This document shows positions 1 to 64,000 of a stretch of DNA of 64,000 nt, one piece after another. The notes beneath the pieces were generated by a model. The model was given only the letters and a program-made list of their open reading frames with translations, had not been told where the DNA came from and did no database searches. A program made the translations under genes and the position numbers. The first letter of the stretch is position 1; each line of letters begins with the position of its first letter. The stretch comes from Paludibacteraceae bacterium. GTDB taxonomy: Bacteria; Bacteroidota; Bacteroidia; Bacteroidales; Paludibacteraceae. The stretch is taken from contig JAKSLB010000018.1 of NCBI GenBank assembly GCA_024401435.1, positions 1-64,000 on the forward strand, in the 5' to 3' direction.

Positions 1-93
1 CATTGCGGACTATTTTTGTATGTCTTTTTAAGTTTAGCGGACAGTAATAATTTTTTACTAGCAATAATAAAATAAGGATATATTTGTGAAAAA

Positions 94-129
94 GAACCCC
101 GAAAGTAGTTTGTTCAACTTTCGGGGTTC
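94..129 (-). terminator. Intrinsic terminator of ddl
   Basis: A 13-bp perfect inverted repeat (GAACCCCGAAAGT / ACTTTCGGGGTTC) has a 10-base loop. Read on the minus strand it follows the ddl stop and runs into a short T tract, as an intrinsic terminator does. The same arms reappear in the palindrome at 23409-23490, so this may be a re-used mobile hairpin. Confidence 0.75.
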
Positions 130-151
130 TCTTTAGTTTGTTGTGTTCAAT

Positions 152-1135
152 TTATTTAGAGTTTAACTCGTTTTCAATTATATCAGTCATCACATTTTTG
201 ATATCCAGTCCAGCCGCTTTTACCTGTTGAGGGATAAAGCTAGTAGCTGTCATGCCTGGGGTAGTATTCACTTCTAGCAAGTTTATTTTATCTCCAGCTG
301 TGATAATGTAATCAACGCGAATGATACCTTTAGCGCCAAGAATGTCATAGATTTTAGAAGTAAGGGCTTGTACCTCTTTTGTTACTTTGTCGGAAAGGCG
401 GGCTGGTGTTATTTCTTCTACAGATCCATTGTATTTTGCATCGGTATCGAAGAATTCGTTTTTACTTACCACTTCAGTGATAGGAAATACTACACTTTTA
501 TCTTTGGTTTTATATACACCGCAAGTGATTTCAGTTCCTTGCATGAATGATTCGATAATGACTTGGTTACTTTCTACCAAGGCAGCATCAACTGCTTTTT
601 GTATGCCAGCAATATCTTTTACTTTGGAAGTACCATAACTACTACCTCCACCATTAGGTTTTACGAAAATAGGCAATCCTAATTCATTAACAATTTCTTG
701 CCCGTTTATTTTATCTTCCTTGTTGAGAAGAATTGATTTTGCGATAGGAACACCGAATGCGTTAAGATAGCGATTGCAGAAAAATTTATTGAAAGTAAGA
801 GCGGCTGCTAATACTCCGCAACACGAATATGGCATACGGAGAAGATCGAAATAACCTTGAAGTTTACCATCTTCACCAGGAACTCCGTGGATAGTGATAT
901 ATGCAAAATCAAAACCTATTTTTTGGTTTTTGGAATTGATAAATGTAAAGTCGTTTTTATCAATTGGATATTTAATGCAATCTTCTTCTACTTGCCAATC
1001 TGTACCTACAATGGTAACGATGTATAAATCGTATTTGTCTTTATCAATGAAAGAATAAAGTCCGGCAGCACTACGTAAGGAAACTGCCAATTCAGATTGG
1101 TCTCCACCAGCAACGATTGCTATTTTCTTTTTCAT
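152..1135 (-). CDS. ddl: D-alanine--D-alanine ligase
   Basis: A cytoplasmic ATP-grasp enzyme that joins two D-alanines into the dipeptide used for peptidoglycan precursors. The 327 residues match the family length. Visible motifs are the N-terminal HGVPGEDG (about residues 83-90), the ATP-binding loop KPNGGGSSYGTS (159-170), RVDY (273-276) and the metal-binding end LLEVNTTPGMT (286-296). The start MKKKIAIVAGG begins the first beta strand directly. The gene stands alone, with a terminator hairpin just past its stop. In many Bacteroidales ddl lies beside rluD and a PASTA gene; here those are about 57 kb away. The identification is firm. Confidence 0.95.
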   Translation of the reverse strand: MKKKIAIVAGGDQSELAVSLRSAAGLYSFIDKDKYDLYIVTIVGTDWQVEEDCIKYPIDKNDFTFINSKNQKIGFDFAYITIHGVPGEDGKLQGYFDLLRMPYSCCGVLAAALTFNKFFCNRYLNAFGVPIAKSILLNKEDKINGQEIVNELGLPIFVKPNGGGSSYGTSKVKDIAGIQKAVDAALVESNQVIIESFMQGTEITCGVYKTKDKSVVFPITEVVSKNEFFDTDAKYNGSVEEITPARLSDKVTKEVQALTSKIYDILGAKGIIRVDYIITAGDKINLLEVNTTPGMTATSFIPQQVKAAGLDIKNVMTDIIENELNSK

Positions 1136-1219
1136 TTTATGGAAGGAATTATAATTAATTCCAATTTATTAGTTTAACAATTGGGGCAATGAAATTGCCT
1201 TATAATGAAAGGAGAAATC

Positions 1220-1870
1220 CTATTGGAAAGGAATTTCCTCCGTATCATCTTCTTCTGTTTGGTTGGTCCATTGAACCATTTTTTGCAAGTTGGCTATGCG
1301 TTCCATCAAGACATCATAACATTTAGCTAAAACCTCTTCATCGTTTAAGATAGATTGTTGTACTTCGATGGCTTCGCGTTTATCTGCTTTAGCTATTGTT
1401 TTGTCTGCATTGAGTCTCTCGATTTCCGTTTTAGCCATATTAATCTTAAAGATTCTTTCTGCAACAGGGTATTTTAAAAGAGATGCTCCATAACCCGTAT
1501 ATGCTTTGATAAGAGTAATATTATAAATATGGTAAATTAGTTTGCCATTTTCAATTTTCATATCGCAGTCAATGGAAAGATTATCCGAATAGGTTCCGGA
1601 AAATGAGTTGTATCTTTTTTGTGTATAGAATACATTATGGAAAGTTAAAGATTCATTTTTCTTCTCATTGGAGAATGACAAACTCACACAACTGATGGTG
1701 TACAACCACTCTTTGATAATACGGTAGCAATCGGGTTTAGTTACATTAATGGAGATTGTGTCTGTAATATCACAGTTACCTTCTTTGTCTACTTTAAATT
1801 TATAATTTTGTGCGTTCACTGTAAGTGTGGTAAATACACACAATAGTATTCCAAAAAACAATCTTTTCAT
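1220..1870 (-). CDS. Secreted DUF4468-like protein
   Basis: 216 residues with a signal peptide (residues 1-20, ending VNAQ). The body, about 25-150, has the beta-rich pattern of the DUF4468 (TBP-like fold) proteins common in Bacteroidales, and the C-terminal 70 residues are helical and charged. No catalytic motif is seen, and the family has no established function. It lies 84 bp from ddl on the same strand, and the gap shows no terminator. The DUF4468 assignment rests on overall pattern only and could be wrong; secretion is better supported. Confidence 0.6.
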   Translation of the reverse strand: MKRLFFGILLCVFTTLTVNAQNYKFKVDKEGNCDITDTISINVTKPDCYRIIKEWLYTISCVSLSFSNEKKNESLTFHNVFYTQKRYNSFSGTYSDNLSIDCDMKIENGKLIYHIYNITLIKAYTGYGASLLKYPVAERIFKINMAKTEIERLNADKTIAKADKREAIEVQQSILNDEEVLAKCYDVLMERIANLQKMVQWTNQTEEDDTEEIPFQ

Positions 1871-2149
1871 ATATTTTATGTGTTAAAAATGGGAATAATC
1901 CCTGATTAAACATGAGAGGAGATAGAATCCTCTGAGTATTTCAGTGAGTAAATATTAATAACGCCGCATCATTTTCCACCTCGGGATATTCATCTCAACA
2001 TCAAACCTCAATAAGTTTACATCACTTAACGCAAAAATAAAACAATTAATAATACAAATTTAATTTCTCACAAATAAAGTTTAACTTTGTTGTAAAACTT
2101 TCTTATGGGAATGTCTTTTAACGTTCCTTAAAGATAATAATGATATAGT
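1871..2149. other. Divergent intergenic region
   Basis: This gap separates the DUF4468-like gene (minus) from xseA (plus). The only clear signal is the -7 box TAACTTTG at 2082-2089, facing xseA. A short imperfect inverted repeat (AGAGGA/TCCTCT) near 1914-1931 is too weak to call. Confidence 0.4.
2082..2089 (+). promoter_or_regulatory. -7 box upstream of xseA
   Basis: TAACTTTG matches the Bacteroidetes -7 consensus TAnnTTTG and lies 60 bp before the xseA start. No good -33 TTTG is visible at the usual distance. Confidence 0.45.
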
Positions 2150-3385
2150 ATGCAAAAGGAATTCATTACGTTAAAAGAGTTATTATTAAAGGTAAAGAAT
2201 GTGATTAGTTCTACCTTTGATACTTCCTATTGGATTTCTGCAGACATAAGTGATTTTCATGAAGATCCTTCAAGAGGTCATTGTTATCTGGAATTGGTTG
2301 AAAAAAATGACAATAAACTGATAGAGGCAAAAATAAGAGCTTCGATATGGGCTAATACATATCGATATCTCAAACCTTATTTCGAGCAACAAACGGGTCA
2401 AGCTTTACGTGCGGGAATGAAAGTATTGGTGGAAGTGGTGGTTACGTTTCATGAACAGTATGGTATGTCTTGCGTGATACAGAATATTGATCCTACTTTC
2501 ACTATTGGAGATATTGCACGTAAAAAACAGGAGACGATTTTGCAATTGAAAGAAGACGGCGTTTGGGATATGAACAAGCAAGTGGAGATGCCAGCACTCA
2601 TTAAGCGTATTGCTGTCATTTCTTCTGCTTCAGCAGCTGGATATGGTGATTTTTGTCATCAGTTGCAAATGAATGAGAAAGGTTTTCAGTTTAGTTTCCG
2701 ACTTTTCCCTGCGACGATGCAAGGTGAGCAGGCTGCACAAAGTGTTATTGAGGCGTTGGATCAAGTCTTTGAGCAAAAGGACAAATTTGATGTGGTGGTG
2801 ATTATTCGTGGAGGTGGAGCAACAACCGATTTGTTGGCATTTGACGAGTATGATTTAGCTTATGTGATTACACAATTTCCATTGCCAGTTATCACGGGAA
2901 TTGGGCATGAGAGAGATGAGTCGGTAGCAGATATGGTGGCGCATACAAGATGTAAAACGCCTACAGCCGTTGCAGCTTTCATTTATGAAAAGATGTTGTT
3001 GGAAGAATCTTCGTTATTAGAATTGGAAGAGGGTATAAAAGCCGAAATATACAATTTGTTGGAAAAGGAGAATCTTCGTTTGAATGATTTATCTTCCTGT
3101 GTGGTAAGAGATTGCTCCCATTGGATTCTTTTGGAAGAGCAGGCGATAGGATTGATTACAAATCAATTAAAAAATGCCTTTCAGAATAGTTTAAATCAGC
3201 AAATGCATCGTGTGGAGTTGATGGAAAATACGTTGTTGCACGTTTCACCAGAAACAATCTTACGAAGGGGGTATTCTATATCGGTTGCAAATGGGAAAGT
3301 GGTTCGTAGCATTTCTCAGTTGCCGAAAGGAAGTGTAATGCGAACGATTTTATCCGATGGAGAAGTTGAGAGTGTGATAAAATAA
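2150..3385 (+). CDS. xseA: Exodeoxyribonuclease VII large subunit
   Basis: The large subunit of exonuclease VII, which degrades single-stranded DNA into short oligonucleotides during repair. The first 100 or so residues form an OB-fold nucleic-acid-binding domain. The catalytic core contains the family motifs VVIIRGGGATTDL and the downstream TGIGHERDESVAD, followed by HTRCKTPTAVA. The C-terminal third is a long helical arm. At 411 residues it is slightly shorter than E. coli XseA. No xseB follows; thyA comes next 77 bp downstream, so the small subunit must be elsewhere. The identification is secure. Confidence 0.95.
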   Translation: MQKEFITLKELLLKVKNVISSTFDTSYWISADISDFHEDPSRGHCYLELVEKNDNKLIEAKIRASIWANTYRYLKPYFEQQTGQALRAGMKVLVEVVVTFHEQYGMSCVIQNIDPTFTIGDIARKKQETILQLKEDGVWDMNKQVEMPALIKRIAVISSASAAGYGDFCHQLQMNEKGFQFSFRLFPATMQGEQAAQSVIEALDQVFEQKDKFDVVVIIRGGGATTDLLAFDEYDLAYVITQFPLPVITGIGHERDESVADMVAHTRCKTPTAVAAFIYEKMLLEESSLLELEEGIKAEIYNLLEKENLRLNDLSSCVVRDCSHWILLEEQAIGLITNQLKNAFQNSLNQQMHRVELMENTLLHVSPETILRRGYSISVANGKVVRSISQLPKGSVMRTILSDGEVESVIK

Positions 3386-3423
3386 AACTATAGATTTATA
3401 GAATTAATAAACATTCATTTGTG

Positions 3424-3431
3424 TATATTTG
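3424..3431 (+). promoter_or_regulatory. -7 box upstream of thyA
   Basis: TATATTTG fits the TAnnTTTG consensus 31 bp before the thyA start, suggesting thyA has its own promoter in the gap after xseA. Confidence 0.5.
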
Positions 3432-3462
3432 CATAATACCAATGAGGAATTAAAGTAATATA

Positions 3463-4257
3463 ATGAAACAATATCTTGATTTACTAAATAGAGTTCTAAC
3501 TGAAGGCTCAGAGAAAGATGATCGTACAGGGACTGGTACGATGAGTGTTTTTGGTCATCAAATGCGTTTCAACTTAGAGGAAGGATTTCCTTTGTTGACG
3601 ACGAAGAAATTGCATTTAAAGTCTATCATTTATGAATTGTTGTGGTTCTTGCAAGGTGATACGAATGTAAAGTACTTGCAAGATCATGGTGTTCGTATTT
3701 GGAATGAATGGGCTGATGAGAATGGTGAATTGGGTCCTGTTTATGGTCATCAATGGCGTTCATGGCCAGATTATAAGGGTGGAACAATTGATCAAATCAC
3801 GAATGTGGTGAACATGATTAAAAATAATCCAGACTCTCGTCGATTGATCGTTTCAGCATGGAATGTGGCAGAGGTTGATAAGATGGCATTGCCTCCATGT
3901 CACACGTTGTTCCAATTTTATGTGGCAAATGGACGTTTAAGTTTACAGTTATATCAACGTAGTGCAGATATCTTTTTGGGAGTACCTTTTAATATAGCAT
4001 CTTATGCATTGTTATTGATGATGGTTGCACAGTCTACAGGTTTAAAAGCAGGAGATTTTGTGCATACACTAGGAGATGCTCATATTTACAAGAATCATTT
4101 GGAACAAGTGAAATTGCAATTGACAAGAGATCCGAGACCATTGCCAATTATGAAAATTAACCCTAACAAAAAGGATATCTTCTCTTTTGAGTATGAAGAT
4201 TTCACGTTGGAGGGATATGATCCACATCCTCATATTGCAGGACAAGTGGCGGTATAA
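3463..4257 (+). CDS. thyA: Thymidylate synthase
   Basis: Methylates dUMP to dTMP using methylene-tetrahydrofolate, in the cytoplasm. It is 264 residues, the same length as E. coli ThyA. The nucleophilic cysteine is Cys146 in the motif [13 protein letters not shown]; the substrate-binding [18 protein letters not shown] follows, and the C-terminus ends in the expected small hydrophobic run (GQVAV). No dihydrofolate reductase gene follows; the next gene encodes an exported hypothetical protein 31 bp downstream and may be co-transcribed. Assignment is certain. Confidence 0.97.
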
Positions 4258-4288
4258 ATATATGAAACAATTATAAAATAGTATAGTT

Positions 4289-4900
4289 ATGGTTAAAAAC
4301 AGATTATTAGTTTTATTATGTCTTTTGTTGCAATTTGGATTTATTGCAAAGGCACAATTTGTGGAAGAGAAAACGGCAGAGTGGGAAGTTCCAGTATATT
4401 CATTTATTGGTGTTCCTGCAGGTGATCCTGATGGAAGATACGTGAAATACAATGATGATATTATACAATGTCATGATTGGTTGCAAAACACTCTGATAGG
4501 AGAACAGGGGATTAAAAGAATTGAGGCCAAAAAATTTATGGTTAAATGGTCATTAGGATGTTCACATGTCTCAATTACCATTGATTCTAAGTTTGTATAT
4601 TCAGATCGAGTTGAACAGGAACTATTGGTTGCTTATGTAGGTGGATGGTGTAAATATGCACTACAACATCAAGATCAAAGTAAGGAAGATTTAATGGTGC
4701 CTTGTACATTGGCAGGCATAGAGGCTCAGTTAAATTTGTACGAAAAGAATGAAAAGGCGTTTTCTTCCAACAAAGATCTTAAAAAATTCATTAAGAATAT
4801 GACTTCTTTGAAAAAGAAAAACAAGTTGGAAGAGTATGTGAGACAAATTTATGAGAAAATCGGTCAACCAGAAAAATTGGTTCCTGTGGTAACCGAATAG
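4289..4900 (+). CDS. Exported protein of unknown function
   Basis: 203 residues with a clear signal peptide (1-22, ending AKAQ), so it is exported to the periplasm or beyond. The mature part has mixed strands and helices, a tryptophan-containing central stretch (WSLGCSHVSITI) and a lysine-rich helical C-terminus. No family is recognised and no catalytic motif is seen. It starts 31 bp after thyA with no terminator between, so read-through from thyA is likely. A strong bidirectional hairpin ends the unit. Confidence 0.65.
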   Translation: MVKNRLLVLLCLLLQFGFIAKAQFVEEKTAEWEVPVYSFIGVPAGDPDGRYVKYNDDIIQCHDWLQNTLIGEQGIKRIEAKKFMVKWSLGCSHVSITIDSKFVYSDRVEQELLVAYVGGWCKYALQHQDQSKEDLMVPCTLAGIEAQLNLYEKNEKAFSSNKDLKKFIKNMTSLKKKNKLEEYVRQIYEKIGQPEKLVPVVTE

Positions 4901-4924
4901 ATCAAAATGAGTAAGGAAACAAAA

Positions 4925-4955
4925 AAGGCGTGATGCATTGCATCACGCCTTTTTT
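4925..4955. terminator. Bidirectional terminator between convergent genes
   Basis: The inverted repeat GGCGTGATGCA / TGCATCACGCC has A and T runs on both sides. It sits between the convergent hypothetical gene and the acyl carrier protein gene and can terminate both. Confidence 0.85.
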
Positions 4956-4973
4956 ATATGTTTCGAACATCTA

Positions 4974-5213
4974 TTATGCTCTTTCAGCAAGATAGTTGTA
5001 CAAGTCGCCAAATGTTTGGATTGAAGTCATTTCAGTTCCTTTGATTTTTACACTGAACTCTTCTTCAATAAGAGCAACCAAATCAACTAAACTTAAGCTA
5101 TCCAAGTTTAAGGTTGTTTTGATATTTTTATCTGCAGTAATCTCAGATACCTCTACTTCAAATTCATCAGCAAGCACTGTATTTACTTTCTCGATCAATT
5201 CATTTTTATCCAT
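4974..5213 (-). CDS. Acyl carrier protein
   Basis: A 79-residue four-helix carrier protein. The phosphopantetheine attachment serine is Ser39 in LNLDSLSLVDLV, and acidic helices follow. A longer reading frame opens at 5246, but its extra 11 residues are not ACP-like and the ATG at 5213 gives the normal ACP start (MDKNELIEKV). It stands alone, with no fab or biosynthetic genes alongside, and its motif (DSLSLVD rather than the fatty-acid DSLDTVE) suggests a specialised ACP rather than the main fatty-acid AcpP. The partner pathway cannot be told from this window. Confidence 0.88.
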   Translation of the reverse strand: MDKNELIEKVNTVLADEFEVEVSEITADKNIKTTLNLDSLSLVDLVALIEEEFSVKIKGTEMTSIQTFGDLYNYLAERA

Positions 5214-5338
5214 AATCAAATATTTTATAAAAATTTCACATTGCAAATTTCGTGCTTATTTCCGTATTATCAAAACAATTTGCACATATATTATGTCATA
5301 TATTTCCAAAAAATAGGTGCAAATTTGGAAAAATAGCC

Positions 5339-5346
5339 TATTTTTG
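5339..5346 (+). promoter_or_regulatory. -7 box upstream of araC-type regulator
   Basis: TATTTTTG at 40 bp before the regulator start matches TAnnTTTG. Confidence 0.45.
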
Positions 5347-5385
5347 TAGTCAAATTTAGATATATCGAACTTAAAAAAGGAAAAA

Positions 5386-6261
5386 ATGAACATAATCAGT
5401 TTAGCAGATTTCAAAAAAATACCATCTTTACCCATTTTGGATGATGATGTTTTAGTGGTACGTACAAATAATATTGCATATATACCGAAACCGAATTATC
5501 CAGTTCGTATTAAATACTTTGTATTTGTATATTGTACATCTGGTTCTGCTAGGTTTTCCATAGACACAAAAATGTATAATATAAAACAGGGTGAGTTTTT
5601 GTTGACAGCGTCTGATTGTGTGATGGAATTTTTTGAAATCAACCAATTTGAAGGTTCATTCATGGTGGTTTCGCAGAAGTATATGACAAGTCTAACTAGT
5701 CAATGTGTTTCCATTTGGAAAAGTTTGGCTTCTATATCTCAGGAGGCGATTCATTCAGTGTCGGCAGAAGAGGCAGTTTTGATATGTGGATATGTAGATA
5801 AATTGGCTAAATATTGTTTGGATGAATCGATTAAGTATCGAAAGGAGATTGTGTGTCATCAAATTCTTTCATTTCTACACGAGATATGTGGATTTCAGTC
5901 TGTTGTGAATATTGAGACGAAACCATTGTTTGTTAATAGAAGTCAGGAAATTTATGCGGAGTTTATGAAATTGGTGATTCATAACTTTAAAAAAGAACAT
6001 TCGGTAAATTTCTATGCCAGTCAGATGGGCTTAACACCCAAATACCTTTCGGTTTCTGTCAAGTCAGCATCAGATAAAACGCCCAGTGAGTGTATTCAAA
6101 AGTTCTTGATTCAGGAAGCTATGGTTCTTTTGAAAAATACGGATATGTCCCTTAAACAGATTGTCGCAGAGTTGAATTTCCCTACAGCTACTTTTTTCTG
6201 TCGCTACTTTAAACAATATACAGGTTTTTCCCCTAATGAATATCGTTTAAAATCTATGTAA
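5386..6261 (+). CDS. AraC-family transcriptional regulator
   Basis: 291 residues. Residues about 1-150 form a cupin-like sensor half (with CTSGSARFSIDTKMYNIKQGEFLL), and about 190-288 form the AraC double helix-turn-helix: first HTH around FYASQMGLTPKYLSVSVK, second around IVAELNFPTATFFCRYFKQYTGFSPNEYR. It should bind DNA in the cytoplasm and respond to a small ligand. The divergent neighbour is the acyl carrier protein and the downstream neighbour the DsrE-like protein, neither of which points to a ligand. The target is unknown. Confidence 0.9.
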   Translation: MNIISLADFKKIPSLPILDDDVLVVRTNNIAYIPKPNYPVRIKYFVFVYCTSGSARFSIDTKMYNIKQGEFLLTASDCVMEFFEINQFEGSFMVVSQKYMTSLTSQCVSIWKSLASISQEAIHSVSAEEAVLICGYVDKLAKYCLDESIKYRKEIVCHQILSFLHEICGFQSVVNIETKPLFVNRSQEIYAEFMKLVIHNFKKEHSVNFYASQMGLTPKYLSVSVKSASDKTPSECIQKFLIQEAMVLLKNTDMSLKQIVAELNFPTATFFCRYFKQYTGFSPNEYRLKSM

Positions 6262-6273
6262 TATTGAACAAGG

Positions 6274-6324
6274 TTAAGAGGATCTCTATAAATTGCTTAG
6301 TAGTGATTATAGAAGTCCCCTTAA
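6274..6324. repeat. Short palindromic repeat, family A
   Basis: Imperfect 20-bp arms (TTAAGAGGATCTCTATAAAT and a near-complement ending AGAAGTCCCCTTAA) surround a 12-bp core. The same arm occurs at 23559-23579, 26233-26253, 47511-47531 and twice at 57096-57189, always between genes. Confidence 0.6.
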
Positions 6325-6348
6325 ATAATATTGATATTGGGAATTCCC

Positions 6349-6379
6349 TTGGTGAAACTATTTAAATATGATAACTTTG
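6349..6379 (+). promoter_or_regulatory. Promoter of DsrE-like gene
   Basis: TTGG and TAACTTTG (6372-6379) are separated by 19 bp, close to the Bacteroidetes -33/-7 arrangement. The -7 box ends 42 bp before the start. Confidence 0.55.
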
Positions 6380-6421
6380 CAGAAAAATACATTTATTCAC
6401 TATTAATAGAATAATTATACA

Positions 6422-6847
6422 ATGAAAAAGACATTCATAATTTTCATTTTGGCATTAATCAGTGTTTGTTCAGTATCAGCTCAAGCCCTAAGAGATAATG
6501 TAACATACAATAATCCAGAAGAACCCAAAAGTATTGGTATCGTATTGTATTCTAATGATGTAGAGACTGTATACAATGCAATTCGATTGGCTGCTTATTC
6601 ACAGGAATGGGATAATAAAGTGCAAATATTCTTATTAGGAAAGGGTGTAGAATTAGAACGATTAATGAAAGAAAATGCAGATATTAAGCAAAAAGTGGAT
6701 GAGTTTATAGATTTGGGTGGCGTGATTATGGGTTGTCAGACCTGTTTTAAATCCAGAGAGATTGATGGATCAAAGATTTGCAAGATGTCTTGCATTCAAG
6801 ATTTATATGATTTAGTTAAGAAGAATCAGATTGTTCTTACATTCTAA
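6422..6847 (+). CDS. Periplasmic DsrE-family protein
   Basis: 141 residues with a signal peptide (1-20, cleaved near VSAQA) followed by a DsrE/DsrF-like alpha/beta domain. The core reads KSIGIVLYSNDVETVYNAIRL, then a lobe with VQIFLLGKGVELER. Cysteines cluster late (GCQTCFKSREI, then CKMSC), in the region where DsrE-type sulfur carriers hold their reactive cysteine. Cytoplasmic DsrE proteins relay persulfide sulfur; an exported version with several cysteines suggests periplasmic sulfur or thiol chemistry, which is inference. It lies 34 bp before argC on the same strand and may share its transcript. Confidence 0.75.
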   Translation: MKKTFIIFILALISVCSVSAQALRDNVTYNNPEEPKSIGIVLYSNDVETVYNAIRLAAYSQEWDNKVQIFLLGKGVELERLMKENADIKQKVDEFIDLGGVIMGCQTCFKSREIDGSKICKMSCIQDLYDLVKKNQIVLTF

Positions 6848-6881
6848 ATAGTTGATTAGGAAAATAAAAAAAACATAAACA

Positions 6882-7844
6882 ATGATTAAAGTTGGAATTA
6901 TAGGTGGCGCTGGATATACAGCAGGAGAGACACTTCGTATCTTATTGAACCACCCACAGGTAGAGATTACATTTGTGAATAGTAGCAGTAATGCAGGTAA
7001 TAAATTATATGATGTACATGAAGGTTTGTTTGGTGAGACAGAAATGACCTTTACGGATGAATTACCATTAGATAAAATTGATGCTATGTTTATCTGTTCA
7101 GGACATGGCGATAGCAAGAAGTTCTTGGAGTCGCATGAAATACCTTCTCACGTAAAGATTATCGATCTTTCACAAGACTACCGAGATGAGAGTGAAGGAT
7201 TTGTATACGGATTACCTGAAATTAATCGTGAACGTATTAAGAAGGCAACTAAATTAGCTAACCCGGGTTGTTTTGCAACAGCTATTCAACTCGGACTTCT
7301 TCCATTGGCTGCTAAAGGTTTGATTAAAAGTGATGTACACACTAATGGTATCACAGGTTCTACGGGTGCAGGTGTGAAACCAGGTGCTACGTCTCATTTC
7401 AGTTGGAGAAATAACAACATCTCTATTTATAAAGCATTCAATCACCAACACTTATTAGAGATTACACAGACTATGCGTCAGTTGCAACCAGGTTTTGACC
7501 ATGCAATCAATTTCCTACCAGTCCGTGGTGATTTCCCAAGAGGAATTTTTGTCTCTCAATACACCGAATGTGATTTAGAGTTGGAGGAGATTCAAAAGAT
7601 TTACAAAGATTTTTATAAAGACGCAGCCTTCACTCATGTAATGGATGCGAATCCAGATTTGAAGCAAGTTGTCAATACAAACAAGGGAATTGTTCATGTA
7701 GAGAAACACGGAAATAAAGTGTTAATCATCTCTATGATTGATAACTTATTGAAAGGTGCATCTGGACAAGCTGTTCAAAATTTCAACCTTATGTTCGGTT
7801 TAGATGAAATGACAGGTTTGAAATTGAAACCAAGCGGATTCTAA
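6882..7844 (+). CDS. argC: N-acetyl-gamma-glutamyl-phosphate reductase
   Basis: Third step of arginine biosynthesis: NADPH-dependent reduction of N-acetylglutamyl phosphate to the semialdehyde. An N-terminal Rossmann motif (GGAGYTAGE, residues 8-16) precedes the catalytic Cys130 in NPGCFAT, and the substrate loop TGSTGAGVKPGATSHF follows. 320 residues, typical for the type found in Bacteroidetes. A terminator hairpin follows. The other arginine gene, argD, is about 3.8 kb away beyond two unrelated genes. Confidence 0.96.
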   Translation: MIKVGIIGGAGYTAGETLRILLNHPQVEITFVNSSSNAGNKLYDVHEGLFGETEMTFTDELPLDKIDAMFICSGHGDSKKFLESHEIPSHVKIIDLSQDYRDESEGFVYGLPEINRERIKKATKLANPGCFATAIQLGLLPLAAKGLIKSDVHTNGITGSTGAGVKPGATSHFSWRNNNISIYKAFNHQHLLEITQTMRQLQPGFDHAINFLPVRGDFPRGIFVSQYTECDLELEEIQKIYKDFYKDAAFTHVMDANPDLKQVVNTNKGIVHVEKHGNKVLIISMIDNLLKGASGQAVQNFNLMFGLDEMTGLKLKPSGF

Positions 7845-7869
7845 AAAATCAATTGAATGATAATAAAAG

Positions 7870-7897
7870 ATAGGTCAGTCGCTCGATTGACCTATTT
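7870..7897 (+). terminator. Terminator of argC
   Basis: Inverted repeat ATAGGTCA / TGACCTAT followed by a T-rich run, 26 bp after the argC stop. Confidence 0.8.
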
Positions 7898-7943
7898 TTA
7901 TTTGTAATGGTTTGGTTATTAGTTTATAATGTGATTCTTTTTG

Positions 7944-8025
7944 TTTTTAAGGACTAATAAATGTTTAATTTTACATTTTTAAGGACGAATAAATGTAAAT
8001 ATTTGCATTTTTAAGGACGAACAAG
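7944..8025 (+). promoter_or_regulatory. Three operator-like repeats at 32-bp period
   Basis: The motif TTTTTAAGGACKAATAAATG occurs at 7944-7963 and 7976-7995, with a third variant (TTTTTAAGGACGAACAAG) at 8008-8025. Starts are exactly 32 bp apart, about three helical turns, so all face the same side of the DNA. The third copy fills the space between the -33 and -7 boxes of the downstream promoter, as an operator would. Confidence 0.7.
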
Positions 8026-8033
8026 TATATTTG
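8002..8033 (+). promoter_or_regulatory. Promoter of DUF4143 ATPase gene
   Basis: TTTG (8002-8005), 20 bp, then TATATTTG (8026-8033): a full match to the Bacteroidetes -33/-7 promoter. It is 28 bp before the ATPase start and overlaps the third operator-like repeat. Confidence 0.75.
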
Positions 8034-8060
8034 CCACATAAATAAACATCCTCTAATGTT

Positions 8061-9344
8061 ATGGAAAGAATTGCTATTAATAAATTGAAAAAATGGAAGG
8101 AAAGTCCATTGAGAAAACCTCTTATTATGCGTGGCGCAAGGCAAGTGGGTAAGACATGGATTGTTAAAAAGTTTGCAGAGATATATTATCCGAATAATTG
8201 GGTATATATCAATTTTGAAGAAGAAAAGACGCTTCAGTCTATTTTTGAAGATGATTTCGATATTCATCGTATTCTTACGACCATAGAATTAAGGAAAGGT
8301 TGTGAGATAAATGAGAGTACACTTTTGATTTTTGATGAGATTCAGGTGGCATTGCGAGGCGTTATGTCATTGAAATATTTTTGTGAAAATAAGCGTCAAC
8401 AACCCATTATTGCGGCGGGTTCATTATTGGGTATTTCTATGCATACGGATGATTCTTTTCCTGTAGGGAAAGTTGATTTCCTTGATCTTTATCCTATGTC
8501 TTTTCGTGAGTTTTTAATGGCAAATGGCAAACAAAAGTGGATAGATATTATTGATAACAAGAAATGGGATTTACTTGTGGTTATAAGAGACCAGATTCAA
8601 ATGATGCTTCGTCAATATTACTATGTGGGGGGAATGCCAGAGGTGGTGGATACATATATACGAACTGGTAATATGGAAGAAGTACGTAATGTGCAAAATA
8701 ACATACTGAATGCGTATGTTGCAGATTTTAGTAAACATGCTCCGAGTAAAGAGGTGTCTCGTATTCGTATGATTTGGGATTCTATCGTGGGACAATTATC
8801 AAAGGAGAATAAGAAATTTTTATATAATGTTCTTAGAGAAGGAGCTAGAGCTAAAGAATTTGAATTAGCGATAGAATGGTTAGTGGATGCTGGATTAATT
8901 TATAAAGTAAAACGTACGAAATCGGGTGAGTTACCACTGAATGCATTTGAAGATTTCGGAACATTTAAATTGTTTATGTTGGATATTGGACTTCTTTGTG
9001 CTTTGGCTAAAGTGAGTAGTACTATTCTTACAGAGGGTGATAGTTTATTTTCGACTTTTAAAGGAGCATTGACAGAACAGTTTGTTTGTCAACAGTTGTG
9101 GAATAGTGTAGATTTATTGTATTATTGGTCTGCCGAAAATTCACAAGGTGAAATAGATTTCCTTGTTCAAAAAGATCAAAAAGTGATTCCAATAGAAGTA
9201 AAGGCAGAAGAAAACCTAAAAGCTAAGAGTCTACGCTTTTTTGTGGGGAAATATAAAGGACTACATGGTATCCGGTTTTCAATGGCGGATTATCGTGAAC
9301 AAGATTGGATGACGAACATTCCTCTTTATTCGGTGTTGGGATAA
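8061..9344 (+). CDS. DUF4143/AAA_14 family ATPase
   Basis: 427 residues. The N-terminal AAA ATPase domain shows Walker A GARQVGKT (residues 25-32) and Walker B LLIFDEIQ (88-95), and the C-terminal DUF4143 part carries the nuclease-like signature GEIDFLVQKDQKVIPIEVKAEE (D..ExK arrangement). Such proteins are abundant in Bacteroidetes and archaea; their role is unsettled. It is flanked by argC and a GH10 gene and linked functionally to neither. Expression is probably controlled through the three 32-bp-spaced repeats at its promoter. The family call is firm; the function is not known. Confidence 0.9.
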   Translation: MERIAINKLKKWKESPLRKPLIMRGARQVGKTWIVKKFAEIYYPNNWVYINFEEEKTLQSIFEDDFDIHRILTTIELRKGCEINESTLLIFDEIQVALRGVMSLKYFCENKRQQPIIAAGSLLGISMHTDDSFPVGKVDFLDLYPMSFREFLMANGKQKWIDIIDNKKWDLLVVIRDQIQMMLRQYYYVGGMPEVVDTYIRTGNMEEVRNVQNNILNAYVADFSKHAPSKEVSRIRMIWDSIVGQLSKENKKFLYNVLREGARAKEFELAIEWLVDAGLIYKVKRTKSGELPLNAFEDFGTFKLFMLDIGLLCALAKVSSTILTEGDSLFSTFKGALTEQFVCQQLWNSVDLLYYWSAENSQGEIDFLVQKDQKVIPIEVKAEENLKAKSLRFFVGKYKGLHGIRFSMADYREQDWMTNIPLYSVLG

Positions 9345-9463
9345 TTTGATATATAGCCGATTAAATCCGTATTGTGTATCCGCAGAATCTCAGAGGGATA
9401 TTACGCATGATTAATTTTAAAATTCATTTTTTGTATAAAGTTAAAAACATAAAAAAATTAGCG

Positions 9464-9480
9464 GATAGTAATAATAATAA
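9464..9480. repeat. TAGCGGA-type intergenic motif
   Basis: TAGCGGATAGTAATAAT here resembles TAGCGGACAGTAATAAT at about 35-51 and TAGCGGATTGTAACAAT at about 40593-40609, all intergenic. The role is unknown. Confidence 0.4.
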
Positions 9481-9483
9481 AGA

Positions 9484-9511
9484 AGCGGTCAGACACCATT
9501 GCCTGACCGCT
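9484..9511. terminator. Bidirectional terminator, ATPase gene / GH10
   Basis: AGCGGTCAG / CTGACCGCT hairpin between the convergent DUF4143 and xylanase genes, with T-rich sequence on both sides. Confidence 0.75.
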
Positions 9512-9530
9512 CATTATTTTATCCTAAATT

Positions 9531-11306
9531 TTATTTCAATATTTTGAACACTACAGCTTTGTTGTTGGAAGGTGTTACCTTAATAAGTTGAATAGCGTTT
9601 GATAATGTGATGGCTTGTTGATCTACGCCATTTCCTTCATCTATCGTTTGTCCGTTCATATTATAGATTTGATAGGTGAATGAACCAGCGCAATCAATCA
9701 AAACACGATTGTCAGCTAAGGAAATTATTTGAACGTTATCTTCGTTTTGAACATCTTCTGTTACCGTTGGCAATTCCATTCCTTCGATAATCTTATCGTA
9801 CGCAAGCTTAGGCTGATAATTAGAGAATACTAATGGCTTACCTGACGCACGCCAACTGATTTCATCATTGATGCCCCATACTGCCACCAAACTGATATTG
9901 TCCTTGTACTCCTTGTAAACCTTGAACAAATCACCATACATTTGTGCTTGGGTGTTGTAATCCGCACCGTCCTCAATGGTGATGTCCAACTCAGTCACTT
10001 GAATGTCGCAACCGATGGTGGCATACTTCGCCAAAGCCTGCTTATAGAGATCAACGGATGGGAACTGTGTGCTCAAGTGCGATTGCAAACCGACGCCGTC
10101 GCAAAGTCCCTTGTCATATAAATCCTTCACCAAATCGTAGATAGCGTCTCGCTTGGAACCGACGTACTCGTTGTAGTCGTTGTAGTATGCCTTACAGCCC
10201 TTTGGAAGATATTTTCTCGCATAAGAGAAAGCCTTTTCTATGAATGACTTGTCGCCATACACCTCCACCCAACGGGATGTCTCGTTCACCTTATAGTTAC
10301 TGCCCGGATTACGCATTTGTCCGCCATCAGTGAAGGCCTCGTTCACGATATCCCAAGCATAGATGTTCAAGTTCGGATAGGTGGTGGTCACCAATTCGAT
10401 AACGTTTTTGATATAGTTCTCCATACGTTGGTCCATAATATCCTTGCTGACGGTTCGACCATTATCCTCAAAGTTCTCGTTGAAGAACCAGTCTGGTGTT
10501 TGGGAGTGCCATACAAAAACATGTCCGCGTATCGGCATCTTGTTTTGCTCACAGAATTTCAAGATAGATTTGGTGTTGGGTGCCAAACGCACCTGTGGAT
10601 TCACATTGTCACCCACACTTTGGCTGGCTGCTTGATCCAACATGTTATCCGGCTTTAACTCATTGCCTGGAGTAAGGCTGTTGAAATGGTGAAGGACCAT
10701 ATTCTTCGCATTCTGAGAAGCGATCTCGCTCGCCAAGGCAGCTGTTCCGATTTTGAAATACTCGCTGTAAAGATCCTTCAACGGCAATTGTTGGGAGAAA
10801 TCAATCAAATCCTCCACTTCTTCCTCGATAGTGACATCATCGATATAATATTCCAATGTGGAACTATTCGTGCACTGGATATAGGGTTGAATATCTTCCA
10901 CGCCATCAGGAATCGCAATCTTTCCCTTCAACTCAGTCCAACTGTAAGCATATGCCTCCTTGGAGCAGACACCTGGATAAGAGTTTTCTCCATCAGAGGA
11001 GTATTGTACGCTCAAATCCATGTTTCCATTTGAAAGCACAAAAACATATGCGGTGATGATATAAGTTTTTCCCGCCTCGATGGAAGCATTTTGCACCAAA
11101 GCGCCATGCCAGGATTGAGTACGATTACTTACAAAAAGAGATTGGTTACCATTGTGATGTTGGTCAGTAGAGAGTTCGATTGTAACATCTTCTCCACGAC
11201 CTGCCCAATCATCGGAATTTGTTTCAAAATCATAGGAAAGTCCGGCGGAAAAGGAATTCACGCAACAAAATGACAATCCAAGAAAAATCAATTGTTTGAT
11301 ATTCAT
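9531..11306 (-). CDS. Secreted endo-1,4-beta-xylanase, GH10 with CBM
   Basis: 591 residues: signal peptide (1-21), an N-terminal CBM4/9/22-type module (about 22-165, FETNSDDWAGRGEDV to YYIDDVTIEEE), the GH10 barrel (about 175-510) and a short T9SS-like tail (about 520-591, with YQIYNMNGQTIDEGNG). The acid/base is Glu323 in WDIVNEAF and the nucleophile Glu439 in VTELDIT. It should cleave the xylan backbone outside the cell. The middle of the gene is richer in GC than its ends: by my count 53% in 9961-10020 and 52% in 10141-10200, against 33% in 9541-9600, hinting at recombination or transfer. It interrupts the arginine genes, on the opposite strand. Confidence 0.95.
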   Translation of the reverse strand: MNIKQLIFLGLSFCCVNSFSAGLSYDFETNSDDWAGRGEDVTIELSTDQHHNGNQSLFVSNRTQSWHGALVQNASIEAGKTYIITAYVFVLSNGNMDLSVQYSSDGENSYPGVCSKEAYAYSWTELKGKIAIPDGVEDIQPYIQCTNSSTLEYYIDDVTIEEEVEDLIDFSQQLPLKDLYSEYFKIGTAALASEIASQNAKNMVLHHFNSLTPGNELKPDNMLDQAASQSVGDNVNPQVRLAPNTKSILKFCEQNKMPIRGHVFVWHSQTPDWFFNENFEDNGRTVSKDIMDQRMENYIKNVIELVTTTYPNLNIYAWDIVNEAFTDGGQMRNPGSNYKVNETSRWVEVYGDKSFIEKAFSYARKYLPKGCKAYYNDYNEYVGSKRDAIYDLVKDLYDKGLCDGVGLQSHLSTQFPSVDLYKQALAKYATIGCDIQVTELDITIEDGADYNTQAQMYGDLFKVYKEYKDNISLVAVWGINDEISWRASGKPLVFSNYQPKLAYDKIIEGMELPTVTEDVQNEDNVQIISLADNRVLIDCAGSFTYQIYNMNGQTIDEGNGVDQQAITLSNAIQLIKVTPSNNKAVVFKILK

Positions 11307-11628
11307 AATGGTTATTATTTAAAAATTATCAATATTGAAAATATATGGTTTTGATGCAAAGGTATAAAAAAGTGTGGAATTCATAAACAAGTTGATGCTT
11401 TTTGCTTATTGTATGGTTATAGGTTTATTGAAAATTAGAGGGTTGGAATAGTTTGATAAACAAAAAGATTTCTTTATCACAGAATGAGATACCTTATATT
11501 CTAATAATTTTTAGTACTTTTGCAAAATGAAATTTTGGATAAAATTCAGGTAGATATTTATTCATTTTTTTGTAAGAAAGTAACTAAAAAATAGGGAATT
11601 AGAAAAAGACTCCCTCTAATAATAAGAT
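11307..11628. other. Divergent promoter region, GH10 / argD
   Basis: This 322-bp gap has a minus-strand -7 box (CAAAGGTA at 11357-11364, TACCTTTG as read for GH10) and a plus-strand box TACTTTTG at 11515-11522 for argD. Nothing else is recognised. Confidence 0.5.
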
Positions 11629-12759
11629 ATGAAACTTTTTGATGTCTATCCCCTTTTCGATGTTAATATCGTCAAAGGAAAAGGTTGTAAGGTATGGGAC
11701 GAAAATGGTCAGGAATACCTTGATTTGTATGGTGGTCACGCCGTTATTAGTATTGGTCACTGTCATCCTCATTATGTAGAGATGATGACTCAACAATTAA
11801 ACACACTTGGATTTTATTCCAATTCAGTGATTAATAAATTACAAGTGAAGGTGGCTGAGCGCCTTGGAAAGATTTCTGGTTACGATGATTATCAGTTTTT
11901 CTTAATCAATTCGGGTGCTGAGGCAAATGAGAATGCTTTGAAGCTTTCTTCTTTTTATAATGGACGCACACGTGTTCTTTCAGCAGATAAGGCGTTTCAT
12001 GGTCGTACATCATTGGCAGTGGAGGTAACGAATAATCCTAAGATTATTGCTCCAATCAATGACAATGGACACGTAACCTATCTTCCTTTGAATGATTTAG
12101 AGGCATGGAAAAAGGAGATTGAAAAAGGAGATGTCTGTGCTGTTATTTTGGAATGTATTCAGGGCGTAGGTGGAATACGTTTGGCTACGAAAGAGTTTAT
12201 GCATGGGTTGCGTGCACTTTGTGATCAATATAATACTGTGTTGATATGTGACGAGATTCAATGTGGATACGGACGTTCTGGTAAATTCTTTGCACATCAA
12301 CATTTAGATGTGAAACCAGATATCATCACGGTTGCAAAAGGTATTGGAAACGGATTTCCTATGGGTGGTGTTTTGATTTCACCTAAATTCACACCAGTCT
12401 ATGGTCAGTTGGGTACTACCTTTGGAGGTAATCACATGGCATGTACGGCAGCGTTGGCTGTAATAGATGTGATGGAGAAAGAGAATTTGGTGGAGAATGC
12501 TGCGAAAGTGGGAGCATATCTTATGGAGCAGATAAAGGCAGCTAACTTGCCTCATGTAGTGGATGTGCGTGGCCGTGGTATGATGATTGGTGTGGAATTG
12601 GATTGCCCACACAAGGAGATTCGTAGTAAGTTGGTTTTTGAGCAACATGTCTTTACGGGTTGCAGTGGTACAAATGTTCTTCGTTTGTTACCACCATTGT
12701 GTTTGACAAAGGCTGATGCAGACGAGTTCTTGGTTCGCTTTAGAAAGGCATTGGCATAA
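11629..12759 (+). CDS. argD: Acetylornithine aminotransferase
   Basis: A PLP-dependent class III aminotransferase that converts N-acetylglutamate semialdehyde to acetylornithine in arginine synthesis. 376 residues, typical length. Motifs include INSGAEANENALKLS, the cofactor-binding LICDEIQCGYGRSGK and the PLP lysine in TVAKGIGNGFPMGG, then GTTFGGNHMA. The start follows the -7 box at 11515 by about 105 bp. It is followed 26 bp later by hisIE. Given argC nearby, ArgD is preferred over other class III aminotransferases; Bacteroidetes use succinylated intermediates in this pathway, so the substrate may be succinylornithine. Confidence 0.92.
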   Translation: MKLFDVYPLFDVNIVKGKGCKVWDENGQEYLDLYGGHAVISIGHCHPHYVEMMTQQLNTLGFYSNSVINKLQVKVAERLGKISGYDDYQFFLINSGAEANENALKLSSFYNGRTRVLSADKAFHGRTSLAVEVTNNPKIIAPINDNGHVTYLPLNDLEAWKKEIEKGDVCAVILECIQGVGGIRLATKEFMHGLRALCDQYNTVLICDEIQCGYGRSGKFFAHQHLDVKPDIITVAKGIGNGFPMGGVLISPKFTPVYGQLGTTFGGNHMACTAALAVIDVMEKENLVENAAKVGAYLMEQIKAANLPHVVDVRGRGMMIGVELDCPHKEIRSKLVFEQHVFTGCSGTNVLRLLPPLCLTKADADEFLVRFRKALA

Positions 12760-12785
12760 TAAGAATTGATTAATATTTCGATAGA

Positions 12786-13412
12786 ATGGTACAACATATA
12801 AAAATTGGCGGACAACTTTTTAATATTGATTTGGCGTGTGAAACACACACGATTCAAGCAGTTGTTCAAGATGTACGCACCAAGCAAATCCTTCGTGTAG
12901 GTTTTGTGAATGACGAGGCTCTTTCAAAAATGGAAGAGACGAAAGAGGTTTATATGCTGAATGCAGAACAATCAGGTTTGGAAGTTATCACGGGCGGTGA
13001 ATATTTCAAGCCACTTTCGGTTGATTCTTTAGTATATAATACGGATAAAAGTGCTGTTATTATTAAGGCATTGCCAGAAGGTTCTACAACAGGAGCCGAC
13101 ACTTTCCGTGGAGATAAGAATTTGGAGGATTTAGCATTCTTATCTTATTTGCAAGACTTCATCGAGAAACGTAAGCGTGAAATGCCGGAAGGCTCTTATA
13201 CAACCAAATTGTTTACAAAAGGTCTTAATAAGATTTCTCAAAAAGTGGGAGAAGAGGCTGTCGAAACAGTGATTGAAGCAACCAATGGTACGGGGGAACA
13301 ATTCCTTTATGAGTCGTCCGATTTGATTTATCATCTTATCGTGTTATTGACAGAGAAAGGTTATCGTATTGAGGATTTGGCAAGAGAGTTGAAGGCAAGA
13401 CACAAAGAATAA
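12786..13412 (+). CDS. HisIE-type protein with degenerate HisI half
   Basis: 208 residues laid out like bifunctional HisIE. The HisE half (about 113-208) looks intact: PEGSYTTKLF, KVGEEAVE (153-160), ESSDLIYHLIVLL, as in phosphoribosyl-ATP pyrophosphohydrolases. The HisI half (1-108) keeps the framework (VVQDVRTKQILRVGFVNDEA) but not the active site. The usual DCDND reads YNTDKS, the zinc cysteines of CHTG..TC are replaced (STTGADTF), and the LWxKGExSG motif is absent. Cyclohydrolase activity is therefore doubtful. It follows argD by 26 bp and no other his gene is nearby. It may be a HisE-only or house-cleaning pyrophosphohydrolase. Confidence 0.85.
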   Translation: MVQHIKIGGQLFNIDLACETHTIQAVVQDVRTKQILRVGFVNDEALSKMEETKEVYMLNAEQSGLEVITGGEYFKPLSVDSLVYNTDKSAVIIKALPEGSTTGADTFRGDKNLEDLAFLSYLQDFIEKRKREMPEGSYTTKLFTKGLNKISQKVGEEAVETVIEATNGTGEQFLYESSDLIYHLIVLLTEKGYRIEDLARELKARHKE

Positions 13413-13437
13413 AATGGGTGATTAACTAGTTTTTGGG

Positions 13438-13474
13438 AAAGGATTGTTCTATCTAAATTGAATGATCCTTTTTT
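13438..13474 (+). terminator. Terminator after the argD-hisIE unit
   Basis: AAAGGAT / ATCCTTT stem (13438-13444, 13465-13471) with a 20-base loop and following T run. Confidence 0.6.
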
Positions 13475-13507
13475 AGTGATATTATATTAGATAAGTAGGA
13501 GGTACTC

Positions 13508-14407
13508 ATGGGTCATTTTACGGAAGAACAAAAGCGTATGTATAGGAAAATAAAATTGGAGGCTGAGAAAAAATCTAGACAATGCACAGATGATTTGTTC
13601 AAGAATAGTTTTTTTAGTGATGTTGATTATTTTTATACATACAAGGAGTTTGTTAGAAGTTTATATTTTAAAAATATAGAGCACTTTTGTCCTATTGATA
13701 AAGAAGGTGATATTTTCTTAGAAAGAGGAACATTCTCCACGTCTGAAATAAAATATGCTTTGACAGCTATTGTTACATTGTTTGCTATTATCATTCGGAA
13801 AGATTCGGTGGTGAAGAATGAAGAGATAAGTGTGGCGCATGAGTATTTTGACAGAAGATTTAAAACGTCAAATATTATATCCATCTTCAAGAAAGATGCT
13901 AAAGAGATGAAAAACTATTTAAATGTTTGCCTACGCTATTCGAGTATGAGAAATGCTAATTTATGTGCTTTGGATATTCTATCTGCGAAATTTGCCTATG
14001 TTCTAAGGTTAGAGTTGTTGGATTACTTATTTAAGACTGCTTATGTAGATCAAGGGGTTTGTGAAGAGGAGTTAGACCGTTTGTTGGATATCGCTAAGTA
14101 TCTGCGGATATCCGAATGGGATTTGAATTCGTTACAGTATAAATACGAATGCAGACGGGAAACTGAATCAGCAACAATAGAAAATTATAGGGATCAACTG
14201 ATAGCCTCTTCTTATAAGATGTTGGGTCTTGAAAATAGTGCAACTGAATTGGAGATTAAAGAATCTTATCGTAATTTAGTCAAGCAGTATCATCCGGATA
14301 AGTTGTCGCAAGATCTTTCGATTGAAGAATACGAAGAGGCGGTGATGAAATTTCGTCAGGTAACAGAGGCGTACCAAATGATTTGTAAAGAAAAAGGAAT
14401 AAAATAA
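13508..14407 (+). CDS. TerB/DnaJ-domain protein 1 (soluble)
   Basis: 299 residues. The middle (about 75-225) is helical and resembles the TerB-like part of DjlA proteins; the last 70 residues are a J domain with the HPD motif (YHPDKLS) that stimulates Hsp70 ATPase. There is no membrane segment, so it should be a cytoplasmic DnaK co-chaperone. It is a tandem paralogue of the next gene (25 bp gap): the C-terminal 80 residues of the two are nearly the same, the N-termini differ. Clients are unknown. Confidence 0.8.
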   Translation: MGHFTEEQKRMYRKIKLEAEKKSRQCTDDLFKNSFFSDVDYFYTYKEFVRSLYFKNIEHFCPIDKEGDIFLERGTFSTSEIKYALTAIVTLFAIIIRKDSVVKNEEISVAHEYFDRRFKTSNIISIFKKDAKEMKNYLNVCLRYSSMRNANLCALDILSAKFAYVLRLELLDYLFKTAYVDQGVCEEELDRLLDIAKYLRISEWDLNSLQYKYECRRETESATIENYRDQLIASSYKMLGLENSATELEIKESYRNLVKQYHPDKLSQDLSIEEYEEAVMKFRQVTEAYQMICKEKGIK

Positions 14408-14432
14408 AACTATACTTTATATCGAAGAAACT

Positions 14433-15314
14433 ATGGGAGAAATAGAGTCAATCTTTTACCATTTATGTATGTTTGTTTTCTATATTGTAGGTGGTCTATC
14501 TGTATTGGGTGCTTTGTTTCTTTTACTATCTTTTTTCACTATGCCTATCTGGATGCCGATTGCATTGAAAACGGAGAAAAAAGTAAAATCTTTTACTAGA
14601 GATAAGGAAGGTGATTTATTTCCTAAAGGTGTATATGATTTCTCCTATTATCCTATTGTGAGAGACGGGGTTAGTTCGATTGTCTCTATTTTTGCTATTT
14701 TGATTCATAAAAATGATGATTCTTCTGAGGATGAAATCAAGATAGCAACAGAGTATTTCCAAAAGAGATTTTGCCATTCACATAGACTTTTGCCTTTCGC
14801 AAAAGACTGGAAACAGATGGAAAAAGGATTGAGATATGAGATCAATAGAAAGCATTTAAATTATAGAGAATATGCTGTTTCCATATTAAAAACCAAAATC
14901 CCATACGAAGCGAGATTGGAGATGTTGGAATATATGTTTAAGGTGGCTTATGTGAATGGAGGAGTGAAGGATGAACAGCTGGAATTATTGGAAGCCTTTT
15001 CCAAACATATGATGATTGATGATTGGGACCTTACTATGTTAGAATATCAATACGAATGTCAACGAGAAAAGGAATCGCCTAAACAAGATAGTTATAGAAA
15101 TTTGTTGATGGATTCTTCTTACAAGATACTAGGCATTGAACGCACGGCAAGCGAATTGGAGATCAAGGAGTCTTATCGTAGTTTGGTTAAACAATATCAT
15201 CCAGATCGGTTATCGGAGGAATTATCTATAGAGGAACGAGAAGAGGCTATAGTGATGTTCCGTCAAGCTACAGAAGCGTATCAAATGATTTGTAAAGAAA
15301 AAGGAATAAAGTAG
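14433..15314 (+). CDS. TerB/DnaJ-domain protein 2 (membrane-anchored)
   Basis: 293 residues. An N-terminal hydrophobic segment (about 6-40, FYIVGGLSVLGALFLLLSFF) should anchor it in the inner membrane. A TerB-like helical domain follows, then a C-terminal J domain with HPD (YHPDRLS). This is the layout of DjlA, a membrane J protein. It was probably co-transcribed and duplicated with the preceding soluble version. The shared C-terminus (FRQATEAYQMICKEKGIK) is nearly identical in both. Confidence 0.82.
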   Translation: MGEIESIFYHLCMFVFYIVGGLSVLGALFLLLSFFTMPIWMPIALKTEKKVKSFTRDKEGDLFPKGVYDFSYYPIVRDGVSSIVSIFAILIHKNDDSSEDEIKIATEYFQKRFCHSHRLLPFAKDWKQMEKGLRYEINRKHLNYREYAVSILKTKIPYEARLEMLEYMFKVAYVNGGVKDEQLELLEAFSKHMMIDDWDLTMLEYQYECQREKESPKQDSYRNLLMDSSYKILGIERTASELEIKESYRSLVKQYHPDRLSEELSIEEREEAIVMFRQATEAYQMICKEKGIK

Positions 15315-15343
15315 GTCTATCTGTTGCTCCTTTAAAAGATTAA

Positions 15344-15373
15344 TTGAAATCATAAAAAATTTTATTATTTTTG
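15344..15373 (+). promoter_or_regulatory. Promoter of GH5 gene
   Basis: TTGA (15344-15347), 18 bp, TATTTTTG (15366-15373), 58 bp before the GH5 start. Confidence 0.5.
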
Positions 15374-15431
15374 TTTCCCGATAACATACGCACAGATTTG
15401 TGCTTTAGTTAACCTTAGAAAACTATAAATT

Positions 15432-17327
15432 ATGAGTAAACGATTTATTAATTTAGCAATGGGTTTGTGCTTAGTTATGCTCGCATCACCCGTATCTGCT
15501 TTGGCAGATAATCAGTTCGATGATCTTAATCAACAGGAAATTGTGGAAGCCATGGGTGCTGGATGGAACCTGGGAAATACGTTGGAGGCTAATTTTAATG
15601 GTACTCCTGATGAGACGTGTTGGGGTAACCCTAAAGCGTCTGCAGAGTTAATGAAGTTGGTTAAGAAATGTGGATTTAACACGATCCGTATTCCTGTTTC
15701 TTATTTGGATACAATTGGTCCAGCTCCTGATTATAAAATTGACGAGAAATGGCTTGCTAGAGTCAAGGAGGTAATCGATATGGCTTTAGCTGAAGACCTT
15801 TATGTCATCACCAATATTCATGGGGATGGATATAAATCCGTAACAAATGGATGGCTCCTATGTGATGGAAACAATCAGACGGAAATTAAAGCAAAATATA
15901 AGGCTTTTTGGACTCAAATCGCCACATTGTTTAAAGATTATGACGAGCATTTGATTTTTGAGTCTATGAATGAGGTGTTTGATGGTACATACGATTGGCA
16001 AAATCCTGGCGCACCCTATCCTAATCAGAATTACTATTCGAATATCAATGACTATAATCAAATCTTTGTTGAAACTGTTCGCCCTATCAGTTTGAATAAT
16101 GCAAGACGTTGGCTTTTAATACCTGGATGGAACACCGATATCGATATGACATCGGAAGCAAAAGGATTCAAAATTCCTATGGATACATACCTTGACAAAT
16201 CAGTGTCGGGGAACCGTTTAATGATTTCGGTTCATTATTATGCGCCATGGGATCTTTGTGGAGATGAAACGGATTCGAATATTTCTCGTTGGGGTGATGA
16301 TGCATGGAGTCAAAATAGTAGTAAATGTACTACTTATGGTCAGGGTGCCAATAGCGAAAGTACAATGGCGGGTCAGTTTGATAAATTGAAAAATTGGTTC
16401 ACTTCACAAGGTTATCCTGTGGTTGTGGGAGAATATGGAACAGTTGATAAAAGTGCGTATGACACAGAGAGTCCAACCTATACTGCTTATTGGACGAAAA
16501 CACTTTGTGAGAATGCTCGTCGCGTAGGTGCTGTACCTGTGTTATGGGATAATGGACATGTGAGTACGGCTAAGGGTTTCGCTGTGATTAACAGATCAAC
16601 CAATACAGTTTGCCGTCCGTATATCATCGAAGCCATCAATGAAGCTTTTGAACAAGAAATTGAGGTAGATACAACAACACCTAAGACCAAACTTGAATTG
16701 ATAAAAAGTTATATTGTGAATGTTACTGTGAATGGTGCGAAAGAGTCTCCTGTCTATAATGTGCAATTTGCAGGATGGTCGGGTGTGGAGAAAACAATTC
16801 CGACAACCGCCGCTAATTATGATTTGGATATGTCGCCATCTAGTGTAATGGATGGATTTACAAACTTGGGTTACATTACCTATACAGACTCTATGTACAC
16901 TGTTCATGTCAATAAGATAACTGTTAATGGGTATGAGTTTACCAATCCTCTTTTTGCGAAGGACTTGAAAGCGGCTAATAACCAAAATGGATTACCTAAT
17001 ATCTGGAGTGGAAATGATGGTGAGTATATATCAGACAATGGTAAGGCCATTTTATCTGTTTCAAGTAGTGTTATATCATTAATGTTGAAGTTGGATGGCG
17101 ATTCTACACCAGTAGGGGATATTGCTAATGCGACTGCCAATGTTATTTCTACAGAAGATGGTATTGTGGTATTGGATGGTGAGAATGAAACAATTGAAAT
17201 TTATACAATGCTTGGTATTCCTGTACTAAAGGAAGATATTAGAGAATATAAGTCAATATACCCATTACATAGCGGTATCTATCTTATAAAGATTGGACAA
17301 AACGCGTACAAGGTGATGGTACGCTAA
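15432..17327 (+). CDS. Secreted GH5 endo-glucanase
   Basis: 631 residues: signal peptide (1-25), GH5 catalytic barrel (about 30-400), a beta-rich module of unknown type (about 420-560) and a T9SS-like tail (about 565-631, with IEIYTMLGIPVLKED and GIYLIKIGQNAYKVMV). The N-terminal GWNLGNTLEA is the hallmark of cellulase/xyloglucanase-type GH5. The acid/base is Glu181 (ESMNEVF) and the nucleophile Glu334 (VGEYGTVD). It should cut beta-1,4-glucan or xyloglucan outside the cell; which one cannot be decided here. A terminator follows. Confidence 0.92.
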   Translation: MSKRFINLAMGLCLVMLASPVSALADNQFDDLNQQEIVEAMGAGWNLGNTLEANFNGTPDETCWGNPKASAELMKLVKKCGFNTIRIPVSYLDTIGPAPDYKIDEKWLARVKEVIDMALAEDLYVITNIHGDGYKSVTNGWLLCDGNNQTEIKAKYKAFWTQIATLFKDYDEHLIFESMNEVFDGTYDWQNPGAPYPNQNYYSNINDYNQIFVETVRPISLNNARRWLLIPGWNTDIDMTSEAKGFKIPMDTYLDKSVSGNRLMISVHYYAPWDLCGDETDSNISRWGDDAWSQNSSKCTTYGQGANSESTMAGQFDKLKNWFTSQGYPVVVGEYGTVDKSAYDTESPTYTAYWTKTLCENARRVGAVPVLWDNGHVSTAKGFAVINRSTNTVCRPYIIEAINEAFEQEIEVDTTTPKTKLELIKSYIVNVTVNGAKESPVYNVQFAGWSGVEKTIPTTAANYDLDMSPSSVMDGFTNLGYITYTDSMYTVHVNKITVNGYEFTNPLFAKDLKAANNQNGLPNIWSGNDGEYISDNGKAILSVSSSVISLMLKLDGDSTPVGDIANATANVISTEDGIVVLDGENETIEIYTMLGIPVLKEDIREYKSIYPLHSGIYLIKIGQNAYKVMVR

Positions 17328-17351
17328 TATTAATAGTTAATAATACATTTT

Positions 17352-17390
17352 TATCCTCCATGAGTATTCTGCTTGTGGAGGATATTTTTT
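17352..17390 (+). terminator. Terminator of GH5 gene
   Basis: TATCCTCCA / TGGAGGATA stem with T6 run, 25 bp after the GH5 stop. Confidence 0.85.
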
Positions 17391-17510
17391 GATGATTTAT
17401 TGAGCGGACTTTTATAATTTATCTTTTGAGAATTCTCATTTAAGATAAGAATAACATCTTTTTATGAAAGAGAATAAGTTATACTATATCATTTTATAAT
17501 AAATAAGGAC

Positions 17511-17518
17511 TATCTTTG
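17511..17518 (+). promoter_or_regulatory. -7 box upstream of SnoaL-like gene
   Basis: TATCTTTG matches TAnnTTTG, 83 bp before the start. A perfect CCCTATAGGG palindrome lies between box and start (about 17544-17553). Confidence 0.45.
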
Positions 17519-17601
17519 CAGTAGAATATATTAATTTACATACCCTATAGGGCAACGCTTCCGATCAATCATCAGAGGCATTTCAATGTCAATTTTATGC
17601 A

Positions 17602-18123
17602 ATGGAATCATTAGAAGAAAGGATATCAAGATTAGAGAGCATTGAAGCTATTCGATATTTACAAGCCAAATACCAAAGGTGCTTGGATACAAGAGACTTT
17701 GACGGTCTCGATGCTTGTTTCGACGATAATGTTGTTTCTGCCTACGATAATGGTAAAATCTCATACAAGGGGAAAGCTGAAGTTCTTGGATTTCTCAAAA
17801 AAGTGATGACAGAACATATGCCCTCTACACACCTAATACATGGCGGTGAAATCGATATCATCTCTCCTACCTCAGCAAAAGCAAAATGGTATCTCGAAGA
17901 TTTCCTTCTTCATCGTATCTTTTGGGTAAAACTTCATGGTGCAGCCATATATGACGTTGAATACGTTAAAGATGACTCATCATGGAAAATCAAAACAATC
18001 GGTTATACACGTTGCTACCAATACTTCGAACACAGAGGTATTCTCAATCTCCTTACACTCGGGAAGACATCCTTTTTAGATGCCTATAAAAAACTAAAAA
18101 AGCATAATCAAGATTCTATATGA
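17602..18123 (+). CDS. SnoaL-like domain protein
   Basis: 173 residues forming one NTF2-like (SnoaL_4) cone fold: an N-terminal helix (ESLEERISRLESIEAIRYLQ), then LDTRDFDGLDACFDDNVV, THLIHGGEIDI, and paired strands WKIKTIGYTRCYQYF. Members are ketosteroid-isomerase-like enzymes or binding proteins. No signal peptide. Its stop overlaps the start of the EFR1 gene by 4 bp, implying translational coupling and a shared task. The substrate is unknown. Confidence 0.82.
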   Translation: MESLEERISRLESIEAIRYLQAKYQRCLDTRDFDGLDACFDDNVVSAYDNGKISYKGKAEVLGFLKKVMTEHMPSTHLIHGGEIDIISPTSAKAKWYLEDFLLHRIFWVKLHGAAIYDVEYVKDDSSWKIKTIGYTRCYQYFEHRGILNLLTLGKTSFLDAYKKLKKHNQDSI

Positions 18124-19040
18124 AGTGTCTATTAATCTATTTTACAGGTACTTTTAATACAAGATATGTTACCCAAAAATTATCTGACCGCCTGAAGAAA
18201 GAACAATGGGAGGTTGACACTTACGAAATCAATCCTTTAATAACGGAACAACTTAATCTTGTACCTTACGATATCATTGGATTAGGCTCTCCTATCTATG
18301 GATTCTGTGCTCCTTATGCTTTCCTGAAATTTGTCCGCAAACAAAAATTCCCCAAAGGGAAACGTGTTTTTATTTACAAAAATTCAGGGGAAACTTATCA
18401 TGCAAATGATGCATCTTCAAAATATGTACTACGTAAATTAAAAAAAGACAAAGCTATTGTTGAAAATGAATATCACTTCATGATGCCCTATAATATCCAT
18501 TTCAAATTTGAGGATGATATCATTAAGGAGATGTTCGAAATGAACAAAAAACTTCTCGAGATACTTGTCTACGAATTGGTTCATGGAATACCAAATCTAA
18601 AACCATATAAACTATGGCCAAGATTTGTGGCAAGTGTAGTATCACGTCCCCAGTATATTGGTGGCAATGTTAATTCTTTTCTTTATAAAATTGATAAAGA
18701 CAAATGTATCAATTGCGATTTGTGCATTAAACGATGTCCTACACAAAACATCTACCGAAATAAAAAAGGAGATATCGCTTTCCACCATAAATGTCTTATG
18801 TGTATGCGATGCTCTTTCTATTGTCCCAAAGATGCCTTCTATATTGGCTTCTTAGATCAATGGGGATGGAAAGTAAATGGTGGCTATGACTTCAAAAAAA
18901 TTGAAGAGATGACGCTCGACCATCCAGTTGTCACCTCCCAAACCACAGGTTTTTTCTCATGTTATATTGAGACCTATGAGAAAATCAATAAGCGATATAA
19001 TGAATTATTTCCATCATTAGATTCTGTTAATGGGGAATAA
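18120..19040 (+). CDS. EFR1-family flavodoxin-ferredoxin protein
   Basis: 306 residues. The N-terminal half (1-165) is flavodoxin-like, starting CLLIYFTGTFNTRYVT, the FMN phosphate loop, with GLGSPIYGFCAPYAF. The C-terminal part carries two 4Fe-4S clusters: CINCDLCIKRCP (about 197-208) and CLMCMRCSFYCP (about 226-237). This matches EFR1 proteins, common in gut anaerobes, which move electrons for unknown reductions. It overlaps the SnoaL-like gene, so the pair may reduce and isomerise one compound; that is inference. Confidence 0.9.
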   Translation: MKCLLIYFTGTFNTRYVTQKLSDRLKKEQWEVDTYEINPLITEQLNLVPYDIIGLGSPIYGFCAPYAFLKFVRKQKFPKGKRVFIYKNSGETYHANDASSKYVLRKLKKDKAIVENEYHFMMPYNIHFKFEDDIIKEMFEMNKKLLEILVYELVHGIPNLKPYKLWPRFVASVVSRPQYIGGNVNSFLYKIDKDKCINCDLCIKRCPTQNIYRNKKGDIAFHHKCLMCMRCSFYCPKDAFYIGFLDQWGWKVNGGYDFKKIEEMTLDHPVVTSQTTGFFSCYIETYEKINKRYNELFPSLDSVNGE

Positions 19041-19245
19041 AATTAATTATTGCTATCTGCTAAACGAACAACTATCATAGTTTCTATAGAAATCATCTTG
19101 AAATCTTGTGAAAAATTTTTATACCTGTCGAACAAACATAAAAATTTAGGAATAGAAGTATAAAATAGGGGTGAAATCTGGTTCTTTGAAACAAAAATCG
19201 TATGGAAAGAACAAAAAATCATAAATTTTGGGGATTCATATCGGC

Positions 19246-19253
19246 TACTTTTG
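19246..19253 (+). promoter_or_regulatory. -7 box upstream of first GH39-like gene
   Basis: TACTTTTG, 28 bp before the start; a TTTTG lies 15 bp upstream, a little too close for a standard -33. Confidence 0.45.
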
Positions 19254-19281
19254 TAACCAGAAAACAAAAAAATAGAAAGCC

Positions 19282-21207
19282 ATGAAATGTAAAAATCAGA
19301 TTTTAATAACGGTTAATTTATTTATTACCGTTTTCACCATGAACGTTTTTGCAGCGCAAACGTTAAAGGTGGATTTGACGGATAGTATCCGTCCTGCAAC
19401 ACATTGTGCGTCGGGAGCTCTTTATGGTATTACAGCCGATCTCCCTAGTGATGTAAATAATATGATAGCTCCCTTAAAGGGGAATGTTTATGTACAACCG
19501 GCTATTAGTGGTAATGGTCATCAGCAACCCATTGGTGATGCTTTTGATGTGGCAAAAAGGTTGCAAGGCACCACTGGTAAGGTTCAGATACGGTTAGCTG
19601 ACATCTTACCAGGATGGCCTTATCGATGGCCTGGTCAACAGTCTTGGTTAAATAGTGTCAAGGATATTATTCAAAAGAAATTAAACTCTGGATTGGATAA
19701 TTTTGATAGTTATGAAATTTGGAATGAACCGAATGGCACTTGGCAAAATTCGAATGGAGATTTCCATTCTACTTTATGGAAACCAACCTACGATTTGATT
19801 CGTCAGTTAGATCCTAATGCAAAAATTGTAGGTCCGTCTTATTCCTATTATAACTCTTCTCAAATGGAATCATTTCTAAAGTATTGCAAAGAAAATAACT
19901 GTTTGCCTGATGTGATTTGTTGGCATCAATGGGGAAGTGAAGGTTTTATCGGAAGTGTGGAGAATTTACGTCAGATAGAATCAAGATTGGGTATTTCGGA
20001 AAGACCTCTTTCTATTAATGAGTATTGTGCAGGATCAGGTTCAGACAAGCAAAAGTTTGAAGGATGTCCAGGTTATTCCGTTCCTTTTATTGCTAAATTC
20101 GAACGAAACAATGTAGAGAGTGCTATGATATCATGGTGGTTTGTCGGGTTGCCTGGACGTTTGGGTAGTTTGTTGACGTCTGGTAATCAGAAAGGTGGAG
20201 GATGGTGGCTCTATAAATGGTATGGAGATATGACGGGATATATGGCAATGGTGACGCCTCCTAATGATAAGAGTGATGGTATAGATGGATTTGCCGCAGT
20301 CGATGCAAAACAAAATTATGCCTCTTTGGTATTGGGTGGAAATTATACGGGAGACGTGAATGTTGTCTTTCAAAAGCTCCCAGCCTTTTTGGGTGGGAAA
20401 GTACACGTAAAAATAGAACGTGTCACTTGGAAGGATAAAGATTCACAGGTTGCTTCTACGGATTTGATTTCAGAGACCGATATGAACATAGATGGTACAT
20501 CGCTTACAGTCCCAGTGAAAGTGGAGAGTCAATTGTATGGCTATCGTGTTTATCTGACACCATTGGATGTTCCACAAACACCATACAATAACAAAATAGC
20601 AGTGATTCCAGGTAGGGTTGAGGCTGAGAATTATGATGTGGCAGGACAGGGTTTTTCTTATTATGATAATGATACTGAAAACAAAGGAAAAGAGTATCGC
20701 GAAGATGGAGTTGATGTGGTGACCGGTGGTTCTGGTTACGCTGTTGGATATACAGAGAAGGGAGAATGGTTGGAATATACGGTGAATGTGGAGGTGACAG
20801 GTGATTATGTGATTACGGCTAATGTTTCTGATGCAGCAGAAACGGAAGGATTTCAATTGTATCTTGATGGGAAACCATTGACAGAAGAGTATACGATACC
20901 TCAGATTTGTGAAGATTGGAATACTTATGAAGAGGTATCTATAGCTGCGGTTCATTTAGAAGAAGGTGAACATGTATTAAAGTTACAGATTGTTGGAAGT
21001 TATGTGAACATTGATTGGTTGAACTTTGAGACGATTGATCCTGCGAGCGAGAAATTGGTTAGAAATGATGATTCAACGGAGGGAAATATTAAATATTTCG
21101 ATTTGAAAGGTGTTCAGTTGATACCCGCACAACTTCAAGAAGGTAGAATTTATATTTCTATTACAGATGATACGGGAGAGGTGAAGAAATATTTAAAAAG
21201 ATGGTAG
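19282..21207 (+). CDS. Secreted GH39-like glycosidase with CBM6, copy 1
   Basis: 641 residues: signal peptide (1-24), a clan GH-A barrel (about 26-350), a beta-sandwich linker domain (about 350-430), CBM6 (about 438-585, from VEAENYDVAGQG to VNIDWLNF) and a T9SS-like tail (YFDLKGVQLIPAQL). Likely acid/base Glu149 (IWNEPNG) and nucleophile Glu247 (INEYCAG), spaced as in GH39-type retaining enzymes. CBM6 usually binds xylan or beta-glucan. The exact activity (beta-xylosidase, endoxylanase or other) is open. The next gene is a tandem paralogue, very similar throughout. Confidence 0.82.
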   Translation: MKCKNQILITVNLFITVFTMNVFAAQTLKVDLTDSIRPATHCASGALYGITADLPSDVNNMIAPLKGNVYVQPAISGNGHQQPIGDAFDVAKRLQGTTGKVQIRLADILPGWPYRWPGQQSWLNSVKDIIQKKLNSGLDNFDSYEIWNEPNGTWQNSNGDFHSTLWKPTYDLIRQLDPNAKIVGPSYSYYNSSQMESFLKYCKENNCLPDVICWHQWGSEGFIGSVENLRQIESRLGISERPLSINEYCAGSGSDKQKFEGCPGYSVPFIAKFERNNVESAMISWWFVGLPGRLGSLLTSGNQKGGGWWLYKWYGDMTGYMAMVTPPNDKSDGIDGFAAVDAKQNYASLVLGGNYTGDVNVVFQKLPAFLGGKVHVKIERVTWKDKDSQVASTDLISETDMNIDGTSLTVPVKVESQLYGYRVYLTPLDVPQTPYNNKIAVIPGRVEAENYDVAGQGFSYYDNDTENKGKEYREDGVDVVTGGSGYAVGYTEKGEWLEYTVNVEVTGDYVITANVSDAAETEGFQLYLDGKPLTEEYTIPQICEDWNTYEEVSIAAVHLEEGEHVLKLQIVGSYVNIDWLNFETIDPASEKLVRNDDSTEGNIKYFDLKGVQLIPAQLQEGRIYISITDDTGEVKKYLKRW

Positions 21208-21299
21208 TTTCTCAATGGAATTATGGGTTTATACTTCGTTATGAAACAAAAATTATACTTTTCGGACAATTATTTATAGAATCATGATATTTTGACTTC

Positions 21300-21307
21300 T
21301 ACTTTTG
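21300..21307 (+). promoter_or_regulatory. -7 box upstream of second GH39-like gene
   Basis: TACTTTTG, 71 bp before the start; it resembles the box of the first copy, so each duplicate probably has its own promoter. Confidence 0.45.
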
Positions 21308-21378
21308 CGAAGTGTAGAGAGATAAATAACCATAAAATTGAATTTGTATATTAAATAAAATCGTAAAATCATAGAGCC

Positions 21379-23307
21379 ATGAAACTTATAAATAGAATTA
21401 TCGCATCTTTTGCATTAATAGGTATTCCTATGCAAAATGCAATTTCAGCAGCTACATTGAAAGTCGATTTGACAGATAGTATTCGTCCCGTTACGCATTG
21501 TGCTTCTGGTTCTCTTTATGGAATGACAGAAACGCTTCCTGCTAATGTGGATGAGATGGTTAAGCCTTTAAAATGTAATTTGTTTTGTCTTCCTCCAGAA
21601 GGAACATCTGCCAATCAACACGCATTTGGAGATGGATTTATCGTTGCCAATAGATTAAAGGGAACGACAGCCAAAGTGCAGATAACCTTCCCGGATCTTC
21701 TTCCTAACTGGCCTTATAGATGGCCTGGACAACAGTCTTGGTTAAGCTCAGTAGAGAAGTATTTAAAAAAGAAAGTGGAGGGTGGCTATGATAACATTGA
21801 TAGTTATGTAATTTGGAATGAACCAGACGGAACATGGAATAATAGTAATGGTGATATTAATACAACTGTTTGGAAACCAACATACGATTTGATTCGTAAG
21901 TTAGATCCGGGTACAAAGATTGTGGGTCCTTGTATAGCGTATTATCATAATGATAGAATGAGAAGTTTCCTTAAATTTTGTAAGGAGAATAATTGTTTGC
22001 CAGACTTGATTTGTTGGCATCAATGGGGAAGTGGAGGTTTTGTTGGAGCTGTGGAGCAAGTTCGTGCGTTGATGAAGGAGTTAGGTATTTCTGATCGTCC
22101 TTTCTGTATCAATGAGTATTGTGCTGGTTCTGATGAGAGCACCAAGAAGTACGAAGGATGTCCAGGTTATTCAGTACCATTCATATCTAAGTTTGAACGT
22201 TATAATGTGGAGAGTGCAACCATCTCTTGGTGGTTCGTTCCACTACCAGGTCGTTTGGGTAGTATTTTAACATCCAGCAACCAAAAAGGTGGAGGATGGT
22301 GGCTCTACAAATGGTATGGTGATATGGAAGGATATATGGCAAGGGTAACACCTCCTAATGATAAAAGTGATGGTGTAGATGGATTCGCTGCCGTAGATGA
22401 AAAGAATTATTGCGCATCTCTTGTGTTAGGTGGTAATACAGAAGGAGAGGTAAATGTTGTATTCCAAAAACTTCCAGACTTCTTAGGGGGTAAAGTACAT
22501 GTGAAAATCGAACGTGTAACATGGAAAGATAAGGATACTCCTGTTAATGGTACAGAGTTGGTATCAGAGACAGATATGACATTGGACGGAACGGGTCTTA
22601 CTGTTCCTGTAAGAATCGAAAGCAAACTATATGGATATCGTGTTTTCTTAACGCCATTGGATGTGCCACAATATCCTTTTAATGACGAAGCTGCTTCTAT
22701 CCCTGGTAAAATAGAGGCTGAGAACTATGATATTGCAGGACAAGGATTTGCTTATTCAGATAAGGATTCAGAGAACAAAGGTGGAGAGTATCGTCAGGAT
22801 GGTGTTGATATTGTTAAAGGAGGAAGTGAATACGCGATAGGATATACTGAAAAAGGTGAATGGTTGGAATATACGGTGAATGTTGAAGAAACGAATGATT
22901 ACGTAATTACAGCTAATGTTTCTAACTCTGCAGAAATAGATGGATTTCAATTGTTTGTTGATGGAAAGACAATTACAGACCAATATACAATTCCTCAGAC
23001 ATGTGAGGATTGGAACACTTATGAGGAGGTGCCTATTACAACTGCTCGTTTGGAAAAAGGAGAACATGAATTGAAACTTCAAATTGTTGGTGATTATGTG
23101 AATATTGATTGGTTGAAGTTTGAAACATACGATCCAACAGGTGTGAAATTGGTCACGAACGATGTGGATGTTGAATCATTGGTAGGTGCACAATTTTATG
23201 ACATGAGTGGTCATATGGTCAATGCTAACGAATTACAACAAGATAGAATTTATATGGTGGTGATACCAGGTAAAAAAGAAGGAATTAAATTTATTAGAAA
23301 ACAATAA
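21379..23307 (+). CDS. Secreted GH39-like glycosidase with CBM6, copy 2
   Basis: 642 residues with the same architecture as the gene before it: signal peptide (1-24), GH-A barrel with Glu148 (IWNEPDG) and Glu246 (INEYCAG), CBM6 (about 438-585) and a T9SS-like tail (FYDMSGHMVNANEL). Long stretches are identical to copy 1 (e.g. PNWPYRWPGQQSWL against PGWPYRWPGQQSWL). Differences gather near residues 65-85, a likely substrate-facing loop. The duplicates probably cover related xylan structures. No operon partner other than copy 1. Confidence 0.82.
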   Translation: MKLINRIIASFALIGIPMQNAISAATLKVDLTDSIRPVTHCASGSLYGMTETLPANVDEMVKPLKCNLFCLPPEGTSANQHAFGDGFIVANRLKGTTAKVQITFPDLLPNWPYRWPGQQSWLSSVEKYLKKKVEGGYDNIDSYVIWNEPDGTWNNSNGDINTTVWKPTYDLIRKLDPGTKIVGPCIAYYHNDRMRSFLKFCKENNCLPDLICWHQWGSGGFVGAVEQVRALMKELGISDRPFCINEYCAGSDESTKKYEGCPGYSVPFISKFERYNVESATISWWFVPLPGRLGSILTSSNQKGGGWWLYKWYGDMEGYMARVTPPNDKSDGVDGFAAVDEKNYCASLVLGGNTEGEVNVVFQKLPDFLGGKVHVKIERVTWKDKDTPVNGTELVSETDMTLDGTGLTVPVRIESKLYGYRVFLTPLDVPQYPFNDEAASIPGKIEAENYDIAGQGFAYSDKDSENKGGEYRQDGVDIVKGGSEYAIGYTEKGEWLEYTVNVEETNDYVITANVSNSAEIDGFQLFVDGKTITDQYTIPQTCEDWNTYEEVPITTARLEKGEHELKLQIVGDYVNIDWLKFETYDPTGVKLVTNDVDVESLVGAQFYDMSGHMVNANELQQDRIYMVVIPGKKEGIKFIRKQ

Positions 23308-23408
23308 AATCGTTTGGGACTTTTCGTTCACTCCTTTATTATACATAGAGTATAATAGTTATAATGGTATTTTTTTTAGGTCCCTGTATTGAAATGTTTA
23401 GTTTGTGT

Positions 23409-23490
23409 AAAGAGGATGTCTGAATGAACTGAACCCCGAAAGTTGGACAAAAAAACTTTCGGGGTTCAGTTCAGAATGGACACCCTCTTT
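23409..23490. repeat. Palindrome resembling back-to-back IS3-type ends
   Basis: A perfect 20-bp inverted repeat, TGAACTGAACCCCGAAAGTT (23425-23444) and its complement (23454-23473), is extended outward by AAAGAGG/CCTCTTT. The arm resembles terminal repeats of IS3/IS150-group elements (TG-ACTG-CCCC-AAAGTTGGAC type). No transposase remains. It may also terminate transcription after the GH39-like pair. Confidence 0.55.
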
Positions 23491-23558
23491 TATTTATGTT
23501 GTAAGGTTAGATATGATATTGTAATTTTTAAGTGGTTGGTTTATTTAAAAATCGAGGA

Positions 23559-23579
23559 ATTTATAGAAGTCTCCTTAAA
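23559..23579. repeat. Family A repeat, single arm
   Basis: ATTTATAGAAGTCTCCTTAA matches the arm found at 6274-6324, 47511-47531 and 57096-57189. Confidence 0.5.
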
Positions 23580-23699
23580 TTATTGAATAAGACAAAGTTA
23601 GGATATGGATGTGCCGATTGGAGGCATAGGTAAAAAAATAATACGAATGTCGGGGAAATATTTTAAGACAAAAATAGAGCGATAATTCTTGTTATATGC

Positions 23700-23707
23700 T
23701 ATTTTTG
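23700..23707 (+). promoter_or_regulatory. -7 box deciding the Aat-like start
   Basis: TATTTTTG lies inside the extended reading frame that opens at 23696. A transcript starting about 7 bp downstream would exclude the 23696 ATG and favour the ATG at 23762. Confidence 0.45.
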
Positions 23708-23761
23708 AAAAAATTTGGGAGTCCGATTTTTCAAGTGTTATTCCCTTTAATAAGATTGTTT

Positions 23762-24664
23762 ATGAATTATTTTGATGCTCTCCAATATCTTGTTTATCAA
23801 TCTGGTTATAAAATTAATACGATTGAGGATTTAGATCATCTTCAGCAGAAACTTGAGGAAAACTTCGAGAGGGAGAAGAGTATGGTTGAGAAAGATGAAC
23901 TGAACAATCGTGTACTTCAAATCATTGAGGAGGATGCGGTTTGTCCTACCTTTCAGGAGGACATTATCCGAAAGTCTCTCTCGTTGGGATATTATCCGAT
24001 GTCATTGGAGAAGATTATAATGATGAAGGATGAATATGAACAATATAAGGATCTGATATCAAATGTGATACCATTAAAAAAGGGATTTTATGTATGGCGA
24101 TATTATATGACCATTCGTCATCATTTGAAAAAGATGATTATCGATTTTGATCGATTCACTTTCCCTAAGAAGACGCATAGATATGTTCGACAAACTTTTG
24201 CAGATTACACGCTAACGTTCAATCGTGATTTTGACCTTTGCGCAGAACGTCTTATTGCTCGTTATAAAGAGCAAGGAACTTGGTTGGTACCTCCATTATT
24301 GGAGGTGTTCAGAAAGATACATGAGAACCCTGATTCCAATGTAAGTGTAGATAGCGTGGAGTTATGGCATGGTGATGAGTTGGTGGCAGGTGAACTCGGA
24401 TTTATCACACATAATGCATATGCCAGTCTCTGTGGATTCCATACAGAGAACAATAGTGGAACGATACAGATGGCAGCCTTGGGCACTTTGCTTAAAGAGC
24501 TGGGCTTTGCCTATTGGGATTTAGGAATGGAGATGGAATACAAATATGTTTACGGAGCTTTATGCATGGGAAGAGCAGCACAAAAGGAATATTATAATAA
24601 ATTGTCAAATACCAGATTGGCATTGCCGAAGAGAGAGTTTAAGATTGGTGAGGTGATCAGGTAA
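23762..24664 (+). CDS. Leucyl/phenylalanyl-tRNA--protein transferase-like protein
   Basis: 300 residues from the ATG at 23762 (MNYFDALQYLVYQ). The C-terminal half matches the Aat/GNAT-like fold: CAERLIARYKEQGTWLVPPLLEVFRKIHE, then VDSVELWHGDELVAGELGF and LGFAYWDLGMEMEYKYVYGALCMGR. Aat transfers Leu/Phe from tRNA to proteins with N-terminal Arg or Lys, marking them for ClpS/ClpAP. Compared with E. coli Aat the N-terminus is longer and the usual motifs are altered (GELGFITHNAYASLCGF where GGLYGV..G..F.GESMF is expected), and no clpS/clpA is nearby. It may be a diverged transferase with another substrate. The next gene is convergent, 9 bp away. Confidence 0.72.
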   Translation: MNYFDALQYLVYQSGYKINTIEDLDHLQQKLEENFEREKSMVEKDELNNRVLQIIEEDAVCPTFQEDIIRKSLSLGYYPMSLEKIIMMKDEYEQYKDLISNVIPLKKGFYVWRYYMTIRHHLKKMIIDFDRFTFPKKTHRYVRQTFADYTLTFNRDFDLCAERLIARYKEQGTWLVPPLLEVFRKIHENPDSNVSVDSVELWHGDELVAGELGFITHNAYASLCGFHTENNSGTIQMAALGTLLKELGFAYWDLGMEMEYKYVYGALCMGRAAQKEYYNKLSNTRLALPKREFKIGEVIR

Positions 24665-24673
24665 GACTGATTT

Positions 24674-25126
24674 TTATTCCTCCTGTGTTATCGCCTCAAT
24701 TTTTCCCTGAAGAAGTTGCGCAACATGATAAAAGAACTTTTCGAGTATTTCTCCTAACATCTTATTCGATTCCTCTTGCAGACTGACAGTGCATAGATTG
24801 TTGACAATGGGTGCAATCTGCATGCAGGTATGATTGGTTAAAGAAACCTTTCGCCCTCCTTCGGAAAAGAAGGGCGTGGTTCCTACAACACTACACTGAA
24901 TTCCTTCCTGATGAAAGTACATTATCAGAAATTCTATGGCATGTGTAGTGCGTCCCCCTAAACTGCATAAGATAATTGCCCGCTTTGTTTTCGGTATTGA
25001 TAAACTAATGGGAGTATGATTCTGACCAGCTTTCATAATGACGAAATGATCGTCATAATATTGTTTGAAGTTGATATAGTCATTATGAGCTCCATCACCC
25101 AGTACGATAAGTGTCGTATTTTTCAT
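24674..25126 (-). CDS. Small protein resembling part of FtsZ
   Basis: 150 residues from the ATG at 25126; a longer frame to 25192 adds an unlikely, cysteine- and proline-rich start. Residues about 48-110 align by eye with the FtsZ GTPase core around its T4 loop and the following strands: AIILCSLGGRTTHAIEF against the FtsZ pattern FIAAGMGGGTGTGAAPV, then VVGTTPFFSEGGRKV against VVTKPFNFEGKKR. The glycine-rich loop is degenerate, and the T7 catalytic loop and C-terminal domain are missing, so GTP hydrolysis and classical polymerisation are doubtful. The C-terminus is a helix. This is a pattern match without a search; it could be a Rossmann-like protein with chance similarity. Confidence 0.55.
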   Translation of the reverse strand: MKNTTLIVLGDGAHNDYINFKQYYDDHFVIMKAGQNHTPISLSIPKTKRAIILCSLGGRTTHAIEFLIMYFHQEGIQCSVVGTTPFFSEGGRKVSLTNHTCMQIAPIVNNLCTVSLQEESNKMLGEILEKFFYHVAQLLQGKIEAITQEE

Positions 25127-25287
25127 ATTCAATGTTTTGTTTGATAATTTGATGACAAAGAAAAAAGGAGGATGTGTCGAATTGTTACACACGTTTGAAA
25201 AATTTTATCTTCGATATCTTACAATTATTTTTACGTGAAAAATGCATTTTATCAAACCTATGCCTATATTTTGCATACCTTTATTTT

Positions 25288-25295
25288 TATATTTG
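25288..25295 (+). promoter_or_regulatory. -7 box upstream of WYL regulator
   Basis: TATATTTG 22 bp before the ATG at 25317, inside the longer frame from 25242. It favours the downstream start. Confidence 0.45.
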
Positions 25296-25316
25296 TATCA
25301 AACTTTTCAAAATTCA

Positions 25317-26237
25317 ATGGATATGGCTGAAAATCAGATAAAAAAATATGTATGGTTAGTGGATACGATCCACAATGCCAAAAGGATAACCTTCGAAGAG
25401 ATCAATAATAAGTGGTTGAACAATGATATTAGTGGAGGTTTGGAAATTCCTCGTCGGACATTTCATAAATGGGTGAATGTGATTGAAGATTTGTTCAATA
25501 TTAGTATTAAAAATGAGGGAAGAGGAAGATATTGTTACTACATTGAGAATGATGAGGAAATCAAAAAGGGTACGTTACAATCATGGTTACTTAATACGAT
25601 TAGCATCAGTAATTTGATTGTCAATAGTCAGAATATTAGTGATAGAATATTATTGCAGGACATTCCTTCAAGTCGGCAATATTTAGATGGAATATTGCAG
25701 GCTATGAGAGAAAATCGTGTGGTTCGTTTCGTCTATTTTAATTATTGGCGTGGTGATTACAAGGAGCGTTTTATTGAGCCTTATTGTGTGAAGATATTTC
25801 GTCAACGTTGGTATATGGTGGGACGAGAGGTGTTTTCTGAACAAGGGGACGAGAAGATTCTTGTTTTTTCGATTGACAGATTTAAAGAGTTTGAAATAAC
25901 GGAAACGACCTTTGTATATCCTGATGATTTTTATCCAGATCTCTTTTTTCAAGATTGTTTTGGTGTGCTTGTGGGTGTTTCACAGAAAGCGGAGAAGGTG
26001 CTTTTGAAAGTTACTGCTGGGCAGGCTAATTATTGGCGTGATTTGCCATTGATGAAAAATCAGGTAGAGAAGGAACGTACGGATGAGTATAGCATATTTG
26101 AGGTGGAGGTACGTCCAACCTTTGATTTTAAACAGGAAATTTTATGGAATGCGGAGAATGTAGAGGTGTTGCAACCGCAATGGTTTCGCGATGAGATGGC
26201 AAACCATGTCAAACGAATGTGGGAAATGTATAGGTGA
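25317..26237 (+). CDS. WYL-domain transcriptional regulator
   Basis: 306 residues from the ATG at 25317 (MDMAENQIKKYVWLVDTI); the frame to 25242 would add a hydrophobic, non-homologous start. An N-terminal helix-turn-helix (about 1-75, IPRRTFHKWVNVIEDLF) is followed by a WYL domain (about 120-205: VVRFVYFNYWRGDYKERFIEP, RWYMVGREVF) and the WCX C-terminal region (about 210-300). WYL proteins sense nucleic acids or nucleotides and control DNA damage or phage defence genes. The next gene on the strand is a DnaQ-like exonuclease 45 bp away, which fits a DNA-related role. Confidence 0.88.
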   Translation: MDMAENQIKKYVWLVDTIHNAKRITFEEINNKWLNNDISGGLEIPRRTFHKWVNVIEDLFNISIKNEGRGRYCYYIENDEEIKKGTLQSWLLNTISISNLIVNSQNISDRILLQDIPSSRQYLDGILQAMRENRVVRFVYFNYWRGDYKERFIEPYCVKIFRQRWYMVGREVFSEQGDEKILVFSIDRFKEFEITETTFVYPDDFYPDLFFQDCFGVLVGVSQKAEKVLLKVTAGQANYWRDLPLMKNQVEKERTDEYSIFEVEVRPTFDFKQEILWNAENVEVLQPQWFRDEMANHVKRMWEMYR

Positions 26238-26253
26238 CTTCTATAAATTCCTC
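26233..26253. repeat. Family A repeat arm, reverse orientation
   Basis: GGTGACTTCTATAAATTCCT, overlapping the end of the WYL gene and the gap before the exonuclease gene, is the reverse complement of the arm at 57170-57189 with small changes. Confidence 0.45.
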
Positions 26254-26282
26254 TGTAAAAAATAATTTAAAATGTTGTGGTT

Positions 26283-26771
26283 ATGCAGAATTTTGCAGCA
26301 ATAGATTTTGAGACAGCGAATAAAGAATGGAGTAGTGTCTGTTCGGTAGGTATCGTTATTGTTCGTGACGGAGAGATTGTGGATCAGTTTTATTCATTGA
26401 TTCAACCGGAACCGAATTACTATTATTATTGGTGCACAAAAGTACACGGGCTTACGCAAGCTGATACGGACAATGCGGAGGTTTTCCCTAAGGTGTGGGA
26501 GAAAATTGAACCGCTGATAGAGGGTTTACCTCTTGTTGCTCATAATAAAGCTTTTGATGAAAAATGTCTGAAGACTGTTTTCCGTACGTATCAAATGGAT
26601 TATCCTGATTATAAATTCTACTGTACTTATCAGGCTTCCCGTAAGGTTTGGCCTCAAGGGCGACATAATCTGGATGTGATAGCAGAACGCTGTGGGTTTG
26701 TGTTAAAGAATCATCACAATGCTTTGGCAGATGCCGAGGCATGTGCATGGATTGCCAGAGAAATATTATAG
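26283..26771 (+). CDS. DnaQ-like 3'-5' exonuclease
   Basis: 162 residues from the ATG at 26283 (the frame 6 bp earlier opens with GTG). A stand-alone DEDDh exonuclease: Asp and Glu in AIDFETA, Asp in AHNKAFDEKCL, and the final His and Asp in HNALADAEACA. It acts on single-stranded DNA or RNA ends in the cytoplasm. It lacks the polymerase or UvrC parts of longer DnaQ proteins. It follows the WYL gene by 45 bp and may be its target. Confidence 0.9.
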   Translation: MQNFAAIDFETANKEWSSVCSVGIVIVRDGEIVDQFYSLIQPEPNYYYYWCTKVHGLTQADTDNAEVFPKVWEKIEPLIEGLPLVAHNKAFDEKCLKTVFRTYQMDYPDYKFYCTYQASRKVWPQGRHNLDVIAERCGFVLKNHHNALADAEACAWIAREIL

Positions 26772-26821
26772 TGAATGATTGTTCCCGCTTTATTTTCCTT
26801 TTGTAATCCTTGTTTGTGTCA

Positions 26822-27601
26822 TTAATACATCACGCCTTCCAACCAGTTTACTAATCGTTTTGGAAGAATGCAATCAAGGTAATAGAACACTTTATACATT
26901 CCACCAGCTACATAGATGGGTCCTGGACAACTCTTGTTGGCAATTTTCCATAATTGTTTGGCAATTTTTTGGGGTGTCATACCATTTTGTTCATCTTTTT
27001 CCATGGTTGAAACGGCTTTACGGATATGCGAATAAACATTCTCGCCCTCTTCTGATTTGTTTCGATTACTGGTGAACGCGGTAGAAACATCACCTGGCAT
27101 TAGGATACTTACCTTGATACCAAATTCGCGTACTTCATTTTGTAAAGCCAATGCCATCGCATTGATTGCTGCTTTACTGGCTGAATAAAAACTTTGATAA
27201 GGGACACTCAAAACTGCGGCTACAGAGCTGGTGAAAATAATCCTTCCGCTTTTTTGTTCACGAAAATGAGGGAGAATGGCTTTCACAACATTCAATGCTC
27301 CGAAGAAGTTGACATCAAATTGTTTCTTTGCATCTTCTAAGGCAGTGAACTCGATAGCACCACTGATACCAAATCCAGCATTATTGATCAGCACATCGAT
27401 GGATTGCGTTTGGGTAAATATTTCGTTAAAAGCGTTCTTGACACTCTCTTCATTGGTGACATCACAATCGATATGAGTGATATTTCCATTGGACTGGCCG
27501 TGTCGACTTAATTCATATACATACCAACCATTTGAAGCAAATAATTCACATGTGGCTTTTCCTATACCACTACTACCACCTGTAAGAATCAGTGTTTTCA
27601 T
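26822..27601 (-). CDS. Short-chain dehydrogenase/reductase
   Basis: 259 residues. The Rossmann motif TGGSSGIGKA (7-16), NNAG (about 91-94) and the catalytic Ser with YSASK (about 152-156) mark a classical SDR using NAD(P)H. The substrate is not evident; the C-terminal region (VAGGMYKVFYYLDCILPKRLVNWL) is hydrophobic and may touch the membrane, as in SDRs acting on lipids. It stands alone, divergent from the Rpn gene. Confidence 0.92.
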   Translation of the reverse strand: MKTLILTGGSSGIGKATCELFASNGWYVYELSRHGQSNGNITHIDCDVTNEESVKNAFNEIFTQTQSIDVLINNAGFGISGAIEFTALEDAKKQFDVNFFGALNVVKAILPHFREQKSGRIIFTSSVAAVLSVPYQSFYSASKAAINAMALALQNEVREFGIKVSILMPGDVSTAFTSNRNKSEEGENVYSHIRKAVSTMEKDEQNGMTPQKIAKQLWKIANKSCPGPIYVAGGMYKVFYYLDCILPKRLVNWLEGVMY

Positions 27602-27669
27602 ATACTTTTAAAAAAAGACAATTTATGTTCAAATAATTTACAAACGTATAACAAATTTCAAAAAAAACA

Positions 27670-27677
27670 TATCTTTG
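27670..27677 (+). promoter_or_regulatory. -7 box upstream of Rpn-family gene
   Basis: TATCTTTG 22 bp before the start. A minus-strand box (CAAACGTA, 27641-27648) faces the SDR gene, so the two promoters are divergent. Confidence 0.45.
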
Positions 27678-27699
27678 CAGAACTAAATAAACTATCAAC

Positions 27700-28620
27700 A
27701 TGAAAGATTCTGATATTGTAAGGTTTGACTGGGCGATAAAACGACTGCTCAGAGATAAGGCCAATTTTGGCATCCTTGAAGGCCTGTTCAAGGTGCTGTT
27801 AAACCATGACATCAAGATTATGGAGGTGCTGGAGAGCGAAAGTAACCAGCAGTTCATCACAGACAAGTTCAACCGCGTAGACATGATGGTCAAGGATGAG
27901 AATGAAGAGATTTTTATCATTGAGGTTCAGTTGTCGAGAGATCTCTACTTTATGCAGCGCATCCTTTACGGGACGAGCAAGGCGATCACGGAACACATCA
28001 GTTTGGGTGAGTCGTACAAGAATATGAAGAAGATCTATTCCATCAACATTCTTTACTTCGATCTTGGATTGGGGAAAGATTTCCTTTACCACGGACAGAC
28101 CGTCTTTAGGGGAGTATTTCAAGATGACATACTGAATGTACGAAAGCGAGAACGAGAGTTCATCGAGGGTGAGGAGCGTGTTCACTTGGTGAAGAACGAT
28201 GTCTTCCCAGAGTATTATCTGATTCGTGTGAACCAGTTCAATGATGTGGCGAAGACACCAATCGAGGAGTGGATGTCCTTTCTGAAGAATGGTGTGATTG
28301 CACAGGATGCCACTGCACCCGGGTTACAGGAGGCACGAGAGAAACTGCGTATTTCGAACATGAATGAAACGGAGCGCAAAGAGTATTTTGCCCATGTGGA
28401 TGCCATCATGACACAAAATGATACGATTGAAAATTATAAAAGTGAGGGAAGAACTGAAGGTTTTATTGAAGGTCGAATGGAGGGTTTCTCTGAAGGTTTG
28501 GCGGAAGGTGAGAGAAAAGAAAAAATTTCTAACGCTAAATACATGAAAAAGTTAGGCATTCCTGTCGATTTCATACAAAAAGTGACAGGACTTTCTGAAA
28601 ATGAGATAGAGGAACTTTAA
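27700..28620 (+). CDS. Rpn-family nuclease (PD-(D/E)XK transposase-like)
   Basis: 306 residues. The N-terminal half has the PD-(D/E)XK pattern of the family: NRVDMMVKDENEEIFIIEVQLSRD (Asp, Glu, Gln). The C-terminal quarter has the family's repeats of E-G pairs (EGRTEGFIEGRMEGFSEGLAEGE, shown here in part) and ends in a small helical piece. Rpn proteins in E. coli are DNA endonucleases that promote recombination; many genomes hold several copies. GC is higher at the front (48% in 27781-27840 by count) than at the end (35% in 28561-28620). No flanking inverted repeats were found, so movement is not shown. Confidence 0.88.
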   Translation: MKDSDIVRFDWAIKRLLRDKANFGILEGLFKVLLNHDIKIMEVLESESNQQFITDKFNRVDMMVKDENEEIFIIEVQLSRDLYFMQRILYGTSKAITEHISLGESYKNMKKIYSINILYFDLGLGKDFLYHGQTVFRGVFQDDILNVRKREREFIEGEERVHLVKNDVFPEYYLIRVNQFNDVAKTPIEEWMSFLKNGVIAQDATAPGLQEAREKLRISNMNETERKEYFAHVDAIMTQNDTIENYKSEGRTEGFIEGRMEGFSEGLAEGERKEKISNAKYMKKLGIPVDFIQKVTGLSENEIEEL

Positions 28621-28645
28621 TAATTTTAAATATACAATCAAAAAT

Positions 28646-28677
28646 AAGGTCATCAGTTACAACTAACTGATGACCTT
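28646..28677. terminator. Bidirectional terminator, Rpn / GH43
   Basis: A perfect 14-bp stem (AAGGTCATCAGTTA and complement) with a 4-base loop, between convergent genes. Confidence 0.85.
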
Positions 28678-28698
28678 TCTTTGTTTAACTTAAAATGA

Positions 28699-30753
28699 TC
28701 ATTTGCAAATAACCACTCGATTAAAGTTTTGACCCTTCATCAAGTACGTTCCTGTAGCATATCCTGCGTCATGCAATTGTTGACTAATCTCTTGTGTGTA
28801 TGCTGAAGATAGGATTGTAGTTCCTAAGAATCTTCCATCTATGCTATAAATATTTACAGATAAAGGAAAATGTAATGGATTATTCTTTAATTCGATGGTT
28901 TGTGTTTCATCTCCATTTCCAAGGAAACGAATCCAATCTAAATTAGCATAGGCTCCGGTTAACATTACTTTTAGAATATGTTCACCTTCTGACAGTTCTG
29001 TTGTTGTCTTTCCTTTTACAATGGTATAGGTGTCCCAGTCTTCTGTATTAGGAACCTCAATGTTTTGAGATATTTCTTTATTATCCAAATACAATTGAAT
29101 GCCAGATGTGTTTAATCCACAGGCAACACGTGTTTCAAATTCATATTCGCGTGTCTCTTTGATGTTAACGGAATATTCCATCCATTCACCTTCGGAGGTG
29201 TATCCGATAGCGTATCCTTCTGCAGGATCGTTTTCAGGCAACACAGTTACAATATCGACTCTGTCGTTTCTGTATTGCTCTCCTTGGTTTTCCATATCCT
29301 CGTCATAGTAAGCTCTGTTTTGTCCTCCTTCGTCGTAATCCTCGAATTCAATTTTACCAGGGATGGAGTGCATCTCTCCGTTGTAAGGTGATTGTGGAAC
29401 GATAACGGCATTGCTGGTGAAATACCAGTAGTCGAAATCGAATAACTCTGTCCTGTCAGCTCCTTTGAAGACAAAGAACAAGTCATGTTCACCCACAATG
29501 TTGGTTACTTCACATTCAATCTCTTTCCACGCACCATTGGTGTTACTTATCTTAAGTGTTCCGATTAATTCTCCATCTTGTTTGTCCACATGGATTTCTA
29601 TGGAAGCATCATTTTTGCTTGAAACAGATGCTGTGAAGAAGTCGGCACCTGCATCACCGAAATCTACGCAACGAACCTTAATGTAGTCTTTGTTATGGAT
29701 TTTAGTCATATAGACTCCATTATTGTTTTGACCAGCCTCTAATCCGTAAGAGAATGCTTTGGTTTCTGCCTCTACGCGAACGAATGGGTCAAGCAAATGA
29801 ATAGGTTTCTTAACACCTATTTTAGTCATTTCGACATGAGGGATTGTACCATCTGCATTGTAAGTAAATTCTTCTACTGCAGTAGATCTATTATAACCGC
29901 CACCACCGGGAAGATCACCATTATGATAGAAGATGAAACTACGACCTTTGAAATCGATTACACCTGAGTGGTTAGTGAAACTGGAACCTGAATTTCCGAG
30001 GATGATACCCTTCCATTCCCATGGTCCTGTTGGACTATTACTCATAGAATAAGAGATAGATTCAGGAATACCATGTGAGGCATAAATCATATAGTATTTC
30101 CCATCGTGTTTGTGAATCCATGGACCTTCGGTATATTTAGAACCTTCTCCGTTGGGAGCAAAACCTCTACTCATATCAGTGACATGAATGCCACCATCGA
30201 AGGAAATCATGTCTTTGTTCAGTTTCGCATAATACAATTTAGGATTACCCCAATAAAGATAGGCTTGGTCATCGTCGTCAATGAATACGGTTGGATCGAT
30301 GTAGTCCCAATTGGGTCCAGCCAGATGTTTCCCAAGTGCATCTTTGAAAGGACCCTCAGGTCTGTCTGCTACGCCTACGTTGATAGCACGTCCGCCACCG
30401 CCATCAGAAGCTTCTACCGTCACATAATAGTAGAATTTACCATTACGAGGAATACATTGCGATGCCCAGTCGCCAGCTTCCTTTGCGTATGGAATATCAT
30501 TATGAGAGAAGATGATAGTTCCACGATCTGTCCAGTTCACCATATCGGTGGTAGAGGAAACTCTCCATCCGTTCATGGTAAAAAACGATCCACCTTGGTC
30601 ATTACCAGAATAGACGAATAAGGTGTCTCCCAAAACCATTGGCGCAGGATCTGGAGAATAATACGTTTGAAAAATTGGATTATCTGCCCATCCAAGTTGA
30701 GTGAATAGAGCAAAAAGCATTCCTGTAATGAGTTTTTTCTTCGTGTTTTTCAT
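28699..30753 (-). CDS. Secreted GH43 enzyme with two CBM6-type modules
   Basis: 684 residues: signal peptide (1-23), a five-bladed GH43 propeller (about 25-320), a first CBM6/36-like module (about 325-445), a CBM6 (about 460-615, KIEFEDYDEGGQNRAYYDED) and a T9SS-like tail (VNIYSIDGRFLGTT). Catalytic acids: Asp35 (YYSPDPAP), Asp153 (DYIDPTVF) and Glu209 (KYTEGPWI). This sequence type usually trims arabinose or xylose from xylan side chains. It diverges from the beta-helix/GH95/GH2 operon, which suggests one substrate. Confidence 0.92.
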   Translation of the reverse strand: MKNTKKKLITGMLFALFTQLGWADNPIFQTYYSPDPAPMVLGDTLFVYSGNDQGGSFFTMNGWRVSSTTDMVNWTDRGTIIFSHNDIPYAKEAGDWASQCIPRNGKFYYYVTVEASDGGGGRAINVGVADRPEGPFKDALGKHLAGPNWDYIDPTVFIDDDDQAYLYWGNPKLYYAKLNKDMISFDGGIHVTDMSRGFAPNGEGSKYTEGPWIHKHDGKYYMIYASHGIPESISYSMSNSPTGPWEWKGIILGNSGSSFTNHSGVIDFKGRSFIFYHNGDLPGGGGYNRSTAVEEFTYNADGTIPHVEMTKIGVKKPIHLLDPFVRVEAETKAFSYGLEAGQNNNGVYMTKIHNKDYIKVRCVDFGDAGADFFTASVSSKNDASIEIHVDKQDGELIGTLKISNTNGAWKEIECEVTNIVGEHDLFFVFKGADRTELFDFDYWYFTSNAVIVPQSPYNGEMHSIPGKIEFEDYDEGGQNRAYYDEDMENQGEQYRNDRVDIVTVLPENDPAEGYAIGYTSEGEWMEYSVNIKETREYEFETRVACGLNTSGIQLYLDNKEISQNIEVPNTEDWDTYTIVKGKTTTELSEGEHILKVMLTGAYANLDWIRFLGNGDETQTIELKNNPLHFPLSVNIYSIDGRFLGTTILSSAYTQEISQQLHDAGYATGTYLMKGQNFNRVVICK

Positions 30754-30791
30754 ATATGTATAGTTTGTGATTTATAGTTTTCTTAATGCTA

Positions 30792-30799
30792 CAAAATTA
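30792..30799 (-). promoter_or_regulatory. -7 box of GH43 gene
   Basis: CAAAATTA on the plus strand reads TAATTTTG on the minus strand, 38 bp before the GH43 start. Confidence 0.4.
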
Positions 30800-30924
30800 G
30801 GTGAAATAAAGAATATGAAATATGAAAAAAAGAGCAGATATATGTAAAATTATGTCGGATAAAAATTGAAACAAATCTCTTATTCGATGAACAATAATTC
30901 CATTTAGCAAAAGTTCAAAGTCCT

Positions 30925-30932
30925 TATTTTTG
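30925..30932 (+). promoter_or_regulatory. -7 box of the beta-helix/GH95/GH2 operon
   Basis: TATTTTTG, 52 bp before the first gene; no other box is obvious in the short gaps before GH95 and GH2. Confidence 0.5.
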
Positions 30933-30984
30933 TATCATTAACTGAATGAAAACTGAACGATAGAAACCATAAAAGAAAAATTCC

Positions 30985-33558
30985 ATGAAAAAAGCAGAAC
31001 TTTTGTTTTTTCTATTATCCTGTGCGGTTATAGGACATGCAGAGCCCTACACATTCTATGTTTCACCCACAGGTAGTGATTCAAATGAAGGAACTATAGA
31101 TGCTCCGTTTAAAACCATCATTCAAGCTCAAAAGGCTGTGAGAGCAATTAATGAGAATATGGACGATGATATTATTGTCTATTTCCGAGAAGGTGCATAC
31201 ATGTTGGATAATACTGTATGCTTCAATAATTCTGATGGTGGTACAAATGGACATAGAGTTCGTTATGAGAACTATCTTGATGAACATCCGGTCTTTACGG
31301 GTGGTGTACCCATTACAGGATGGGAACTATATGACGCATCGAATAATATATGGTGTGCTAAAAATGTTACAACCCGTTTTCGTCAATTATATGTGAATGG
31401 TAAGAAAGCGATTCGTGCTCGTTATCCTAATTTGAAAAGTGACGGTTCTCATAATATGTTTCGTCTGACCAAAGTGGATACGATGGGACGTGCTTTTGAT
31501 GTGGCTAGTCAATATGTATCTGATTGGAAAAACTTTAATAAAGTAGAGATGCACTTGATGATTGCTTGGTCGGATAATGTTCTTCGTCTTGAAAAGAAAG
31601 AATCTTATGGGAATGTGACTAAACTGATACCACGTGATCCTGAACGTACACGTTTGTTTAAACGTAAATATCCTATGTTGGGTACTGCTTTTATGAGTAA
31701 TCCTCCGAAACAACAATCTTTCTATTTTGAAAATGCATACGAGTTTATTGATGTACCTGGTGAATGGTATTTGGATGAATCAGAAGATGTACTTTATTAT
31801 AAGGCTCGTGAGGGAGAGATGATGCAAGCTGCTAGTGTTATAGCACCTCGTTTGAATACGCTTTTCAGTATTCAGGGAGCTAGTACGAAGGATAAGGTCG
31901 GATATATGACTTTCAAAGGATTGACCTTTGCTCATACTAATTTCCTACGTCCAAGTAATGAAGGATTCCTTGATTTACAAGCTGGAATGTTTAATATTGA
32001 TGTGTTGGATGAAGGTGGCTTGCTAGGAAGTAACAAGTTCCTTTTGTGGCGTCCAGATGCTGCTTTTCGTGTGGAGAATGCTCATCATATTCTGTTGGAA
32101 GGTAACGTATTCTCGCAAACTGCAGCTACGGGACTTGATTTTGTATCAGGTACCAATGATGACCGCATTGAAGGTAATTTATTTATGGATTTGGGAGGTT
32201 CCGGTATTTTTATGGGGAAATATAGTCAGGATACACTGACGGAAATTCATATTCCATACAATCCTGAAGATAAAGATGAAATTTGTACACGCGATACCAT
32301 AAAAAATAATCTCATCTCTCATGTTACAACGGAGATTCAAGGTGGTGTTGGTATAGGTTGTGGTTATCCACGGGACATTTTGATTGAGCATAATGAGCTT
32401 TGTTATATGAACTATTCTGGTATCTCTGTAGGGTATGGTTGGACAAAGAGTCCGAATGCTATGAATCATAATAGAATCAATTGGAACTATATTCATCATG
32501 TATCTCAGTTGTTATGCGACTGTGGCGCAATTTATACTCTTTCCAATCAGGGATCTGGTGGAGAAATCCAATACAACTATACGAAGGATATCACAGGTTC
32601 TGAGTGGGCAGATTATTGGTTGTGCCCTATTTACTTGGATGAGGGTTCAAGTGGATTTATAATTGGTTATAATGTGGCAGAGAATGCACCTGGTGGTATA
32701 GCTTGTAACCAATGTGGTAATTATGATACAAAATATGATAATACTGATGCAGGTAAATTGGCTGAAACTAGAAAATATGCTGGTATTGAAAGTAAATATG
32801 ATTGGTTGAAATCAGTGAAGGAAATCCCTGAATTGATCTTAACGGAAGTAAAACGGGAACCTTATAAAAATGTATTCTCTATTCCTGGTAAGATTGAGGC
32901 AGAAGACTACGATTTGGGTGGATTGGGTATTGCTTATTCGGATAATGATTCTGAAAATCAAGGTGAGATGTACAGATCTGAAGGTGTGGATATTGTGACG
33001 GTATTGGCTGATAATGATGAGTCAGAAGGATATGCAATTGGTTATACTAATGAAGGTGAATGGATTAAATATACCGTGAATGTGTTATATCCAGAAGAAT
33101 ATATTGTTCGTTCTCGTGTGGCAAGTGGCTTGGAGAATTCTGGCTTCTCAATTTATATCGATAACAATGAAATTATGGAACCTGTCGTTGTCCCTCAGGG
33201 AGATGATTGGAACACATACACGGAGATTGATACTAAGACAAAAGCATTGCCTGAAGGTGAACATACATTGAAAATAAAAATCAATGGTAGTTTTGTTAAT
33301 ATAGATTGGATTCGTTTCGGTAGAGATGAAGAGGAGTTAACCACAGGTTCTTACTCTCAAAAGGTACAATTCCCTACATTTGAACCTGGTGTTTATGACC
33401 TCATCTCTATGACGGGTATCTGTTTGACTTCTGTAAGATTGACATCAGAAACATCTTTGTTTGAACTAAAGGAAATCTTAAAGAAACAGTTCTCAGTGCC
33501 AGGTGTTTATCTGGTTCGTGGTTCAAAAGGAGTCGTATTCCGTATGGAGATTCAATAA
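30985..33558 (+). CDS. Secreted beta-helix glycosidase (GH141-like) with CBM6
   Basis: 857 residues: signal peptide (1-19), right-handed beta-helix (about 22-620), CBM6 (about 635-780, KIEAEDYDLGGLGIAYSDND) and T9SS-like tail (VYDLISMTGICLTS to PGVYLVRGSKG). The N-terminal YVSPTGSDSNEGTIDAPFKT and the FRQLYVNGKKAIRARYPN region are typical of beta-helix glycosidases such as GH141 and GH120. Known GH141 members are an alpha-L-fucosidase and a xylanase. It leads an operon with a GH95 and a GH2 gene, so action on a decorated hemicellulose is plausible. Subfamily and activity are not settled. Confidence 0.75.
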   Translation: MKKAELLFFLLSCAVIGHAEPYTFYVSPTGSDSNEGTIDAPFKTIIQAQKAVRAINENMDDDIIVYFREGAYMLDNTVCFNNSDGGTNGHRVRYENYLDEHPVFTGGVPITGWELYDASNNIWCAKNVTTRFRQLYVNGKKAIRARYPNLKSDGSHNMFRLTKVDTMGRAFDVASQYVSDWKNFNKVEMHLMIAWSDNVLRLEKKESYGNVTKLIPRDPERTRLFKRKYPMLGTAFMSNPPKQQSFYFENAYEFIDVPGEWYLDESEDVLYYKAREGEMMQAASVIAPRLNTLFSIQGASTKDKVGYMTFKGLTFAHTNFLRPSNEGFLDLQAGMFNIDVLDEGGLLGSNKFLLWRPDAAFRVENAHHILLEGNVFSQTAATGLDFVSGTNDDRIEGNLFMDLGGSGIFMGKYSQDTLTEIHIPYNPEDKDEICTRDTIKNNLISHVTTEIQGGVGIGCGYPRDILIEHNELCYMNYSGISVGYGWTKSPNAMNHNRINWNYIHHVSQLLCDCGAIYTLSNQGSGGEIQYNYTKDITGSEWADYWLCPIYLDEGSSGFIIGYNVAENAPGGIACNQCGNYDTKYDNTDAGKLAETRKYAGIESKYDWLKSVKEIPELILTEVKREPYKNVFSIPGKIEAEDYDLGGLGIAYSDNDSENQGEMYRSEGVDIVTVLADNDESEGYAIGYTNEGEWIKYTVNVLYPEEYIVRSRVASGLENSGFSIYIDNNEIMEPVVVPQGDDWNTYTEIDTKTKALPEGEHTLKIKINGSFVNIDWIRFGRDEEELTTGSYSQKVQFPTFEPGVYDLISMTGICLTSVRLTSETSLFELKEILKKQFSVPGVYLVRGSKGVVFRMEIQ

Positions 33559-33593
33559 TTGAGTAGATAAAGGATAAACAAACATAGAAAACC

Positions 33594-40438
<6,845 letters not shown>

Positions 40439-40459
40439 ATTCATGGTTAATTAAGTGGG

Positions 40460-40495
40460 AGGAAGGATGCGATGATGTATCCTTCCTTTTTTTTG
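40460..40495 (+). terminator. Terminator of the beta-helix/GH95/GH2 operon
   Basis: AGGAAGGAT / ATCCTTCCT stem followed by eight or more T. Confidence 0.85.
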
Positions 40496-40592
40496 TGGGG
40501 TATAATACTGACTCAAATCAGACGATAAGTTAAGAAAATGAAACCATTACTGTTTGCTAAACGTGAAAATGAAATTCTAAAATACTGAAATA

Positions 40593-40609
40593 TAGCGGAT
40601 TGTAACAAT
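40593..40609. repeat. TAGCGGA-type intergenic motif
   Basis: TAGCGGATTGTAACAAT; see the similar copy at 9464-9480. Confidence 0.35.
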
Positions 40610-40654
40610 TATAAAATGAACCATGAGGTTACGTCGCCTGATATCTATGTAGCG

Positions 40655-41266
40655 TTAATTATATCCTTTCTCTTTTAGTTTATTTTTAATTTGTAATGCC
40701 ACATGATATGCCAAATTCACAGGAACGGCATTCCCGATCATTTTATATCCATAATTGACATCATCATAAATGAATTTGAAATCATCGGGGAATCCTTGTA
40801 CTCTTGCAACTTCACGAACAGTCATTCTTCTATAAAGATTTTCTTTTTCTCTTTCGCTGGAATTGCAGAATCCTTCAAATCCCAAATGCATTCGCGAAGA
40901 GTAGGTTTATGCTCTAATGGTTTCGGATACTCAAAATCATGGATGTTCAAATCTTTCCTGAATCCGATGTAAAAAATCCTTTCACGGTCTTCTGCCACGT
41001 CAAAATCGTTTGCGTTCAACAATTTCAAGTTCACATCATAACCTGCGTCGTCAAAAAGTTTCAGAAAGTTTTTGACTGCTACAGAATGTCTCTGTGCAAG
41101 CATACCTGAAACATTCTCTGCGACGAAAAACAAAGGTTTTTGTCTTTTATAATTCGGATATATTCGTAAAATAATTGTCCTCTTGCATCTTCAATTCCTT
41201 TCAAGGATCCCGCTTCGCTCCAAGATTGACATGGTGGTCCGCCGATGATTCCATCAATTATCTCAT
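40655..41266 (-). pseudogene. Decayed cytosine-C5 methyltransferase (third copy)
   Basis: A broken relative of the intact methyltransferase at 42796-43797. Reading on the minus strand, the start ATG (41264-41266) is followed at once by codons near [12 protein letters not shown], so about 190 bp of the N-terminus is gone. A second deletion of about 210 bp, with a frameshift, removes the whole target recognition domain between SAIPAKEK and ENLYRRMTV. The remaining protein sequence is about 95% identical to the intact copy over the stretch [10 protein letters not shown] to SAIPAKEK, while the DNA differs at many third positions (about 86% identity in a 210-bp piece I compared). It cannot make an active enzyme. 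Confidence 0.85.
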
Positions 41267-41312
41267 ATTGAATATATTATGGGGTATCATTAGGGAAACA
41301 AAAATAAGCAAA

Positions 41313-41342
41313 AGGAGCAAAAAGCCCAAGCCCTTTGCTCCT
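41313..41342 (-). terminator. Hairpin downstream of the left GH94 fragment
   Basis: AGGAGCAAA / TTTGCTCCT stem with 12-base loop; on the minus strand T-rich sequence follows. It resembles, with changes, the hairpin at 44659-44696 that follows the real GH94 end, so the two are probably diverged copies of one terminator. Confidence 0.65.
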
Positions 41343-41379
41343 CTATTATCAGTATAAGAATTCTTATTTCTTAATTAAG

Positions 41380-41449
41380 ATTATCCCATCACAACAACCA
41401 CCTCGTTCACATTCTTCATCTTGCTGAAAGGAACGACGTTGCCTTCGAT
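41380..41449. repeat. 70-bp direct repeat, left copy (GH94 3' end)
   Basis: These 70 bp are identical to 44778-44847. They contain the last 22 codons (IEGNVVPF to VVVVMG) and stop codon of the GH94 gene, cut off from the rest. They lie 5 bp from the end of the second methyltransferase gene and mark the left edge of the inserted restriction-modification genes. Confidence 0.95.
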
Positions 41450-41454
41450 AAAAA

Positions 41455-42792
41455 TTAAAAATTCACAATCACTGGAGAATATGAATTTAGATATGGTGTA
41501 CAACCCTTTAAGATATTTAAAGCTATAGGATTCTCTGAAAATATCTCTTTGTCGAGGTTTACTATATAATAATTTTCCCTTTGGGGATGGAAGCCTAATG
41601 ACTTCAAAAAACTAGCAGAAACTTTTGTTACATCTTTATCTTTAAGTGTAAACAAATATCTATTCCCATTATTATGTAATAATAAATACGATGGACATAC
41701 ATTATCTAGCCTTATTATAGGAAAATAATATATACCTTTAGATAAAATAAGATTTAAATGATTTTGCCCCTTGTAGTATCCAATTAAAATATGATTATTT
41801 TTAGTTTTTTGAGAAAAAGCTTTAACGATACTTTGAGCCATAACAAATCCTAGTTTTGGAGGAACAGCATTACCTACCATTTTGTATCCATCTTTCACAT
41901 TAGAATATATAAATTTAAAAGTGTCTGGAAAACTTTGAATTCTAGCACATTCTCGTACACTTAACCTTCTATATAAATGTTCATACCCCTTTTTAAATAC
42001 CCTTTTATTAGGATTTACATATACCATTGTCGGAGCTTGAGGATGAATTGGAGCATTTTTCGCCAATGCTTGAATTGTGAATGATGGTTCGTGCCATTTT
42101 CTAACACGATTTCTAGACATGAATTTCTCATCAAATGGACCAATATAAACATCGTGATTAGGAATTATTTCCTTATTATCTTGAAGAACTATTCCATCTT
42201 TATATTCTCGAGGGGGTATTGCAATATCTCCGATAGCATCTTTTAAAGTTATTATTCTATCACTTAATCCTTTAGGAAATTCATAAGTAATATCCATGTC
42301 ATTTCTTATGCCTATAACAAATACTCTTTCTCTATCTTGTGGTATTCCATAGTTTTTTGCATTTAATACTTTGTGAGAAATTTTATAATCCGCAGATTCT
42401 AGTTCCAAAATGAATCGTTCAAATGATATACGATGTTTTTCCGTTAATATTCCAGGTACATTTTCTATAAGGAAAAATTTAGGTCTCTTAGCTTTTATTA
42501 ATCTAATATATTCGAGGAAAACACGTCCTCGTTCATCCTTTAATCCTAATCCTTTTCCTCCTTCACTCCATGCTTGACATGGTGGGCCTCCAATAAATCC
42601 ATCACATTCTGGTATTTCTTTAGGAGTGATATTGCAGATACTTTTTGAACTAAGAATCACTTTAGGATGATTATATAAATAAGTTGGGCAAATGGTTTGG
42701 TCATATTCATTTGCCCATACAACATTAAAGCCAACATTTTCAAACCCCAGGTCTAATCCTCCACAGCCAGAGAAAAATGAAACTACTTTCAT
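41455..42792 (-). CDS. Cytosine-C5 DNA methyltransferase M2
   Basis: 445 residues. Motif I FFSGCGGLDLGF, motif IV with catalytic Cys72 (GGPPCQAWSEGG), motif VI ENVPGI, motif VIII QDRERVFVIG, motif IX RRLSVRECARIQSFPD and motif X GNAVPPKLG. The target recognition region (FTIQALAKNAPIHPQAP) differs from that of M1 ([17 protein letters not shown]), so specificity may differ. About 110 extra residues (335-445) follow motif X; they match nothing I know and end 5 bp from the island boundary. It starts 3 bp after the M1 stop, in the order R-M1-M2. Confidence 0.92.
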   Translation of the reverse strand: MKVVSFFSGCGGLDLGFENVGFNVVWANEYDQTICPTYLYNHPKVILSSKSICNITPKEIPECDGFIGGPPCQAWSEGGKGLGLKDERGRVFLEYIRLIKAKRPKFFLIENVPGILTEKHRISFERFILELESADYKISHKVLNAKNYGIPQDRERVFVIGIRNDMDITYEFPKGLSDRIITLKDAIGDIAIPPREYKDGIVLQDNKEIIPNHDVYIGPFDEKFMSRNRVRKWHEPSFTIQALAKNAPIHPQAPTMVYVNPNKRVFKKGYEHLYRRLSVRECARIQSFPDTFKFIYSNVKDGYKMVGNAVPPKLGFVMAQSIVKAFSQKTKNNHILIGYYKGQNHLNLILSKGIYYFPIIRLDNVCPSYLLLHNNGNRYLFTLKDKDVTKVSASFLKSLGFHPQRENYYIVNLDKEIFSENPIALNILKGCTPYLNSYSPVIVNF

Positions 42793-42795
42793 TGT

Positions 42796-43797
42796 TTATT
42801 CATATCCTTTCTCTTTAAGTTTATTTTTAATTTGTAGTGCCACGTGATATGCCAAATTCACAGGCACAGCGTTTCCTATCATTTTATATCCATAATTGAC
42901 ATCCTCATAAATGAACTTGAAACCATCAGGAAATCCTTGTACTCTTGCAACCTCGCGAACAGTCATCCTTCTATAAAGATTTTCTTTCCCTTTTACGAAT
43001 TCTTGTTTATTTAGTCCAACTTTTACCATTTTGGGAGCTTGTGGATGCAATTGGCACTGTCTACCACTCGCTTGAACAGTAAATCCAGGCTCGTCCCAAC
43101 TTCTAACCCGATTACGTGACATAAATATTGGAGAGTACGCACCAATGAAATATTCATGATTAGGGACTTTACATGCCTCACCGTTAGTGTGGTTTTTCTC
43201 CTTTGCTGGAATAGCAGAATCTTTCAGGTTCCAAATGCATTCACGAAGAGTAGGTTTATGCTCTAATGGTTTTGGATACTCAAAATCATGGATATTCAAA
43301 TCTTTTCTGAATCCGATGTAAAAAACTCTTTCTCGATCTTCCGCTACATCAAAATCGTTTGCATTTAACAATTTTAAGTTCACGTCATAACCAGCCTCAT
43401 CAAAAAGCTTCAAAAAATTTTGAACTGCTACGGAATGTCTTTGAGCTAGCATTCCCGAGACATTTTCAGCCACGAAAAACAAAGGTTTCTTATCCTTTAA
43501 TATTCGTATATATTCATAAAATAGCTGACCTCTTGCATCTTCGATTCCCTTTAAAGAACCTGCTTCACTCCACGATTGACATGGAGGTCCACCAATGATT
43601 CCATCTATATTATCTGGGAAATCAGAAGATTGTATGTCTCTGATATCTCCGTCCAATAAATCTACATCTGGAAAATTAGCTCTAAATGTAGGGCATATTT
43701 TTTTATCGTATTCGTTAGCTGCAACAGTGGTAAATCCTGCCTTGTGGAACCCAAGATCTAACCCTCCGGCACCACTAAATAAACTAATTAGTCTCAT
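42796..43797 (-). CDS. Cytosine-C5 DNA methyltransferase M1 (HaeIII/NgoPII-like)
   Basis: 333 residues, with all motifs: [12 protein letters not shown] (I), Cys73 in [12 protein letters not shown] (IV), AENVSGML (VI), [13 protein letters not shown] (VIII), [15 protein letters not shown] (IX), [10 protein letters not shown] (X). It closely resembles M.HaeIII through the recognition domain ([30 protein letters not shown]), so methylation of GGCC is likely. It protects host DNA from the adjacent endonuclease. Its ATG overlaps the stop of the endonuclease gene by 4 bp. Confidence 0.94.
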
Positions 43798-44636
43798 ATT
43801 GAATAAGATATAAGAACAGCGTCTTTAAATTGAGCCGGGTTATTAGGATTTTTTATTTTAATATCTTTAATGACGATATTTGAGTTTGTCTTTGCCAAAT
43901 TTTCTAACTCTTCGAAATTATTCAGCTTCTCTTTCTTCTCTTTATTGATTATTGCTCGAAAATTAAATTCTTTATTGGAATCAATATCAAAGATACTTTC
44001 GAAAGCTACAAATGGATTTTCGATATGCCACATTCCACGGATTCTTAAGTAGGTTATACCTAAAGGATCAACTCTATTAACCCGACCTAGTTCTTTTGTC
44101 TCAGAAAACTCCACATCTGGTATTGTGAGAATACCATCTTTTATTTTGTTTTTTATATTTTCATATACTTCTTTACTAGCACAATAATCCTCTCCGTAAA
44201 CGAATGACAATGCAATCATTTTCTCATTATTGACAACACCTACAATATAAAGCATATCTCTTTCTTTCCATTCTTCGCATTCTCTACATGCCTTGTTTAT
44301 CAATGTGCTATCGGAATAGAGCTTTTCTTTGGGGTAACTACTATTTAATGCTAAAGCAGAACCGATTTGCTCGATTTTTTTTACTTCTATGGCATCTCCT
44401 CCATTTTTAAGCATAGAGTCTGGTGGATTGTTTTGGTTCCCTAAATAAGAAAAAGTCTCAGATATCTTAGTGTCACGAATAGATTCATCTGTAATTTCTT
44501 GAGTATTTGCAAAGATATCTTTTACATAGTTTTCCAATGCTTCTCCCATTTGATTTGCTCGATTATTTGAAGAGCTTCTATTGGGTAAACTTTGAGATTT
44601 TACGACATTTATAATCGCATTTACTATATTATACAT
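43794..44636 (-). CDS. NgoPII-like type II restriction endonuclease
   Basis: 280 residues from the ATG at 44636 ([15 protein letters not shown]); an alternative at 44669 adds 11 residues. It resembles the NgoPII family: [38 protein letters not shown] with the catalytic [48 protein letters not shown] and [14 protein letters not shown]. NgoPII cuts GGCC, which fits the HaeIII-like methyltransferase M1. The order R then M1 with 4-bp overlap makes methylase translation depend on the nuclease message. The codons look AT-richer than those of GH94 next door. Confidence 0.9.
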
Positions 44637-44658
44637 AATAACAATGCTTGCGTTTATA

Positions 44659-44696
44659 ATAGAGAGCAAGAAGCTTGAGGTCCCTTGCTCTCTCTA
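44659..44696. terminator. Hairpin between GH94 and the endonuclease gene
   Basis: AGAGAGCAAG / CTTGCTCTCT stem with 13-base loop, about 80 bp beyond the GH94 stop. It probably ends the GH94 transcript, although no long T run follows on the minus strand. Confidence 0.6.
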
Positions 44697-44727
44697 TCTA
44701 TCTTGATCGAACTAATTATCTTCTTCG

Positions 44728-44754
44728 CCATAGGCGTATTCAATACGCCCCTAC
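44728..44754. repeat. REP-like GGCGTAT palindrome
   Basis: GGCGTAT-TCA-ATACGCC (44733-44749) followed by CCTACGAG. It has the form of short repetitive extragenic palindromes seen in many genomes; only one copy is in this window. Confidence 0.4.
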
Positions 44755-44777
44755 GAGCAGATGTTAATTCTTCATTA

Positions 44778-44847
44778 ATTATCCCATCACAACAACCACC
44801 TCGTTCACATTCTTCATCTTGCTGAAAGGAACGACGTTGCCTTCGAT
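44778..44847. repeat. 70-bp direct repeat, right copy (in GH94)
   Basis: The in-place copy, forming the last 22 codons and stop of the GH94 gene; identical to 41380-41449. Confidence 0.95.
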
Positions 44848-47175
44848 GGCTTTTCCATTCAATGTAACTGAAACAACACCTTTTTCTACTTTCTTAGGGT
44901 TCTTGACAGTGATGTTCACGGTCTTGCCACGGAAACGACGAGTAGCGGTGAAGCCCTTCCAACCTGGGATACATGGATCGATTAACAATCCTTCGTAGTC
45001 AGGACGGATACCCAAGATGTATTGTGCAGCTGTGAAGTATGCCCATGAAGCTGTTCCACTCAACCATGGACAACGGCTTTGACCTGCACGCATGTTGTAA
45101 GTTGAACAAGTGGTCTGCGCATATACGTAAGGTTCGATTTGGCGAACTTCAGCACGTTCGTTGTATGCAGCTGGTAAGTAGTTTTTATAGTTCTTGAAAG
45201 CACGTTTACCATGACCTAAGATACAATCTGCCATGATACCCCAACCTTGTGTGTGTTGGAATACGGCTGCATTCTCTTTCATACCTTTGATGAATAAAGG
45301 AGCCTTGATTACAGATGCTTCTGTCTTCTCGTATGGAGGATCACAAAGAACTAAACCATATTTGATAGCCAAACGCTTCTCGACACTGTTCATGACTGTT
45401 TCAGCACGTTCGCCTGTAGCTTGTCCGGAAATAACAGACCATGAGTTAGGGTTCAACCAAATTGTACCTTCATTGTTTGGATCGTTCTTCGTACCGAAGA
45501 TGTAACCATCTTCTTTGATAGCACGAACATACCATTCGCCATCCCAAGCTGCTTTGTCGATATCTTTTGTAAGACGAGCTAAATGTTGCTCAGCCCATTT
45601 TACTTCATTTGCTTTGTTCAAACGGTTGCAAATGTCGATGTAGACTGTCAACGCGTAGCGCAATTGCATTGCTACGAAAATAGTCTCACCTTTAGCACCC
45701 AATACCAAACAGTCATTCCAGTCAGCTTTCAAACCGCAAGGCAAGTTGTTTTTACCGCAACGGTCTAAGTTGAATTGAATGGCACGTTTCAAGTGATCCA
45801 AGACGGTTCCTTCACCCTTGTCTGAATAAGGTAATACTTTGTTATAGTAGTCGATGTTACCCAATTCCTTTACATAAGTAGGAACTGTGCAGAACAACCA
45901 CATACAGTCGTCTGAACGGAACTCGTTTTCTGGAGTTGGAGCCTCGTGACCTGGATTGTGTGCAAATGGTTTAACCACTGGCATGGCACCACCATTGGAG
46001 TTTTGTCCCGTCAACATTAATTCAAGACGTTCAACCACCTCTTCAGGAATGTTATGGATAACACCCAACATATCTTGGATGGTATCACGGTAACCCATAC
46101 CATCACGTTCACCACGATAAATCAAAGAAGCTGCACGGCTCCAAGCGTATGTGATTAAGTTATTGAATGGATTCCACATATTGATCATGCTATTGAAAGC
46201 AGCATCTGGTGTATTAGCTGAAAGACCTTCGATACGTCCGTGCCAGTAGTTAACCACTTTGTCGAATTCAGCTTGAACCTTAGCTGGTGTAGCTACCATT
46301 TTTGCAGCCTTCTTTCCTTCTACCCAAGCCTTACCAATACCAAGTACTACAGTGAACTCCTTCGTTTCTCCAGCAGCCAATTCCAAGTCTACTTGAAGTG
46401 TACCGCAACCATTGTCACCTTCAGTTACTGTATTACCACATTGACCATTTACAACTGACAATGGGTTTGCATATGTGTGATAAGCTCCGATGAACTTGTC
46501 ACGGTCACTATCATAACCAGTTACTTTCTGACCAACAACACCGATGAAAGAGTGGCGAGCTTGGTCCTTGTTTTGGAAGTTTTCTGGTTCTTCTGGCATG
46601 TATAGGTTGTTACCATGGTCGATGAAACCGTTCTTGTATGCGGTTTTGATGATATACTGTGTATATTGCAAGTTATTGCTATCATCGTTCATGTTCCAGT
46701 TTGAAGCGAATTCAGCATAGGTGAAAGCACGTAATTTACGAGATTTCTTACCCATGTTAGTCACTTTCACGTGCCAAACTTCAAACTCTTGACCTTTAGG
46801 AACGAAGTAAAGTGTTTCTGTTTTGATGTTGCTATACTCAGAAGAGATCTTTGTATAAGCAGAACCATGACGGCATTCGCTTTTGTATTGATCAAGCGGT
46901 TTGCCAACAGGTTGCCATGAACCAGACCAGAAGTCTTTTGACTCACAGTCGTGTAGGTAGATGTAGCGACCTGGTTGATCTAATGGAACGGTGTTGAACT
47001 TGATTCTCAAGAAACAACCTTGAACTGATGAGCGGAAGAATGAATAACCTCCTGCATTGTTGGTGATAATAGCTCCGTAACGGGTATCACCCAAGTAGTT
47101 ACTCCATGATTTGGGAGTGTCTGGTTTGGTGACGACATATTCCTTGTGCTCGTCGTCGAAAAATCCGTATTGCAT
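44779..47175 (-). CDS. Cellobiose phosphorylase, GH94
   Basis: 798 residues, no signal peptide, so cytoplasmic. It splits cellobiose with phosphate into glucose-1-phosphate and glucose, saving ATP. N-terminal MQYGFFDDEHKEYVVTKPDTP, the beta-sandwich and (alpha/alpha)6 barrel, the catalytic Asp in LKADWNDCLVLG, GERDGMGYRDTIQD and the C-terminal SRCPWLSGTASWAYF match cellobiose phosphorylases. Complete and intact although its last 70 bp are duplicated beyond the restriction-modification genes. It would use cellobiose released by the secreted GH5-type enzymes. A -7 box lies 41 bp upstream. Confidence 0.95.
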   Translation of the reverse strand: MQYGFFDDEHKEYVVTKPDTPKSWSNYLGDTRYGAIITNNAGGYSFFRSSVQGCFLRIKFNTVPLDQPGRYIYLHDCESKDFWSGSWQPVGKPLDQYKSECRHGSAYTKISSEYSNIKTETLYFVPKGQEFEVWHVKVTNMGKKSRKLRAFTYAEFASNWNMNDDSNNLQYTQYIIKTAYKNGFIDHGNNLYMPEEPENFQNKDQARHSFIGVVGQKVTGYDSDRDKFIGAYHTYANPLSVVNGQCGNTVTEGDNGCGTLQVDLELAAGETKEFTVVLGIGKAWVEGKKAAKMVATPAKVQAEFDKVVNYWHGRIEGLSANTPDAAFNSMINMWNPFNNLITYAWSRAASLIYRGERDGMGYRDTIQDMLGVIHNIPEEVVERLELMLTGQNSNGGAMPVVKPFAHNPGHEAPTPENEFRSDDCMWLFCTVPTYVKELGNIDYYNKVLPYSDKGEGTVLDHLKRAIQFNLDRCGKNNLPCGLKADWNDCLVLGAKGETIFVAMQLRYALTVYIDICNRLNKANEVKWAEQHLARLTKDIDKAAWDGEWYVRAIKEDGYIFGTKNDPNNEGTIWLNPNSWSVISGQATGERAETVMNSVEKRLAIKYGLVLCDPPYEKTEASVIKAPLFIKGMKENAAVFQHTQGWGIMADCILGHGKRAFKNYKNYLPAAYNERAEVRQIEPYVYAQTTCSTYNMRAGQSRCPWLSGTASWAYFTAAQYILGIRPDYEGLLIDPCIPGWKGFTATRRFRGKTVNITVKNPKKVEKGVVSVTLNGKAIEGNVVPFSKMKNVNEVVVVMG

Positions 47176-47215
47176 AAATTTTTATTTTATTAATTGCGTT
47201 ATTTGATAACATTTT

Positions 47216-47223
47216 CAAAAATA
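47216..47223 (-). promoter_or_regulatory. -7 box of GH94 gene
   Basis: CAAAAATA reads TATTTTTG on the minus strand, 40 bp before the start. Confidence 0.5.
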
Positions 47224-47411
47224 GGGATTTTTTGGTTAAAGATAGAGTAAATAGGGATTTTTTTACACATCTCATTACGGTTCTTTCATTTGAAGATTCA
47301 TTTTTCTCCTTTTTTTGTGTGTATGATGCAGATTATATTGCTTTTTCAAAGATATGTTGGTGCAGAAAGATCGTTCAGTAGTGTTTGTATCTGAGATTTT
47401 TAAATATGATT

Positions 47412-47462
47412 AAAGGCGATTTTTCAAGATCGATAGGATGTCAATTTTGAAAAATCGCCTTT
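47412..47462 (-). terminator. Long hairpin after the Cthe_2159-like gene
   Basis: A perfect 16-bp stem (AAAGGCGATTTTTCAA and complement) with 19-base loop, likely the terminator of the gene ending at 47546. Confidence 0.7.
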
Positions 47463-47510
47463 GTTTTAGTATGTATAAAAACATTCAGTAAAAACCTTCC
47501 ATAAATAAGT

Positions 47511-47531
47511 ATTTATAGAAGTCCCCTTAAA
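47511..47531. repeat. Family A repeat, single arm
   Basis: ATTTATAGAAGTCCCCTTAA, same arm as at 57170-57189. Confidence 0.5.
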
Positions 47532-47545
47532 AGAGAAATATGGAA

Positions 47546-50143
47546 TTACCAGCCGCCATTCCAGCCACCACCGTTCCAACCGCCGCCATTCCAGCCACCG
47601 CCGTTAAATGCACTACCGTTGCCTGTTTCTGTTTTGACGTCCAATCTTTGCAATTGGTTGAGATTGAAGTTCTGTTCTGGTTCATAAAATCCGAATGTGC
47701 CATCGAAATAGTTCAACTCTCCATTGAAATTGTTGCCAATATAGAAGTTATAGTTTTTAATATTGGCGTTGTAGGTACAGACTGCTCCGTTTCCATTGTT
47801 GGCATTGTATGGGTCGAGTGGCATTTTTAGAGCCGCAAGAACGCTGCCTGAGTTGTTTGCTACGACAATGTATTGACCAGCTTTCAGTGTGAAACTGCTG
47901 TTGTAGATGTGCCCTTCTGAAGCAACAGGGATAGACTCATTGAACATTCCGTTTCCACCAACAGCGAGAACGAAACCACCTTTATGGGTTATCCCCTCTG
48001 CATCCAAAGGAGAGTTTAGGGAGTGTCTTTGAGCAACTACAGTGATACCGCCAGAGATAATCATTTCTCCGTTGGAATCCAATCCGTCACCTTCAGCTTG
48101 TGCATAATGTATACCTCCTTTTAAATAGATATGTACATTGGAAGAAGATTCGTTTCCATCTGTGGCATTCCATGCATCGTCTGAGGCAACCACATAGGTT
48201 TGACAGTCACCATCGAGGGTGATATTGGCTCCAGAAAATGCCTCGTAAGAAGAAGGTACTCTTACGTATCCTCCAAGGATATTCAACTCTTTTCTTCCGA
48301 ATACACCTTGATCGTATGGAGCATCTACTTCGATATTTCCTCCATTGATTGTGACATTTTGTTCTGCAAGGATACCAGTGTCGTAGGCGTAGATGTCAAT
48401 ACATCCACTGTTGATGGTGACATTGCCATCTGCTTTCATACCCTTAGGAGAACCATGGGCTTTCGTGCGGACACCTTCGATGGAACCACCATCGTGTGTA
48501 TGGGTTTCGTTCTTTTCACTACCAGCGTTGATGACAAGTGTCAAGTCTTCGTTGGCACCATTTTCCTTGCCGATAATTATGTCTCCGTCGCAGATGATAC
48601 CTTTACCTAATGTAGCGTTTAATTTGGCTAAACCACCTGTCATAGTGAAGTTTCTGCCTGCTTTTATGATTTTTGATGTGGCATAGCTGTATTTTGTTTT
48701 GGCACCTCCGCCCATGCTCCACATACCGCCACCACCTCCGGATTGCGTTTGTCCAGTGATGTAGTAGCCACCTTCAACGTTGATGATAAGGCTTCCATTT
48801 GTAATCTCTATATCTCCATCTGCATTGATACCCTTGCAGAGGGTAGCGTCCGAACCAATGTGAATGTCTACTTTCCCATCATTCATGGTGAATTTTCCAT
48901 CACATTTAACGCCTGCACAAGAAACAGTGTCTTTGTTGGCTGTTTCGTTGTAGTATTTTCCTGTTAGGTCGATGATTGTTTCCCCTCCATTGAAAATAAC
49001 GTTGGCATCTGTATTGATTCCTTTGGCTGCAATTCCATTTCCATTGATTAAGATGGTGCCGTTACCTGTAATTTCCACATCTCCATCACATGAAATACCA
49101 GTATTGTAACCATAATCATTGTCTGTTCCTATGAAAGGTTCTTTCCCTTCCAATGAAATTTGTAAAAGACCACCAGATACTGTGGTTTTCTGTTTGCCTC
49201 TGATTGCTTTTGAACCATTTCCTGTTATGTTGGCATTCAAGGTTCCTCCTTTTATTTCTACAACGCTATCGCATTTCAATCCTTTAGAATCATCAGAAGA
49301 GAGGGATAAAGATATTTCTCCATCTTCCATGTATATCAATTCGCTACAATCCACTCCATCACTTTTGGTGTTCTTTATAGACAGCTTTCCTCCATACATC
49401 TCCAATCCGTCAGCATTGATTCCGTCACCCTCTGCTTGATCGATGGATACAGTTCCACTGTATATCTCAATCCTTTTTGAAGAGTTGATAGCATGTTGTT
49501 TTTTGCCTTGTATCGTCAATTCGCCTTCATTGGATAGACTATCCTGACTGATTTTCAATTTTGACTTCGTATAGATTGTTGATTTCAAATTGTTTCCATT
49601 ACCATCAGACAAATTAGACTTGCCAATCAAATGAATGTTGGCAGCATACGATTCGTCATCTAATCCTTTGTTAAGAACAATGGGTGCCTGATCTCCAGAT
49701 AGGGAAAGATTGTCAAACACTAAAGTATAACCTTTGTCAGGTGTTAATTCGAATACTCCTTCAGATGAAGACCCAGACAAATAATAAACCACTCCCTTTT
49801 TCCCTACATGAGAGATTAAGGTTGCATGAGCATCATTTGTATATGTTTCAATTGCCTCCTCTCCATAAGGATTATCAATTGTGACAGAATTATTTTGATA
49901 GGTAATAAAGACAGTGTCTCTTGCCCCCAAATCAAATGTGGCACTATCGACATCTGAAATATTGTAGGTTCTCGTTTCTTTTCCTTCCACTGAAATCTTT
50001 CCATTGTTGAATCGAACAGTATCTATGTCGGAGATTTTGATGCTATCTTTCCCTATGTTCCCTATGTGAAAGATAATTGATTTCTGTGCCCATAACAGGA
50101 GACCCACAAATATTGTAAATATAAGAATAAGAATCCTTTTCAT
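47546..50143 (-). CDS. Secreted Cthe_2159-like carbohydrate-binding beta-helix protein
   Basis: 865 residues with signal peptide (1-19). The body is a long parallel beta-helix of repeats such as GDGINADGLEMYGGKLSI and KGMKADGNVTINSGCIDIYA, as in the Cthe_2159 family (PF14262), whose founder binds acidic polysaccharides such as polygalacturonate. The C-terminus is unusual: three GGGWN units ending GGW, encoded by a short tandem DNA repeat at about 47549-47596. The start overlaps the stop of the upstream T9SS-tailed gene by 4 bp, so the two are translated together. It may bind cell-wall pectin or act in adhesion. Confidence 0.85.
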   Translation of the reverse strand: MKRILILIFTIFVGLLLWAQKSIIFHIGNIGKDSIKISDIDTVRFNNGKISVEGKETRTYNISDVDSATFDLGARDTVFITYQNNSVTIDNPYGEEAIETYTNDAHATLISHVGKKGVVYYLSGSSSEGVFELTPDKGYTLVFDNLSLSGDQAPIVLNKGLDDESYAANIHLIGKSNLSDGNGNNLKSTIYTKSKLKISQDSLSNEGELTIQGKKQHAINSSKRIEIYSGTVSIDQAEGDGINADGLEMYGGKLSIKNTKSDGVDCSELIYMEDGEISLSLSSDDSKGLKCDSVVEIKGGTLNANITGNGSKAIRGKQKTTVSGGLLQISLEGKEPFIGTDNDYGYNTGISCDGDVEITGNGTILINGNGIAAKGINTDANVIFNGGETIIDLTGKYYNETANKDTVSCAGVKCDGKFTMNDGKVDIHIGSDATLCKGINADGDIEITNGSLIINVEGGYYITGQTQSGGGGGMWSMGGGAKTKYSYATSKIIKAGRNFTMTGGLAKLNATLGKGIICDGDIIIGKENGANEDLTLVINAGSEKNETHTHDGGSIEGVRTKAHGSPKGMKADGNVTINSGCIDIYAYDTGILAEQNVTINGGNIEVDAPYDQGVFGRKELNILGGYVRVPSSYEAFSGANITLDGDCQTYVVASDDAWNATDGNESSSNVHIYLKGGIHYAQAEGDGLDSNGEMIISGGITVVAQRHSLNSPLDAEGITHKGGFVLAVGGNGMFNESIPVASEGHIYNSSFTLKAGQYIVVANNSGSVLAALKMPLDPYNANNGNGAVCTYNANIKNYNFYIGNNFNGELNYFDGTFGFYEPEQNFNLNQLQRLDVKTETGNGSAFNGGGWNGGGWNGGGWNGGW

Positions 50144-50640
50144 ATTTTGTTAAATTTAATATACATGTTACCGATATTCATAAAATATATTCCAATAGGA
50201 AGAGCGGAGACATTTATCGTTCCTCCATTGTTTATCTTACCCGACATGATTACTTCACCATTCATGCCAAGAATCATATACGGACTCTCTTCTTCGAATG
50301 GTGTGCGGATAGTGATATACTCTTTTGCGGGATTAGGAAATACATCGAATGATGATGTTTGTACATCATTTGTCTTTGACCAATCTTTGTTGGAAAATAA
50401 CAACTTCTTTATATCTTTCAGATCGATTTTAACAGGATTTTGTTTGGATTCAACATTTTCATTCTGTTCAATCACTAAAAAATCATCAGAAAAATACATC
50501 TTGCCAGATTCGTAAACGTCAATTGTTTGTTGTGTTTGGTTGTTTGTTTCTATCGTGATTTTTGCTGCGAACTCTTCGCCCCATACATTCAAACACCCCA
50601 CGATTAGTCCAAACGTAATAAGTAATAGCGTGTTTCTCAT
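50140..50640 (-). CDS. Small secreted protein with T9SS type A tail
   Basis: 166 residues from the ATG at 50640 (MRNTLLLITFGLIVGCLNVWG, signal peptide); the longer frame to 50673 is not needed. A short beta domain (about 22-85, ITIETNNQTQQTIDVYESGKMYF) is followed by a textbook type IX secretion sorting domain (about 97-166: FDVFPNPAKEYITI, ILGMNGEVIMSGKI, LPIGIYFMNI). It shares a message with the downstream beta-helix protein, which has no such tail of its own, so it may help place that protein on the cell surface; that is inference. Confidence 0.82.
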   Translation of the reverse strand: MRNTLLLITFGLIVGCLNVWGEEFAAKITIETNNQTQQTIDVYESGKMYFSDDFLVIEQNENVESKQNPVKIDLKDIKKLLFSNKDWSKTNDVQTSSFDVFPNPAKEYITIRTPFEEESPYMILGMNGEVIMSGKINNGGTINVSALPIGIYFMNIGNMYIKFNKI

Positions 50641-50820
50641 AATTTTTGTGTAAATAATTGTTTTATTGTACAATATTATAACTTTTTTTGGAGAGTAATA
50701 ATATTATTAAGTGAAATGTCATTTTTATTCAGTATACGAAAAGTAGACTCGTTATAGTTTCCCTATGATTACTAAAATTAAGATTTTTTCCCTGCTGTTT
50801 TAATAGATTCTGTTTTTTTT

Positions 50821-50828
50821 TACTTTTG
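50821..50828 (+). promoter_or_regulatory. -7 box upstream of the SAH/MTA deaminase
   Basis: TACTTTTG 34 bp before the start. Confidence 0.5.
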
Positions 50829-50862
50829 TATATGTATTTAATAGTAATTAAAACCCGTAAAA

Positions 50863-52110
50863 ATGAAATCATTATTTCTTAAAAACGTACAACTGAATGG
50901 TACGCAAACCAATATACGCATTACTGGAAATCGTTTTTCTTCTATCAATCCTACGTTAGTAGCAACCGAAAACGATGAAGTGATCGAAGCTTCTCATTAT
51001 GCTATCGTTCCTCCTTTTTATAATGCTCATACCCATGCGGCAATGTCTCTTTTGAGAGGATATGCTGATGATATGCCTTTGTTTCCTTGGTTGAATGATT
51101 ATATCTGGCCGTTTGAAGCGAAAATGACTGATGAAGATATCTATATAGGTACTCGTTTGGCCATTTTAGAGATGATCAAATCTGGAACCGTTTTCTACAA
51201 TGATATGTATTGGATGATGGATTCGGTTTGGAAGGCTACAGACGAAATGGGTATACGAGCATGCTTGGGTGTCACTATGATGGATAATTTGGGAGAAGAA
51301 AAGATTCGTAAGAGTTTTGAATTAGTGGAAGAGTATGGCGAGAAATCTCCTTTGATACAAATGTCGGTTGCACCTCATGCACCTTATACTGTAAGTGAAA
51401 AATTGTGGGTTCGTTGTGCAGAGTTTGCTCAACAACATCATACGCTACTTCATTTTCATCTTTCTGAAACGGAGAAAGAGGTGAAAGATTGTGTGGCTGA
51501 ACATGGATTAACACCTGTCCGTTGGTTGGATAGTTTGGGCGTTTTGTCACCTAATTGTGTGGCAGCTCATGTTGTACATGTTGATGAAGAGGAGATACAG
51601 ATTTTAAAGGATAGGGGTGTGGCAATTGCTCATAATCCAATTTCCAATATGAAATTATCGTCAGGCTACTTTAAATCATTATGGATGGAGAATGCTTCTT
51701 CTAAAGTGTTAATTGGTACGGATGGTTGTTCTTCAAATAACAATTTAGATATGCAGGAAGAAACCAAGTTTGCAGCTATGATTGCAAAATGCAACTATGG
51801 TCCAGAAACGCTTCCTGTTAGCACGTTGAAACAATGGTCCATCACAAATGGTCCGAAAGTGTTTGGTGTGGATGCTGGTGAGATTGCAGAAGGAAAGATA
51901 GCCGATGCGTTGTTGATTGATTTGAATAATGTACGATTTGTCCCTAATTTTAATTTCGATTCCAACTGGTTCTATGCTTCTGATTCGGAAGCTATTGATA
52001 CACTGATTTGCAATGGTAAGGTGTTGATGAGAAATCGTAAGGTACAAGGAGAATTTGAAATTATTGAAAGCGCTAAGAGATGTAGCAGCAAGTGGAAAAT
52101 AAGAAAATAA
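50863..52110 (+). CDS. MTA/S-adenosylhomocysteine deaminase family amidohydrolase
   Basis: 415 residues of the amidohydrolase superfamily. Metal ligands: HTHAAMSLLRG (HxH), the His of HFHLSETEKEV, a His in AHNPISNMKLSSG, and Asp in GTDGCSSNNNLDM. This matches the 5-methylthioadenosine/SAH deaminase (MtaD) group rather than guanine deaminase. It would deaminate SAH or related adenosines in the methyl cycle. It is followed 21 bp later by an exported hypothetical gene. Confidence 0.9.
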   Translation: MKSLFLKNVQLNGTQTNIRITGNRFSSINPTLVATENDEVIEASHYAIVPPFYNAHTHAAMSLLRGYADDMPLFPWLNDYIWPFEAKMTDEDIYIGTRLAILEMIKSGTVFYNDMYWMMDSVWKATDEMGIRACLGVTMMDNLGEEKIRKSFELVEEYGEKSPLIQMSVAPHAPYTVSEKLWVRCAEFAQQHHTLLHFHLSETEKEVKDCVAEHGLTPVRWLDSLGVLSPNCVAAHVVHVDEEEIQILKDRGVAIAHNPISNMKLSSGYFKSLWMENASSKVLIGTDGCSSNNNLDMQEETKFAAMIAKCNYGPETLPVSTLKQWSITNGPKVFGVDAGEIAEGKIADALLIDLNNVRFVPNFNFDSNWFYASDSEAIDTLICNGKVLMRNRKVQGEFEIIESAKRCSSKWKIRK

Positions 52111-52131
52111 AACCCCATCAATTGTTGTAAT

Positions 52132-52950
52132 ATGAAGTTAAAACAATTGCTTATATTTCTCAGTTTTACAATTTTCCTCATCCCATGTGTCGCTCAAAAT
52201 AGTAAGACAAGTGCTACTATTAAAATGTCAAATGGATTGGAGAAAATAGAGAAAGGCTCTGCAAATCGTATTCAATTTTATGAAGAGAAAAGACTCGCTG
52301 TTATTGACAATAATGGGACAGCTACGATTAAGTTATATAATCGATATTATGATTTTTTACATTCTTATTGGACTATCAAAAGAGAACGTGAAAATTGTCT
52401 CAAACTTTCATATGTAGGTAATAGACCAACGCTCTATTTGGAAACCAATCAGGGTCTGTTACAAAGCAAGGGAGCAGTTTATGACATTCAATTGACACAA
52501 CCATATAAAAATTGTATCTTACGATTAAGAAGCAAAGATTCGTTACTATTTGAGATGGATTATTTCATCATCCAATCTCCTAAGTTTGTAATAGATTATC
52601 AAGATTCGCTGGGGGGAAAACATAGTGTTATGACTGAATATAATGAAAATCCAGTTTTCCCATCATCAATCAGTCTCAAATATCCTGTAAGATTTAGTCT
52701 TCAGGTAAATGGGGAAGAGGTGCCTGCTGATATTAAGATATATCATAATGATTATCCAATGTGCAAGACAATGACATTTATACCCTATTTGACGAATAAT
52801 ACGCTCAATGATGAGGGTAAGGAGTTGATTTTAGGTCGACGATTATCTCAAAGAAAAGATTTTAAAATTATGATAGGAATTAGTTTAACAAACTATTATT
52901 TGGAGAATCATATAGGTTATGATATACAAGATTGGCCTTTTGTTGAGTAA
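52132..52950 (+). CDS. Exported protein of unknown function
   Basis: 272 residues with signal peptide (1-22, cleaved before QNSK). The mature part is beta-rich, probably one or two immunoglobulin-like sandwiches (TATIKLYNRYYDFLHSYWTI; VRFSLQVNGEEVPADIKIY). No known family. It follows the deaminase by 21 bp and probably shares its transcript; a strong bidirectional terminator follows. Confidence 0.65.
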   Translation: MKLKQLLIFLSFTIFLIPCVAQNSKTSATIKMSNGLEKIEKGSANRIQFYEEKRLAVIDNNGTATIKLYNRYYDFLHSYWTIKRERENCLKLSYVGNRPTLYLETNQGLLQSKGAVYDIQLTQPYKNCILRLRSKDSLLFEMDYFIIQSPKFVIDYQDSLGGKHSVMTEYNENPVFPSSISLKYPVRFSLQVNGEEVPADIKIYHNDYPMCKTMTFIPYLTNNTLNDEGKELILGRRLSQRKDFKIMIGISLTNYYLENHIGYDIQDWPFVE

Positions 52951-52984
52951 GTGGATGAGCGATTAGATGATTCGTTATAATAAC

Positions 52985-53023
52985 AAAGAACTCCGGAAGT
53001 TGTAATAGCTTCCGGAGTTCTTT
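52985..53023. terminator. Bidirectional terminator
   Basis: A 15-bp stem (AAAGAACTCCGGAAG and complement) with A and T flanks, between the convergent hypothetical gene and the small membrane protein gene. Confidence 0.9.
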
Positions 53024-53044
53024 TGTTTCATGTATTTATTCAAA

Positions 53045-53242
53045 TCACTTAGCCGATTCAGTTGTTCCCTCAGTTGTTTCAGACACAACTTCTGTTTGTT
53101 GCGTATTGGCATTTTGTTTTGAATAATAATCGATACCTAATTGTAGCGCACCTGAATAATAAAGAGCGCATCCAATAATAGCAACTACTATGGAAATAAT
53201 AATCATTCTTCCAAGAAAAGTTAATCTACTAAAAAAGCTCAT
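53045..53242 (-). CDS. Small single-pass membrane protein
   Basis: 65 residues with one transmembrane helix (about 12-33, MIIISIVVAIIGCALYYSG) and a soluble, Gln/Thr/Glu-rich tail. Third gene of the operon read from 55022, 22 bp after the coiled-coil membrane protein gene. No family recognised. Its placement suggests it is a partner of the two upstream proteins. Confidence 0.75.
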   Translation of the reverse strand: MSFFSRLTFLGRMIIISIVVAIIGCALYYSGALQLGIDYYSKQNANTQQTEVVSETTEGTTESAK

Positions 53243-53264
53243 AATTATTTTTTATTATTTGTTA

Positions 53265-54332
53265 TTAGCACCATTTGTTTCTATCTATCGTTTGTTCTTT
53301 TTGTTCCACTTTGTTAGTTTCGATTTTCATTTCTTCGTAAGGAACATCAAGAATGTTCTCTTCAGAGAAAGAAGAGAAAGAATCCTTCTGACTATATTTG
53401 GAAATAATACTATTTACTTTTTCAATGTTCATAGCACTTTCTAAATTGTAATTTTCAAGAACACTATTAGAATCGTCCAAGAAACGTTCCATTTCAGCTA
53501 CACTCATATCGATGGTATTGGTAATGTGTTCAATAGCCATTTCTTCTTCCAAACTTTTGGAATCACCACTTAAGATGTTGGTAATTGATTTCAAAGCACT
53601 TTTTTGAGCTTCAGCAGCTTCGTAAGCATCTTTTGTTCTTTTCAATTCCAAAGTGGAACGTTCTACTTTAGCTTTTGCGATAATCTCTAAACGTTCCATC
53701 ATTTCTTGGTATTTCTCAGATGTGGCAATACGTTGTTTCTGATTCTCAATGATTTTATCAAGTTGAGAGATATCATTGCTCAATGTGCCGATATTCATTT
53801 CGATTCGAAGTTGTTCATTGGAATTGATACCACCAATTTTCATACGAGAATTTAGAATTTTCAATTTGCTGATATTATCTGCTTGTTGATCCTCGTATTC
53901 TTTCAACTTCCTTTTCATTTTAATAAGGATAGCCTTTAGGTTGGTGAGGTTATCGTGCACATTATTTAGTTTGTCTTTCATCTTTTTGATGGATTGTTCC
54001 AAGATAGAAATGGGGTCAATTTTCACAAAAAAGCCTACGATTTTTCTGTTTAATTGATACCAAAACAAAGAAATCCATTTCCAAAATGATTTACTAGTAA
54101 GTACTCCTATGATAGCGGCAATTGCCACCAATTCAGCGATGAACACAAGTGTATTGGAGGCTGCTACAACAAGGGTTGGCAACAACTTGATAAATCCGTA
54201 TCCTAATCCTGCTGCGATAGCTACAGCTGAAATCTTTGCCAATGTTCCGCCTGGAAGATTGAATAAGTCTTTAATAGAAGGTTTCTTAGACGATGTGCTA
54301 TCTGTATTTGTTGGAATTAATTCTGTATCCAT
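53265..54332 (-). CDS. Membrane protein with PspA-like coiled coil
   Basis: 355 residues. A disordered start is followed by hydrophobic segments (about 31-78, ISAVAIAAGLGYGFIKLLPTL and IAELVAIAAIIGVL), an amphipathic KSFWKWISLFWYQLNRKIVGFF, and then a long charged coiled coil (about 100-270). The coiled coil recalls PspA/Vipp1 (ESCRT-III-like) proteins in spacing and charge, but normal PspA has no membrane spans. It lies 9 bp after the first gene of the operon. Function unknown; membrane shaping or repair is a guess. Confidence 0.72.
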   Translation of the reverse strand: MDTELIPTNTDSTSSKKPSIKDLFNLPGGTLAKISAVAIAAGLGYGFIKLLPTLVVAASNTLVFIAELVAIAAIIGVLTSKSFWKWISLFWYQLNRKIVGFFVKIDPISILEQSIKKMKDKLNNVHDNLTNLKAILIKMKRKLKEYEDQQADNISKLKILNSRMKIGGINSNEQLRIEMNIGTLSNDISQLDKIIENQKQRIATSEKYQEMMERLEIIAKAKVERSTLELKRTKDAYEAAEAQKSALKSITNILSGDSKSLEEEMAIEHITNTIDMSVAEMERFLDDSNSVLENYNLESAMNIEKVNSIISKYSQKDSFSSFSEENILDVPYEEMKIETNKVEQKEQTIDRNKWC

Positions 54333-54341
54333 AATTGAAAA

Positions 54342-55022
54342 TTAAATGTTTAAGTTTGACATTACATTTTTGTCTGTTGTGAGTTTCTCGATTACAGCGT
54401 TGATGGTATTGATGAAAACTTGCTCATTGTGAGTGATCTCCTTTTCCGACACTTCAACTTCTGCCTCTAATTGCTTTATTTTTTCTGAAATAGATTCGCT
54501 CTTTTTCTTGAGTTCTTCTATTTGAGATAAGATGGAACTATTATTTCCATTTAATGATTGAATCTCTGCTCGCTTGTCTTCTACATCCCTTTTGTATTTC
54601 TCTTTAAATTGTCTTTTACCACTTGCCAATTCTTCATTAACGAAACTGATATACGTATCGACAGAATTTACTAATGTTGTTTTGTCAAAATTAGGATACT
54701 GCGATTTTAACATCTTAAATGCAGCCACATATCTCTGATCAACTGAAAGACCCATTGATTCTAGAGATGTAGAACAAGTAATTAATTCCATCATATCAGG
54801 ACCTGGTATGTTGCGATCAACTAATGTTTGCCAGATTTTTTTCTGAATGTCTAAACTTACTTCTGTTCCAATTTTAGAAGAATAGATCACTTGCTCGCTA
54901 GTTGGCTCCTTTCCCTCTTTTCCCTCCGTTATATTCTTTTGTGTCTTTTCCTCTTCCTTTGTAGAGGATTGTGTATTTTTATTATTTACTTCAGGTTTTA
55001 TAAATAAATCTTTCAGACTCAT
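54342..55022 (-). CDS. Cytoplasmic coiled-coil protein, first gene of operon
   Basis: 226 residues from the ATG at 55022 (MSLKDLFIKPE); the frame to 55043 opens with TTG. An acidic/lysine-rich disordered region (12-55), a helical domain (about 60-140, IQKKIWQTLVDRNIPGPDMMEL) and a coiled coil (about 145-205, ILSQIEELKKKSESISEKIK). No known family. The related IKDLF and LKDLF start motifs in this protein and the next suggest a shared docking peptide. Confidence 0.72.
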   Translation of the reverse strand: MSLKDLFIKPEVNNKNTQSSTKEEEKTQKNITEGKEGKEPTSEQVIYSSKIGTEVSLDIQKKIWQTLVDRNIPGPDMMELITCSTSLESMGLSVDQRYVAAFKMLKSQYPNFDKTTLVNSVDTYISFVNEELASGKRQFKEKYKRDVEDKRAEIQSLNGNNSSILSQIEELKKKSESISEKIKQLEAEVEVSEKEITHNEQVFINTINAVIEKLTTDKNVMSNLNI

Positions 55023-55121
55023 AGTTGAATTTGTCAGAATCAATTTAGGTTCTATTGACTTCTGTATTCCAATAGTAGAACCTTGTAACTATCGAAACAC
55101 ATCTATATTTAGATGAATATG

Positions 55122-55129
55122 CAAATATA
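55122..55129 (-). promoter_or_regulatory. -7 box of the coiled-coil operon
   Basis: Reads TATATTTG on the minus strand, about 100 bp before the first gene. Confidence 0.45.
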
Positions 55130-55320
55130 ATTGATTTACTTGTTGATTGAGTTAATTTTATGAAAAAATCCAAAAATAATTTGTACATCTTGTTGTTTCT
55201 TCGTCTTAATAGTGCAAAAAACAAAATAATTATCTGACGATATTTGTCTTATTGATGAATTATTTTGATTATAGCATGAAAAAATGCTCTTTTTAGTTAC
55301 CAACTAATTGTAAAGAAATT

Positions 55321-55328
55321 TATTTTTG
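55321..55328 (+). promoter_or_regulatory. -7 box of nadB
   Basis: TATTTTTG, 112 bp before the start. Confidence 0.45.
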
Positions 55329-55440
55329 TGATATAGGTATACAAAATAGAAATGTTTTTGCTAATTGAATAAGGCATAAGAAATGTTTCGTTAGGTATCC
55401 TTTTTGTTTAACAATATAAAGGAATAAGGATTGATTTATT

Positions 55441-57069
55441 ATGGTAAAAAAATATGATTTTCTAGTAATTGGATCTGGTATTGCAGGAATGAGTTTTGCC
55501 CTGAAGGTGGCTCATAAGGGGAAGGTGGCTATTCTATGTAAAACATGCATGGAAGAAGCTAACACTCATTATGCACAGGGAGGTGTGGCTTCCGTCACTA
55601 AACCTACTGATCATTTTGAAGATCACGTGGTAGATACGTTGATTGCAGGTGATGGAATCTGTGATGAAAAAGTGGTTCGAAAAGTGGTGGAAGAGGCTCC
55701 TGGACAGATTAAACAATTACTTGAATGGGGTGTTGATTTCGATAAAAATGAAAAGGGTGAATTTGACCTTCATAAAGAGGGTGGTCATTCTGATTTCCGT
55801 ATTTTACACCATAAAGATAATACAGGCGAGGAAATTCAGGATAGTTTGATTGAGACAGTAAAGAAGCATCCGAATATCGATATTTTCGATCAACATTTTG
55901 CTATTGAAATCATTACTCAACATCATCTAGGTCAGTTGGTGAAGCATACAACACCTAATATTGAATGTTATGGTGCGTATGTACTTGATATTCGTACAAA
56001 TCATGTTCATACCTTCCTTGCAAAAATGACAATGATTGCGACAGGCGGTATTGGCAATATATATCAAACAACTACAAACCCTCCTGTAGCTACAGGCGAT
56101 GGTATATCTATGGTCTATCGTGCTAAAGGATTGGTTCAAGATATGGAATTCGTGCAATTCCACCCAACGGCTCTTTATCATCCGGGTGATCGTCCTTCAT
56201 TCTTAATTACTGAAGCGATGCGTGGTTATGGAGGTATACTTCGTAATAAAAAAGGAGAAGCCTTCATGGAAAAATATGATCCACGTGGTTCCTTGGCTCC
56301 AAGAGATGTCGTAGCTCGTTCTATTGATAAAGAGATGAAAAAGACGGGTGATGAATGTGTCTTCTTGGATGTCACTCATAAAGATCCAGAGGTGACAAAA
56401 CGTGAATATCCGACTATTTATCATAAGTGTCTTTCTTATGGTATCGATATTACAAAAGATTATATCCCGGTAGCTCCTGCCGCTCATTATTTTTGCGGTG
56501 GTATTAAAGTCGATTTGAATGCTCGTACATCTATCAATCGTCTTTATGCAGCGGGAGAATGTTCATGTACAGGCTTACATGGTGCAAACCGTTTGGCTTC
56601 TAATTCACTGATTGAAGCTATCGTTTATGCAGATGCTGCAGCGAAAGATGCCTTGAAACAGTTTAGTTCATTGGATTGGAACGAAAATGTCCCTGAATGG
56701 AATGACGAGGGTACTTCCCTTAATGAAGAAATGGTTTTAATTACACAAAGCGAAAAGGAGGTTAATCAAATCATGCAAAACTATGTTGGTATTGTGCGTT
56801 CTAATCTCCGCTTGAAGAGAGCTTTTGACCGCTTGGAACTCCTTTATAAGGAGACGGAAAGCCTATTCCAACGTTCTGTCGTTTCGAAAGAAATTTGTGA
56901 ACTTCGAAATATCATTAATACGGCTTATTTGGTTATTAAATATGCCCAGGCTAGAAAAGAAAGTCGTGGTTTACATTATACAATCGATTATCCAGAAAAG
57001 AATGAGCATATGAGCCTTTATGATACTGAGGTCCTAAAAAAACGTCAGGAAGGAAAAGTAAAGGCATAA
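55441..57069 (+). CDS. nadB: L-aspartate oxidase
   Basis: First step of de novo NAD synthesis: oxidises L-aspartate to iminoaspartate with FAD; cytoplasmic. 542 residues. FAD motif VIGSGIAGMSFAL, substrate-binding TRH-equivalent region, HPTALYHPGDRPSFLITEAMRG, LAPRDVVARSID, AAGECSCTGLHGANRLASNSL and the helical C-terminal domain match NadB. HEGGHS appears as HKEGGHSDFRILHH. nadA and nadC are not in the window. In an anaerobe fumarate is the likely electron acceptor. Confidence 0.96.
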   Translation: MVKKYDFLVIGSGIAGMSFALKVAHKGKVAILCKTCMEEANTHYAQGGVASVTKPTDHFEDHVVDTLIAGDGICDEKVVRKVVEEAPGQIKQLLEWGVDFDKNEKGEFDLHKEGGHSDFRILHHKDNTGEEIQDSLIETVKKHPNIDIFDQHFAIEIITQHHLGQLVKHTTPNIECYGAYVLDIRTNHVHTFLAKMTMIATGGIGNIYQTTTNPPVATGDGISMVYRAKGLVQDMEFVQFHPTALYHPGDRPSFLITEAMRGYGGILRNKKGEAFMEKYDPRGSLAPRDVVARSIDKEMKKTGDECVFLDVTHKDPEVTKREYPTIYHKCLSYGIDITKDYIPVAPAAHYFCGGIKVDLNARTSINRLYAAGECSCTGLHGANRLASNSLIEAIVYADAAAKDALKQFSSLDWNENVPEWNDEGTSLNEEMVLITQSEKEVNQIMQNYVGIVRSNLRLKRAFDRLELLYKETESLFQRSVVSKEICELRNIINTAYLVIKYAQARKESRGLHYTIDYPEKNEHMSLYDTEVLKKRQEGKVKA

Positions 57070-57095
57070 TAACAATTGATTTTTAGTGAAATTTT

Positions 57096-57189
57096 TATAG
57101 GGGATTTCTATAAATCGCTACAAAAGATTGAAGAATAATCCTTGTTTAAAAATTTTAAAAAATCGGGGAATTTATAGAAGTCCCCTATA
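57096..57189. repeat. 94-bp MITE-like element, family A
   Basis: Terminal inverted repeats of 20 bp (TATAGGGGATTTCTATAAAT, 57096-57115; near-perfect complement 57170-57189, one mismatch) enclose an AT-rich core with no reading frame. Related arms lie in four other places in this window. Confidence 0.65.
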
Positions 57190-57192
57190 GTG

Positions 57193-57228
57193 AAAGAGGG
57201 TATGTCATTATTATGATATATCCTCTTT
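57193..57228. terminator. Bidirectional terminator, nadB / rluD
   Basis: AAAGAGG...CCTCTTT with further pairing inside (ATGTCAT/ATGATAT), T run after, between convergent genes. Confidence 0.7.
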
Positions 57229-57262
57229 TTTATATTTCGTTATGTTATATGATTTCGAAAAC

Positions 57263-58357
57263 TTAGATTTCTTCTGGATCAATGCCTTGTGCAAATCGTC
57301 TCCATTTTTCTATCAATTGTCTGAAATCTTCTGGCCATTCGGAATCGAAATACATCTCTTCCCCAGTACGAGGATGTACAAATCCGAGTGTTTTGGCATG
57401 TAGTGCTTGACGTGGACATATCTCAAGACAATTTTTGACAAATTGTTTGTATTTGGCTGTGGTATTCCCACGGAGAATTTCACATCCTCCATATCGCTCA
57501 TCTGCAAAAAGTGTATGACCGATATGCTTCATATGAACACGAATCTGATGGGTCCTTCCTGTCTCAAGTTTGCATTGTACTAATGTTGCGTATCCAAAGC
57601 GCTCCAACACTTTGTAATGCGTCACAGCATGTTTGGCATTGGGATTCTCTCCTTCTGGGAATACGGTGAAAAGCATTCGGTCTTTAGGATCTCTCCCTAA
57701 GTCACCTCGAATGGTTCCTTCATCTTCTGATATGTTTCCCCAAACCAGTGCATTATATAGACGTTTCGTCGTTTTGTTAAAGAATTGTTTCCCTAAATGT
57801 GTCTTTGCATCTTCATTTTTTGCAATGATTAAAAGACCTGATGTGTCTTTGTCGATGCGATGTACCAGTCCTAATCTCGGATCATTGACATCAAAATCGG
57901 GATCATCCTTTAAGTGCCATGCTAATGCATTCAGCAATGTTCCTTGAAAATTACCGAATCCTGGATGAACCACCATCCCTGGCTGCTTGTTGACCAAGAC
58001 AACATCCTTGTCTTCGTAAACAATATTCAAAGGTAAATCTTGTGGAATAATTTCAAATTCAGAAGGTGGATAGGATAGCATTATTTGAATGACATCCAAT
58101 GGCTTTACTTTGTAATTGGATTTGACAGGATTTCCATTAACAAGAATACAATGTGCATCAGCAGCATCTTGGATACGGTTACGAGAAATATTGGACATAC
58201 AATTTACTAGGTATTTGTCGATACGTAGTAATGAATGCCCTTTTTCAACGGTTATACGGAAATGCTCGTGAAATTGACCGTCGCTACCTATAGCAGGTGC
58301 GCCAGTTTGCTCTTCATCTTCCAGCTCGTCGAGATAGTCAAGTGAATCGTCTGCCAT
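57263..58357 (-). CDS. RluD-family 23S rRNA pseudouridine synthase
   Basis: 364 residues: an N-terminal acidic stretch, S4 RNA-binding domain (about 43-95, LRIDKYLVNCMSNISRNRIQD) and the pseudouridine synthase core. Catalytic Asp169 in HRIDKDTSGLLI; also LVNKQPGMVVHPG and TGRTHQIRVHM. It should isomerise uridines in helix 69 of 23S rRNA. Start and the stop of the PASTA gene overlap (TAATG), so both are co-translated. Confidence 0.94.
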   Translation of the reverse strand: MADDSLDYLDELEDEEQTGAPAIGSDGQFHEHFRITVEKGHSLLRIDKYLVNCMSNISRNRIQDAADAHCILVNGNPVKSNYKVKPLDVIQIMLSYPPSEFEIIPQDLPLNIVYEDKDVVLVNKQPGMVVHPGFGNFQGTLLNALAWHLKDDPDFDVNDPRLGLVHRIDKDTSGLLIIAKNEDAKTHLGKQFFNKTTKRLYNALVWGNISEDEGTIRGDLGRDPKDRMLFTVFPEGENPNAKHAVTHYKVLERFGYATLVQCKLETGRTHQIRVHMKHIGHTLFADERYGGCEILRGNTTAKYKQFVKNCLEICPRQALHAKTLGFVHPRTGEEMYFDSEWPEDFRQLIEKWRRFAQGIDPEEI

Positions 58358-59217
58358 TATTGGAAAAACTCGTCTTTCTGTTCTAATTCATCTCCTTCAC
58401 TTGCTGGTTGCTCTGCAGTGAATTTCTCTTCTGGAACTTCTAGAGTGGTAGGATCCTTACTCAAATACAAATTAATGGTTTCTCCTAATTTTACAGAGGT
58501 ACCTGTGATTGGTGACTGCTTGTATACAAAATAAGAATCTTTGTCTTTTTCATCCTTAGGTTGAACATCAAAATGAAGATCTCCGATGTTCAAATAGGCT
58601 GCATGAGCTTTACTAATGGATTGCTCTATCGTTAGAGAACGTAAACTAGGTACATCTACCTCTTCGTTCGATTCACCACGACCTACCATCAAGATGACAG
58701 AAGATCCTTCTGGTATACGAGAACCTGCGGTGAGGGTCTTACCATTGAACCTTACATCTCTCACTAAATCTTTATATTCTGAAGGCACGTACATAATGCT
58801 ATCCACTTTCAAACCAACAGAATTAATCATTGCTTCTGCCTGACGTAGTGAAACCTCTTTTACATCTGGTAAAACAACTTTTCGAATAGAATTGGAATTC
58901 GTTGTAAGGTATATAGTTCGTTCCTCTTTAACTTCAGATCCTGCTGCAGGTATTTGTTCAACAATGACTCCCAACTTTTTACCTCTCATATAGACAGAAT
59001 CAATGACAGTATATTTTAGGTTTTTATCACGAAGCATTGGCTCTGCTTCTTCTATTGTCATATCGGAAAGGTCTGGAACAAGTACTTTCTCGTTATGGTT
59101 CGTATAGGAGTCAATCCATGATAATGTGCCAACATAAAGAATGATTGCAATAAGAATCATTAAAATAATGCTAATGGTGTAGGGGTTGACTAAAAGTTTC
59201 TTTATGTCTATTTTCAT
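58357..59217 (-). CDS. Membrane-anchored PASTA-domain protein
   Basis: 286 residues from the ATG at 59217; the longer frame to 59304 runs through the rpmH terminator and is rejected. One transmembrane helix (about 12-36, TISIILMILIAIILYVGTLSW) is followed by three PASTA repeats (VLVPDLSDMTIEEAEPML; VVLPDVKEVSLRQAEAMI; VDVPSLRSLTIEQSISKA) and an acidic tail. PASTA domains bind peptidoglycan stems or lactams, but there is no kinase or penicillin-binding part. It is coupled to rluD downstream, a common pairing in Bacteroidetes. Confidence 0.88.
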   Translation of the reverse strand: MKIDIKKLLVNPYTISIILMILIAIILYVGTLSWIDSYTNHNEKVLVPDLSDMTIEEAEPMLRDKNLKYTVIDSVYMRGKKLGVIVEQIPAAGSEVKEERTIYLTTNSNSIRKVVLPDVKEVSLRQAEAMINSVGLKVDSIMYVPSEYKDLVRDVRFNGKTLTAGSRIPEGSSVILMVGRGESNEEVDVPSLRSLTIEQSISKAHAAYLNIGDLHFDVQPKDEKDKDSYFVYKQSPITGTSVKLGETINLYLSKDPTTLEVPEEKFTAEQPASEGDELEQKDEFFQ

Positions 59218-59281
59218 AAGTTTATCAGTGTTAAAAATTCTACTCCTACAAAGGTAGAACATTTTTTTTAGCAACAAAAAA

Positions 59282-59302
59282 GGCGTACCGAAAAAGTACG
59301 CC
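59282..59302 (-). terminator. Terminator of rpmH
   Basis: GGCGTAC-CGAAAAA-GTACGCC with a T6 run on the minus strand, 24 bp past the rpmH stop. Confidence 0.85.
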
Positions 59303-59325
59303 ATATTTTTTGTAAAAGAGAATTA

Positions 59326-59484
59326 TTATCTTCTTACAGCAGCTTCGTCAGAAACTGTAAGTTTCTTTCTTCCGTGTGCTCTACGAGATGCTAATACTCT
59401 GCGTCCATTAGCTGTCTCCATTCTTGAACGGAAACCATGCTTGTTCTTTCTCTTTCTAATCGAAGGTTGAAATGTTCTTTTCAT
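59326..59484 (-). CDS. rpmH: 50S ribosomal protein L34
   Basis: 52 residues, highly basic, starting [20 protein letters not shown] and ending [12 protein letters not shown], which is the L34 signature. It is found only by reading the sequence, being short. It has its own good promoter and terminator. dnaA and rnpA, its usual neighbours near the origin in other phyla, are absent. Confidence 0.95.
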
Positions 59485-59558
59485 TGCCGTGTATTTATTT
59501 TATTATTATTTATTTCGGTTATAATATATTATGAATCTTATACTTAAAATTCGGAGTG

Positions 59559-59589
59559 CAAAAATAGAAATTTTATCTGAAAGTGCAAA
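59559..59589 (-). promoter_or_regulatory. Promoter of rpmH
   Basis: On the minus strand TTTG (59586-59589), 19 bp, TATTTTTG (59559-59566): full Bacteroidetes -33/-7 match, 74 bp before the start. Confidence 0.75.
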
Positions 59590-59680
59590 GCTTTTTTCGT
59601 AAAAAAACAATTGCAGTTTTGAAAGATAGTGTCAAGTACAAATATGTTTGTAACTCTTAATGAAGAAGTCTGTTGCTTAA

Positions 59681-60733
59681 TTAATTCGTATGACTGGTTA
59701 ATAAAACAGCTTCTATCTTTCGAATAACAGCCTCTTCTTCTATTTTATTCAGACATGGATAATCTCCTTTTGAACATGGCTTATTACCATAAATGGAACA
59801 AGGCCTACATGGCAAGTCTATTTGTACTGCATTTTCTTCTTTTTGACCATAGCCATAAAAACCTGCATATGGATGTGTTGCGCCCCAAATGGAAACAACG
59901 GGTGTGTGAACCAATGATGCAAGATGCATATTGGACGAATCCATAGATAAGACCACATGACAATGTTGTAGCAGAATAAGTTCTTCGCTTAGTGAAAATT
60001 TTCCTGCAACTGATTGCGTGTTGGGATATGTTGATGCCCATTTTTCCAGTTGTGCCTTTTCAATCTCTCCTCCACCAAACAATAGTATTTGTATACCTTG
60101 TTGCTGTGCAAAATGAGCAATGATTTTTTCTGTTTTTTCTGTGGGATATATTTTCCCTTTGTGTTGTGCAAAGGGTGCTATTCCGATAATGTGCTTAGCA
60201 CTTGATGGTAACAATTGAATCAACTCATCAGTGCATTGGGTGGTAGTTGCTTGATAGGGAACAATGGACGTGTCAATTGTAATTGGATAACCTGCCTTCT
60301 CAAAGACGTCTGCGTATCTTTGAATAGAACTTTTCAACGGTTTAAGTTGCTTGTTCTTTTCATTGGTAAGTTGTTTCTTCTCTTTTCGTCCCTTTTCAAT
60401 CACATAAACAGGTGTTCCCTTTAGTTTGTATAGTGTACGAAGCATCTTACTTCTTAAAACATCGTGCAAATCTAACATTGCATCAAAGTGGTAACTTTTC
60501 TGCAGATGTTTGAATAATTTGTACATACCAAGATTGCCTGCGTATTCTTTTTTTGTATCGACGGGAATGAAGGTAAAATTTTCTGTCGTTGGGAAAAGTG
60601 GTTTCAATTTAGGTGTGGAAAGCATTGTAATGTGAACATCTGGATAGGTGCTTAAAAAAGAGGCAATGATGGGTACCGTCATTGCCACATCTCCCATAGC
60701 AGAGAGTCTCATTACTAATAAGTTTTTTTCCAC
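59681..60733 (-). CDS. Glycosyltransferase family 9 protein
   Basis: 350 residues with the GT9 (heptosyltransferase) layout: N-terminal LLVMRLSAMGDVAMTVPI, the nucleotide-sugar domain with IGIAPFAQHKGKIYP and LLFGGGEIEKAQLE, and MDSSNMHLASLVHTPVVSIWGATHP. It likely adds a heptose or other sugar to the lipopolysaccharide core on the cytoplasmic side. It ends with cysteines (LPCRPCSIYGNKPCSKGDYPCL) found in many GT9 proteins. The DUF4254 gene lies 4 bp upstream, as in other Bacteroidetes. Confidence 0.92.
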   Translation of the reverse strand: MEKNLLVMRLSAMGDVAMTVPIIASFLSTYPDVHITMLSTPKLKPLFPTTENFTFIPVDTKKEYAGNLGMYKLFKHLQKSYHFDAMLDLHDVLRSKMLRTLYKLKGTPVYVIEKGRKEKKQLTNEKNKQLKPLKSSIQRYADVFEKAGYPITIDTSIVPYQATTTQCTDELIQLLPSSAKHIIGIAPFAQHKGKIYPTEKTEKIIAHFAQQQGIQILLFGGGEIEKAQLEKWASTYPNTQSVAGKFSLSEELILLQHCHVVLSMDSSNMHLASLVHTPVVSIWGATHPYAGFYGYGQKEENAVQIDLPCRPCSIYGNKPCSKGDYPCLNKIEEEAVIRKIEAVLLTSHTN

Positions 60734-60737
60734 GCTA

Positions 60738-61343
60738 TTATTTTTTCCCGTAAAGAATAGGATTCAAATTAGGATCGTTGTACATCTTCATTTGTTTGTA
60801 CACTTTCATATAACGATCTCCGTTTTCTATATCTTTAATTAATTGATCAATGGCAGATGATAAATCTACTCGTTGCTCTAAAAGCACATCCAGTTTCTTT
60901 TGACATGCATCAATGTGTGCTTTGTCTACATCTGTTCTTTTTACTTCTTGCTGCATATGATAAATCTTAAGGGCAAGAATGGAGAGACGATCGATAGCCC
61001 ACGCTGGACTCTCTGTATTGATAACTGCAGTTGGTTTTACTTTTACACTGCTATATTTTTCTAAAAAATAACTGTCGATTCTTTCAACCAAATCGGTTCT
61101 GTCTTGATTCGACTTGTCAATTCTTCTTTTGATGGCAAGTGCTTCAACAGGATCTATTTCTGGGTTTCGAATGATGTCTTCCAAATGCCATTGTACAGTG
61201 TCAATCCAATTTTTCAAGTATAAAACACTTTCAATTGTTTGTGGTTGATATGGATTGTTCATGGAAGCATCCACGTCATCTGTTTTGTGATAACCCACAA
61301 TAACAGCATCGAATAATTTATTCGCGTCTTGACTGAAACTCAT
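60738..61343 (-). CDS. DUF4254 family protein
   Basis: 201 residues, all helical (NPYQPQTIESVLYLKNWIDTVQWHLEDIIR; ALAIKRRIDKSNQDRTDLVERID). It matches the DUF4254 proteins found beside GT9 genes in Bacteroidetes; function unknown, presumably lipopolysaccharide-related. A -7 box (61376-61383) drives both genes. Confidence 0.88.
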   Translation of the reverse strand: MSFSQDANKLFDAVIVGYHKTDDVDASMNNPYQPQTIESVLYLKNWIDTVQWHLEDIIRNPEIDPVEALAIKRRIDKSNQDRTDLVERIDSYFLEKYSSVKVKPTAVINTESPAWAIDRLSILALKIYHMQQEVKRTDVDKAHIDACQKKLDVLLEQRVDLSSAIDQLIKDIENGDRYMKVYKQMKMYNDPNLNPILYGKK

Positions 61344-61375
61344 TACTTTATTGTTTTTTGTGACTATTTGTATTG

Positions 61376-61383
61376 CAAAGATA
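61376..61383 (-). promoter_or_regulatory. -7 box of DUF4254-GT9 operon
   Basis: CAAAGATA reads TATCTTTG on the minus strand, 32 bp before the start. Confidence 0.5.
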
Positions 61384-61435
61384 CTGAGAATTTTTAAGAT
61401 GAGAGGAATTTTTATTTGTATTTGTGAAAATAAAA

Positions 61436-61457
61436 AGGGAGACTAATTAGCCTCCCT
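61436..61457 (-). terminator. Terminator of rhodanese-like gene
   Basis: AGGGAG / CTCCCT stem with 10-base loop, T-rich on the minus strand. Confidence 0.65.
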
Positions 61458-61481
61458 ATGAATTTATGTAGTTTAGTAGTA

Positions 61482-61958
61482 TTATTTTTCAACTTCATTT
61501 GGGAAATTCTTTTCCCATGAAGAGTATCCTCCTTCAAGGTTAACAGTATTCTTACTTCCCCAGATTCTAGCAACACGTCCAGGAAGTGCTAGTCCTGTTT
61601 GACTCCATCCTGATTTACCATAAAGGAAAATCTTTTTCGATGTGCTAAATTGAGAGGTTAGTTTTTGCATGAAAACGCCATTGTCTGTACTCCAGTCTGC
61701 AGGGTTTGTCCCATCAATATTGACAGCTCCTTTGATATGTCCTTTTGCAAAATCTTCAGCTGATCTATAATCTACAATTTGAGGGTCTGAATCGTTGTTT
61801 ATCGCTGTGTGGAATTCATTGACACCTGCTTTGATATAGCCCTCTAATTCTTGCTTGCTGCCATTAGAATCACTACCTGAATCTTTGGAACAACTGCTAC
61901 AAAAAGCAGCTAAACTTACTGCTATAACTGCAGTCAAAAATAACTTGAATCGTTTCAT
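61482..61958 (-). CDS. Rhodanese-like lipoprotein lacking the catalytic cysteine
   Basis: 158 residues from the ATG at 61958; a longer frame to 62039 is unlikely. A lipoprotein signal (AVSLAAFCSSCSKD) with a Ser/Gly-rich linker is followed by a rhodanese domain (about 50-155: QIVDYRSAEDFAKGHIKGAVNID, VNLEGGYSSWEK). At the active-site loop, where YC..G.R is expected, it has LYGKSGWSQTG: the cysteine is Gly. So sulfur transfer is not expected; it may bind something in the periplasm. Confidence 0.85.
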   Translation of the reverse strand: MKRFKLFLTAVIAVSLAAFCSSCSKDSGSDSNGSKQELEGYIKAGVNEFHTAINNDSDPQIVDYRSAEDFAKGHIKGAVNIDGTNPADWSTDNGVFMQKLTSQFSTSKKIFLYGKSGWSQTGLALPGRVARIWGSKNTVNLEGGYSSWEKNFPNEVEK

Positions 61959-62036
61959 AATATTCCTATTATATAAAGTTAATAATAAATTGTTTTTATT
62001 TTTTTCTACTTTTCTGTATGTCAGTTTAGTAGTTTG

Positions 62037-62044
62037 CAAATATA
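62037..62044 (-). promoter_or_regulatory. -7 box of rhodanese-like gene
   Basis: CAAATATA reads TATATTTG on the minus strand, 78 bp before the start. Confidence 0.4.
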
Positions 62045-62230
62045 TAATTTTTTTTGTATTTAATCGGATTTCAAAAAATTACTTTGTGATGGCTTCATAA
62101 GTTTTATTAAAAACAAATTGCTGATTCAAATGAATTACAGCGATTGTGCTATGGATTCATGAGAATCAGTAAAATGTTGAAATTTCGAAATGGACAAAAA
62201 ATTAATGAATCATTTATATAAGACTTCCGA

Positions 62231-63337
62231 TTAATGATTTACCTCTACCTTTTTTGTTTCTGGAAGGGTTGCATTCCTTTCTGCGACTCTCTCTACCACA
62301 TTTTTTGCTAATTCGGCAAAGGCTTGCCCTGTAATGGAATTTTCATCACAAGCTACTGGCATACCATTGTCTCCTCCTTCACAAATGCTTTGTACTATTG
62401 GAATTTGACCTAATAATGGAACGTGTAATTCTTCTGCTAATTTCTTACATCCTTCTTTACCAAAAAGGTAATATTTATTATTAGGTAATTCGGCAGGGGT
62501 AAACCAAGCCATGTTTTCCACTAAACCTAAAATCGGAACGTTTACTTTCTCGCCTTGGAACATACTGATTCCTTTTCGAGCATCGGCTAATGCGACTTCT
62601 TGGGGGGTACTTACAACGATGGCTCCTGTGATGGCAACTGTCTGTACCATGGTTAGGTGAATGTCACTGGTTCCAGGTGGTAAATCGACTACAAAATAAT
62701 CTAAGTCTCCCCAATTCGCATCTGAAATCAATTGCTTTAATGCATTACTGGCCATTCCTCCTCTCCATAATACTGCACTATTGGGGTCTACAAAAAATCC
62801 AATTGACAACATTTTAACACCATATTTTTCTTCTGGACGAATCAATTCTCTGTCGCCAACGGGCTCTAAATAAGGACGTGCATCTTCCAATCCGAACATT
62901 TTGGGAACGGATGGTCCAAAAATATCTGCATCTAACAAACCTACTTTGTATCCTAACTTGGCTAACGCAACTGCTAAATTGGATGCTACTGTCGATTTTC
63001 CTACTCCTCCTTTGCCTGAGGATACTGCTATGATATTCTTTACTTCAGGTAACAGTTTCGCTGGTTGTTGAGGAATTTGTGTACGGTATTTTATATCAAT
63101 GTTTCCTTTTATTTCTGCTTCTTCTCCAGCATAAGTGAGAATAGCTTGCTCACTTGCTTTAACTAATGACTTCGCAAATGGATCATTGGGTTTTTCAAAC
63201 AAAAGGGAAAAGGAAATTTTATTACCTTCAATACGAATGTTGTCATCTACCATACCCGCTGATACAATGTCTTCTCCAGTTCCTGGGTATCGTACATGTT
63301 TTAAAGCATCTAATATGAGTTGTGGATAAAATGCCAT
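62231..63337 (-). CDS. mrp: Mrp/ApbC family Fe-S carrier ATPase
   Basis: 368 residues: an N-terminal MIP18/DUF59 domain (about 5-85) and a P-loop ATPase with the deviant Walker A SSGKGGVGKST (106-116), GLLDADIFGPSVPKM, and PPGTSDIHLTMVQ. It carries and inserts iron-sulfur clusters. The family's paired cysteine motif (CxxC) is not obvious in the C-terminal region, which instead holds GKEGCKKLAEEL. The promoter box at 63373-63380 is divergent with that of the ABC transporter. Confidence 0.92.
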   Translation of the reverse strand: MAFYPQLILDALKHVRYPGTGEDIVSAGMVDDNIRIEGNKISFSLLFEKPNDPFAKSLVKASEQAILTYAGEEAEIKGNIDIKYRTQIPQQPAKLLPEVKNIIAVSSGKGGVGKSTVASNLAVALAKLGYKVGLLDADIFGPSVPKMFGLEDARPYLEPVGDRELIRPEEKYGVKMLSIGFFVDPNSAVLWRGGMASNALKQLISDANWGDLDYFVVDLPPGTSDIHLTMVQTVAITGAIVVSTPQEVALADARKGISMFQGEKVNVPILGLVENMAWFTPAELPNNKYYLFGKEGCKKLAEELHVPLLGQIPIVQSICEGGDNGMPVACDENSITGQAFAELAKNVVERVAERNATLPETKKVEVNH

Positions 63338-63372
63338 GATTCAATTATTTTTTTAGCCAATATTTTATTCTA

Positions 63373-63380
63373 CAAAGTTA
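63373..63380 (-). promoter_or_regulatory. -7 box of mrp
   Basis: CAAAGTTA reads TAACTTTG on the minus strand, 35 bp before the mrp start. Confidence 0.5.
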
Positions 63381-63397
63381 TAAATATTATTTTTTTT

Positions 63398-63405
63398 TAT
63401 CTTTG
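63398..63405 (+). promoter_or_regulatory. -7 box of ABC transporter gene
   Basis: TATCTTTG, 22 bp before the start; back to back with the mrp box. Confidence 0.5.
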
Positions 63406-63427
63406 CCTAACTAAACAAATTTATAAA

Positions 63428-64000
63428 ATGAACTTAATACAATTATTTAAAAGTATCAAGCCATTTGTTATGCCATACAAATGGTTGGTCCTCGCAACTT
63501 TGATACTAACCTTGATAGGGTCTTTAATGGCACAGGTAAATGCGGTCGTATTGGATTGGACAGTCGATTCTGTCAATCGTTTGGTGAATTCTGATCAGGC
63601 GGCCGAATCAGTCGGATTCCTTTCTTCTGTATTGAATAGCATAGTCGATTCTTTGGGCGGGACTTCAGCCACTGTTATTCTAACATTAATTTCTGTTGTG
63701 TTGTTAGGTAAAGAATTGTTGTCAGCTCTTATCACTTTTGCACAACGTTACTTTGGCGAAAAGATGAGAATCTTAGTCTCTAAAGATCTCGCACAAGCTG
63801 TCGTAGATAAAATTCTTTCATTCCGTGTGGCTTTTTTCTCTGCAAATGATAATGAGGCAGGTAAATTACAGACTCGTATCGATCAGGGTGTTAGTAGTCT
63901 GTCTAGCACAGTGCAAAATGTGTTCATCGATTTATTGCCTCTATTCACAAGTGCAATTTTAGCTTTGATTTTGATGTTCGCCGCAAATGTTTATGTCGGT
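63428..64000 (+). CDS. ABC transporter permease/ATPase (5' part only)
   Basis: The first 191 codons of a frame that is open at the window edge. MNLIQLFKSIKPFVMPYKWLV leads into transmembrane helices (about 17-40, 70-90, 165-188), with FAQRYFGEKMRILVSKDLAQAVVDKILSF and FFSANDNEAGKLQTRIDQGVSSL in between, the pattern of an ABC type-1 exporter half (MsbA-like). The ATPase domain would lie outside the window. Substrate cannot be told. Confidence 0.85.
   Translation, partial: MNLIQLFKSIKPFVMPYKWLVLATLILTLIGSLMAQVNAVVLDWTVDSVNRLVNSDQAAESVGFLSSVLNSIVDSLGGTSATVILTLISVVLLGKELLSALITFAQRYFGEKMRILVSKDLAQAVVDKILSFRVAFFSANDNEAGKLQTRIDQGVSSLSSTVQNVFIDLLPLFTSAILALILMFAANVYVG

Follow-up and report, generated by a model that had tools for sequence, protein, structure and literature searches.

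A GH94 gene end as a putative reused landing site for restriction-modification and other defence genes in Bacteroidales

Introduction

Insertion of restriction-modification (RM) gene complexes with long target duplications was reportedly described by the Kobayashi group (Nobusato et al. in 2000, Furuta et al. in 2010). According to an excerpt of PMC3031569, the insertion of RM systems appears to go along with long target duplications of variable length, and the repeats formed in this way are expected to permit tandem amplification. A related arrangement is found in Helicobacter pylori, where RM cluster B is flanked by a direct repeat that, in the excerpted text of PMC4978471, may reflect an insertion with long target duplication. 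On a broader scale, Oliveira et al. (2014; PMC4176335, in excerpt) reported that complete RM systems are acquired in small regions with apparently little dependence on mobile elements. The fast turnover of RM systems despite the few that reside on mobile elements is presented in the same excerpt as an intriguing question, with small integration hotspots or transformation suggested as answers.

The locus described here lies in a stretch of 64 kb, referred to as the window, which belongs to contig C90 of a draft genome with 204 contigs (G000). The named kin of this genome are Paludibacteraceae and other Bacteroidales metagenome-assembled genomes (MAGs), many of them from rumen and horse faeces.

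The RM system at the GH94 gene end

An RM module is situated downstream of a GH94 gene between two directly repeated 70-bp copies of the end of this gene (Table 1). The two copies agree at 70 of 70 positions. Of the seven families of direct repeats listed for the window (minimum length 40 bp), this one alone is exact; copies of the other six are 65–89% alike. This pair had been recognized in an earlier reading of the sequence alone (the sequence-only reading), and both its position and its full identity were verified. The assignment of the right copy to the last 22 codons and the stop of GH94 was likewise borne out, with one further base beyond the stop (44779–44781). Among open reading frames of at least 80 aa, from which the gene content of the insert was read, the copies enclose exactly the endonuclease (R) and two methyltransferase genes (M1, M2) that had been named, all on the minus strand. 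None of these three is a recombinase or integrase gene and ARAGORN detected zero tRNAs within the 64-kb window, in keeping with the earlier statement that integrase and tRNA are lacking. The host gene had been proposed to stay intact because the duplication restores its end; GH94 is indeed intact with its 798 aa.

A 4-base overlap between R and M1 and a 3-base gap between M1 and M2 give an operon-like run. An endonuclease of the NgoPII family (PF09521) together with C5-methyltransferases (PF00145) identifies the module as a type II RM system. For R, an ATG at 44636 is probably a likelier start than the TTG of the longest open reading frame. Judged from the family name, the system is predicted to recognize GGCC, which we take to be the specificity of NgoPII.

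With respect to its origin, the distal copy shows 0 differences in 69 bases to the GH94 end of its own genome and 5–16 differences in 69 bases to 18 other GH94 ends. The repeat therefore corresponds to the recipient's own target sequence, and derivation of the distal copy from the GH94 of another species is ruled out for the 18 other ends compared.

Just beyond the distal copy lies a relic of M1 that lacks codons 1–63, is frameshifted and carries an internal deletion of ~200 bp. The position of this decayed gene outside the left copy indicates that restriction genes were present at the site earlier. The sequence-only reading had missed this relic.

Table 1. Features of the locus (positions within the window).
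Feature	Position	Strand	Support or remark
M1 relic (pseudogene)	40655..41258	(-)	85–91% nucleotide identity to M1
T2, terminator-like hairpin after the distal copy	41311..41344	(-)	diverged from T1
Distal (left) 70-bp copy of the GH94 end	41380..41449	(-)	detached from any GH94 reading frame
M2, C5-cytosine methyltransferase	41455..42792	(-)	445 aa; stop 5 bp from the distal repeat; Pfam PF00145
M1, C5-cytosine methyltransferase	42796..43797	(-)	333 aa; Pfam PF00145
R, NgoPII-family restriction endonuclease	43794..44669	(-)	longest open reading frame, TTG start; Pfam PF09521, E 6e-105; PADLOC REase_II
T1, GH94-type terminator-like hairpin and REP-like palindrome (44733–44754) in the GH94–R interval	44661..44778	(-)	
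Proximal (right) 70-bp copy	44778..44847	(-)	last 22 codons, stop and 1 base of GH94
GH94 (cellobiose phosphorylase-like), host gene of the insertion site	44779..47175	(-)	intact, 798 aa; Pfam PF17167 and PF06165

Cargo genes in related genomes

Using a degenerate 29-base core of the 70-bp repeat with up to three mismatches, a census of 16 draft genomes of the genus found two matches each in G000 and G011, one match in eight others and none in the remaining six. Both matches of G000 belong to the locus discussed here; its draft genome is otherwise free of the core. A query combining R with the 3' part of GH94 has matches in 13 of the 16 genomes, among them that of the window. The ten genus genomes with the GH94-end core, together with the additional locus L036, provide 11 comparable loci, each with downstream sequence. 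These relatives are drafts, mostly MAGs, with one genome per species, and thus represent other species, not strains. The amino acid identity of GH94 amounts to 96.8–97.8% in eight relatives and 92% in two.

Defence or candidate defence genes follow GH94 in 8 of the 11 loci. Five carry type II systems with endonucleases of three kinds: NgoPII in G000, HaeIII in G010 and HpaII in G011, G004 and G015. The methyltransferases of G010 are related to those of G000 (M1 93%, M2 60% identical), and its endonuclease is of the HaeIII kind. Since HaeIII and NgoPII are cited as an example of convergent evolution in an excerpt of PMC4081073, the two kinds of R beside related methyltransferase genes are unrelated enzymes. 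Three more genomes harbour genes with PADLOC names that partly denote candidate systems, i.e. two GmrSD-like genes and a PDC-S02 protein in G003, a PDC-M11A protein in G005, and a HEC-01 pair in G014. Furthermore, L036 contains an AAA_14/DUF4143 gene, and G013 a short stretch that matches the start region of the DUF1016 gene from G003. That relatives carry different defence genes here points to a reused landing site for such genes.

In G012, a single GH94 end runs into a hairpin and then directly into an MFS gene. This is the empty site foreseen by the sequence-only reading (one copy, with GH94 leading straight into the hairpin), here in another species. G012 and the five other comparable loci without a type II system all have a single GH94 end, so that two copies without RM genes, named beforehand as evidence against the proposed insertion, occur in none of these six. 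Neither is the island always fixed together with GH94, the second such sign; it varies across the group.

Repeat borders and terminators

The module is followed on its far side by a second copy of the GH94 end or of its terminator in all five loci with type II systems, as opposed to none of the six others. The extent of this repeat differs from locus to locus. In G000 it spans 70 bp (exact) and begins 5 bp past the stop of M2. The repeat of G011 is 58 bp long (exact), and the TAG stop of R is at the same time its first triplet; in G004 and G015, the related R has a TAA stop of its own. G010 has ~38 bp at 84% identity, with the M2 frame reading into the copy in the frame of GH94. The ~42 bp at 86% identity in G004 and G015 comprise the terminator only and begin 2 bp past an 84-aa open reading frame without Pfam match. 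With starts and spans varying among these genomes, there is no constant attachment core.

G003, G005 and G014 possess defence genes, yet a far-side repeat is missing in all three; in G003 and G005, repeats around AAA_14/DUF4143 ATPases contain the gene's own start. At L036, which has no type II system, a 42-bp repeat (83% identity) with a short tandem motif in it starts just past the terminator hairpin; its second copy lies 4 bp beyond the stop codon of the AAA_14/DUF4143 gene. Taken as a footprint, this repeat would extend the process beyond restriction genes, and the AAA_14/DUF4143 ATPases might be mobile likewise. The GH94 locus L046, which is more distant, carries an HpaII module between two copies of ~140 bp that include the terminator and show 1 mismatch in 139 aligned bases. 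Before the module, its GH94 piece resembles the contig's own GH94 and then switches to the end of another lineage, within a few bases of the repeat start. Its contig, in which a 466-bp piece occurs in two copies at 88%, is possibly chimeric, and L046 was therefore left out of the counts and stands outside the 11 loci.

The two coding copies in G000 are accompanied by different terminators. About 118 bases of GH94-type terminator (T1) separate the right copy from R; this type is common to G000, G011 and G012 and was not called by a simple terminator scan. Within a genome, T1 and T2 agree in 54 of 67 aligned bases (G000) or 52 of 66 (G011), each with 55 additional gap columns, which include the REP-like palindrome of T1. 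Between G000 and G011, identities are 107/114 for T1 against T1 and 58/64 for T2 against T2. The coding copies are identical within each of the two genomes and differ at 7 of 69 positions between them. One simple target duplication would not be expected to leave T1 unlike T2 beside identical coding copies; the pattern would call for polymorphism within the population, for gene conversion or for repeated exchanges. One possible source is a one-sided recombination event involving two haplotypes of a single species, with the same coding ends and different downstream DNA; alternatively, later gene conversion between the copies can produce such a pattern. We prefer the former because it would also account for the reuse of the site, as DNA bearing a GH94 end could find its place by homology.

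Frequency of comparable repeats and search for carriers

Fisher's test for 5/5 versus 0/6 loci gives p 0.002 with related genomes treated as independent; if L036 is included as a footprint (5/5 versus 1/6), the value calculated by hand is 6/462 = 0.013. As a control set, 48 matches to the NgoPII, HaeIII and HpaII endonuclease families were collected from 358 genomes; five of these matches are the systems at the GH94 site. Of the other 43, 14 partial or weak matches were left out, and 29 were taken, corresponding to 28 loci (one with both a HaeIII and an NgoPII match). Five loci with less than 1 kb on one side were dropped (L194, L196, L206, L002, L216); the repeat test, run on L194, L196, L002 and L216, gave no match. 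Among the 23 remaining loci with enough flank, a single clear footprint was found elsewhere in the family. In this case (G021), a HaeIII three-gene system is flanked by an exact 35-bp repeat that occurs twice in that genome, the left copy lying 68 bp past the M2 stop and 20 bases from the contig end. The repeats at L198 (26 bp, low complexity) and L218 (86 bp at 80%, plus a second match) were judged not to be such footprints. Comparison of 4/4 with 1/23 yields a Fisher p of 0.0003, for which related genomes are again taken as independent and four events are an upper count.

Among 165 random sites of named loci, 31 showed some flanking repeat at E 0.001. A comparable repeat (at least 35 bp, at least 84%, within 4.5 kb) was present at 6 of the 165; three of these are themselves GH94-end/terminator repeats (L037, and L046 twice), and three trace back to one repeat of L060.

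Carriage by a phage or plasmid was likewise considered and finds no support, with three weak negatives: the 29-base GH94-end pattern is present in 0 viral contigs, none of 118 candidate stretches encodes a relative of R, and no near match to 40450–44900 was retrieved from plasmids.

Proposed mechanism and alternatives

The sequence-only reading had proposed an insertion of RM genes with long target duplication at the GH94 end. This core idea is supported by the empty site of G012, the repeat derived from the own GH94, and the far-side copies in 5/5 versus 0/6 loci. The notion of a single clear event had to be given up, because an M1 relic is situated outside the distal copy, relatives carry other defence genes and T1 and T2 are dissimilar. 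M1 is about as diverged between G000 and G010 (82% nucleotide identity) as GH94 (85%), and both systems may therefore go back to a single old insertion. A common insertion is probable for G004 and G015 as well. Our estimate is two to four events with two as the safe minimum, one of the GGCC kind and one of the CCGG kind (specificities predicted from the family names).

With moderate confidence, we favour the view that the 3' end of GH94 and its terminator constitute a reused landing site for homology-anchored, integrase-free insertion. It builds on what is directly seen, i.e. the duplication, its identity to the own GH94 end, a relative's empty site, several cargoes, variable borders and an older relic. 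Compact RM modules would be added between GH94 and its downstream neighbour, and with each addition the GH94 tail and/or terminator would be present a second time beyond the module. By virtue of this second copy, GH94 stays intact and the module comes to lie between two terminator-like hairpins. Mechanistically, one side of the incoming foreign or conspecific DNA could pair with the GH94 end through homology, and the other side may then be joined illegitimately inside the GH94 end of a sister copy, with no dedicated recombinase involved. Afterwards, the two repeats might recombine with each other, leading to loss, exchange or homogenization.

A more far-reaching version is put forward tentatively. 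Here, the GH94 3' end would act as a recombinase-free attachment site, with RM and other defence modules travelling between species by homologous pairing. Arrivals would rebuild tail and terminator and the repeats would keep exchanging, such that modules could be stacked, swapped (with unrelated isoschizomer endonucleases placed beside related methyltransferases) or lost.

As the Kobayashi proposal has it, the RM unit could instead insert directly and duplicate a long stretch of its target. The driving force would be the unit itself or a break in the chromosome, and homology between donor and GH94 would play no part. The anatomy of the locus agrees with this scenario (RM genes only, a long duplication of variable length, an intact target), as does the nearly fresh footprint of L046. 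Yet, it leaves without account why the same gene end is used by different cargoes in different species, and also why T1 is unlike T2 beside identical coding copies. We consider such direct insertion unlikely.

According to another scenario, GH94 end and terminator were duplicated in tandem once in an ancestor; since then, the cargo has been exchanged by recombination and the coding copies have been kept alike by gene conversion. This would fit the terminators, as T1–T1 and T2–T2 are closer between G000 and G011 than T1 and T2 within one genome, and also the coding copies, which are identical within each genome and differ between the two. However, the repeat starts differ (70 bp in G000, 58 bp in G011), G012 has a single T1-type end, and G004 and G015 duplicate nothing but the terminator, which makes one ancient duplication quite improbable.

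Many integrase islands restore the 3' end of their target gene upon insertion. The restored GH94 end would thus be compatible with a recombinase acting in trans on this end as an attachment site. We regard such site-specific integration as very improbable: repeat spans of 70, 58, ~38 and ~42 bp are a poor fit to a fixed-site integrase, one of the repeats comprises the terminator only, no fixed core exists, and none of the three inserted genes encodes a recombinase. An assembly or binning artefact, for which the draft state of the genome in 204 contigs might be invoked, is hardly credible in view of similar structures in the separate genomes G010, G011, G004 and G015.

Comparison with known systems

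Taken as a hotspot, which the GH94 end appears to be in Bacteroidales, a site with readable junctions makes the question of RM turnover testable. Equally instructive are the unrelated endonuclease families (NgoPII versus HaeIII kind) beside related methyltransferases at one and the same site. Among the listed titles and abstract openings of the RM and recombination literature, from searches directed at other topics, none mentions a GH94 site.

The locus resembles the insertions of the Kobayashi type in that RM genes are flanked by a long direct repeat of the target with variable length. In contrast to these, the GH94 end carries several different defence modules across species and displays an older relic as well as diverged terminators. 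With RM cluster B of H. pylori it shares the direct repeat that bounds an RM cluster; phylum and target differ from what the excerpt of PMC4978471 describes, the target here being the end of a metabolic gene plus terminator. Another close counterpart is homology-facilitated illegitimate recombination (PMC3240628), with one homologous and one illegitimate junction. A process of this kind at GH94, as we infer, would give a fixed gene end with variable borders. Finally, compared with the hotspots suggested by Oliveira et al. (PMC4176335, in excerpt), the GH94 end may be seen as one concrete hotspot with footprints at the level of individual junctions.

Further genes and repeats at the GH94 3' end

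Outside the left of the two 70-bp repeats that flank the window's module lies a relic of the C5-cytosine methyltransferase gene M1 (see Table), which is evidence that an earlier system occupied the GH94 site. Elsewhere in the window, paralogous stretches share 74-77% identity at a spacing of ~2.1 kb.

In the related locus L036, an AAA_14/DUF4143 gene directly follows the GH94 terminator and is flanked on either side by an imperfect 42-bp repeat (83%), the second copy of which begins 4 bp past the stop of this gene. Another AAA_14/DUF4143 ATPase gene is located ~5 kb past GH94 in L075 (genome G003) and L039 (G005), here between 80-bp direct repeats (82.5%), and genomes G014, G010 and G004 each yielded one copy matching this repeat. 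In more distant relatives, an AbiE-type pair or a RhuM/Fic protein is encoded immediately 3' of GH94.

On a single contig, L046, three GH94-end copies are present, the second being a mosaic of the GH94 ends of two lineages; possibly, this contig is a chimera.

HaeIII- and NgoPII-family systems away from the GH94 site

L210 (G119) encodes HaeIII-family and NgoPII-family endonucleases followed by two C5-methyltransferases in a single operon-like run, which may represent an intermediate of endonuclease exchange. In L209 (G021), an exact 35-bp direct repeat, present in two copies in the genome, lies either side of a HaeIII three-gene system. The window's own draft genome carries a second GGCC-type system away from the window's module, a HaeIII-family endonuclease and methyltransferase on contig C201 (L002; 3127 bases).

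Table. Coordinates of the features discussed
Feature	Sequence	Position
M1 relic	window	40655-41258
Paralogous stretches	window	19673-22380
42-bp repeat (from GH94 stop)	L036	+87..+128; +1574..+1615
AbiE-type pair	L081	12509-14106
RhuM/Fic protein	L044	4895-5836
GH94-end copies	L046	12159-12407; 14693-14939; 17625-17765
Two-endonuclease run	L210	6918-10769
35-bp repeat	L209	21-55; 3833-3867
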